Shown: positions 1 to 50,536 of the stretch, piece by piece | Layout: every line of letters begins with the position of its first letter | Numbering within the stretch: the stretch's first letter is position 1 | Assembly: GCA_013813875.1 (NCBI GenBank) | Contig: JACCQZ010000293.1 | Coordinates: 1 to 50,536 of the forward strand | DNA length: 50,536 bases | Source of the DNA: Gemmatimonadales bacterium | GTDB taxonomy: Bacteria; Gemmatimonadota; Gemmatimonadetes; Gemmatimonadales; GWC2-71-9 | Direction: 5' to 3' | Position numbers and translations under genes: made by a program | Notes under the pieces: generated by a model | Seen by the model: the letters and a program-made list of their open reading frames with translations, nothing else | Databases searched by the model: none | Told to the model about the DNA's origin: nothing

Positions 1-759
1 CAGGGCTTCGAGCTGAGCGCCGGCTACACCCACTCCAACTCGAAGGACGCGATCTCCCTCACCAGCAGCCAGGCCTTCTCCAACTATCAGTTCGCATCGG
101 TTGACGGGCCGCTGGAAGGACGCAACCTGCGCACCTCGTTCTTCCACGTCCCCCATAAGGTCACCGTGAGCGGGACCGTGAACCTCCCGCTGCGCTCGAG
201 CTTCTCGCTGATCTACATCGGGCGCTCGGGTGAGCCGTACGGCTGGATCGTCAACGGCGACGCCAACGCCGACGGAATCAACGGCAACGACCTGCCCTTC
301 GTTCCGGGGGACGCGAGCCAGATCAGCCTCGCCGATCCCACCCAGTTCGCGGCGCTCGACGCTTTCATCGAGAGCCAGGCCTGCCTGCGCGACGCGCGCG
401 GCGGATTGCTGGAGCGGAACTCCTGCCGCAACCCGTGGCTCAACTTCCTCAACGCCCGGCTGGGCACCTCGATTCCCACGATCGGCGGCCAGGGGCTGGA
501 CCTTTCGCTCGACCTGTTCAACGTGCTCAACTTCCTCGACCGCGACTGGGGACTCTACAAGCAGGTGAGCGAGTTCGAGGCCGGCCCCCGCTTCCTCAAC
601 GCGGTCGGATTCGATGCGGCCAACAACCGGCCAATCTACTCCTTTGCCGCTCCGAGAAGCATCGAGCAAACGGTGTATGGCGAGAACCCGTCAGGCTCCC
701 CGGCCGGGGTCAACCGGTCGCGCTGGACGGTGCAGCTGGGAGCCAAATATCGGTTTTAG
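1..759 (+). CDS. TonB-dependent receptor-like outer membrane protein, C-terminal part (truncated by window start)
   Basis: Open frame 1 from base 1 (QGFELSAGYTHSNSKDAISLTS...) through the ORF 166..759; beta-barrel style text and terminal ...VQLGAKYRF ending in an aromatic residue. Confidence 0.75.
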   Translation, partial: QGFELSAGYTHSNSKDAISLTSSQAFSNYQFASVDGPLEGRNLRTSFFHVPHKVTVSGTVNLPLRSSFSLIYIGRSGEPYGWIVNGDANADGINGNDLPFVPGDASQISLADPTQFAALDAFIESQACLRDARGGLLERNSCRNPWLNFLNARLGTSIPTIGGQGLDLSLDLFNVLNFLDRDWGLYKQVSEFEAGPRFLNAVGFDAANNRPIYSFAAPRSIEQTVYGENPSGSPAGVNRSRWTVQLGAKYRF

Positions 760-766
760 ACCGTTT

Positions 767-850
767 GTCAGCCTGAGCGGAGCGAAGGTGCTCATCTCCA
801 CCGTTCGGCGATGGGCAGTGTTTCGGCCCCTTCGCTCCGCTCAGGGTGAC
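767..850. repeat. Inverted repeat, GTCASCCTGAGCGGAGCGAAGG family
   Basis: gtcagcctgagcggagcgaagg (767-788) vs ccttcgctccgctcagggtgac (829-850), 21/22 complementary. Confidence 0.95.
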
Positions 851-885
851 AACGCCGCGGTGCACCCTGACAGCCGGAACCCATT

Positions 886-2100
886 ATGAACGACGCCTGG
901 ATCACCGGCGCGGTCCGCACTCCCGTCGGGCGCGCCGGTGGCGCGCTGGCGGAGGTCCGGCCGGACGATCTGGCCGCTGCCGCTATTCGCGGCCTGGTTG
1001 ACCGCCTGGCCATACCCCATGACCGCATAGACGATGTGATCCTGGGCTGTGTCAACCAGGCCGGTGAGGACAACCGGAATGTGGCCCGCATGGCGCTGCT
1101 GCTCGCCGGGCTTCCGGTGGAGGTGCCGGGCCAGACGGTCAACCGCCTCTGTGGATCCGGACTGCAAGCGGTCGCCAGCGCGTCGCACGCCATTCGCTCA
1201 GGCGAGGGAGAGCTCATCCTGGCCGGCGGAGTCGAAAGCATGACTCGGGCCCCGTACGTGATGCTCAAGCCCGGCAAAGCCTGGGACCGAACTCCTCCGC
1301 CGCTGGCCGACAGCACCGTGGGCTGGCGCTTCACCAATCCCAAGCTCCCCGCCGACTGGACCATCTCGCTCGGCGAGACCGCGGAGCGGGTGGCGCGGGC
1401 GCGCGGGGTCACCCGGAAAGAGCAGGACGAGTTCGCGCTGGAGAGCCAGCGGCGCGCCCAAGTGGCCCTCGCCGCCGGTTGGTTCCAGGGCGAGATCGTG
1501 GGAGTGGAACTGAAGCGGGGCGACGGCAGCGAAACCCTCACCCGCGACGAGCCTCCTCGCCCCGACGTGAGCCTCGACTCGCTGGCACGGCTCCGCCCCG
1601 CGTTCCTGCGCGAGGGTACGGTGACGGCGGGCACCTCCAGCGGAATCAACGACGGCGCCGCCGCCCTCTGCGTCGCGAGCGCGGCGGTGGCGGCGGAGCT
1701 CGGAATGCGGCCACTTGCCCGGGTGCTGGCGACCGCGGTGGCCGGAGTGGATCCGAGCTGCATGGGGCTCGGCCCCGTCCCCGCCACTCGCAAGGCACTG
1801 GCCCGCGCCGGGCTCGAGGTCGCAGACCTGGACCTGATCGAGCTCAACGAAGCCTTCGCCGCGCAGGCGATCGCCTGCATCCGGGACCTGGGCCTCGATC
1901 CTCTGCGCGTCAACATCGGGGGTGGGGCCATCGCCCTGGGGCATCCACTTGGTGCCAGCGGCGCCCGCATCCTCACCACCCTGGTGCACGCCCTCCGCCG
2001 CACCGGCGGCCGCTACGGGCTGGCGACGATGTGCATCGGCGTGGGTCAGGGGATCGCGATGGTGGTGGAGTCGGTGGAGGGCGGGGATTCGCCGTCCTGA
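886..2100 (+). CDS. Acetyl-CoA acyltransferase / thiolase (beta-ketoadipyl-CoA thiolase-like)
   Basis: 404 aa; [11 protein letters not shown] active-site Cys motif, [32 protein letters not shown]-type and CIGVGQG motifs. Confidence 0.93.
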
Positions 2101-2117
2101 ATTCGTGGTTCTTGGTT

Positions 2118-2255
2118 AGTGCCGGTGCTCTTAGAAGCAGGTGGAAGGACACGAAGTACACGAAGGGCACGAAGAAGCACAACAATTTTCTTGTTTATCC
2201 TTCGTTTCCTTCGCGCCCTTCGTGTCCTTCCCCCTGCTGTTAGAGCACCGGCACT
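2118..2255. repeat. Nested ~138-bp inverted repeat with ACACGAAG words
   Basis: agtgccggtgctctta / ttagagcaccggcact outer arms plus agcaggtggaaggacacgaag versus reverse complement agcagggggaaggacacgaag. Confidence 0.93.
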
Positions 2256-4810
2256 CAATTGCTCGCCGAAGGGAGCGCAGCCCGCCGCTCGAACTCCGCC
2301 CGCGCCGCGGCCAGCATAGCCAGCGCCTCGGACTTCTCCTCCGGCGTGTTCCACTCCCGGTGCCCCTCCGCCGCCCCCTGCAACCGGGCGATCCACGCCA
2401 TGAAGTACTCCGCGTCCTCCCGCGAGCGGATCGGCTTCCCGCCGACCGTCAGGTAAATGGGACTGGTCGTGGCGTAGGGATAGAGATCCAGCACCGGATG
2501 GATGGCCCGGTCGCTCCGCGCGCGAAGCAGGTACCAGCCGCTCTCACTCACCGGAAGCCGCACCGTCGTCGTAACCGCGGTACGATCGCCGGCGAGGGGG
2601 ATCTCTCTGAGCACCCTGCCATTGCTCACGATTTCCAGGTGGTCAATGGGAACGTTGGAGCGCAGTCCCACCCGGGCCACCACCTCCTGCGTCCCAGCCG
2701 GCAGGCTCACCTCCTCACCCAGCCCCCGGCCCCCCAGGGTGAACTCGAGCAGCGGCCCGTTGGTGGCAAAGCTCCGTCCAGCCACGAGTGCCGCCAGCCA
2801 ACGGCGATGCTCCAGCGGCGCTCCGCTGCGCACGAAGACCCGGTTGAGCCCCACCGGTCCTCGCAGCGAGGCGAAGTTGGCCATCGCGTCGGTTCCGGCT
2901 CCCGCCGGAAGCCTGAAGCCGCAGTTGAGTATCCGATACCAGACTGCCGCCGTGGCCATCGGATCGTCCACGAAACCGACCGCCTCGTAGTAGTCCACCT
3001 TCCCCAGCGCCACGTCAACCGGAAATTCATGGGTGAGCGGCCTGCTGGTGTCGCCCGGCTCGGGATGGACGTCGAAGGGATGGACGTAGCCGGTTACCCC
3101 GCCCTGCGCGTGGGCCATATCGAACACCGCCGCGTTGGTGGGCTGCAGCGTCGCCATCGCGGTGTTGGTGTAGGCGGTGTACCCCGGCAGCACCAGGTTT
3201 TCCCGCATGCCCAGCAGTCCGGCATGGCCCCAGAAGCTGGTGTGATACTCCTGCCCGTGCATGATGAGCGTACCAGGCGACGATACCGGGTCCGGCGTGC
3301 CCCGGAAGTACTCGACGTCGGGAACCCTTCCCTCCTTGTTGACGATCAGATTCTCCACCACATGAAGGTCCTCGGCCCGCGCCTGAAGGGCGAGCCGCGC
3401 CGGATCGTTGCGGTAGGCGCCACCGTAGTTCATGTGCACGTGGAGATCGCCGCTGTACCAGCCCTGCGCCGGTAAGTCGGCCAGCCGCTCGAGCGCGATC
3501 CGCACTCCGCTCTCCGCCCCATCGGCTATCTTCACCGTCCGCGACGCCACCCGGAACTCCGGCCCGCGCGACACCTCGACCGTCACCGCGCCCGCCGGCA
3601 CTGTCATGCTCGCACGGCGGCCGGTGTGGAAGTACCCGTACTCGAAGCGCCGCTCCGACCGGTCGAACCCGTCGTCGGCGTGCCGCCAGGCGTCGTCCGG
3701 GGCATAGCTCCGCCCGTCGGGACCGGTCACCGACACTCGCGCGGGCACGGGCCGGCCGGTGCTCCGATCCACCACCATGATGGACAGCCGTCCAACCGGC
3801 TCGCGATAGACCCGGCGCACCGCCCGCACCTCTCGCCGTCCGCTGCCCGGTACGTCCACGACCCAGAGGGAGGTGTTGCCGCCTTCGTTGGACACGTAGG
3901 CGATGCGCCGGCCGTCCCGGGACCAGCGTGGCGCGGTGGCGTCGAAGTCTCCATAGGTGAGCTGCAGCGGGTCTCCCCCTTCGGCCGTCATCAGCCAGAG
4001 CTGGTTCCACTGGCGGCCGAGGTAGGAGCTGTAGACGACGCGCCTGCCGTCCGGACTCCAGTCCGGCCGGGCTTTCCAGGTGGTCTCCTCGTAGTGGATC
4101 TCCCGCGGCTCTCCGCCGCCGGCCGCCCGGGTGCGCCAGAAGCCGCCGGACCCCCAGATGCGCCCGCGATTGGAGACCAGCAGCAGCTCGCTTCCGTCGG
4201 GAGACCAGGATGGTGAGAGGTACTGGTCGAACCGGTGATAGTAGTAGCGGGGAAGCTCGCTCTGCCGATCCTCGGTAACCCGCTCCAGCCCTCCGGCGCG
4301 CCCATCGGGCATCACCCTCGCGATGAAGACGTGCCAGCGGCCCTCGTATGCGGTGGAGGTGAACGCGATTCGCCGGCCGTCCGGCGACCAGCGCGGCTCG
4401 ATGTTGACCGCGCCGTTGCTCACCAGGGGAGCAGACGCGCCGGTTGCAAGGTCGAGGAGCCGAAGCTCGATGGCATCGTCACGGTAGGAGGCGTAGAGCA
4501 CCCGGCGTCCGTCGGGCGACCAGTCGGGCTGATAATCGTATCCCGGGCCGGAGGTGAGCTGCCGCGCCTCTTCGCTGCCGACTCGCTGCCGCCAGAGCGA
4601 GCCCTGCATCGAGTAGACCAGCTCCTCCCCATTCGGCGACCACGCCGCGGCGCTCGGGCCACTGGTGGCCTGGGGGATCAACATCTCACGGAAGTAGTAC
4701 GGGTGCGGAACCTTGATCTGGCGCAGGACCGGCGCCCGCTGCGCGGCGACGCCCTCGGCCCCGAGCAGCAGGACCAGTCCGGCACCTAGGAGGAGACGGA
4801 GCCATCTCAT
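2255..4810 (-). CDS. PD40/TolB-like beta-propeller fused to CehA/McbA-type metallohydrolase (PHP-like) domain, secreted
   Basis: ATG at 4810 in frame with the long ORF; signal peptide MRWLRLLLGAGLVLLLGAEGVAAQ; repeated W-SPDGRR-motifs; then WYSGDLHVHMNYGG and MAHAQGGVTGYVHPF. Confidence 0.85.
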   Translation of the reverse strand: MRWLRLLLGAGLVLLLGAEGVAAQRAPVLRQIKVPHPYYFREMLIPQATSGPSAAAWSPNGEELVYSMQGSLWRQRVGSEEARQLTSGPGYDYQPDWSPDGRRVLYASYRDDAIELRLLDLATGASAPLVSNGAVNIEPRWSPDGRRIAFTSTAYEGRWHVFIARVMPDGRAGGLERVTEDRQSELPRYYYHRFDQYLSPSWSPDGSELLLVSNRGRIWGSGGFWRTRAAGGGEPREIHYEETTWKARPDWSPDGRRVVYSSYLGRQWNQLWLMTAEGGDPLQLTYGDFDATAPRWSRDGRRIAYVSNEGGNTSLWVVDVPGSGRREVRAVRRVYREPVGRLSIMVVDRSTGRPVPARVSVTGPDGRSYAPDDAWRHADDGFDRSERRFEYGYFHTGRRASMTVPAGAVTVEVSRGPEFRVASRTVKIADGAESGVRIALERLADLPAQGWYSGDLHVHMNYGGAYRNDPARLALQARAEDLHVVENLIVNKEGRVPDVEYFRGTPDPVSSPGTLIMHGQEYHTSFWGHAGLLGMRENLVLPGYTAYTNTAMATLQPTNAAVFDMAHAQGGVTGYVHPFDVHPEPGDTSRPLTHEFPVDVALGKVDYYEAVGFVDDPMATAAVWYRILNCGFRLPAGAGTDAMANFASLRGPVGLNRVFVRSGAPLEHRRWLAALVAGRSFATNGPLLEFTLGGRGLGEEVSLPAGTQEVVARVGLRSNVPIDHLEIVSNGRVLREIPLAGDRTAVTTTVRLPVSESGWYLLRARSDRAIHPVLDLYPYATTSPIYLTVGGKPIRSREDAEYFMAWIARLQGAAEGHREWNTPEEKSEALAMLAAARAEFERRAALPSASN

Positions 4811-6216
4811 CGGCGGCCCCGCCAGTAGATCAGACCGCCGAGCAGCACGAAGAGCCCGGCACCGCCAATCACCTTGACCGGGTGCAGCCATGCGTCTTCC
4901 GCGTCCGAGGGCGGCACCGTGGCGATCACCATGGCGAACAGCGTAAGCGCGAGACCGCTCACCCCGATGAGCCCGCCAGCCACCCGCCCGCCCACAGCCG
5001 ATGATGCCGGCACCCGTTCCTTGAGCCGTATGACCAGGTAGCAGACGAAGAGATAGATATAGGGTATGAAGTACACCAGCAGCATGGTGTCGAGGATGAC
5101 CAGATAGGCGCGCTCGACGGTGGTGCCCCGGCCCAGCACCGACAACAGCAGAAACACGGTAGCGAGAATGGCCTGGACCAGGATGGCCACGTACGGCGTC
5201 TGCCACCGGGGGTGAATGCGGCCGAAGGCGGGCGGAAAATACCGGTCGAGTCCGATCACGAATGCCACCCTGGCGGGACCGGTGAGCCAGGCGCCGACGC
5301 CGCCCACGTTGCCGACCACATAGAAGGCGGCCGCCATCGGCGCCACCCACGCGAGCCCGGTCCCGACATTGGCCGCGCCCACCGCGAGCGCCTGCAGGAA
5401 ACCGGAAACGATGTTGACTTCCCCCGTCGGCACCAGCCACAGCACCGCCGCGGTGCCGGCGATGTAGAGAAACGCGATCAGCGGGGCGGAGATGTAGATC
5501 GAGCGCGGCAGGGTGCTCCTGGGGTCTTTGATCTCGGCGCCCATCACCGCACACAGTTCGAGTCCGGCAAAGGCGAAGGCGATCGAGGCCCAGAGGTTGA
5601 GCGCGGACCAGTCGCCGAGGTTGGGGGTGATGCTCTCGAGGGTGAGCGGCGTGGCCGCCGGCCGGTTGAACGCCGCGTACGCGCCCAGCGCTACCAGCAG
5701 CACCCCTGGCAGATAGCTGCCGACCGCCCCCAGATTCTGCAGCCAGCGGCCGGTCCGAAGCCCCACGATATTGAGCGCCACCGCGATCCACAGGGCCAGC
5801 AGCGTCGCCGGCAGGACGTAGACCCAGTCGCCCGCCAGCGCGGTGTCTCCCCGGCCGATCACGTAAGTTCCGACTACCGCGGTGGACATCAACAGGTTGG
5901 GATAGTAGAGGATGTTGTTGACCCAGTAGCACCAGCCACACAGAAACCCGTGCCCCTCTCCGAAGGCCCGCTTGGTCCAGAAGTAGATCCCACCTTCCTC
6001 CGGAAATCGGGCGGCCATGTCGCTCACCGCCAGACCCTGGGGAATGAAAAAGAAAAGCGCCGCCAGGACCCACAGCGTGAGCGAGCTGGGTCCCGCCGCC
6101 GCCGCGGTGGCGAACCATCGCAGGCTGAGGACCGCGACGACGTTGAAGAGGACCAGGTCGCGCAGGTTCATCGCGCGGGGAAGCGTTGCCTGTGGTGCCT
6201 CCAGAGTGGCCGTCAT
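4807..6216 (-). CDS. APC family amino acid permease
   Basis: In-frame ATG at 6216 (MTATLEAPQATLPRAMNLRDLVLFNVVAVLSLRWFATAA); many TM segments; FPEEGGIYFWTKRAFGEGHGFLCGW typical of APC permeases; 4-bp overlap with the downstream gene. Confidence 0.9.
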   Translation of the reverse strand: MTATLEAPQATLPRAMNLRDLVLFNVVAVLSLRWFATAAAAGPSSLTLWVLAALFFFIPQGLAVSDMAARFPEEGGIYFWTKRAFGEGHGFLCGWCYWVNNILYYPNLLMSTAVVGTYVIGRGDTALAGDWVYVLPATLLALWIAVALNIVGLRTGRWLQNLGAVGSYLPGVLLVALGAYAAFNRPAATPLTLESITPNLGDWSALNLWASIAFAFAGLELCAVMGAEIKDPRSTLPRSIYISAPLIAFLYIAGTAAVLWLVPTGEVNIVSGFLQALAVGAANVGTGLAWVAPMAAAFYVVGNVGGVGAWLTGPARVAFVIGLDRYFPPAFGRIHPRWQTPYVAILVQAILATVFLLLSVLGRGTTVERAYLVILDTMLLVYFIPYIYLFVCYLVIRLKERVPASSAVGGRVAGGLIGVSGLALTLFAMVIATVPPSDAEDAWLHPVKVIGGAGLFVLLGGLIYWRGRR

Positions 6217-6226
6217 GGGGACAGAC

Positions 6227-6991
6227 TCACGCCTTGAGAAAGAGTCGTTGGGGATCCAGCACCTCGCGCAGAAGGTGGAGCTCGCGAGCCGTGGGTGGAT
6301 CAATCGTGTCGAGCGCAGCGCGGCAGCGGAGGGGCCAGCCCACCCCGGCGCGCACCTCCTCCAGCGCCACGCCCGGGTAAAGGGCGCTCAGCAGCAGCTC
6401 GCCGCTGTCCGGCTCCACTTCCAGCACGCCCTTGTCGGTGACCACCTTTACCGGGCCCGCACCCGGCATCCCCAGCTCGCGCCGCCCGCGGCCCCGCATA
6501 CGGTGGCCGGGACTGGTGATGAAATCCACCGCTTCGGGAAAGGCCCGGCGGCTGAGCCGGCTGATCGCCACCGTACGCCGCGCATGAATCGCGATTTCGG
6601 CGGCGCCGCCGCTCCCCGGAAGCCGCACCGTGGGCCGGGCGTAGTCGCCGACGACGGTGGTGTTGATGTTGCCGTAGCGGTCTATCTGGGCGCCGCCGAG
6701 AAACCCGACCTCGATCCGGCCGTTCTGCAGCAGGCACTGAAACACGTCCGCCATTCCAGAGACCATGAGGGAGCCGGTCACCAGCGACGGATCTCCGATG
6801 GAGACCGGCAGCCTCTCGGGCTCGGCGCCGACCGCGCCCGACTCGTAGATCAACAGCAGCCTCGGCGCGTGGGTGGCGCGGGCGAGGTTGCAGGCGAGGT
6901 TGGGAAGGCCGATGCCCACGAAGACGACCTCTCCGTCGCGAAGCTCGCGGGCGGCCACCACCGCCATCATTTCAGCGGGGGAGTAGGTCAT
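6227..6991 (-). CDS. CoA-transferase subunit beta (family I, glutaconate/3-oxoadipate CoA-transferase-like)
   Basis: ATG at 6991 (MTYSPAEMMAVVAARELRDGEVVFVGIGLPNLACNLA), YESG active-site-like motif, GGAQIDRYGNINTT. Confidence 0.88.
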   Translation of the reverse strand: MTYSPAEMMAVVAARELRDGEVVFVGIGLPNLACNLARATHAPRLLLIYESGAVGAEPERLPVSIGDPSLVTGSLMVSGMADVFQCLLQNGRIEVGFLGGAQIDRYGNINTTVVGDYARPTVRLPGSGGAAEIAIHARRTVAISRLSRRAFPEAVDFITSPGHRMRGRGRRELGMPGAGPVKVVTDKGVLEVEPDSGELLLSALYPGVALEEVRAGVGWPLRCRAALDTIDPPTARELHLLREVLDPQRLFLKA

Positions 6992-7000
6992 GCTGGCCTT

Positions 7001-7068
7001 TGTCACCCTGAGCGAAGCGAAGGGGGCATGAGTTGGGCCATGACTCCTTCGCTTCGCTCAGGGTGACA
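7001..7068. repeat. Perfect 23-bp inverted repeat TGTCACCCTGAGCGAAGCGAAGG
   Basis: tgtcaccctgagcgaagcgaagg (7001-7023) and ccttcgcttcgctcagggtgaca (7046-7068). Confidence 0.97.
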
Positions 7069-7089
7069 GGCGCCTCTGCGGCTACGACC

Positions 7090-8001
7090 TCAGTACCCAT
7101 AGTTGACCCCCGCGCACACCCTGCTCCCCGCCCGCAGCCGCTCCAGATCTCCGCACTTTTCCACGTATCCCGTCCGATCCGGCACCCCATAGACCATCGC
7201 CTCGAGGTACCGCTCCAGCGCCGCCGGGTCGCGCGATATCTCTTCCCAGCCGACGTAGAACTCGTTGTCGCGATCGTAGTAGCCCTGGGCGTAGGAGGGG
7301 TGCGCACCCCACGGCTCCACCACCACCGCGTCCACCGCGAGCCCCGGAATCAGGGTGCGGTTGGGATCGCCGCGAATGACCGACTGGTCCACCAGCTCCT
7401 CGACCACCACGATCACCCGGCGGGAGGCGAAAGCGGCTTCCTTCTGCACGCCGAGCAGTCCCCAGATCTGGGCGTTACCCTCTGCGTCGGCCCGCTGCGC
7501 GTGCACGATGGTCACGTCGGGATTGAGTGCGGGGACGGTGGCCAACACTTCGCCGGTGTAGGGGCACTCAATCGTCCGGATGGATGGGTTGGCCGCCGGA
7601 AGATCGGTCCCCATGTAGTCGCGGAGGGTCCAGAACGGCAGCCGCGCGGCGCCGGCGCAGAGCCGGGCCACCATGCCGAAGTGCGAGTATTCCTCCAGCT
7701 CGAGCGGACCGCCGCCCTTCCGCTCCACCGCGCGCCGGAATGCATGCAGCGAACCGGCCCCGGGATTGCCCGCCCAGGAGAACACCAGCTTTCGGGCGCA
7801 CCCCGCCGCGATCATCTGATCGTAGATGAGATCGGGGGTGAGCCGGCAGAGCGTGAGCTCCCGGCGCCGCTGCCGGATGATCTCGTGTCCCGCGGCGAAA
7901 CAGATGAGGTGGGTAAAGCCCTCGATTACCACCGTGTCGCCGTCGTGCACGTGGGCGGCGACGGCCTCGCGCATGGTGGTGACCTTGGAGCCAGCGGTCA
8001 A
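7090..8001 (-). CDS. CoA-transferase subunit alpha (family I)
   Basis: 303 aa: VHDGDTVVIEGFTHLICFAAGHEIIRQ, adjacent to beta subunit; EGNAQIWGLLGVQKEAAFASRRVIVVVEELV. Confidence 0.88.
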   Translation of the reverse strand: MTAGSKVTTMREAVAAHVHDGDTVVIEGFTHLICFAAGHEIIRQRRRELTLCRLTPDLIYDQMIAAGCARKLVFSWAGNPGAGSLHAFRRAVERKGGGPLELEEYSHFGMVARLCAGAARLPFWTLRDYMGTDLPAANPSIRTIECPYTGEVLATVPALNPDVTIVHAQRADAEGNAQIWGLLGVQKEAAFASRRVIVVVEELVDQSVIRGDPNRTLIPGLAVDAVVVEPWGAHPSYAQGYYDRDNEFYVGWEEISRDPAALERYLEAMVYGVPDRTGYVEKCGDLERLRAGSRVCAGVNYGY

Positions 8002-9344
8002 GCCAGCTCACCCAGCCGGGCGCCGATCATCTCCAAGGCCGTGTCTACGTCGTAGTCGTCCACCACCAGCGGCGGGGCCAGGCGGAGTGTGCTCTTCCCC
8101 GCCCCGAGCAGCAGCAGCCCGCGCGCGAACGAGCCCATCACCAGATCGTGGAGCAGCTCCGGCGCCGGCTCGCGGGTCGCGCGATCCTTCACCAGCTCCA
8201 TCCCGATCATCAGGCCCCTGCCCCGGACGTCCCCGATGCACGGGTGGCGCTCCGCGAGTGCGCGAACCCCGGCGATGAGCCGGGCTCCCATGCGCACGGC
8301 ATTCTCCATCAGCCCGCCTTCCACCAGGTCGAGCGTGGCGAGCGCCGCCGCGCAGCAGACCGGGTTGCCGCCGAAGGTGGAGCCGTGGGAGCCGGTCTCC
8401 CAGGTGCTGATTGACTCCTTCGCGATGATCGCGCCGATCGGCATTCCCGAGCCGAGTCCCTTGGCGGTCAGCAGTATGTCGGGCTCGACCCCTTCATGGT
8501 CGCAGGCCCACATCTTTCCCGTTCGGCCGACGCCGGACTGCACTTCGTCGGCCACCAGCAGGATACCATAGCGGTCGCAGAGGTCTCGCAGCGCCCGGAG
8601 GTAGCCATCCGGCGGAATCACGTAGCCGCCTTCACCCTGGATCGGCTCCACAAAGATGGCGGCGACGTCGTGCGGGTCGAGGTGGCGCGCGAACAGATCC
8701 TTCTCAATCACTTCGATGCAGCCGCGGGTGCAGTCGGGCTTGTCGCCGCAGAACTGACAGCGGTATCGGTACGCGAAGGGCACATGGTGCACGTCCGGCA
8801 GCAGCGGCCCGAAACCGGCATGCTGGCGGGCCTTGCTGGAGGTGAGGGAGACCGCGCCCGTGGTGCGCCCATGGAACGCGCCGCGAAAGGCGATGATGGC
8901 GGTGCGCCGGGTAGAGTGGCGAGCCAGCTTGATGGCGCCCTCGGTGGCCTCGGTGCCCGAGTTGGTGAGAAAGACCCGTTTCTTGGAGGAGCCCGGCGCA
9001 ACTCGGGCCAGCCGCTCGCAGAGCGCCGCCATCCCCTCGTAGTAGAAGTCCGACCCGCAGATGTGGAGGAAGTTGTCGGCCGCCTCCTTGACCGCCGCCA
9101 CCACCTTCGGGTGGCCGTACCCGGTGGAGCACACGGCGATGCCCGCCATGAAGTCGAGAAAGCGGTTACCGTCCACGTCCTCCACCATGGTCCCGCGGCC
9201 CCGGGCGACCACCAGCGGGTACTCCTTGATGTAGCAGCCGGCGGTCCACTGCTCATCCCGCCGGACGACGGCCTGAGCCTTGGGACCGGGTGGGGGGATC
9301 ACAATCCTGGGATAATCACGCACTGGCATTCCTTGAATGGACAT
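7998..9344 (-). CDS. Class III aminotransferase (4-aminobutyrate/acetylornithine aminotransferase family)
   Basis: FLTNSGTEATEGAIKLAR, LLVADEVQSGVGRTGKMWACDHEGVEPDILLTAKGLGSGMPIGA (PLP Lys); contains a Cys-rich insert YRCQFCGDKPDCTRGC. Confidence 0.9.
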   Translation of the reverse strand: MSIQGMPVRDYPRIVIPPPGPKAQAVVRRDEQWTAGCYIKEYPLVVARGRGTMVEDVDGNRFLDFMAGIAVCSTGYGHPKVVAAVKEAADNFLHICGSDFYYEGMAALCERLARVAPGSSKKRVFLTNSGTEATEGAIKLARHSTRRTAIIAFRGAFHGRTTGAVSLTSSKARQHAGFGPLLPDVHHVPFAYRYRCQFCGDKPDCTRGCIEVIEKDLFARHLDPHDVAAIFVEPIQGEGGYVIPPDGYLRALRDLCDRYGILLVADEVQSGVGRTGKMWACDHEGVEPDILLTAKGLGSGMPIGAIIAKESISTWETGSHGSTFGGNPVCCAAALATLDLVEGGLMENAVRMGARLIAGVRALAERHPCIGDVRGRGLMIGMELVKDRATREPAPELLHDLVMGSFARGLLLLGAGKSTLRLAPPLVVDDYDVDTALEMIGARLGELA

Positions 9345-9410
9345 GAATTGGGCGACGAGATGCCCTCTGGCCAAGCACGAATCGTCACACGGGCGAAGGG
9401 GACCTCATCG

Positions 9411-9436
9411 TGTCACCCTGAGCGCAAGCGAAGGGG
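9411..9436. repeat. Single-arm copy of the TGTCACCCTGAGCG repeat
   Basis: tgtcaccctgagcgcaagcgaagggg. Confidence 0.85.
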
Positions 9437-9465
9437 CCATAGGTCAAGCCACTCGCCGATGTCAC

Positions 9466-11034
9466 CTATCCCTCGATCACCGTCCGACTCTGCTCCCGGG
9501 TAAACTGAGCCACGTAGTACGGCCCGCATCCCCCTTTGCCGGTCGAGCCCGAGCCCTTCCAGCCGCAGAAGGCCTGCGCTCCCGGCCAGGCGCCGGTGGT
9601 GGCCCCGGTTCGCTTGTTGGCATAGCAGACGCCGGCCTCGACCTCATCGAAGAAGCGTTCCACCTCCGCCGCCACACCGGAGAAAATCCCGGCCGTGAGG
9701 CCGTACTCGACGGCGTTGCTCTCGGCAATGGCCTGGTCCAGGCTGCTCACCTCGCCTACCACCAGCAGCGGCACGAACAGCTCCTCGCGGAAGAGGGAGC
9801 TTTCGAGCGGCAACCTCGCCACCGTCGGGGCGACGAAATGTCCCCGGTCGAAAGCGCCACCGCGCAGGCGCTCGCCCCCGAGCAGCACGGATCCTTCCGT
9901 CCGCGCCTGACGCACGGCGCGCTCGAATCGCTCGACGGCGCGCTGGTTGATCACCGGCCCGAAGAACACGTCGCGCTCGCTCGGGTCGCCCATGCGGATG
10001 GCGCGGGTCTTCTCCACCAGCAGGTCCACGAAGGGCGTGGCCACCCCGCGGTGAACGTACACCCGGGACGTGGCGCTGCACTTCTGGTTCTGCAGGCTGA
10101 ACGCCGAGCGCATGACCCCCTCGGCGGCTGCATCGAGGTCAGCGGTGGGCATGACGATCGCGGCGTTCTTGCCGCCCAGCTCGAGGAGACAGGGCTTGAT
10201 GAAACCGGCGCCCAGCCCGGCATGGATCCGCATGCCCACCGCCTTGGAGCCGGTGAACACCACCCCGTCTACGCCCGGGTGCTTCCAGAGCGCATCGCCG
10301 ATCTCTTCCCGCCGGCCCACGACGAAGTTGAACACACCGGGCGGCAATCCCGCGTCGCGATACACCTCGTAGAGCCGGAGACCGGTGAGCGGCGTGTCCT
10401 CCGCCGGCTTGTACACCACGGTGTTGCCGGCTGCCAACGCCGCCGAGGACATTCCGGCCGAGAGGGCGAGAGGAAAGTTGAACGGGGCGATGCAGGCGAA
10501 TACGCCGTAGGGCCGGAGCACGTCGGTGTTCCGCTCTACCGGTGTGATCCGCTCCATCGGCCGGATGAAGCCGCCGGCATCCCCCACCTGGGCGCAGTAG
10601 TAATCAATCAGGTCGGCGGATTCCTCGGCGTCGCCCATCGCCTCCAGGCGGCTCTTGCCCACCTCCAGGCTCATGAGCGCGGCGAGCTCGTACTTGCGCT
10701 CGCGCACCAGCTCGGCGGCCCGCCGGAGCAGGGCGAGACGCTCGCGCCAGGGGAGCCGGGCCCAATCCTGGCGGGCGCCCCGAGCCGCGGCCACTGCCCG
10801 ATCAACTTCCGCCGCACCCGCCGCCGCAAAGCGTCCCAGCACGAGGCTGGTGTCAATCGGCGAGCGACTCTCCACCGGCTCGGCGGCCGTCTCCACCGCC
10901 TCGCCGCCAATGTAGCAGGGATAGCGCCGGCCCGCCGCGGAACGGATCGTCTCCAGTGCAACGTCGAAGGCCCGGTGGAACTCTTCCAGGTCGCCACTGG
11001 CGGAGGTGTAGGTGATCTTCGCTGACGCCGTCAT
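9466..11034 (-). CDS. Aldehyde dehydrogenase, L-glutamate gamma-semialdehyde dehydrogenase-like
   Basis: In-frame ATG at 11034 (MTASAKITYTSASGDLEEFHRAF); FTGSKAVGMRI, LELGGKNAAIV, FSLQNQKCSATSRVYVH catalytic Cys region. Confidence 0.88.
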   Translation of the reverse strand: MTASAKITYTSASGDLEEFHRAFDVALETIRSAAGRRYPCYIGGEAVETAAEPVESRSPIDTSLVLGRFAAAGAAEVDRAVAAARGARQDWARLPWRERLALLRRAAELVRERKYELAALMSLEVGKSRLEAMGDAEESADLIDYYCAQVGDAGGFIRPMERITPVERNTDVLRPYGVFACIAPFNFPLALSAGMSSAALAAGNTVVYKPAEDTPLTGLRLYEVYRDAGLPPGVFNFVVGRREEIGDALWKHPGVDGVVFTGSKAVGMRIHAGLGAGFIKPCLLELGGKNAAIVMPTADLDAAAEGVMRSAFSLQNQKCSATSRVYVHRGVATPFVDLLVEKTRAIRMGDPSERDVFFGPVINQRAVERFERAVRQARTEGSVLLGGERLRGGAFDRGHFVAPTVARLPLESSLFREELFVPLLVVGEVSSLDQAIAESNAVEYGLTAGIFSGVAAEVERFFDEVEAGVCYANKRTGATTGAWPGAQAFCGWKGSGSTGKGGCGPYYVAQFTREQSRTVIEG

Positions 11035-12386
11035 CGCGCCGCTCCGATGCGCTCGGTGGCCGCTCGGAGGGCTCGCTCGAGCAGGTGCACGATCTCCTCG
11101 ATCTGATCTTCGGTGATGATGAAAGGCGGCGCCAGCATCACCAGGTCGCCGTTGTGGCCATCGGCGTGTCCCACGCTGGGCCACACCACCAGGCCGGCAT
11201 CCATCGCCGCGGCGGTGAAGGCCTCGGCGAAACCGGCGGCGCGCGGCAACGGCTCCCGAGTGTGCCGGTCGGCCACGAACTCGATGCCCGCAAGGAGACC
11301 CCTCCCCCGGATGTCGCCCACCAGCGGCAGGCCGCGGAGCCGCTCGAGACGCAGGTGCAACACCCGACCCATCTCGGCGCAGCGCTTGATCAACCGGTGA
11401 GTGCGCAGATAGCGCAGCGTGGCCACTCCGGCGGCGCAGAGCGTGGGATGGTGGGAGAATGTCTGCGCGTGCAGGAGTGCGCCTGAGCCCCGGGCCAGCA
11501 TGTCCACCAGACGGGGCGGCGCCACCACCGCCGACAAGGGCACGTAGCCGCCGGCGATCCCCTTGCCCAGCACCATGACGTCGGGCACGACGCCGTAGGG
11601 CTCGAGCGCCGACCAGGTGCCGGTCCGTCCGGCACCGGTGAGGACCTCGTCAGCGACCAGCAGAACATCGTGGCGGTCGCACGCCGCTCGGATCCTCCGC
11701 CAGTACTCGGGCAGCGGGACCGTGGCGCCGGTAGAGGAGCCCCCGACCGGCTCGGCGATCACCGCAGCCACGGTGTCCGGACCCTCCCGCAGCAGCGCCT
11801 GCTCGAACGCCTCGCCGCTACATGCCGGGCAATGGGGCGGCCGGCCCCGGCACTCGCAGCGATACGAGTACGACGCCGGAACTCGCGTCACCGGCACCAG
11901 CCAGTCGCCGAACCAGGTCGTGTAGTGCGCCCGCGCCGATGCCGAAAGAGCCAGCAGGGTGTTGCCATGGTAGGCCGGTGACAGAGCCAGGATCTTGCGC
12001 TTGCCCGGCCGGCCGCACTCGGCCCAGTACTGCCGGGCCAGCTTGAGCGCCGCTTCGACCGCCTCCGAGCCGCTGCAGAGAGGATAGACCAGGCTCAGGT
12101 CGCCGGGAGAGAGGCGGGCGATCTCGGACGCGAGCTCTTCGACCGGCTCATGGGTAAACGCCGTCCCGTTGACGTACCCCAGCCGTTCCGCCTGCGCCGC
12201 CATGGCCTCCGAGATCTCGCCCACCCCGTGGCCCAGGTTGGCAACGAAAGCTCCGCCGCAGGCGTCGAGATAGCGGCGTCCATCCGCGGCGTACAGATAG
12301 CACCCCTGTCCCCGGCTGATCAGCGGATATTGCCGGGTGAGCTTCCGATAGAAGACGTGCGATTCGACGGGGTGCGGATGCGACAT
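11031..12386 (-). CDS. Class III aminotransferase (second paralogue in the cluster)
   Basis: In-frame ATG at 12386 (MSHPHPVESHVFYRKLTRQYPLISRGQGCYLYAADGRRYLDACGG); LLVADEVLTGAGRTG; VLGKGIAGGYVPLSAVV. Confidence 0.9.
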   Translation of the reverse strand: MSHPHPVESHVFYRKLTRQYPLISRGQGCYLYAADGRRYLDACGGAFVANLGHGVGEISEAMAAQAERLGYVNGTAFTHEPVEELASEIARLSPGDLSLVYPLCSGSEAVEAALKLARQYWAECGRPGKRKILALSPAYHGNTLLALSASARAHYTTWFGDWLVPVTRVPASYSYRCECRGRPPHCPACSGEAFEQALLREGPDTVAAVIAEPVGGSSTGATVPLPEYWRRIRAACDRHDVLLVADEVLTGAGRTGTWSALEPYGVVPDVMVLGKGIAGGYVPLSAVVAPPRLVDMLARGSGALLHAQTFSHHPTLCAAGVATLRYLRTHRLIKRCAEMGRVLHLRLERLRGLPLVGDIRGRGLLAGIEFVADRHTREPLPRAAGFAEAFTAAAMDAGLVVWPSVGHADGHNGDLVMLAPPFIITEDQIEEIVHLLERALRAATERIGAAR

Positions 12387-12573
12387 GCGCGAGGAGGTTG
12401 GCGTGGCGAACTGGTTGGACGGCGCCCACGTTGTGCGAGCGCGGAATGTGCGCCCGACCTGGCGCCGGCGCCAGGGGTGATCGCCCGGGGCAGCGCCGGC
12501 TGGCCCGCATTCTGCGTATTGCGCGAGCCCGGCAGCCCGGCCCTCGGGCCCAAACGGCAACCTTTTTCCGCTG

Positions 12574-13041
12574 GTGGCGGACGTGCAATCTCCTCTGGTG
12601 GTGGACGCGCTCCGGGAGCAGCTCATTCGAGTGCTGGACTGGTATCACCACAGCCCGCCGGAGTTTCGCTGGGGCACCGTGATTCATTGCCGCAACGAGC
12701 GCGGCCGCTTGCGATTCGGCGCCATCACTCCGCAGGGCGAGAGCCTCGTCCTGACCCAACCGCTGCTCGCCGGGCTGGGACAGATGCCCTGCTGGCTCGA
12801 CGGCGCCGTGCGAGTTCGCCTGGAATGCCGCAAGCTGACGGAATGCCCCGGCGGACGCTCCACCATGCCTCACATCCTGCGTCCACCTCTGGTCGAAGCA
12901 CTCGCCGTCTACTTCGACCCCGACACCTCGGCCGAAGACACCGTTGCCTTCCAAGCCATGGCCGGCATCCTCACCCCCTCCCGCTGCCCCTCGGAGCTGT
13001 TCGTGCTGACGCGGAGGAAGCCGGGGGGGTGGCCGAACTAA
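12574..13041 (+). CDS. Hypothetical protein, 155 aa
   Basis: Only substantial plus-strand ORF between two minus-strand genes; divergent from the aminotransferase; no recognised motif. Confidence 0.55.
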   Translation: MADVQSPLVVDALREQLIRVLDWYHHSPPEFRWGTVIHCRNERGRLRFGAITPQGESLVLTQPLLAGLGQMPCWLDGAVRVRLECRKLTECPGGRSTMPHILRPPLVEALAVYFDPDTSAEDTVAFQAMAGILTPSRCPSELFVLTRRKPGGWPN

Positions 13042-13088
13042 GTCGAAGGTCGAAAGTCGAAGGTCAGACCTTCGACCTTCGACTCTTC
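13041..13088. repeat. GTCGAAG-heptamer inverted repeat (GTCGAAGGTC-A-GACCTTCGAC) between convergent genes
   Basis: Read directly: agtcgaaggtcgaaagtcgaaggtcagaccttcgaccttcgactcttcc; perfect 10-bp arms at 13056-13065 and 13067-13076. Confidence 0.9.
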
Positions 13089-13097
13089 CATCCTCCC

Positions 13098-15254
<2,157 letters not shown>

Positions 15255-15394
15255 AGGCGCTGCGCCTCAATGGTGGGGAGACGAAATGAGAAGCGCTGAA
15301 GATAATCGGCGGTGCCGGCAGGCGCATGGCGGCCGGTCGTCACGCTGAGGGCCCGGTTGTCAGAGACCGACTGCAGTGCCTCGTGCAACCGTGT

Positions 15395-16393
15395 TCAAAC
15401 CCCGACGGCAGCGACCGGCTGCAGCGCCTCTTCGAGATCTCCGAAATCAGGGTCCGGCAGGTCGGTGTACACCGGATTGGAGAGGTACCGCTCCCCGAAG
15501 TCACAGATGATGGACACGATGAGCCGGCCCGCGTTCTCCGGCCGGGAGGCCACCTGCAGTGCGGCCCAGGTTATCGAGCCGCTGGAGATCCCGGCGAAGA
15601 TCGCCTCCTCGCGCGCCAGCCGCCGCGCGGTGGCAATGGCGTCGTCGTTGCTGACCCGAATCACTTCGTCGTAGATTCTGACGTCCAGGTTGCCGGGGAT
15701 GAATCCCGCCCCGATCCCCTGCTGCTTGTGGGGCGACGGCTGGCCCCCGGAGAGCACCGGGCTTTCCGCCGGCTCCACAGCCACGATATGGATACCCGGT
15801 TTCTGTTCCCGCAGATAGCGGCCGGCGCCGGTGATGGTGCCCCCGGTCCCTACTCCCGAGACAAAAATGTCGATCCGTCCTTCGGTATCGGTCCAGATCT
15901 CCGGGCCGGTGGTGCGATAGTGGATAGCGGGATTGGCCGGATTGTCGAACTGGCGCGGCATCCAGGCCCGGTCGCCCAGGCGGCTCAGAATCTCCTCCGC
16001 CCTCGCGATCGCTCCTTTCATCCCCTTGGGCCCCTCGGTCAGCACCACCTTGGTGCCCAGGGCGCGGAGCAGGTTACGGCGCTCGAGCGTCATCGTCTCG
16101 GGCATGGTGAAGATGCAGCGATAGCCGCGCGCCGCCGCCACGTACGCCAGCCCGATGCCGGTGTTGCCGCTGGTCGGCTCCACGATCACCATCCCAGGGC
16201 GGAGGCTCCCCTTCTCGACCGCGTCGTCAATCATCGCGGCGCCGATGCGGTCCTTGACCGAATTGTACGGGTTGTATCCCTCGTGCTTCACTACGATCCG
16301 GCCGGGCAGACCCTGACCCAGCCGGTTGAGCCGAACGAGAGGGGTCTGACCCACAGTCTCGCTGATGTCCTGGTAGATCTTACCGTGGGGCAT
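15395..16393 (-). CDS. cysK: Cysteine synthase A (O-acetylserine sulfhydrylase)
   Basis: 332 aa; [17 protein letters not shown] with PLP Lys, [31 protein letters not shown]. Confidence 0.94.
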
Positions 16394-16502
16394 GGCTCCC
16401 CCGCTGGTTGACGTGACCGGCTGCGCGGCCGTATCGGCAACTATAACACCGCCGCCGAGCCGGTGCAGCGGTTGAGTGTCTGACAGGGAGACCTGTCAGC
16501 AT

Positions 16503-16528
16503 TGTCACTCTGAGCGCAGCGAAGGGGG
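16503..16528. repeat. Single-arm copy of the TGTCACYCTGAGCG repeat
   Basis: tgtcactctgagcgcagcgaaggggg. Confidence 0.85.
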
Positions 16529-16600
16529 CACGATTCGGGGCGGGCCAGGAGCCCTTGTCGTTCAGCTGCTCGAGGAGGTCTCCCGGGAGTGCCCTGAGCT

Positions 16601-17203
16601 TCACAGCGGCTCGACATCCCTGCCGCAATGCTTGCACACCCTTGCCCGGGCGAGAATGGGCTCGGCGCAGAAGGGGCATTCGCGCTCTACCCTGGCCTGC
16701 GCGGCGCCGCCGTCCACCGGCCGCGGGCGCGAGGATCTTTCCTCCTGGGCCACGATTTGGGATTGCACCTGTCGCCGGAACTCCAAGGGCCGCGGAATGC
16801 GCTTGAGCTCCTCGCGAGTCCCGCCGGTTCCGGTGATCGCGATGGTGCCGAAGCCCAGCATCCGACCCGCCAGGTCCTGATCAACCGAGATTGCCTCGAT
16901 CTTGCTCAGCAGCGTTTCGGTGGATTCGCGCTGCACCAGCCCCGTTCTGGCGAGCACCCGTTTGTCGCTGACGGCGAACTCGGAACCGAGATACCGGATG
17001 GCCGGCCCGATGGCCAGAAGGATGCCGAGCGCCGCTACAGCGGCGCCGACGTACCAGTAGTCGCCGACGAAGAGATGGAGCGCTAGGGCAAGCGCCGCTC
17101 CCGCGAGCCCCACCGCGAGCGGGAGCGCGAACATGATCCAATGGGGCCGGGTACGGTGGACGATCCGCTCGCCGGCCAGCAGGTGCTCGTCGAGATAACT
17201 CAT
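16601..17203 (-). CDS. PH-domain (YdbS/bPH2-like) membrane protein with C-terminal zinc ribbon
   Basis: In-frame ATG at 17203 (MSYLDEHLLAGERIVHRTRPHWIMFALPLAVGLAG); C-terminal CPFCAEPILARARVCKHCGRDV zinc ribbon. Confidence 0.85.
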   Translation of the reverse strand: MSYLDEHLLAGERIVHRTRPHWIMFALPLAVGLAGAALALALHLFVGDYWYVGAAVAALGILLAIGPAIRYLGSEFAVSDKRVLARTGLVQRESTETLLSKIEAISVDQDLAGRMLGFGTIAITGTGGTREELKRIPRPLEFRRQVQSQIVAQEERSSRPRPVDGGAAQARVERECPFCAEPILARARVCKHCGRDVEPL

Positions 17204-17209
17204 GGGGTA

Positions 17210-17296
17210 CGGACAGGGTGGGATTCGAACCCACGATACCGTTGCCGGTATACCGGTTTTCGAGACCGACGCCTTCAGCCACTCGGCCACCTGTCC
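17210..17296 (-). tRNA. tRNA-Ser (CGA anticodon)
   Basis: Reverse complement GGACAGGTGGCCGAGTGGCTGAAGGCGTCGGTCTCGAAAACCGGTATACCGGCAACGGTATCGTGGGTTCGAATCCCACCCTGTCCG: 7-bp acceptor, D arm, CTCGAAA anticodon loop, long variable arm, T arm. CCA not encoded. Confidence 0.95.
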
Positions 17297-17388
17297 TGGC
17301 GGTGCTCAACTGCTTGGCGGCGAGAATTTTACACCGCCGACCCCGGGTTTTCCAGCGGTCCGCGCCCCGGCTGCGCCACCGTCATGAG

Positions 17389-17426
17389 CCTTAGAGAGCT
17401 GGCGGAGAGCCTCCAGCTCTCTGAGG
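17389..17426. repeat. Inverted repeat ccttagagagctgg / ccagctctctgagg (14-bp arms, one non-WC pair)
   Basis: Read directly downstream of the tandem-HTH gene; 10-nt loop. Confidence 0.8.
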
Positions 17427-17519
17427 TGCTCGCGATCCATTGGTCGGTTCACGGCGCACTTCGCGGCAATGAACTGATGCTGCGCCGGGCAAGTGAGGGA
17501 GACCGTGAAGACGTGCCCA

Positions 17520-18326
17520 TCAGCTGGACCCGATGTCCAGCCGGAGCTGCAATGGCGAGGCGGCTGGTCTGACTCGGCTCCGTGGCCGAGCCGACCCTGG
17601 CTCGAGAACCAGGCCGGGCGAGGGTGCATGCGCTGAAGCGGGAGGCGGCCCGATCGCACGATCGCCTGGCGGCCCGCACGACGCGTCAATGAGCTCTCGC
17701 AGGCTTGCCTCAGCCACTCCGAGTCGCCGCGCCAGCGTCGCTTCCACCCGGGGCGCTCGCTGCGTCCCAGCCAGCAGCGCGTAAGTGATCGCGCTCGACA
17801 GCCCCTCGGCGCGGCACCAGCTGGCGAGGGTGGTCGGGTGGAGTAGGAGCTGCACCACCAGCGAAGCCGAAAGCGCGGCCACGTCCAGCGCCACCCGGTA
17901 AACCGCCTTCTGCTCCAGGGGATTGGTGCCGTCCCGCCGCCCCAGCCGTTCACCGGTGGCGGGAGACCAGGTCCACGCTGAGGTCGGAGCTCCCGGTGGG
18001 ACCGGCGGCCGCAAGGCTCGAGGCACCCGCGGCTGAGTATCAATGAGATCGGCCAGCACCGCCGCGGGTACGTCCAATCGCTCGGCCAGCCGTTGCCGCA
18101 GCCGCACGAACGGCTTACGGCCCGCCAGCGCGTTGTGGACCAGCGGCGGGGTAACCCCCTCGCCGCGCGACCACCCCGCTATGGTCTCGGGCCAGAGCAG
18201 CAGCGACACCACCAGCGATGCGGGAAACGACGCGATGTCCGCCCGCACCTGCTCCACGGCGGCTCGTTCGAGCGGCGAGGAACCGGTACGGGCCCCAACG
18301 GCGGGAGAGGCAAGCTCGGCGGTCAC
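17520..18326 (-). CDS. Protein with two tandem ~80-aa HTH-like repeats, GTG start
   Basis: 268 aa; residues ~17-96 and ~135-214 align without gaps: PLER.AV..V..D.A...ASLVV.LLL.P.T.A.W.R.EG...........LAG.....R....LA.RL.V....L..LID. Confidence 0.75.
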   Translation of the reverse strand: MTAELASPAVGARTGSSPLERAAVEQVRADIASFPASLVVSLLLWPETIAGWSRGEGVTPPLVHNALAGRKPFVRLRQRLAERLDVPAAVLADLIDTQPRVPRALRPPVPPGAPTSAWTWSPATGERLGRRDGTNPLEQKAVYRVALDVAALSASLVVQLLLHPTTLASWCRAEGLSSAITYALLAGTQRAPRVEATLARRLGVAEASLRELIDASCGPPGDRAIGPPPASAHAPSPGLVLEPGSARPRSRVRPAASPLQLRLDIGSS

Positions 18327-18408
18327 CGGTGAACGCTATGCCCCGACTAACCGCCCGTCAAGACACCGAAATGCAGATAACCTCGTATGGGGCAAGGGAA
18401 TAGGGCAT

Positions 18409-18439
18409 AGGTAAGTTTCCCGGAGCAGGAAAGTTACCT
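18409..18439. promoter_or_regulatory. Palindrome aggtaagtttcc-cggagca-ggaaagttacct upstream of the tandem-HTH gene; possible operator
   Basis: 12-bp arms, 11/12 complementary, 7-nt spacer, in the divergent intergenic region 18327-18612. Confidence 0.5.
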
Positions 18440-18612
18440 GGTAGCCTCTGCCCTTCTCCGCTTTTGCCAGCGCCCATCCGACAAATGCCGAAAGAGCGGC
18501 AGAATCCCTCCGCTGGGAAAAGCCGCCGGCCGGGAGCACTCGGGAAGATATTGCGGAGGTGGGATTTACCCTGCTGCAACTTTCGGTACGTCGCTTGCGA
18601 CGACACCGGTGT

Positions 18613-19167
18613 ATGCGCCGGACCCTTCCCCTCATACTGCTGGTGGGACTCGCCTTTGCCGCCGGGTGTGGTGCTGTCCTTGCCGCCGGAGACAGGCTCG
18701 AGCTGGAGACCCGTGCCCCGACCCTAGGTGCCGCCGGGACCCCGGACAGCGCGGTCGTCGCGCGGGCACGCGTCATCATGGACGACGACCTGGCCGACGC
18801 GGCGGTGGCCGTCTTCGACCGCGTGGCGCCTCGCATCCACTTGAACGGGCGGCTGCTGCGGGAGCTCGGGCCCGCGCTCTCGACTTTTCTGCTGGCCCAC
18901 GAGCGGGGCCATCTGGCCCATCACCACGCGCGGCGTCACGGCTTCGGGTTTACCGCGATCCCCACTCCTTCCTCGACCCTGCGCGGCTACGAGTTCGTGG
19001 CGGACTGCTATGCCGTCCGCTCGCTGCAACGCGGACGCCCCGATGCGGTGGTTGCGGCGGTGCGGTTCTTTCAGCTCCGCCGGGGGCTGGTGACCGACGC
19101 GGAGCATCCGCCGATGGGTGAGCGAGCCGACAGCTTGATCGCCTGTCTCAGCGCCACGGCGCAATAG
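18613..19167 (+). CDS. Small lipoprotein with HExxH metalloprotease-like motif
   Basis: ATG at 18613; MRRTLPLILLVGLAFAAGC lipobox; LLAHERGHLAHHH and downstream YEFVADCYAV. Confidence 0.75.
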   Translation: MRRTLPLILLVGLAFAAGCGAVLAAGDRLELETRAPTLGAAGTPDSAVVARARVIMDDDLADAAVAVFDRVAPRIHLNGRLLRELGPALSTFLLAHERGHLAHHHARRHGFGFTAIPTPSSTLRGYEFVADCYAVRSLQRGRPDAVVAAVRFFQLRRGLVTDAEHPPMGERADSLIACLSATAQ

Positions 19168-19171
19168 ATCG

Positions 19172-22268
<3,097 letters not shown>

Positions 22269-22368
22269 CGGTACCTCGATATGACTTCAGAAGTGGCAAG
22301 CTTTACCCGGGCTGTAGCGATGGCAAGGTCCATTCCCGAGAACACTGTCCATCTGGCAGGAGGGACGC

Positions 22369-22407
22369 AAAAAACAGTAGGGGACGGCTCCGGGCCGCCC
22401 CCTACTG
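22369..22407 (-). terminator. Rho-independent terminator overlapping the stop codon of the upstream 145-aa gene
   Basis: Hairpin cagtaggggacggc/tccgg/gccgccccctactg at 22375-22407 followed on the minus strand by T6 (aaaaaa at 22369-22374). Confidence 0.9.
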
Positions 22408-22839
22408 CTGGCTGGTCACTTTCCTCTGCGCGATCATTTTGCGGGTGTAGCGCTCGCCGTCTACGGTGAGCTGGTAGTAGTACACCCCCGGGATGGCTTC
22501 TCGCTTCCCATCGAGATACTTCCCGTCCCAGTAAGCGCGATACTGGCCGCACCGCAACCGTAGAGTGTCCATGCGCTCGGCAGATCCGTTCGCCATCACT
22601 GGAATTGCCACCACCTGCACCAGCACGTTGTACACCTTCATACTGACGACCGGCTGATGACCTCCGCTACATACCTCCGGAGAAATGGCGAACGGTATCG
22701 TGGTCGCCGGGAAAAACGGATTGGGGTAGTTCTCTTTCAGCTCAACGCGGGGAGGGAGCAGATTGGCCTGCGCCGCAACCGGGGAGCCAGCCCCCACGAG
22801 AAGTCCGAGCCACCACCCCGGCCACGCGACGCGGACCAT
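22402..22839 (-). CDS. Small secreted protein resembling a FlgD-like / type IX-secretion C-terminal sorting domain
   Basis: 145 aa; signal peptide ...VAAQ; LKENYPNPFFPATTIPFAI; W(D)GK.LDGK....GVYYYQLTVDGERYTRKMI. Confidence 0.75.
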   Translation of the reverse strand: MVRVAWPGWWLGLLVGAGSPVAAQANLLPPRVELKENYPNPFFPATTIPFAISPEVCSGGHQPVVSMKVYNVLVQVVAIPVMANGSAERMDTLRLRCGQYRAYWDGKYLDGKREAIPGVYYYQLTVDGERYTRKMIAQRKVTSQQ

Positions 22840-22970
22840 GGGCGCTCCTCTTCACACGAAATGTCGAACCGGGGTCACCTCCACGCTGAACGGATCAGGG
22901 TTCGGTCTGGTCAAGTGGAAGATGGCAGCGGCTCGGGAGAGGTGTCAAGCCAACGGCCGCATGAACATCC

Positions 22971-24809
22971 CTACGGCCGCAGCCTGCGCGCACCGCCGGT
23001 TCGGACGGTGACTCCTTTGAGGTCGGCCCATTCCAGCAGGGGGATCAGATACTTCCGGCTGATGCCCAGCCGGTCGCGGAGCAGAGCCGGGACGATCTCC
23101 GCCTCGAGGCCGAACTCCTCCAGCGCCCGCACGAAGCGCTCGAGCGCGGGGCGCCCGTAATAGCGGTCGCGCTCGACCGCCACGACCCTTCCACCGGCCG
23201 CCGCCAGCCGGAGCAGCGCGGTCAGATCGCTGCGGCCGGTCTGCCGCTCGAGCTCGACGACGCTCGGAGGGCTCAGCTCCCCCTGCTCCACCAGTCCCAC
23301 GATGCGATCCATTTCGGCATCTCCGCCGGCGACGCGCGGCACGAACCCGGCGAGCGCCGCGAAGCCGTCGGCCCGGCGGATCCGGCCGGCCTTACCCAGG
23401 TCATCGAGCACCGCCTCCACCAGCGCTCCGGGCGCGCGCAGAGAGTGGCGCAGGGTTTCCAGCGGAATGCCGCGATCGCTGATGTGGCTGCGATGGAAAG
23501 CGCGAGTCTTCTCCAGCGCACGCCGGCCGATCTCCTCCAGTGCGGCAGCGGCCACCCAGCGGCCGGCCACCAGGCGCGCGTCTCGGCTCCGGGTCGCCAC
23601 CCCGCTGGCTGCGCCGGGCGGAGGGCCGAGCATGATGGCCAGGGCCTCGGACCCGATGCCGTCGGGGTGGCGCTCCAGCAGCGCGGCGAGCCGGGGCGGC
23701 CCGGAGCGATCGGCCAGCCCGGCGGGCCAGAGAGCTCGCCGAGCTGGGGGCAACGGATCGAGCACCCTCCCGCCTCCCACCGTGGTGACCGGACTGTAGC
23801 TGCGGAGCACGAAGCGGTCTTCTCCCCGCCCGACCACTGGACGCTCGAGCACCAGACGGGCCAGCCCTCGCTCCCCCGGCGCGATCGGCGCCCGGGGCAA
23901 CACCCGGGCCATCACTTCCGCGGTCCCCAGATGAAAGCGTACCCGGCTTCGGGTACCGAGCGGGCGGGGCGCCGCCGAGCTCAGCGCGATTTCCACGTCG
24001 AGCGTGGTGGTGGCGGACCAGGGACTCTCCTCCGCGACCAGGACGGTTCCTCGGGACGCGGCATCGCGGTCCAAGCCGCCGATGCCCACCGCGGTTCGCG
24101 CCCCGGGTTCGCTCCGCTCTACCGGCTGGCCATGGATCTCGATGGAGCGGACCCGGCCGCGGCCGGTGCCCGGCAGGAGAGCGACCTGATCTCCCACCGA
24201 GAGGCGGCCCGACCAGGCCGTCCCGGTTACCACCGTCCCCACGCCGGCGAGAGAGAAGGCGCGGTCAACCGGCATGCGGAACAGATCCCCGGCCGGCCGG
24301 GACGGCAGGGCGAGTGCGCCGGCCAGCAGGCGAGCCCGCAGCGCCGCCAACCCGACCCCGGTCCGGGCCGAAACCGAAAGCGGCGGCTCGAACGCCACCG
24401 TAGACCCCGCCAGCCGCTCGGCGAGATCGGCGCACACCAGCTCGAGCCACTCGGGGTCGCAGAGGTCCGCCTTGGTGAGCACCGGTATGCCCCGAGGCAC
24501 GCCGAGGTGCTCCAGTACCGCGAGATGCTCCTCGGTCTGCGGCATCACACCTTCGTCCGCAGCCACCACCAGCAACGCCAGGTCCACGCCGGAGGCCCCG
24601 GCCACCATGGTGCGAACGAAGTCTTCGTGGCCGGGCACGTCTACCACGCCGGCCGTCAGCCCCGGCGCCAACTCCAGCGGAGCGAAATTGAGATCAATGG
24701 TGATCCCGCGCCGGCGCTCTTCCGCCAGCCGGTCCATGGTCCGGCCGGTGAGGGCGGCGACGAGCGCCGACTTGCCATGATCTATGTGCCCCGCGGTGCC
24801 GATGATCAT
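22971..24809 (-). CDS. selB: Selenocysteine-specific translation elongation factor
   Basis: 612 aa; MIIGTAGHIDHGKSALVAALTG, DLNFAPLELAPGLTAGVVDVPGHEDFVRTMVAG, long C-terminal winged-helix region. Confidence 0.94.
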   Translation of the reverse strand: MIIGTAGHIDHGKSALVAALTGRTMDRLAEERRRGITIDLNFAPLELAPGLTAGVVDVPGHEDFVRTMVAGASGVDLALLVVAADEGVMPQTEEHLAVLEHLGVPRGIPVLTKADLCDPEWLELVCADLAERLAGSTVAFEPPLSVSARTGVGLAALRARLLAGALALPSRPAGDLFRMPVDRAFSLAGVGTVVTGTAWSGRLSVGDQVALLPGTGRGRVRSIEIHGQPVERSEPGARTAVGIGGLDRDAASRGTVLVAEESPWSATTTLDVEIALSSAAPRPLGTRSRVRFHLGTAEVMARVLPRAPIAPGERGLARLVLERPVVGRGEDRFVLRSYSPVTTVGGGRVLDPLPPARRALWPAGLADRSGPPRLAALLERHPDGIGSEALAIMLGPPPGAASGVATRSRDARLVAGRWVAAAALEEIGRRALEKTRAFHRSHISDRGIPLETLRHSLRAPGALVEAVLDDLGKAGRIRRADGFAALAGFVPRVAGGDAEMDRIVGLVEQGELSPPSVVELERQTGRSDLTALLRLAAAGGRVVAVERDRYYGRPALERFVRALEEFGLEAEIVPALLRDRLGISRKYLIPLLEWADLKGVTVRTGGARRLRP

Positions 24810-25570
24810 GCCGCCATCCAGGGCCGGCGTACCCAGAATTCGAGCGCCGGCAGCTCGGCCCCCTCGGCCAGATGGTAGCGGATATATCTGGCGAGCAGCC
24901 GGCGGTGCGCGGCGGCGTGACGGTCGTCGAGCCGGGGAAGGTCGGATGAAGCATCGAGCAACGCGCCCAAGTCCACTCGAGCCTGCTGGGGAAGCTGTGT
25001 CGCGCCGTACTGGGCCGCGCAGGTTGGACAGAGGGCCCCGCCCTCGCGGGTATTGAAAGGAAGCCCGCCCGTTGCAGGCAGCGCGGTGCCGTCGCGCACG
25101 CAGGAGTCGAGGGACGGCGCAAAGCCGAGTACGCTCACCAGCTGCCAGAGCACCCGATAGCCGAGCGGCTGCACCTCGTGGGACGGCGCCGTCTCCAGCA
25201 GGTCGAGCGACTGGCGGAAGCGCTCGTAGCTCTCGGGATGGGGGTCCGCCGGCGCGAAGTGAACCATGACCTCGGCGAGTGCCGACGCGGTGGCGTAACG
25301 CTCCAGCTCCCGGGCGAGCCCCACCCGCAGCCGGACGAGATCGAAAGCGGCGAGCGTGTGCAGCTCCCGATGCTCCTTCACCAGCAGGTGCGCCTGGCCT
25401 TCGCTGAGCAGCTGAAGGGCCGCACCGAACCTGCTCCGCGGCCGCAACGCCCCCTTGGCGATGGCGCTCTGCACTCCAAACTCCCGGGTTGCCAGCCGCA
25501 CGATCTTCGAGGTCTCGCTGTAGCGGATGGCCGAGAGTACGATGGCGGGGGTTGTGAGGAAGGTGGACAT
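24806..25570 (-). CDS. recO: DNA repair protein RecO
   Basis: 254 aa; VLSAIRYSETSKIVRLATREFGVQSAIAKGALRPRSRFG; C-terminal CPTC knuckle. Confidence 0.92.
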   Translation of the reverse strand: MSTFLTTPAIVLSAIRYSETSKIVRLATREFGVQSAIAKGALRPRSRFGAALQLLSEGQAHLLVKEHRELHTLAAFDLVRLRVGLARELERYATASALAEVMVHFAPADPHPESYERFRQSLDLLETAPSHEVQPLGYRVLWQLVSVLGFAPSLDSCVRDGTALPATGGLPFNTREGGALCPTCAAQYGATQLPQQARVDLGALLDASSDLPRLDDRHAAAHRRLLARYIRYHLAEGAELPALEFWVRRPWMAA

Positions 25571-25583
25571 GGGGGAAAGTTAG

Positions 25584-25640
25584 CTGGAGGCTGTGGGCTA
25601 TTGGCTATCGGCTAACAGCTATCGGCTCACAGCCATCGGC
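25584..25640. repeat. GGCTATCGGCT-type word repeat upstream of recO
   Basis: ggctgtgggctattggctatcggctaacagctatcggctcacagccatcggc; outer ggctgtg/cacagcc are inverted. Confidence 0.8.
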
Positions 25641-25678
25641 AAAGCGGGTGGTGGACGGGTGCTCAAGGAACTTGACCG

Positions 25679-26172
25679 ATGTCAGACCAGATCTTCAGGA
25701 ACCTTCACCACGGCCCTGGTATCCTCCTCCTTCCGAATGCCTGGGACTCCGGCAGCGCCCGACTGATCGAGAGCCTCGGCGCCGCCGCGATCGCGACCAC
25801 CAGCGCCGGAGTGGCCTGGTCCCGAGGTTATCCCGACGGCGACGCACTGCCCATCGAGCAACTTCTCGTCACGGCACGCGAGATCGCCCGCGTGATCAGG
25901 GTGCCGCTGACCGCGGTGGTTCTGCAATCCAGGCGGTCGCGGCGGCAATCGCCCCGCTGCCGCTCAACATCATGCTGGTGCCGGGACTGCCGTCCGTTGC
26001 CGTACTGCAAAAAGTGGGTGTTCGCCGGCTGAGTGCGGGGGCGGCTATCGCTCAGGCTGCCTTGGGCTTTACCAGTCGCCTCACGGCTGACTTTCTTGCC
26101 GGCTCTTCGAAGGAGGTGTGTTCCGCGGCTGCCGATTACACCGCCACCAATCGGCTTTTCTCCAGCCACTGA
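25679..26172 (+). pseudogene. Isocitrate lyase/PEP mutase family protein, frameshifted with apparent internal deletion
   Basis: N-terminal half in one frame (MSDQIFRNLHHGPGILLLPNAWDSGSARLIESLGAAAIATTSAGVAWSRGYPDGD...IRVPLTA), C-terminal half in another (AIQAVAAAIAPLPLNIMLVPGLPSVAVLQKVGVRRLSAGAAIAQAALGFTSRLTADFLAG); the central catalytic part is missing. Confidence 0.8.
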
Positions 26173-26186
26173 CCGCTGAGCATAGT

Positions 26187-27281
26187 TTACTCCTCCGGCA
26201 TCCCCTCTCCCGGCACCTCTACCACGGCCGTCGCCACCGGGCACGCTCCCAGCACGATGGTTCCTACTTCCTCCAAGGTGGGGGTGAGGATGTGGGCTCG
26301 GCCGGGTTGGTTGCCGATGCAGGAGCCGGATTCGATGGCGTATACCCGGCGGCGGCTGTCCACCGCCACCGAGGTATTACTGGGAATCGCCACCCCTTCT
26401 TTCATGCCTCGGACGACGGTATTGCTGTCGGCATTGAATTCCAGCAGGCCCTCGGTGAGCGAACTCACGAATATCCTCGATTCCCGGTCGCTGGCGAGGT
26501 TGCCGGGAGCGAGGCCGAATCCCGAGAAGCTGGCGAGCTCGGTGCGGGCGACGGGATCTACGATGGAGAGGCGCCCTTCACCCTCCTGCAGGCCGCCCCG
26601 GCTCATGATATAGAGCAATCCGTCGCCGCCCACGTCGGCAAAGGCGGCATTTCCTGGACCGGTCAGGGGAATGGAGTCGGGCGCGGCGGCGCGGGTGTTG
26701 GTGGTGGGCTCGATCACCGTCAGCCAGCTCGGCCCCGCGGGCACACCGGTCTCATCCAGATTCCCGTTGAGGACGAACACCCGGCCGCGGACGAACGCGA
26801 CGCCTTGAGGGTAGCGTCCTACCTCGACATCGGAGATCTCGCCGGTCTCGTAGTTGACCCGGGAGACGGTGTTGAGGTTGGGGTTGGCCACATAGGCAAT
26901 CGAATCGTCCACGATGGCCGACCCGGTGGCGCCGGAGTTGGCGGGAAGCGGAATGCGTCGGAGGAGCACGGCCTGGCGGATGTCCACCACCGCTACCGCC
27001 GCCGCGGCTCCCAGCGGCACGATGGCGATCGCACCGCGGGCCGACACTCCAGCCGGCGTGGCCCCGCTCCCGCCGAGCGACACCTGCCTCATCGAGGTCG
27101 GCTGGTCCACCGGTACGATGTTGAGCGTGTTGGCGGTGCGGTTCACCACCAGCAGAACCTCCTGGGGATCAGGCAGCGGCGCGTTGGTTTCGGCACAGCT
27201 CGCGACCAGTGACAGGGCGAGCAGGAGCGCCGCGGGCAAAACGGCCCGGTGGATCGAAACGATGTGTAGGAGGGAGATCAT
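26187..27281 (-). CDS. Lipoprotein, YncE-like beta-propeller
   Basis: ATG at 27281; AALLLALSLVASCAE lipobox; repeated surface-propeller text (TANTLNIVPVDQP, IAYVANPNLNTVSRVNYETGE). Confidence 0.75.
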   Translation of the reverse strand: MISLLHIVSIHRAVLPAALLLALSLVASCAETNAPLPDPQEVLLVVNRTANTLNIVPVDQPTSMRQVSLGGSGATPAGVSARGAIAIVPLGAAAAVAVVDIRQAVLLRRIPLPANSGATGSAIVDDSIAYVANPNLNTVSRVNYETGEISDVEVGRYPQGVAFVRGRVFVLNGNLDETGVPAGPSWLTVIEPTTNTRAAAPDSIPLTGPGNAAFADVGGDGLLYIMSRGGLQEGEGRLSIVDPVARTELASFSGFGLAPGNLASDRESRIFVSSLTEGLLEFNADSNTVVRGMKEGVAIPSNTSVAVDSRRRVYAIESGSCIGNQPGRAHILTPTLEEVGTIVLGACPVATAVVEVPGEGMPEE

Positions 27282-27739
27282 TGCTTTCGCCGGTGAACCT
27301 CGGCCTGGAGGCGCGCGACATCCGCGAGATCCTGATCGCGGCCCATTGTTCGCTTGTTGCGGATCAGGTCTTCCAGACCCAGGATGGGAACAGCGAGGCC
27401 GTCGACGCTGGCCAGCAGGCGATTGGACCACGCTCCGTCGAACTCGACACCATCAATTGACGTAAGGATATCAATGCGACTCGGCTCGATTCCCATCTGA
27501 AACACCAGATCCCGGGCGCATAGGTTTGCTTCGGTGATCTGCTCGGTCGGAGCCCCGAAGGCGATCAGAGCCCGCATCACTCGCGCCGCATTCTCGGATG
27601 ATCTTCTGATCCAGACATCGAGATCGCCGGTGGCCCGGGGCAGACCATGGCCGGCGAGCGCGTAGGCTCCCACGATGAGAAACTCAACCCCTTCCGCGTC
27701 GAACGCGGACAACATGTCTCTGAAGTCGGGATTCAGCAC
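27278..27739 (-). CDS. Minimal nucleotidyltransferase (DUF6036/MNT-like)
   Basis: 153 aa; FLIVGAYALAGHGLPRATGDLDVWIRR (G-[GSA]-x9-DxD) and C-terminal LGLEDLIRNKRTMGRDQDLADVARL. Confidence 0.85.
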   Translation of the reverse strand: MLNPDFRDMLSAFDAEGVEFLIVGAYALAGHGLPRATGDLDVWIRRSSENAARVMRALIAFGAPTEQITEANLCARDLVFQMGIEPSRIDILTSIDGVEFDGAWSNRLLASVDGLAVPILGLEDLIRNKRTMGRDQDLADVARLQAEVHRRKQ

Positions 27740-27890
27740 GCTCGGGCTCTCCCTTGAAGGTCCATGCGTCGCGCGCCAACTGCCACATCATGGCGAGTCG
27801 CTCGCCCGGCGACCGCGCGGCCAGATCTCCAGCGCCGCGATCGTCGTGCAGACCGAGCACCCGCACCCGCATCCCTCTCCGGTCGCCCAT
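27684..27890 (-). CDS. Small partner protein of nucleotidyltransferase (68 aa)
   Basis: In-frame ATG at 27890: MGDRRGMRVRVLGLHDDRGAGDLAARSPGERLAMMWQLARDAWTFKGEPERAESRLQRHVVRVRRGRG; overlaps the start of the nucleotidyltransferase gene. Confidence 0.65.
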   Translation of the reverse strand: MGDRRGMRVRVLGLHDDRGAGDLAARSPGERLAMMWQLARDAWTFKGEPERAESRLQRHVVRVRRGRG

Positions 27891-27903
27891 CGCGATCTCC
27901 TCA

Positions 27904-27949
27904 CTTCGACCTTCGACCTTCGACCTTCGACCTTCGACCTTCGACCTTC
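27904..27949. repeat. Tandem CTTCGAC heptamer, six copies
   Basis: cttcgac x6 at 27904-27945 plus partial copy. Confidence 0.95.
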
Positions 27950-27955
27950 CCAAAC

Positions 27956-28759
27956 TTAAGCCCCCCCCTCCTCCCGCACCTCACCCGGACGCAGCGGCAC
28001 CACCTGGGGGGAGCCGTCGCACCAGGTGGTCACCGCCATCGGCCACTGAAAGACCCGGCTCAAGATGTCGCGCCGGAGCACCTCGGTGGGAGTTCCCTCC
28101 GCGACCACCGCGCCCTCGTTCAGCAGCACGATCCTGTCGGCAAAGCGCGCGGCCAGGTTCAGGTGATGGGTGATCACCAGGCCGGCCATGCCGCCGTCTA
28201 TCAACTGGCGGATCAGCTCGAGGAGCTCCATCTCGTGACGCACGTCCAACGAGGCGGTGGGCTCGTCCAGCAACAGCGCCCGCGGCTCCTGGGCCAACGC
28301 TCTGGCCACCCGTACCCGTTGCCACTCCCCGCCCGAGAGCGAGTCAATGGACCTCGCGGCGAGATCGGCGATGTCGCAGCGAGCCAGCGCGGCGCGCACC
28401 GCTTCGCGGTCGGCCGGCCTGGTGGCCGCCAGCGGCCCCAGTCTGCCGTAGCGCCCCAGCATGACCGTCTCCTCCACTCGCAGCGGGAACACTATTTCTT
28501 CCCGTTGCGGCACCACACCGAGCACGCGGGCCAGGTCGCGGCGGCGCCAGGAGGAGATCGGCCGGCCCTCCAGGGTCACCTCACCGCGCTCCAGCGGAAT
28601 CAGCCCGGTGAGCGCGCGCACCAGCGTCGTCTTCCCGCTGCCGTTGGGTCCCACCACCGCCACCAGGCGCGAAGGCGTCACGTCGCAGCTCACCCCCTGC
28701 AGCGCCGCGCGGCCGGCGCCCCGGTAGCGCACCGTCAGATCGCGCGCCCGCAGAATCAC
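27956..28759 (-). CDS. ABC transporter ATP-binding protein (BtuD/FecE-like)
   Basis: GTG start 28759; VVGPNGSGKTTLVRALTG, LSGGEWQRVRVARALAQEPRALLLDEPTASLD. Confidence 0.9.
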   Translation of the reverse strand: MILRARDLTVRYRGAGRAALQGVSCDVTPSRLVAVVGPNGSGKTTLVRALTGLIPLERGEVTLEGRPISSWRRRDLARVLGVVPQREEIVFPLRVEETVMLGRYGRLGPLAATRPADREAVRAALARCDIADLAARSIDSLSGGEWQRVRVARALAQEPRALLLDEPTASLDVRHEMELLELIRQLIDGGMAGLVITHHLNLAARFADRIVLLNEGAVVAEGTPTEVLRRDILSRVFQWPMAVTTWCDGSPQVVPLRPGEVREEGGA

Positions 28760-29730
28760 GCGAGCGTCCGCCGCAGGAGGAGCGCGAAAAGCGGCACCCC
28801 CACCAGCGCGGTGATGACGCCGACCGGGAGCTCCAGCGGGCGCACCACGGTGCGTGAGACGACGTCGGCCAGCACCAGAAACGATCCCCCTGCCAGGAAG
28901 ACCATCGGGAGCAGCGTGCGGTGCAGCGGCCGCGAGACGGTGCGCACGGCGTGCGGCACCACCAGTCCCACGAAGCCGATGATGCCGCACGCCGCGACAC
29001 CCGCCGCGGTGAGTAGCGCGGTGCACAGATAGATGACCCGGCGGGTTCGCTCCACCTCGGCGCCGAGATGATGGGCCGGCTCCTCGCCCAGGGCGATGAG
29101 GTCGAGGCTGCGGGCGCTCAGTCCGATGATGGCCAGCGGAAGGATGGCATAGGCCGCGAACACGCCCAGCGACTTCCAGGAGGCGGAGCCGAAGCCGCCC
29201 AGCAGCCAGAGGAAGGCGTTGCGCACGCCGGTAGCGTCGGAGAGAACGATGATGGCGCTCATGAGCGCGCCGGCGAACGAGCCTACCACCACGCCGGAGA
29301 GGAGGAGAACCCGGGGATCCAGCCGCCGGCCCACCACCAGGCTAAGCCGATACACCAGGCCCACCGCCGCGAGCGCACCGATGAATGCGGCCAGCGGAAC
29401 CGCCCAGGGTCCCGCCATCCGCGAGGCGATGGCGATGACCGCGCCGAGCCCCGCGCCTCCCGACAGGCCCAGCAGGTAGGGCTCGGCGAGCGGGTTGCGT
29501 ATCATCGCCTGAAGCGCGGCGCCACAGACGCCAAGGCTCCCGCCGACCAGAAACGCCAGCAGCACTCGCGGCGCCCGGAGCTGGCGGACGATGACGGCCG
29601 CGTCCGCGTCGGACCGCCATACACCGGACCAGACCTCCTGCAGCGAGAGCGGAACCGCTCCCGCGGAGAGTCCGAGCATGAGGCACAGCAGCACTCCGAG
29701 CACCAGGAGCGGCGAGCCGAGACGTCTCAC
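28756..29730 (-). CDS. ABC transporter permease (BtuC/FecCD-like)
   Basis: GTG start 29730 overlapping the upstream gene by 4 bp; RAPRVLLAFLVGGSLGVCGAALQAMIRNPLAEPYLLGLSGGAGLGA; GIIGFVGLVVPHAVR. Confidence 0.9.
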   Translation of the reverse strand: MRRLGSPLLVLGVLLCLMLGLSAGAVPLSLQEVWSGVWRSDADAAVIVRQLRAPRVLLAFLVGGSLGVCGAALQAMIRNPLAEPYLLGLSGGAGLGAVIAIASRMAGPWAVPLAAFIGALAAVGLVYRLSLVVGRRLDPRVLLLSGVVVGSFAGALMSAIIVLSDATGVRNAFLWLLGGFGSASWKSLGVFAAYAILPLAIIGLSARSLDLIALGEEPAHHLGAEVERTRRVIYLCTALLTAAGVAACGIIGFVGLVVPHAVRTVSRPLHRTLLPMVFLAGGSFLVLADVVSRTVVRPLELPVGVITALVGVPLFALLLRRTLA

Positions 29731-30593
29731 CCGGCCGCCGCCTCGATCAATGCCGCCAGGCGGCGGATGGCGGCGGGGGCACGGGGTCCGGGGCGGTTGA
29801 ACTCCGAGCCGGTCACCGGAAGAAACCGCCGCTCTCGCACTGCTCGCACGACCTGCCACTCGGGCCGGGTAGCAAAGGCAGTGGGGCCATCCGTGGTGGT
29901 CAGAATCAGGTCGGGATCGCGCACGGCTACCGCCTCGATGCTCACCGCTCCCGCCGATGAGGCCACGTCGGCGAAGAGGTTCTGCCCGCCCGCGAGCTCG
30001 ACCAGCTGGTTCAGAAAACTGCCTCGCCCGATGGTCATCGGCGGCTGCTCCCAGACCAGCAGCAGCACCTTCGGGGGCGAGTCGGACGGCGGCCTCGAGG
30101 CGGCGGCGAGGGCAGTGTCGAATACCGCGAGCATCGAGTCGGCTCCGCGCAGGGTCCCGGTAAGACGCCCGAGCAGGCGCGCCACTCTGCCGACGTCACT
30201 CAGCGCGTCGGTGTTGAGCCGGATGGCCGGAATGCCCAGCTCCCGGAGCCGGGTGGCTGCGCCGCCGTTCTGGGCCGAGTTGTAGAGCACCACCAGGTCA
30301 GGGCGGCTGGCGAGCACCGCCTCCAGGTTGGGGTTGATGCCGTCGCCCAGGTTGGCGACCGCGCGCGCCGCGGCCGGATAGTCGCACCAGGTGGTGCGGC
30401 CCACGACCGCCGAGTCGGCGCCGATGGCAAAGAGGAGCTCGGTCGTGGCCGGAATCAGCGATACCACCCGCCGCGCCGGCAGGTCCACCCGTACGGTATC
30501 GCCCGCGTCGTCCACCACCATAGCGGGTGGGACCTCCGGCGGCTCCCGGCCGCAGCCGCCGAGGAGGAGCAGAGCGGCGAACAGTGCGCGCAT
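29727..30593 (-). CDS. ABC transporter substrate-binding lipoprotein (BtuF-like)
   Basis: ATG at 30593; LFAALLLLGGCGRE lipobox; RVVSLIPATTELLFAIGADSAVVGRTTWCDYPAAA. Confidence 0.88.
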   Translation of the reverse strand: MRALFAALLLLGGCGREPPEVPPAMVVDDAGDTVRVDLPARRVVSLIPATTELLFAIGADSAVVGRTTWCDYPAAARAVANLGDGINPNLEAVLASRPDLVVLYNSAQNGGAATRLRELGIPAIRLNTDALSDVGRVARLLGRLTGTLRGADSMLAVFDTALAAASRPPSDSPPKVLLLVWEQPPMTIGRGSFLNQLVELAGGQNLFADVASSAGAVSIEAVAVRDPDLILTTTDGPTAFATRPEWQVVRAVRERRFLPVTGSEFNRPGPRAPAAIRRLAALIEAAAG

Positions 30594-30598
30594 GGCAA

Positions 30599-31729
30599 TC
30601 AACGCTCCGATCCCAGCCCCGCCAAGGTGGCTTCGAGCGCCGCCTTGAGCCGGGCGCGCTCGGCCAGATACCGCGCCCACTCCCCCGGGTCGGTCCCGCT
30701 CTCGCGATCCGCGTACCTCGCGTCGAGCGCCCCGAGTGCATCCAGCAGCCGGTTGGGCGTGCCGGGCGGCTCCTCTGCTGCTGCCGGCGAAGGCTTGCGG
30801 GCCAGCAGCAGCCAGGCCGCGGCAGCCAGGGTCAGCGCCAGGGCTCCCACCAGCGCGGCCAGCACCGGCACCGGGCCGCGCCGCGCGCCCGGAAGGGTTA
30901 CCCTCATGACGGCGCCCGGCGACATCTCTCCGGTCCAGCGGCGGAAGGAACGGCCGTCAATCAGTTGGCTATCCGCCAGCGCCAGCCCCGCGCCGCTGGC
31001 CGAAGCGCCCACCTCTTCCACCAGCAGGTTGACTATTCCCCCCTCCCGCCCGACGGGGATGGTCACCGGGCCTCCATCGCTCGGCAGCAGGTACTGCAGG
31101 GCGATCTGCTTTTCACCCGGCGCGAGCGGCGCCGCCACGTAGACCGAGTCCCCTTCCCGGCTCACCGCGTCAGGGGAGACATCGCTCTCGCCCACCTCGA
31201 TGCCGATGCTCGAGGGAGGAAGCGGACCGGTCCAGGAAGGCCGCAGCGAATCGGGCGCCACCCGGGCGCTCTCGCCATCGTTCCGCAGTACGATGAGATC
31301 CAGCACGGTGCGCGCGCCGTCCTCGTCCGGCCGAGGAATGACGATGTGGCGGGCGGCGAGCGCCACCGGTGCGGTGCTCGACGTGTCGTGAACCACCAGC
31401 CTGATGGCGGTGTCGGGCCGCTCGGGGTTGGTGTGTACCGGGGTCGAGAAATATTCGATCCCGCCGTACCGGGCGCTCAGCAGGTACAGCGCCCCGCTAT
31501 CGGCCCGAAACGAAAATCGGAACCACCCCCGCTCGCTCGAGAGCGCCGAATCAACGGGGCCCTGTATGTCGCGCCCGACCTGGTGCAGCACTACCCGGGC
31601 CGAGGCGACGTAGACGGTGTCGCCACCGCTGGGCCGGACCACCTGCCCCGCGGCGACGATCTGGGCGGAAAGCGGATGCGGCAGGAGAGCGGCGAGCCAG
31701 AGGGCGGCGGCGGCCCACCGCCGGCTCAC
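30599..31729 (-). CDS. Hypothetical secreted/membrane protein with C-terminal TM segment
   Basis: 376 aa; signal peptide ...HPLSAQ; VLAALVGALALTLAAAAWLLLARKP TM near C-terminus; overlaps the nuclease gene by 4 bp. Confidence 0.75.
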   Translation of the reverse strand: MSRRWAAAALWLAALLPHPLSAQIVAAGQVVRPSGGDTVYVASARVVLHQVGRDIQGPVDSALSSERGWFRFSFRADSGALYLLSARYGGIEYFSTPVHTNPERPDTAIRLVVHDTSSTAPVALAARHIVIPRPDEDGARTVLDLIVLRNDGESARVAPDSLRPSWTGPLPPSSIGIEVGESDVSPDAVSREGDSVYVAAPLAPGEKQIALQYLLPSDGGPVTIPVGREGGIVNLLVEEVGASASGAGLALADSQLIDGRSFRRWTGEMSPGAVMRVTLPGARRGPVPVLAALVGALALTLAAAAWLLLARKPSPAAAEEPPGTPNRLLDALGALDARYADRESGTDPGEWARYLAERARLKAALEATLAGLGSER

Positions 31730-32220
31730 GGATTGAACTTGCCGAAGTCCTGCGGGTCCATCTTCTCGAGGTACTGCTTCAGCTTGTCAGCCTCGAGGGA
31801 GGGATCGGGTGAGGGCTCGTCGGTCTCGACGCCGCTCTGGTCGAGCAGTTGGTCGCTGGTGAAGATGGGGGCGCGCATGCGGAGGGCGAGAGCGATACTG
31901 TCCGAGGGCCGCGCGTCTACCTGGAAAATGTGGTTGTCGTCTCTGCGAATGAGCAGCTCGGCAAAGTAGGTGTTCTCCTTGACCGCGCTGATAACCACCC
32001 GGCGCAGGTCACCGCCGAGTCCGAGGAGGATCTGCTTCAGGAGATCGTGGGTGAGCGGCCGCTGCGCCTTCATACCCTGCAGCTCCATCGCGATGGCGCT
32101 GGCTTCCGCCGGGCCGATCCAGATCGGAAGCACCCGGGAGCCGTCCTTTTCCCGCAGGATCACGACCGGGGTGTTGGTATTCCGGTCGAGACCCAAGTGC
32201 GCCACCGTTACCTCGATCAT
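31726..32220 (-). CDS. Bifunctional nuclease family protein (DUF151)
   Basis: ATG at 32220; PVVILREKDGSRVLPIWIGPAEASAIAMELQG...RPLTHDLLKQILLGLG; FQVDARPSDSIALALRMRAPIF. Confidence 0.9.
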   Translation of the reverse strand: MIEVTVAHLGLDRNTNTPVVILREKDGSRVLPIWIGPAEASAIAMELQGMKAQRPLTHDLLKQILLGLGGDLRRVVISAVKENTYFAELLIRRDDNHIFQVDARPSDSIALALRMRAPIFTSDQLLDQSGVETDEPSPDPSLEADKLKQYLEKMDPQDFGKFNP

Positions 32221-32286
32221 GGCTGAATTGTGCCCCTGACCGGGTCCCAACCGCAACGGGGGCTGGTCACTGCTGCTCGTCTCACT

Positions 32287-32375
32287 ACAGAGGCACAGCG
32301 GAATCACAGAGAACACGGAGCAAACAAAAAAACATGTTGTTCTCCGTGTCCTCTGTGATTCCTCTGTGCCTCTGT
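32287..32375. repeat. CACAGAGG-type long inverted repeat (34-bp arms)
   Basis: acagaggcacagcggaatcacagagaacacggag (32287-32320) vs ctccgtgtcctctgtgattcctctgtgcctctgt (32342-32375), 32/34 complementary. Confidence 0.95.
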
Positions 32376-32404
32376 GGTAAACCCCAGCCAGGGAGCTCAA
32401 GGTT

Positions 32405-34991
<2,587 letters not shown>

Positions 34992-35025
34992 GGTGAAGGG
35001 ATCCCTTGGAAAAGACCGTCCGCCT

Positions 35026-36825
35026 CTATCGCGGGGGCAAACTAGCCACCCGGCCCCGCCCCGGCAACGTCGAATGCGGGTCGAGCAGGCGTACGTCAAT
35101 GTACTCGCTCACCACCGAGCGGAGCGCCTCGGACACCTCCTGGGCGCTGGAGGCGGCGAGCGCCCAGGTAGCCGCGCGGCGGGCGGCCTCATCGGGAACG
35201 GTGCGCACCACCCACTTGACCAGCGGCAGCGCGGGTGGGGACACGCTGAGCCGGTCGTAGCCCAGGCCCAGGAGCAACACCGCGCTCAGCGCCTCCGACG
35301 CCATTTCGCCGCAGACGCTGACCGGCAGTCCCTTGGCCTTGCCCACATCCACCACCAGCTTGAGCTGCCGCACGATGGACGGGTGATGCGGGGTGAATCG
35401 GGCGGCGAGCCGCGCGTTGCCCCGGTCCACCGCCATAGTGTACTGAGTGAGGTCGTTGGTACCCACACTGAAGAAGGCGCTGACGTCGGCGAGCTGATCG
35501 GCCATCAGCACGGCCGCGGGCGTTTCGATCATCACCCCTACCGCGAGCGTCTCGGCGGCGGAGACGCCCGCGCGCCGCAACGCCTCCGCCTCCTCTGCCA
35601 CCATGGCGCGGGCCTCCAGAACTTCTTCCACCAGGGTCACCAGCGGCAGCATGAGCTGCATGTCTCGGCCGGCGGCCGCGCGTAGCACCGCGCGGATCTG
35701 GGGGCGGAACACCTCGGGCTCGTCCAGGCAGACCCGGATGGAGCGCCAGCCGAGGAAGGGGTTGGCCTCGATCGGCGCCTTGAAGGCCGCCGGGAACTTG
35801 TCGCCCCCGAGATCGAACGACCGGATGATCACGGTCGAGCCGCGGAACGCCAGCGCCACCCGGCGGAAATACGCCGTCTGCTCGTCCTCGGTGGGTAGCG
35901 TGGCGCGGCCGGTGAGCAGAAACTCGGTGCGCAAGAGCCCCACGCCCTGCGCCCCCATCCGCACCGCGGGCTCGATCTCCTCCGGCAGGTCCACGTTTCC
36001 CATCAGCAGAATCGGCTGGCCGGAAGGGGTGACCGCCGGCTGCTCCACCACGCCCTCGAGCTGCAGCTCGAGCTTATGGCGCCGGCTGACTTGGGTCTTG
36101 GCGTCCTCCAGCTCGCCCCGGGTGGGATCGAGCACGATGGTGCCGCTCTGGCCGTCGAGCAGCAGCATGGTGCCGCTGGGGATTCCCGCCAGCGCCCCGG
36201 CGGCCCCCATCACGGCCGGTATGCCGAGCGAGTGGGCCAGGATGGCGGCGTGAGCGGTGCGGGTGCCTTCTTCGCTCACCAGGCCGACCACGTGCTCGCG
36301 ATCCAGCTGGACCGTGAGACCGGGCGAGAGCTCGTGGGCCACCACGATGACCTGCTCGTCCGCCGGCATGGCCCAGAGCTCGCTCCCGGCCCGGCCCATC
36401 AGCCGGTTGATGATTCGAAGCTGGATGGCGTGCAGGTCCGCCAGTCGCTCGCGCAGCCGCGCCGCTCCCGACCAGAGGTTCCGCAGCTCCAGCGCCTTGA
36501 ACTCGTAGGCCGTCTCCGCGCTGAGCTGGTTGTTGCGGATCAGGGTTTCCACCGAGGCGAGGAATTCCTGGTCTTCGGCCATCAGCATCTGGGCGTCGAA
36601 AATTCTCGACTCCTCCGGCCCGGCACGCTGCAGCACCCGCTCGCCCAGCTCGCGAAGATGGGAGACAACGTACTCCACCGCCTCCCGCAGCCGGCGGATC
36701 TCGGCGTCCACCTCCTCCGGCCGTACGGTGCGGTCGGGTACCTCGGGAAATTCCCACTGCAGGATCATCGCCGGCGCGCAGGACACTCCGGGCGAGACCC
36801 CGATTCCTTGAATCGTCCGCGACAT
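35026..36825 (-). CDS. ptsI: Phosphoenolpyruvate-protein phosphotransferase (PTS enzyme I)
   Basis: ATG at 36825; [20 protein letters not shown] His site; [39 protein letters not shown]. Confidence 0.96.
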
Positions 36826-36827
36826 GG

Positions 36828-37094
36828 TCAGCCCTCCCCGAATCCGTCGGCCACCAACTGGGCCAGTGCCGCGACCGCGAGGTCGGCGTCGGGCCCGTCG
36901 GCGCGAATGGTGATGGCGCTGCCGCACTCGGCGGCCAGCATCATCACTCCCATGATGCTCTTTCCATTGACGCCGAGTCCGTCCTTGAGAATCTCGATCT
37001 CGGAGTTGAACGAGCTCGCCAGCCGCACGATCTTGGCGGCGGGCCTGGCGTGCAACCCTTCCTGATTGACGATGGTGGCCTCGCGCTCGATCAC
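36828..37094 (-). CDS. ptsH: HPr phosphocarrier protein
   Basis: GTG 37094 overlapping the IID stop (or ATG 37106); NQEGLHARPAAKIV (His) and NGKSIMGVMMLAAE (regulatory Ser). Confidence 0.93.
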   Translation of the reverse strand: MIEREATIVNQEGLHARPAAKIVRLASSFNSEIEILKDGLGVNGKSIMGVMMLAAECGSAITIRADGPDADLAVAALAQLVADGFGEG

Positions 37095-37825
37095 AGCCCC
37101 ACCCATCGGAAGAAGGCGAGGAGCCCGATGGCCAGCAAGGCAAAGCGTACCGTGGTGAAGGCGGGCCCGAACCAGCGGGTAACGGCGGCTCCGGTGGCCG
37201 CCACCGCGAGCGCGCCGGCGGCACCGGCCCAGCCGAAGCCCTCCAGGTACCAGCCGGCGGACAGGGCAATGGCGGTGCCGACGGCAAAGCCCGCCACCGG
37301 ACCGATCCGCTCGACCGCACGCGGGATCCACGATCCGCTGATGGCGCCGGCGATACGCATGCCGGCATCAAACCCGGTGCGCAGCGCCCAGACGCCGGTT
37401 CCGATCCGTACGGCGTTGTACAGCAACAGCAATCCGGCGATGGCCCACCACCCGGCGCCCAGCACCGCCCCTACCACCGCGGCTCCGACCAGGGCGGGCA
37501 CCAACCCGGCCCAGAAGAGCTGATCGCCCAGGGCGCCGAGGGGACTGCAGAGCGCGGTCCGCAGACGGGCGATCTGCGCACCGGGCACCGCCTCGTACTC
37601 GGCGCGCACCGTGGCGCCAAGCGCCAGTCCGGCGAGATTCGGATTGCAGTTGAAGAACTCGGTGGAGCGGACCACCGCTTCGCCGTGGCGCACCGGGTCC
37701 ACCGTCTGCAGATCTTTGAGCAGCGGCTCGGCTGCGTAACCCATGCCGACGCCGAGCATACGCTCGTAATTCCAGGTGCCCTGGACGGCGATGAGCCGAA
37801 GCAGCGAACGCCAGCCGCCGGTCAC
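37091..37825 (-). CDS. PTS mannose/fructose/sorbose family IID component
   Basis: VQGTWNYERMLGVGMGYAAEPLLKDL; FFNCNPNLAGLALGATVRAE; ALCSPLGALGDQLFWAGLVP. Confidence 0.93.
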   Translation of the reverse strand: MTGGWRSLLRLIAVQGTWNYERMLGVGMGYAAEPLLKDLQTVDPVRHGEAVVRSTEFFNCNPNLAGLALGATVRAEYEAVPGAQIARLRTALCSPLGALGDQLFWAGLVPALVGAAVVGAVLGAGWWAIAGLLLLYNAVRIGTGVWALRTGFDAGMRIAGAISGSWIPRAVERIGPVAGFAVGTAIALSAGWYLEGFGWAGAAGALAVAATGAAVTRWFGPAFTTVRFALLAIGLLAFFRWVGL

Positions 37826-38502
37826 CGGAGCACCGCCAGCAGAATGCCGGTCGCGACCCCCACGGCGAGCCAGCGAAGCCGGGCCCCGCGTCCGGCGCTT
37901 CGAACCGCGCCGCTCATCCCGGCCGCCAACCCCGACCCCACCGTCACCAGGGTGAGCCCGACCGCTGTCGGGCGGTCGAGCCGCAGGTGGTTGGCCAACA
38001 GCCAGGCCAGGGCCAGCCCGATCGCGGTGAGCGCGACGCCGCGGGCGGCGTCCCGCAGCAGACCGCCGTACTGCAGCCGCCGGATCGCGGCGGTCTCACC
38101 GGCCGCGAGGGCGGCCGCCCGGTGCTGAATGGCCCGCGCATTGAAGCGGCGCACCACCTGCAGCGACCAACCGCCGATCACGGAGAGCACCAGCGCCAGC
38201 GCGGCGCTGAGGCCGAGTCCGAACTCCCAGGGCGCGCCCGCGGCCAGCGCTGCCGCCGCCACTGTCGCCGGCCCGTAGTCGGGATAGCGCACGGCACCGA
38301 TGGGGAGAACGTCGAGCGCGAAGAGCTCGAGGAGCACGCCGACCCGCAATCCCGCCTCCATGTCACCCGCCAGCCATCCCGCCACGGTGCCGGCCACCAG
38401 GGGACGCGAGAGCATCGCTTGGGGAACGCTCACCAGGTCGAGAGCCACGATCGTGCCCCAGAGCAGGAGAAGCACCGCGCTGAGGGGCGAGAGCTCCGTC
38501 AT
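37822..38502 (-). CDS. PTS mannose-family IIC component
   Basis: ATG at 38502; VPQAMLSRPLVAGTVAGWLAGDMEAGLRVGVLLELFALDVLPIGAVRYPDYGPATVAA. Confidence 0.9.
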   Translation of the reverse strand: MTELSPLSAVLLLLWGTIVALDLVSVPQAMLSRPLVAGTVAGWLAGDMEAGLRVGVLLELFALDVLPIGAVRYPDYGPATVAAAALAAGAPWEFGLGLSAALALVLSVIGGWSLQVVRRFNARAIQHRAAALAAGETAAIRRLQYGGLLRDAARGVALTAIGLALAWLLANHLRLDRPTAVGLTLVTVGSGLAAGMSGAVRSAGRGARLRWLAVGVATGILLAVLR

Positions 38503-38975
38503 CCCAGCGCCTTGAGCGAAACCAGCGGGCTGGTCGGCAGGTCCTGGGCGGTAACCTCGGCACCCCGCGCCTCCAGCGCCACCAGTTGCCGCAGCTCTTC
38601 GTCGGTCAGATACAGATAGGGAAGCCGCTCGCGCCGGCCGGGGCGGTGGTGCACCCCGCCCAGGTTGATCCGGTGAACGATGGTCGGATTGGCGGCGTGC
38701 AGCGCCGCCATGGTGTCGAGGTCGCCGGTGAGAATGAGTGCCCGCCGGCCGTTTGCCTGCCACTCTCCCATCTGGGCGGAGGCTTCGGCGGTGGTCATGA
38801 AGCGGACCTCGATGCCGGGCGACACCGCCATACGATAGAGATCCTGTTCCCAGGAGCTGGCCGCCACCTGATCGTCCACCAGCACGATGAGATCAATGCC
38901 CAGAGGCTGGCCCCAGCCGATGACGACCTGGCCGTGGATGAGCCGGTCGTCCACCCGGCAGAGCACGATGGCCAT
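38499..38975 (-). CDS. PTS mannose-family IIB component
   Basis: CRVDDRLIHGQVVIGWGQPLGIDLIVLVDDQVA, phosphorylatable His. Confidence 0.94.
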   Translation of the reverse strand: MAIVLCRVDDRLIHGQVVIGWGQPLGIDLIVLVDDQVAASSWEQDLYRMAVSPGIEVRFMTTAEASAQMGEWQANGRRALILTGDLDTMAALHAANPTIVHRINLGGVHHRPGRRERLPYLYLTDEELRQLVALEARGAEVTAQDLPTSPLVSLKALG

Positions 38976-39349
38976 CAGGGAATCCGGATGGCTCGTTCAC
39001 CCGCCGTGGCCGCCCGCGCCGCGGCTTCCGCCGGCGACAGCGAGCGGTGAAACACGAAGTCCACCAGCATGGCCAGGTTCACCCCGGTGACGACCCTGAC
39101 GGCCGGCCTTTCCCGCAGCCGGTTGAGCACCGCGAAGAGGCAGGAGCCGCTGGCGAGATCCACGAAGACCACCGAAGGGCGCTCACCCACGGCGTCCACC
39201 ACCCGCTGCTCCAGGGAGCCTCGGTCGCAGCCGGTGTTGGAGACCGGGGCCAGCGCCCCCGTCACGCCGCTGATAGACTCCGCCGCCTCCACCAGCGCCA
39301 TCGCCAGCTTTCCGTGACAGACCACGACGCCCCGCAGCTCCTCACTCAT
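38975..39349 (-). CDS. PTS mannose-family IIA component
   Basis: VVVCHGKLAMALVEAAESISG; VFVDLASGSCLFAVLNRL. Confidence 0.9.
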   Translation of the reverse strand: MSEELRGVVVCHGKLAMALVEAAESISGVTGALAPVSNTGCDRGSLEQRVVDAVGERPSVVFVDLASGSCLFAVLNRLRERPAVRVVTGVNLAMLVDFVFHRSLSPAEAAARAATAGERAIRIP

Positions 39350-40304
39350 AGTCTTCCTGCAGATATTCGCGAACCCCGCGCTGCTCTTTCATTCGCTTGA
39401 TCAGGCGGGAATTGAACGCGGCGGCCACGTCAACTCCGGAGTAGCGCAGCAGGTGCATCATCGCCACCACCTCGGAGATGACGGTGATGTTCTTCCCCGG
39501 ATTGAGCGGCACCACCACCCGAGGCACCGGCACGTCGAGGATCATCGTCTCCTCGCGGGAGAGCCCGGTCCGGTCGGCGTCCTTGGCCGTTTCCCAATCG
39601 TCGAGCTGCACCACCACTTCGATTCGCTTCTGCTGGCGGACCGAGCGCACGCCGAAGAGCGCGGGAATATCAATCAGGCCGATGCCGCGGATCTCCATGT
39701 GATGCGCGGCCAGCTCGTGGCCCCGCCCGATCAGCACATCGTTGCCCCGGCGGGTAACCTGCACCACGTCATCGGCCACCAGCCGGTGGCCTCGCTCGAC
39801 CAGGTCCAGCACGCACTCGCTCTTCCCGATACCCGACCGGCCCACGAAGAGCAGGCCGACGCCGTACACGTCGGCCAGGGAGCCGTGTAGCGTGGTGCGG
39901 GGCGCGAACGCCTCCTCCACCACCGGCTTGACCCGCCGGTAGAACTCCGCCGTCTTGAGCTTGCTCCGGAGCACCGGCACGCCGCGATTCCGCGCCAGCT
40001 CCAACAGCTCCGAGGGCACCTCCTGGTTCTTGGTCACGAAGATGCACGGCAGATCGAAGCCGAAGAACTGTTCCAGCGACCGCTCGCGCTGCTCCGGCGG
40101 CAGCGAGTGGAGATAGGTGATTTCGGTCTCACCGAAGACGTGCAGCCGGTTGGGCGCGAAGCGGCCGGTATATCCCGCGAGCGCCAGCCCCGGGCTGGCG
40201 ACCTCGGCGTCGGGCAGCTGGCGGTCGAGCCCGATGTCTCCGGTGAGCGCTTCGAGCTGCAGAGGATCTCCCCGCCGGGAAAGGAAGTCGCGCAGCCGGA
40301 GCAT
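39342..40304 (-). CDS. hprK: HPr kinase/phosphorylase
   Basis: FVGRSGIGKSECVLDLVERGHRLVADDVV; AAHHMEIRGIGLIDIPALFGVRSVRQQKRIEVVVQLDDW. Confidence 0.96.
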   Translation of the reverse strand: MLRLRDFLSRRGDPLQLEALTGDIGLDRQLPDAEVASPGLALAGYTGRFAPNRLHVFGETEITYLHSLPPEQRERSLEQFFGFDLPCIFVTKNQEVPSELLELARNRGVPVLRSKLKTAEFYRRVKPVVEEAFAPRTTLHGSLADVYGVGLLFVGRSGIGKSECVLDLVERGHRLVADDVVQVTRRGNDVLIGRGHELAAHHMEIRGIGLIDIPALFGVRSVRQQKRIEVVVQLDDWETAKDADRTGLSREETMILDVPVPRVVVPLNPGKNITVISEVVAMMHLLRYSGVDVAAAFNSRLIKRMKEQRGVREYLQEDYE

Positions 40305-40618
40305 CAGAGCTGTTCGGCCTGCGGCGAGCGGGTCCGGCGCGGGCGGCCGGCGGCCTTCTCCAGCTGCCGCTTGAGCTTGTCTTCCGCCCGGTCGAGCGCG
40401 GTACGGTGGTCCTCGGCCTCACCCTTGGCGACGAGCACCTCCCCCGCCGCGAGGTGCAGCCGCAGCTCGACCGTCTGTTGGGAGCCCTCGGTGTCGAAGA
40501 CGACGGTGGTCTCCATGGGCCGCGGCGCTACGTTGCCGAGGCGATCCACTACGGCGAGAGCGCGCTCCCGCAGTTCATCGGTGATCTCGCAGTGGCGGGC
40601 GCTGATCGTCGTCTGCAT
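40304..40618 (-). CDS. hpf: Ribosome hibernation-promoting factor (short HPF/YfiA family)
   Basis: 104 aa; MQTTISARHCEITDELRERALAVVDRLGNVAPRPMETTVVFD; adjacent to hprK. Confidence 0.88.
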   Translation of the reverse strand: MQTTISARHCEITDELRERALAVVDRLGNVAPRPMETTVVFDTEGSQQTVELRLHLAAGEVLVAKGEAEDHRTALDRAEDKLKRQLEKAAGRPRRTRSPQAEQL

Positions 40619-41735
40619 GATGGCTCCTCCCAGCGATGATGTCCTGAAGATGGCGTTCCGTCTCGGCGGCGGTGCGGTCCCACGTCAGCCCTTCGGCGAA
40701 GGATCGGGCCTGGGCCCCGAGTCGGCCCACCAGCGACGGTGAGGCGGCGAGCTCGAGCATGCGCGCGGCAAGCGCCTCGATGTTGCCGTGGGGTACCAGG
40801 AAGCCGGTGAGGCCGTGGCGCACCGAATCCCGCAGACCCGGGCTATCCGACGCCAGCGAAGGGGTAGCGCAGGCCGCCGCCTCGATGACCGTGATGCCCC
40901 AGCCCTCCTTGGGTGAGGGGAAGAGGTTGGCCCAGGCCCCGCGCAGCCGCGACAACTTGTCGGCCTCGCTGATGAAGCCGTGGAAGGTAACGGCCTGCTC
41001 CTGCCCCAGCTCAATGGCCAACCCCTCGAGCTCGGCGCGATGGTCTCCGGTGCCCGCGATGCTGAGCCGAAGATCGGGCCGCTGCCGCCGGGCCAGCGCC
41101 AGAGCCTCTATGGCGAGTCCTATTCCTTTATAACGCTTCAGCCGGCCGACGTACAAGAAGGTGGGCGCCGGCGAGCGGCGGCCTTCGGCGTCGGGTGTGA
41201 ACCGCTCGATATCCACACCGGGGTGGATCACCCGCACCCGGTCGGCCGCGACGCCCCGGGCGACCAGATCGTCGCGCGTGCTCTCGCTGATGGCGTGAAA
41301 GGCGGCGCGCCGGTACAGCCGCGGCAGCGGACGCTCCGCCAGCCAGACCGTGGCGGCGATGGGCCAGGGCGCCTCCTCGAACGCCGTCTCGCCGAAGAGA
41401 TGCGGGATGATCGCGCAGAAGGGGAGATCGGTGCCGGCCGCCAGAAAGAGCGGCAGCTTGTTGACGTCTTCGACCAGCACGTCGGGCCGCTCGGCGCGAA
41501 TGGCGCGGCGCACCGCGCCCCGGCCCAGCAGCGCGAAGCTATTGCGTCCCCCGGTCCGCTTCACCTCGATCCCATCCACCAGCGCCCGCGGGGCGGCGCC
41601 GGGCCAGCCGCCGCAGACCAGCCGCACCCGATGGCCGGCGGCCGCCAGGCGGCCGAAGATCTCGAAGAGATGGATCTCGGCGCCGCCGGCGTGGGGGTTC
41701 TCCCGATCCTGCCAGTTTACCACGAGCACGTTCAT
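40575..41735 (-). CDS. Glycosyltransferase family 4/1
   Basis: ATG at 41735; NPHAGGAEIHLFEIFGRLAAAGHRVRLVCGG; FLYVGRLKRYKGIGLAIEAL; SPKEGWGITVIEAAACATPSLASDSPGLRD. Confidence 0.93.
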   Translation of the reverse strand: MNVLVVNWQDRENPHAGGAEIHLFEIFGRLAAAGHRVRLVCGGWPGAAPRALVDGIEVKRTGGRNSFALLGRGAVRRAIRAERPDVLVEDVNKLPLFLAAGTDLPFCAIIPHLFGETAFEEAPWPIAATVWLAERPLPRLYRRAAFHAISESTRDDLVARGVAADRVRVIHPGVDIERFTPDAEGRRSPAPTFLYVGRLKRYKGIGLAIEALALARRQRPDLRLSIAGTGDHRAELEGLAIELGQEQAVTFHGFISEADKLSRLRGAWANLFPSPKEGWGITVIEAAACATPSLASDSPGLRDSVRHGLTGFLVPHGNIEALAARMLELAASPSLVGRLGAQARSFAEGLTWDRTAAETERHLQDIIAGRSHHADDDQRPPLRDHR

Positions 41736-41760
41736 CGGCCGGTGTCCGTCGGTGCCGGCC

Positions 41761-42174
41761 TCAGAGCCGCCCGAGCGCGCGGGCGATTCCATCGAGCACC
41801 CCATTGACGAAGCCCGGCGCCCGCGCGCCGCCGAACCAGTGGGCCAGCCGCAGCGCTTCGTCAATGACCACCTTCGGCGGCACCTCGCCCCGGCGGAGCT
41901 CGTGGATCGCCAGCCGCAGGATGTTCCGCTCGACCACCGCGATCCGGCTCATGCGCCAGTTCTCCGAGGCTTCCGCGGCGGCCTCGTCCAGCGATTCGAC
42001 GTTCGCTATCACGCCGGCCGCCAGCTCCTCCGCCCGGTCGAGAATCCTCGGCTCCGGTCCGGTCAGCCGCGCCAGCCCGCTGGCGACTTGGGGAATGGGA
42101 GGCTCTCCCAGCAGCTCCCAGGCGTAGAGCAGTTGCAGCGCCCGGGCCCGGCTCTTGGTCTCAACTCTCAGCAT
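41761..42174 (-). CDS. nusB: Transcription antitermination factor NusB
   Basis: ATG at 42174; ETKSRARALQLLYAWEL; VERNILRLAIHELR; VVIDEALRLAHWFG...GFVNGVLDGIAR. Confidence 0.93.
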   Translation of the reverse strand: MLRVETKSRARALQLLYAWELLGEPPIPQVASGLARLTGPEPRILDRAEELAAGVIANVESLDEAAAEASENWRMSRIAVVERNILRLAIHELRRGEVPPKVVIDEALRLAHWFGGARAPGFVNGVLDGIARALGRL

Positions 42175-42640
42175 GATGAGCCCTGAGCTGGGCGAGGACG
42201 TCGGCGGTCTGGATCGCCGCGGCGGCCGCCTCGTGCCCCTTGTTGCCGGCACTGCCGCCGGCTCGGTCCATGGCCTGCTGCAGCGTATCCACCGTCAGCA
42301 CCCCGAATCCCACCGGCAGGGCATAGCTCACCGCCACCTCGTTCACTCCCCGGGCGGCCTCGCCGGCGACGTACTCGAAGTGCGGCGTCTCGCCCCGGAT
42401 CACCACCCCCAGCGCGACCAGACAAGCATAGCGGCCGGTCTTGGCGGCCGCCGCCGCGGCGGCGCCGAGCTCGAAGGCGCCGGGCACCCAGATGAGGTCC
42501 ACCTCATCCCGCGCGACGCCCGCCTCCCCGCAGCAGGCGAGTGCCCCCTCGAGCAGCTTGCCGGTGATCAATTCGTTGTAGCGACTGACCAGGATCGCCA
42601 CTCGCCCCGAGCGGCGCAGGCGATAGGAGAAATCGGGCAC
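42161..42640 (-). CDS. ribH: 6,7-dimethyl-8-ribityllumazine synthase
   Basis: VAILVSRYNELITGKLLEGAL; VPGAFELGAAAAAAAKTGRYACLVALGVVIRGETPHFEYV; GNKGHEAA. Confidence 0.95.
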   Translation of the reverse strand: MPDFSYRLRRSGRVAILVSRYNELITGKLLEGALACCGEAGVARDEVDLIWVPGAFELGAAAAAAAKTGRYACLVALGVVIRGETPHFEYVAGEAARGVNEVAVSYALPVGFGVLTVDTLQQAMDRAGGSAGNKGHEAAAAAIQTADVLAQLRAHHAES

Positions 42641-42644
42641 GGAT

Positions 42645-43856
42645 TCAGTGGGCGAGGAGGTGGCCGAGCTTGTCGCGCTTGACCTGCAGGTAGCCGCTGT
42701 TCTCGCCGTTCGGATCGGTGATGAGCGGCAGCCGCTCGACGATCTGAAGCCCGTATCCTTCGAGGCCGACCAGCTTCCGGGGATTGTTGGTCATCACTCG
42801 GATGGACGAGAGCCCCAGGTCGCGCAGGATCTGCGCCCCGATGCCGTAGTTTCGCAGGTCGGGCGCGAACCCGAGGCGCTCGTTGGCTTGAACGGTGTCG
42901 GCTCCGGCGTCCTGCAGCGCGTAGGCGCGAAGCTTATTGAGCAGTCCGATGCCCCGCCCCTCCTGGTCGAGGTACACGATCACTCCGCGGCCTTCCGCGG
43001 CGATCAATTGCATGGCCCGGTGCAGCTGGAGGCCGCAATCGCAGCGCTGGGAGCCGAATACGTCCCCGGTGAGACACTTGGAGTGCATCCGCACCAGCAC
43101 GTTGGCCCGTCCCGACACCTCGCCGTGCACCAGAGCCACGTGCTCGGCCCGGTCCACGTCGTTCTGGTAGCCGATGATGGTGAACTCACCGAAAGCGGTG
43201 GGAATCCTGGCCTCGGCGACGCGATGCACCAGCTGCTCGGTCTGCAGCCGGTACGCCACCAGCTGGGCCACGGTAATGAACGTGAGCCGGTGCCGGCGCG
43301 ACATCTCCTGCAGCTCGGGACGGCGCGCCATCGAGCCGTCGGGGTTGAGGATCTCGCAGATGACCCCAGCGGGAACCAACCCGGCGAGACGCGCCAGGTC
43401 CACGCTCGCTTCGGTTTGCCCCACCCGCTGAAGCACCCCGCCGGGCCGAGCCCGGAGCGGGAAGATGTGGCCCGGGCGGCGCAGGTCGGAGGGAACCGTG
43501 GCGGGATTCATGGCGACGTGAATGGTGGTGGACCGGTCGCTCGCCGAAATGCCGGTGGTGACCCCGAACCGCCGCTCGGCGTCAATGCTGACGGTAAAGG
43601 CGGTGGAGAGCTCTTCGGTGTTGCGCTCGGTCATCTGGGGCAGGCCCAGATGGTCGCACCGCTCGGCGGTGAGCGCGAGGCAGATGAGACCCCGCCCGTG
43701 CAGCGTCATGAAGTTGATCGTCTCAGGCGTCACCAGCTCCGCCGCGCAGACCAGGTCGCCCTCGTTCTCCCGATCCTCATCGTCCGCCACGATGACGATC
43801 TTGCCGTTGCGGAGATCGTCAATGGCGGTTTCGATGGTACCGAATTGGAAGGTCAT
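42645..43856 (-). CDS. ribBA: Bifunctional 3,4-dihydroxy-2-butanone-4-phosphate synthase / GTP cyclohydrolase II
   Basis: ATG at 43856; DDEDRENEGDLVCAAE; HSKCLTGDVFGSQRCDCGLQL; YLDQEGRGIGLLNKLRAYALQD. Confidence 0.96.
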   Translation of the reverse strand: MTFQFGTIETAIDDLRNGKIVIVADDEDRENEGDLVCAAELVTPETINFMTLHGRGLICLALTAERCDHLGLPQMTERNTEELSTAFTVSIDAERRFGVTTGISASDRSTTIHVAMNPATVPSDLRRPGHIFPLRARPGGVLQRVGQTEASVDLARLAGLVPAGVICEILNPDGSMARRPELQEMSRRHRLTFITVAQLVAYRLQTEQLVHRVAEARIPTAFGEFTIIGYQNDVDRAEHVALVHGEVSGRANVLVRMHSKCLTGDVFGSQRCDCGLQLHRAMQLIAAEGRGVIVYLDQEGRGIGLLNKLRAYALQDAGADTVQANERLGFAPDLRNYGIGAQILRDLGLSSIRVMTNNPRKLVGLEGYGLQIVERLPLITDPNGENSGYLQVKRDKLGHLLAH

Positions 43857-43862
43857 GACGAC

Positions 43863-44002
43863 AGTGGCAAGTGACAAGTGCTGAGTGACAAGTGGGAGGC
43901 AAATGAAAACGAGCCAAGTGGAAGCCGCGAGTAGGCTAGCGCCCACTTTCGCACTTTCCACTTTCCACCCACTTGCCACTTGTCACTTGTCACTTGTCAC
44001 TC
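43863..44002. repeat. AAGTGAC/AAGTGGC heptamer inverted arrays between ribE and ribBA
   Basis: Left agtggcaagtgacaagtgctgagtgacaagtggg; right cccacttgccacttgtcacttgtcacttgtcact. Confidence 0.9.
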
Positions 44003-44580
44003 CGCATCAACGCTTTGACGTACTTCCCGATCATATCCCCCTCGAGATGCACCCCGTCCCCCACGCGTCGTTCCCCCAGCGTCGTATGCTGTAAAGTAAA
44101 CGGGATCAGGGAGATCTGGATCGTCCCGGGAGCGGGGACGGCGTTGATGGTAAGGCTCACGCCATCCACCGTGATCGAGCCCAGCGGCACCGAGATGCTC
44201 GCCACTTCGGCAGGGACCCGGAGGTCGAGCAGTCTGGCGTCTTCCCGCGTGCTCACCCGCTCCACGATGCCGACGCCGTCCACATGCCCTTGCACCAGGT
44301 GACCGCCCAGGCGGTCACCCACCCGGAGGGCGCGCTCGAGGTTTACCTGCTGGCCCTCGCGGTATTCGCCGAAACGGGTACGATCGAGGGAGGTACGGAT
44401 CAGGTGGACGCCGAAGGTACCGGCCGGGAGGTCCTGGACGGTGAGGCACGCGCCATCCACCGCGATACTCTCACCCAGGGTGAGGCCCTCGTAGGGGCAG
44501 GCGATGGTCAGCTCCAGACCGGCGTCGGTCCGGCGCAGCTCGCGTACCTGCCCCACCGCGGTCACCAGGCCGGTGAACAT
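43990..44580 (-). CDS. ribE: Riboflavin synthase alpha chain
   Basis: ATG at 44580; MFTGLVTAVGQV; ESIAVDGACLTV; GHLVQGHVDGVG; tandem lumazine-binding domains. Confidence 0.95.
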   Translation of the reverse strand: MFTGLVTAVGQVRELRRTDAGLELTIACPYEGLTLGESIAVDGACLTVQDLPAGTFGVHLIRTSLDRTRFGEYREGQQVNLERALRVGDRLGGHLVQGHVDGVGIVERVSTREDARLLDLRVPAEVASISVPLGSITVDGVSLTINAVPAPGTIQISLIPFTLQHTTLGERRVGDGVHLEGDMIGKYVKALMRSDK

Positions 44581-45653
44581 GGTCTCCTGTCCATCACCAG
44601 CAACGTGTCCCCGCCCAGAGGTCTTCGCTCCGCCACCTCCCAACGCTCGACGTTGGCGATCGCGGTGTCCGGCAATCCCGAGACGGCCGGCACTCCGCCC
44701 TCGCCCAGCCAGAGGGGGCTCTGCACCCAGTGGTATCGGTCCACCAGCCCCCGCGCGAGCAATGCGCCCGCCAGCTTCCCTCCACCCTCGACCAGGAGCG
44801 ACATGACACCAGCCTGGCGCAGGGAGCGGAGCGCCGCCTCCAGGTCATCGGCAAGCAGGACCGTGACCCCACTGGCCTCCAGCTCCCGCAGGCGAGCCGC
44901 CGGGGCGGTGGTGGACGCGATGACGGTCGTGGGTGTATCTCCGGTGGTCCGTACTACTGTGAGCCCACGGTCGAGGTCGGCGCTTTCGGTGAACACCACC
45001 CGCCGGGGAGCTACCCGCGGCTGCAGACTGCCCCGGACGGTGAGCGAGGGATCGTCGGCGCGCACCGTCCGCCCACCGGCGGCGATCGCATCGAAGCCCG
45101 CTCGCAGCCAGTGCACGTACGCGCGAGCCTCCTCGCCCGAGATCCAACGCGAGCTGCCCTCCGAGTCGGCGATCCGGCCGTCGAGACTCGTGGCCAGCTT
45201 CAACCCTACGAAGGGCCGGGATGGGTCCCGCACCCGATGGAGAAAGGACGCATTCTGGCTGCCCGCGGCCTGCCCCAGCAGCCCGATCTCGACTTCGACT
45301 CCGGCGGCACGGAGACGGTCGGCCCCGCCGGCGGCGATGGGATTGGGATCGGCCATGGCGGCCACTACCCGGCGGATGCCGGACGTGGTGATGATGTCGG
45401 TACAAGGCGGTTGCCGGCCGTAGTGAGCGCACGGCTCGAGAGTGACGAGCAGGGTGGCCCCGCGGGTTCGCTCGCCCGCCTGCTCGAGCGCGGCGGGCTC
45501 GGCGTGCCGCTCACCGTACTCCGCGTGCCACCCCTCCCCTACCGCCTCGCCGGCGGCGAGAACCACGGCACCAACGAGCGGATTCGGCTGCACCCGCCCC
45601 CAACCTCGCCAGGCGAGATCGAGCGCGCGGGCCATCGCCTCCCGCTCGTTCAC
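44562..45653 (-). CDS. ribD: Bifunctional diaminohydroxyphosphoribosylaminopyrimidine deaminase / reductase
   Basis: HAEPAALEQAGERTRGATLLVTLEPCAHYGRQPPCTD; VGLKLATSLDGRIADSEGSSRWISGEEAR. Confidence 0.95.
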   Translation of the reverse strand: MNEREAMARALDLAWRGWGRVQPNPLVGAVVLAAGEAVGEGWHAEYGERHAEPAALEQAGERTRGATLLVTLEPCAHYGRQPPCTDIITTSGIRRVVAAMADPNPIAAGGADRLRAAGVEVEIGLLGQAAGSQNASFLHRVRDPSRPFVGLKLATSLDGRIADSEGSSRWISGEEARAYVHWLRAGFDAIAAGGRTVRADDPSLTVRGSLQPRVAPRRVVFTESADLDRGLTVVRTTGDTPTTVIASTTAPAARLRELEASGVTVLLADDLEAALRSLRQAGVMSLLVEGGGKLAGALLARGLVDRYHWVQSPLWLGEGGVPAVSGLPDTAIANVERWEVAERRPLGGDTLLVMDRRPCSPAW

Positions 45654-45664
45654 TCGCTAGAAGC

Positions 45665-45780
45665 CGGAGTCGGACGTTCGTTGCTTGTCACGCTGAGCGT
45701 AGCGAAGCGGCCGAAGCGTCGTTATGGCCCCTTCGCTGCGCTCAGGGCGACAAGCCTGCGGCAACGAACGTTCGACTCGG
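45665..45780. repeat. Long hairpin element built on the CTGAGCG(N)AGCGAAG repeat with additional 20-bp outer arms
   Basis: Outer cggagtcggacgttcgttgc / gcaacgaacgttcgactcgg (18/20) and inner cttgtcacgctgagcgtagcgaag / cttcgctgcgctcagggcgacaag (21/24). Confidence 0.9.
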
Positions 45781-45784
45781 GACA

Positions 45785-46741
45785 TTAGAAGCCCACTCGC
45801 AGGCCGAGGCCGGCGAAGAACTTGCCCTTGGTGGTGTCGAGGCGCTCGAAGTCGGTGGTGAGATTCTGGTCCTTCCCGCCCTGGTAGCCCACCTCTCCGA
45901 CCAGCTTGAGCGCGGCCACGTTGAGCCCCGCATTGATGAAGGCCATGGGGCGGGAGTTGTCGAGCTCGAAATTGATCGCCGGCTCTACCGCCGACGAGTT
46001 CGGGTTGCGGAACTGAATCGAGGCGTCGCCGCTGTACTTGTCCCAGCCGAGCCCGCCCGCAAGATCGAGAAAGGCCACCTGCTTGCTGGCCACCACGCGG
46101 AGATTGGTGGCGTGGAGATCAATGGCGTAGCGATACTGGTCGCCGTCGGCCACGTTGCCGTAGGTGATCTGGGGGATGTCGCGCCGCATGACGCTCACCG
46201 AGACCGCGGGGAGCGGCCCCAGCTCGCGCAGGATGCCGATACGGGCGCCGTAACCCAGACCCAGCGCCACGTCGCCGATGCGGCGGGCGTCCTGGTTGAC
46301 CGCAAAGTTATCAATCTGATTGGTGGGAAGGAGTTGAGCCGAGCCCAGAAAATCTATCGAAAGCAGGCCCGAAGGGAGGCCGCCGTATACGCCGGCCGCC
46401 AATTCCACCACCGGCACTGGAGCGTAGAGCTCCTCGCTGGCCGGCACGCTGCCGCCGGTGCCGTCGTAGCCCACCGCCGGAAGCACTACGTTGGCCGCGT
46501 TGGCGCGGGCGGTGACCGAAAAGTGACCCAGGCCGCCCAGGGTGTTGGCGGTCCCCAGCACCGGATTGCCCCCGCTCACCAGAAGGCCGGCCACCGGATG
46601 AAAGGCGCGGGTGGCATCCAGCGCGGCGCTGCAGACCCGGCCGGTGCTGCCGTCGTAGGCCGCGCACTCGGCGCTTTGGGCCCGCGCGGTGGAGGCGAGG
46701 CCGGTCAGGAGAAGCGCGGCGGAAACCGATACAGCTCGCAT
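45785..46741 (-). CDS. Hypothetical outer-membrane beta-barrel-like protein
   Basis: 318 aa; signal peptide ...ASTARAQ; alternating hydrophobic strands, C-terminal ...FAGLGLRVGF. Confidence 0.7.
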   Translation of the reverse strand: MRAVSVSAALLLTGLASTARAQSAECAAYDGSTGRVCSAALDATRAFHPVAGLLVSGGNPVLGTANTLGGLGHFSVTARANAANVVLPAVGYDGTGGSVPASEELYAPVPVVELAAGVYGGLPSGLLSIDFLGSAQLLPTNQIDNFAVNQDARRIGDVALGLGYGARIGILRELGPLPAVSVSVMRRDIPQITYGNVADGDQYRYAIDLHATNLRVVASKQVAFLDLAGGLGWDKYSGDASIQFRNPNSSAVEPAINFELDNSRPMAFINAGLNVAALKLVGEVGYQGGKDQNLTTDFERLDTTKGKFFAGLGLRVGF

Positions 46742-46754
46742 GGGGAATTCTCCC

Positions 46755-47777
46755 TCAGGAATGGGCGAATCTCACCGCCGGATCGCCGCGGCGGATGTCG
46801 CCCATCTGCCAGGTGGTGACCCCGTCAGCCTCTGCGGCGGCTTTCGCGGCCGGCACGGCCTCGGGGGGCAGCACGGCGATGAGACCCACGCCGAGGTTGA
46901 AGACGTCCCGCATCTCGTCGGTGGAGACCTGTCCCGCCTGCTGCAGCGTAACGAAGAGTGGGGGCGGATCCCAGGACGCCGGATCCACCACCGCTTCGCA
47001 GCCAGCAGGCAATATCCGCACCAGGTTGCCGCCGATGCCGCCCCCGGTGATGTGAGCCAGCCCGTGAAGCCGCTCGATAACCGGCATCACGCTCCGGAAG
47101 TAGCTCCGGTGCACCGCCAGCAGCGCTTCGGCCACCGTGCGGCCGGTCTCCCCCAACGGATCGTCCAGCCGCAACCCCATCCGCTCGAACACGATGCTCC
47201 GGGCAAGAGTATAGCCGTTGGTGTGCAGCCCGGTGGACGCATAGCCCAGCAGCACGTCACCGGGGACGATCGCATCGCCGTGCAGCGCCCGGTCCTCCTC
47301 GACCACGCCCACGATGGTTCCGGCGAGGTCGTACGTTCCAGATTGATAGAGGCCGGGCATCTGCGCCGTCTCGCCCCCGGCCAGCGCCATGGCGTGCGAG
47401 CGGCAGGCTCGCGCGATCCCATCAACGATGCCGGCGATCTGCTCGACCTCGAGTCCCGAGCCGGCGATGTAATCCATGAACGCGATCGGGGTGGCGCCGT
47501 GTACCAGGATGTCGTTGACGCTGTGATTGACCAGGTCTTCGCCGACGGTGTCGAAGCGCCGGGCCTCCCGCGCGACGAGCACCTTGGTGCCCACGCCGTC
47601 GGTGCTGAGGACCAGCGTGGGCCTTTGCATGCCGGGCGGAATCCTCACCATCCCGCCGAACGCGCCTACCCGGCCGACCGAGAGGGCGGTACGGGTGCCC
47701 GCCACCGCCCGGCCGATCCGCGCCTTGGCCGCTTCGGCGCCGGCCAGGTCCACGCCCGCCTGGGCGTACCGGCTCAC
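46755..47777 (-). CDS. purM: Phosphoribosylformylglycinamidine cyclo-ligase
   Basis: STDGVGTKVLVA; LVNHSVNDILVHGATPIAFMDYIA; GLHTNGYTLAR; HITGGGIGGNLVRILP. Confidence 0.95.
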   Translation of the reverse strand: MSRYAQAGVDLAGAEAAKARIGRAVAGTRTALSVGRVGAFGGMVRIPPGMQRPTLVLSTDGVGTKVLVAREARRFDTVGEDLVNHSVNDILVHGATPIAFMDYIAGSGLEVEQIAGIVDGIARACRSHAMALAGGETAQMPGLYQSGTYDLAGTIVGVVEEDRALHGDAIVPGDVLLGYASTGLHTNGYTLARSIVFERMGLRLDDPLGETGRTVAEALLAVHRSYFRSVMPVIERLHGLAHITGGGIGGNLVRILPAGCEAVVDPASWDPPPLFVTLQQAGQVSTDEMRDVFNLGVGLIAVLPPEAVPAAKAAAEADGVTTWQMGDIRRGDPAVRFAHS

Positions 47778-48694
47778 ACCGGCGCCTGGGCGAGACTCAC
47801 CTGGGTGAGATCCTGGAAGGCACGCACTCTGGTCTCGACGTCGGCCAGGGTGATGCCCTCCAACCGGCGGATGCCGAACTGCTCCACCGCGTACGATCCC
47901 ATCGCGGCGCCGTATACCATCGCGCGCCGGATGTTGTCTTCGGTGATCGAGCCGGTGCGAGCCAGATAAGCCATGAAGCCACCGGCAAAGGCGTCGCCGG
48001 CGCCGGTGGGATCGAAGACGGTCTCCAGCGGAAAGGCGGGAACGTAGAAGGTGCGGGTGGCCTCGATGAGCAGCGCGCCATGCTCGCCCTGCTTGATCAC
48101 CACCCGGCTCGGGCCGTGGGCCAGGATCCAGCGGCCGGCCCGATGGATGTTCCAGTCACCGCTCAGCTCCCGCGCCTCGCTGTCGTTCACCATCAGCAGA
48201 TCCACCCGGGAGAGCAGGTCGAGCAGCGGCGCCTTCTTGCTCCCGATCCAGTAGTTCATGGTGTCGCACACAACGAGCTTGGGCCGGTGCACCTGACTCA
48301 GCACGTCGAGCTGAAGCTCGGGGTCTATGTTGCCCAGAAAAAGAAATTCCGCCTGCCGGAACGCCTCGGGAAGCTTGGGCTGGAAGTCGGCGAACACCCC
48401 CAGGCGCGTTTCCAGTGTCTCTCGACTCTGCAGATCGTATGAATACTTCCCCTTCCAGCGAAAGCTCTCGCCGGCCGCCTGCTCGACGCCCGACCAGTCA
48501 ATGCCGCGCGGAGCCAGCCGCTCGAGCTCGGCGCGAGGATAGTCACTCCCCACCACTCCCACGACCTGTACCGGATGGAGGAGCGAGCCGGCGACGCTGA
48601 AGTACACGGCGGAGCCGCCCAGCGCGTCGGCGGTCTCACCGAAGGGAGTGAAGATCGAATCGAGGGCGATGCTCCCCACCACAAGCAGACTCAT
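47774..48694 (-). CDS. PfkB family carbohydrate/nucleoside kinase
   Basis: ATG at 48694; LLVVGSIALDSI; ALGGSAVYFSVAGSLL; FDPTGAGDAFAGGFMAYLA. Confidence 0.9.
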   Translation of the reverse strand: MSLLVVGSIALDSIFTPFGETADALGGSAVYFSVAGSLLHPVQVVGVVGSDYPRAELERLAPRGIDWSGVEQAAGESFRWKGKYSYDLQSRETLETRLGVFADFQPKLPEAFRQAEFLFLGNIDPELQLDVLSQVHRPKLVVCDTMNYWIGSKKAPLLDLLSRVDLLMVNDSEARELSGDWNIHRAGRWILAHGPSRVVIKQGEHGALLIEATRTFYVPAFPLETVFDPTGAGDAFAGGFMAYLARTGSITEDNIRRAMVYGAAMGSYAVEQFGIRRLEGITLADVETRVRAFQDLTQVSLAQAPV

Positions 48695-48698
48695 CAGT

Positions 48699-50336
48699 TC
48701 ACATCCGGTCGGGGGCGCTGATGCCGAGGAGAGTGAGCGCATTGGCCAGGACGATTCGGGCCGAGCGGGCCAGCAGCAGCCGGGCGCGCTCCACGTCGGG
48801 CGCTTCGCCGACGGTGCGGGTGCGGTGGTACCAGCCATGCACCGCGGTGGCGAGCTCGTGGAGATAGACGGTGATCCGGTGCGGGTCGTGCTGGCGCGCC
48901 GCCTTCTCGACCTCTTCGGGGAACAGCACCAGCTTCTTGAGCAGCTCGGTGTCGTCCGGCGCGGGTAGCGCGGCGAGATCGAGGCTGCCGCTGATGGCGG
49001 CGGGCTCACACTCGGCGGTGCGGAAGATGCCGCTCAGCCGGGCATGGGCCATCTGGACGTAGAACACCGGGTTCTCGTCGGTCTGTTTCTTGGCGAGCTC
49101 GACGTCGAAGACCAGGTGAGAGTCACCCCGGCGCATGAGAAAGAAGTAGCGCGCGGCGTCTACGCCGACCTCTTCGACCAGGTCGCGCAGGGTGACGAAC
49201 TCGCCGGAGCGCTTGGACATCTTCACCTCATCCCCGCCCCGCACCACCCGGACCAGCTGCACCAGCTCGACGGCGAAGAAGTCGGGCGGGTATCCCAGAG
49301 CCGCCAGCACCGCCTTCATTCGCGGGATATACCCGTGGTGGTCGGCGCCCCAGACGTCAATGGCCTGGTCGAAGCCCCGCTCGTGCTTGTCAATGTGGTA
49401 GGCGATGTCGGGCACGAGATAGGTGAAGCTGCCGTCTCCCTTACGCAGCACCCGGTCCCTGTCGTCGCCGAACTGGGTGGTACGGAGCCAGAGCGCGCCC
49501 TCGGCCTCATAGGTCAGTCCGCGCTCGGCCAGCATACCGAGGGCGCGCTCGACCTTTCCCCCGTCGTAGACCGCCTGCTCGGATGAGAGCACGTCGAAGC
49601 GCACGCCGAAGTCGGCCAGATCTCGATCCTGCTCCTCGCGCTGGATCCGAAGCGCGAGCTCACGGCAGCGGCGGAGCCCCTCCGATTCCGGCAACTCGGC
49701 GAGCTCGGGGCCTTGCTCCGCCAGCACCCGGCGGGCGTTCTCCCGCAGGTACTCGCCGTGATATCCGCCCTCGGGCACCTCCGCGGGGTAGCCCGCTTCC
49801 TGCCGCACCCGTGCCCACAGGCTGGCGGCGACTCGATCAATCTGGACGCCGGCGTCGTTGATGTAGAACTCGCGGGTGACGGCGTGGCCGGTCCACTCCA
49901 GGAGCGAGGAGATGGCGTCGCCCAGCGCCGCGCCGCGCCCGTGCCCGACGTGTAGCGGGCCGGTGGGGTTGGCGGAGACGAACTCGATGTTGATCTTCCG
50001 CCCCGCGCCCCAGACAGAGCGACCGTAGGCGGCCCCTGCCTCGAGAATTTCGCGGTGGGCGGCGGCCAGCTGGTCCTGAGCCAGCCAGAAATTGATGAAC
50101 CCGGGGCCGGCGATCTCAGTGCGCGCCACCAGGTCGGGGGCGAGCTGCAGCTCCTGCAGCACCCGCTCGGCGGTGTGGCGGGGATTGGCGCGCTCGCGCT
50201 GGGCGAGCACCATGGCCAGATTGGTGGCGAGGTCGCCGTGCCCGGCGCCGCGCGGTCGCTCCAGCACGAACTCGATGCCATCGGCGCCGAGCCGCGAGGC
50301 GACCCTCGTGAGCTCGGTGCGCAGCGCTTCGCTCAC
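48699..50336 (-). CDS. argS: Arginyl-tRNA synthetase
   Basis: 545 aa; VSANPTGPLHVGHGRGAALGDAIS; DVWGADHHGYIPRMKAVLAALG; KMSKRSGEFVTLRDLVEEVGVDAARYFF. Confidence 0.97.
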   Translation of the reverse strand: MSEALRTELTRVASRLGADGIEFVLERPRGAGHGDLATNLAMVLAQRERANPRHTAERVLQELQLAPDLVARTEIAGPGFINFWLAQDQLAAAHREILEAGAAYGRSVWGAGRKINIEFVSANPTGPLHVGHGRGAALGDAISSLLEWTGHAVTREFYINDAGVQIDRVAASLWARVRQEAGYPAEVPEGGYHGEYLRENARRVLAEQGPELAELPESEGLRRCRELALRIQREEQDRDLADFGVRFDVLSSEQAVYDGGKVERALGMLAERGLTYEAEGALWLRTTQFGDDRDRVLRKGDGSFTYLVPDIAYHIDKHERGFDQAIDVWGADHHGYIPRMKAVLAALGYPPDFFAVELVQLVRVVRGGDEVKMSKRSGEFVTLRDLVEEVGVDAARYFFLMRRGDSHLVFDVELAKKQTDENPVFYVQMAHARLSGIFRTAECEPAAISGSLDLAALPAPDDTELLKKLVLFPEEVEKAARQHDPHRITVYLHELATAVHGWYHRTRTVGEAPDVERARLLLARSARIVLANALTLLGISAPDRM

Positions 50337-50536
50337 TCGCCGCTGGCCTTCCCCTCGCCGCGGCTCGGCGCCGGTTTGGCGGGCTTGGACTCCGGCTTGG
50401 CGGCGGGCGCGGAGTCGCTCTTGGGGGCTGAGTCGGGCTTCGACTCGGCGGCGGGCTTCTCGGATTCGGGCTTGCGGGGGCCTTTGCCGTCTTTGCCGTA
50501 GTCAGTGATGTAGAACCCGGTCCCCCGGAACACCAA
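50333..50536 (-). CDS. FmdB-like zinc ribbon protein, C-terminal part (truncated by window end)
   Basis: VFRGTGFYITDYGKDGKG followed by a Lys/Pro/Ser/Ala/Glu-rich low-complexity tail; N-terminal zinc ribbon would be outside the window. Confidence 0.65.
   Translation of the reverse strand: MVFRGTGFYITDYGKDGKGPRKPESEKPAAESKPDSAPKSDSAPAAKPESKPAKPAPSRGEGKASGE

Follow-up and report, generated by a model that had tools for sequence, protein, structure and literature searches.

The window, by which we mean the whole stretch of 50,536 nucleotides analysed here, carries on its minus strand a gene for a 268-aa tandem-HTH protein (17520..18326, GTG start at 18326); the earlier note had placed the open reading frame correctly, leaving its strand unmentioned. 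Compared with the orthologue of a sister species (G003), which is 67% identical, the gene shows 62, 52 and 150 differences at codon positions 1, 2 and 3, and since the changes fall mostly at third positions we regard it as a real coding gene. It is present in one copy in its own genome. The gene adjoins a tRNA-Ser(CGA) gene (17210..17296, minus strand) that belongs to an older tadA/tRNA-Ser neighbourhood; tadA and tRNA-Ser lie close together in sister species, and in the window the tandem-HTH gene and an M48-like gene stand between them. The latter, an M48-peptidase-like gene (18559-19164, plus strand), is divergent to the tandem-HTH gene, scores just under the Pfam cut-off and is missing from those tadA flanks that were retrieved for sister species; it seems to have entered this junction alongside the tandem-HTH gene or close to it. 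Elsewhere in the window, an ORF at 22971-24809 (minus strand) resembles by eye SelB, the selenocysteine-specific elongation factor; no selenocysteine tRNA was found in the window.

The protein is built from two units of 80 residues each, unit 1 at aa 17-96 (18039..18278, minus strand) and unit 2 at aa 135-214 (17685..17924, minus strand), as read from the repeat alignment and, for unit 2, also from the fold model and profile matches. The two align ungapped with 37 of 80 residues identical, exactly over the two gapless stretches of about 80 residues quoted in the earlier note, and their BLOSUM62 score of 164 lies about 30 s.d. above that of 5000 shuffles (mean 25.4, s.d. 4.6, maximum 56). The duplicated unit is found in 9 of the 11 homologous proteins. 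In a tree of units, every first unit groups with the single unit of one homologue (G225), and every second unit stands apart; this topology fits one old duplication, with branch support that is just moderate (82/90).

The unit is predicted to be a Cro/C1-type (XRE) HTH, by fold and not by sequence. An AlphaFold2 single-unit model made from five unit sequences (pLDDT 85.8, pTM 0.69, six helices) shows the five-helix fold with an HTH in helices 2-3 that defines the Cro/C1 superfamily; the HTH is formed by H38-45/H49-56, and its helices lie at about aa 49-67 (18126-18182) in unit 1 and aa 167-185 (17772-17828) in unit 2. In Foldseek comparisons, almost all of the top PDB and viral matches were Cro/C1 regulators, among them EnrR, the 434 repressor, SinR, HigA and the R-M controllers C.Esp1396I, C.BclI and C.AhdI from the PDB, and Cro/CI proteins from viruses. 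The individual E-values are weak (0.13 or worse, none below 0.1), so the Cro/C1 call rests on the consistency of the match list together with phage HTH profiles, which match unit 2 with E-values among the homologues down to 1.5e-7 for phrog_925 and 3.2e-7 for BcepMu gp16. These lines of evidence support the proposal that each unit holds a Cro/Ner-type HTH. A full-length model made from three sequences was of low confidence (54.5) and its fold matches were useless; of the structure predictions the earlier note had called for, only the single-unit model thus proved good.

None of the named families in the libraries searched reached its own cut-off with this protein, in line with the earlier note, which had recognised none. 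The curated Pfam cut-offs for Cro/C1 HTHs were not reached (HTH_35 at 17.3 bits against 25; HTH_3, HTH_31 and YdaS weak too), nor was the 34-bit cut-off of the BcepMu gp16 family (TIGR04111), for which the window protein scored 22.7 bits and the best homologue, the G003 orthologue, 30 bits; a PDB sequence profile search with the protein gave nothing meaningful. The BcepMu gp16/phrog_925 proteins match over the HTH of unit 2, but they are single-HTH proteins of about 55-70 residues that have neither the duplication nor the tail described below. The 434- and lambda-type repressor domains have the same fold, the 434 repressor matching over about 60 residues at 2-2.5 A, whereas their sequence identity to the unit is about 25% and they dimerise non-covalently. 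The earlier note had allowed that homologues without the second repeat might expose the first as a known non-DNA-binding domain; one-unit homologues do exist (G056 and G225), but they carry the same HTH-like unit.

Upstream of the gene, 84 bp from the start codon, lies a double palindrome that we regard as a putative operator (18410..18438, reading GGTAAGTTTCC-N7-GGAAAGTTACC on the plus strand), composed of 11-bp quasi-palindromes at 18410-18420 and 18428-18438. Across loci the consensus is GGNAWSWTNCC-N5-9-GGNAWSWTNCC, and it stands upstream of 10 of the 11 homologues, in two of which (L030 and L036) one half is clear and one weak; it is lacking only at L031, the locus of the most divergent one-unit protein. 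In the 3.3-Mb genome there is a single exact N7-spaced pair and no instance of a reversed control pattern, and 200 shuffled windows contained no exact pair. Because the consensus had first been spotted by eye, we retested it on held-out loci: with a matrix built from genus g1 only, and whole loci of 6.6-20 kb scanned, the top-ranking double site fell no more than 400 bp upstream of the gene in eight of the nine loci other than g1, which cover five other genera. Single strict sites number four in the genome, two of them within the operator, and the remainder are no more frequent than in sister species that lack the gene, which indicates that the operator site belongs to the tandem-HTH gene; on the same grounds we rejected a genome-wide regulon. 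A second exact double site in G003 was discarded because it sits at a contig end that nearly duplicates this locus: the end of contig C72 (L092:6185-6213) bears a near-identical double operator and the same DUF1801-like upstream gene, and comes either from a variant strain or from a recent duplication of the G003 locus.

The arrangement recalls R-M controller (C) proteins such as C.Esp1396I and C.Csp231I, which share the Cro/C1 fold and which likewise have a double palindromic operator upstream of their own gene; there, two palindromes are occupied by two dimers, the distal site activating and the proximal site repressing (PMC4321490). C proteins have one HTH per chain, whereas the present family has two fused units and mostly a clamp-like tail, and their operators (GACT/AGTC, CTAAG/CTTAG) differ in sequence from the one found here. 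No R-M endonuclease or methyltransferase was seen among the annotated neighbours, which comprise the part of the flanking ORFs that was scanned. With two palindromes on offer, one for each two-headed protein, it is plausible that the two fused units act as a covalent pseudo-dimer, as the earlier note had proposed. G225 combines the same double operator with a one-unit protein, which implies that the operator does not require a fused pair.

A candidate promoter, TTGACG-N17-TAGCGT (18333..18361, minus strand), was read by comparison with G003: the pair TTGAC(G/C)-N17-TAGCGT is common to the window and G003 with nearly identical hexamers and stands directly before the GTG, so that the transcript is possibly leaderless. 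A generic consensus promoter scan did not list this pair. This sole conserved promoter-like pair is about 50 bp downstream of the operator, which makes simple autorepression less than obvious; the operator could as well serve activation or looping, or act on a second promoter.

The last 50 residues have very low model confidence, which we take as disorder, and diverge freely in sequence between homologues. At aa 260-265 (17532..17549, minus strand), within this tail (tail peptide SPLQLRLDIGSS), the window protein carries QLRLDI, a hexapeptide resembling sliding-clamp-binding motifs. Such motifs are described as Qphi-x-[L/M][F/L] or Qphi-x-[L/M]-x-[F/L] and are often C-terminal, as in Pol IV (PMC11139829). 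The corresponding tail ends are QLRLDL in G003, QLGLGF in G191 and QLSLGL in both G267 and G268, and, in the one-unit homologues, QMGLSL (G056) and QIRFEL (G225); QLRLDL, QLSLGL (twice), QLGLGF and QMGLSL fit the definition, and QIRFEL and the window's own QLRLDI fit partly, the final Ile of the latter being tolerated, not preferred. A clamp-like motif thus closes the tails, which have otherwise diverged, of 7 of the 11 homologues, from five genera. QLSLGL is the hexapeptide of Roseisolibacter. When we counted a loose form of the motif within the last 12 residues of ORFs of at least 180 aa, 10 of the 1296 such ORFs in all loci read contained it, seven of them members of this family and three others, an enrichment of about 250-fold over background. 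Y-family polymerases of the same phylum served as a positive control, with QLGLF, QLSIF and QLELEM close to their C-termini. Judging from these sequences, the tail probably tethers the protein to the sliding clamp. The remaining 4 of the 11 homologues have no such motif; these are G138 and the members of genus g38, in which frameshifted versions were looked for and none found, and clamp binding therefore cannot be essential for the whole family.

The operator, unique in its genome, and the clamp-like tail are both new, having been missed by the earlier note. As the most economical reading we infer, tentatively and with a little less than even confidence, an autogenous tandem-HTH controller, in which a pseudo-dimer would read its own double operator and the tail would dock on the beta clamp. 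Each unit would act as a Cro/C1-type HTH and the two units of one chain as a covalent pseudo-dimer; one two-headed protein would read one 11-bp palindrome (GGNAW-S-WTNCC), the double operator ahead of the gene would accommodate two molecules, and these would set the expression of the gene, whether by activation or by repression. At the end of the long disordered linker, the hexapeptide would occupy the peptide pocket of the DNA polymerase III beta clamp, and this docking would link the protein to replicating DNA.

The fold and the operator would also be in keeping with an ordinary autoregulator, whose tandem HTH binds its own double operator and whose tail motif is accidental or serves another contact. 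The two lineages without the motif also speak for this explanation, but a motif found in five genera at the end of diverged tails, so far above background, argues against it, and we consider it unlikely.

SocB is a clamp-targeting toxin. The protein is listed in PMC5422525, and RipA is a clamp-targeting protein as well (PMC12795458). Given such precedents, the clamp-like tail and an operator suited to dose control might instead betray a clamp-directed effector, which like SocB and RipA would compete with polymerases and slow or redirect replication, its HTHs only keeping the dose of its own gene low. The position of the gene between recX and alaS, downstream of and co-directional with recA, in G138, G191, G267 and G268 (three genera) would also suit such a role; no partner antitoxin gene is conserved alongside, however, and the two lineages without the tail motif are hard to reconcile with it, so that we hold this explanation distinctly unlikely. 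We also rejected the recA-recX-alaS linkage as defining the function, as the recX-alaS gap takes unrelated genes and the gene itself lies elsewhere in other genera, near a HAD hydrolase and a DAP epimerase in g38 and near a GGDEF response regulator in G003; the recA link is accordingly suggestive only. The recX-alaS junction of Gemmatimonadota, mostly 30-150 bp (L041-L073), is a recurrent insertion slot, and its inserts in several genomes (for example L050:2244-3389, L052:1960-3059 and L054:2030-2602) are unrelated genes that resemble, named by eye, a CtaA-type protein, a glycosyltransferase-like protein or a Uma2-like nuclease.

The distribution of the family bears on whether the gene is a regulator left over from some phage or small mobile element, moving between loci with no host role. 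Homologues were found in 11 of 288 genomes of the order (9 two-unit and 2 one-unit), with no further one in a spread of 395 genomes from the phylum, and a scan of named genomes gave just two matches, Roseisolibacter sp. H3M3-2 and a Gemmatimonas MAG, which place the family in Gemmatimonadota. One further protein (G190, L038:9487-10008) matches weakly over the HTH part only (E 8e-4), and its frame overlaps an apparent nucleotidyltransferase-type gene in another frame. This patchiness, the differing neighbourhoods, the insertion between tadA and tRNA-Ser in the window and the phage HTH families among the best profile matches would all suit a mobile origin; nevertheless, no homologue was found in the phage, plasmid and viral-contig collections searched, no integrase or transposase was seen beside the gene, the operator, HTH and tail are kept over deep divergence, and the gene is stable at recX-alaS in three genera, all of which leaves a mobile remnant very unlikely. 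Integration targeted to the tRNA was likewise rejected, the gene lying on the 5' side of tRNA-Ser with no integrase in sight. Least probable of all is that some other host regulator, and not the gene product, recognises the double palindrome and controls the gene. The position of the palindrome well upstream of the likely promoter might suggest this, but the genome has a single exact double site, which accompanies the gene from locus to locus and from genus to genus, and the sole homologue without it is the most divergent.

For the autogenous controller, precedents exist for its parts. Pol IV (QLVLGL) and Hda share the QLxLxL hexapeptide in a disordered terminus (PMC11139829), but the former is a polymerase and the latter an AAA+ protein, and neither has a tandem HTH. 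In phage T4, gp33/gp55 reach the clamp gp45 as a transcription factor through a C-terminal motif (PMC9690074); they are unrelated to the tandem-HTH protein, their motif is LDFL, and the system is that of a phage. No cellular protein of this kind was found in the clamp reviews PMC11139829 and PMC9690074, and literature searches on HTHs combined with clamp motifs yielded no matching protein. If the tail does bind the clamp, this would be an unusual cellular protein of its kind. It is conceivable, if unlikely, that a sequence-specific regulator here rides on or is loaded by the sliding clamp, so that the transcription of a gene, or some local event on the DNA, is tied to the passing of the replication fork; if true, this would be a cellular counterpart of the clamp-coupled transcription of phage T4, built from a covalent Cro pseudo-dimer.

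What the locus reveals is a small, patchily distributed Gemmatimonadota gene family made of two fused Cro/C1-type modules. Cro/C1 regulators, among the best-known DNA-binding proteins, normally dimerise without a covalent link. A pair fused in nature and accompanied by a unique double operator offers a compact system for learning how covalent pairing changes operator recognition, and the clamp-like tail allows one to ask if the replication fork can have a bacterial regulator coupled to it. On the features read from its sequences, the family appears to be a DNA-binding protein that controls itself, and it may have a tie to replication.
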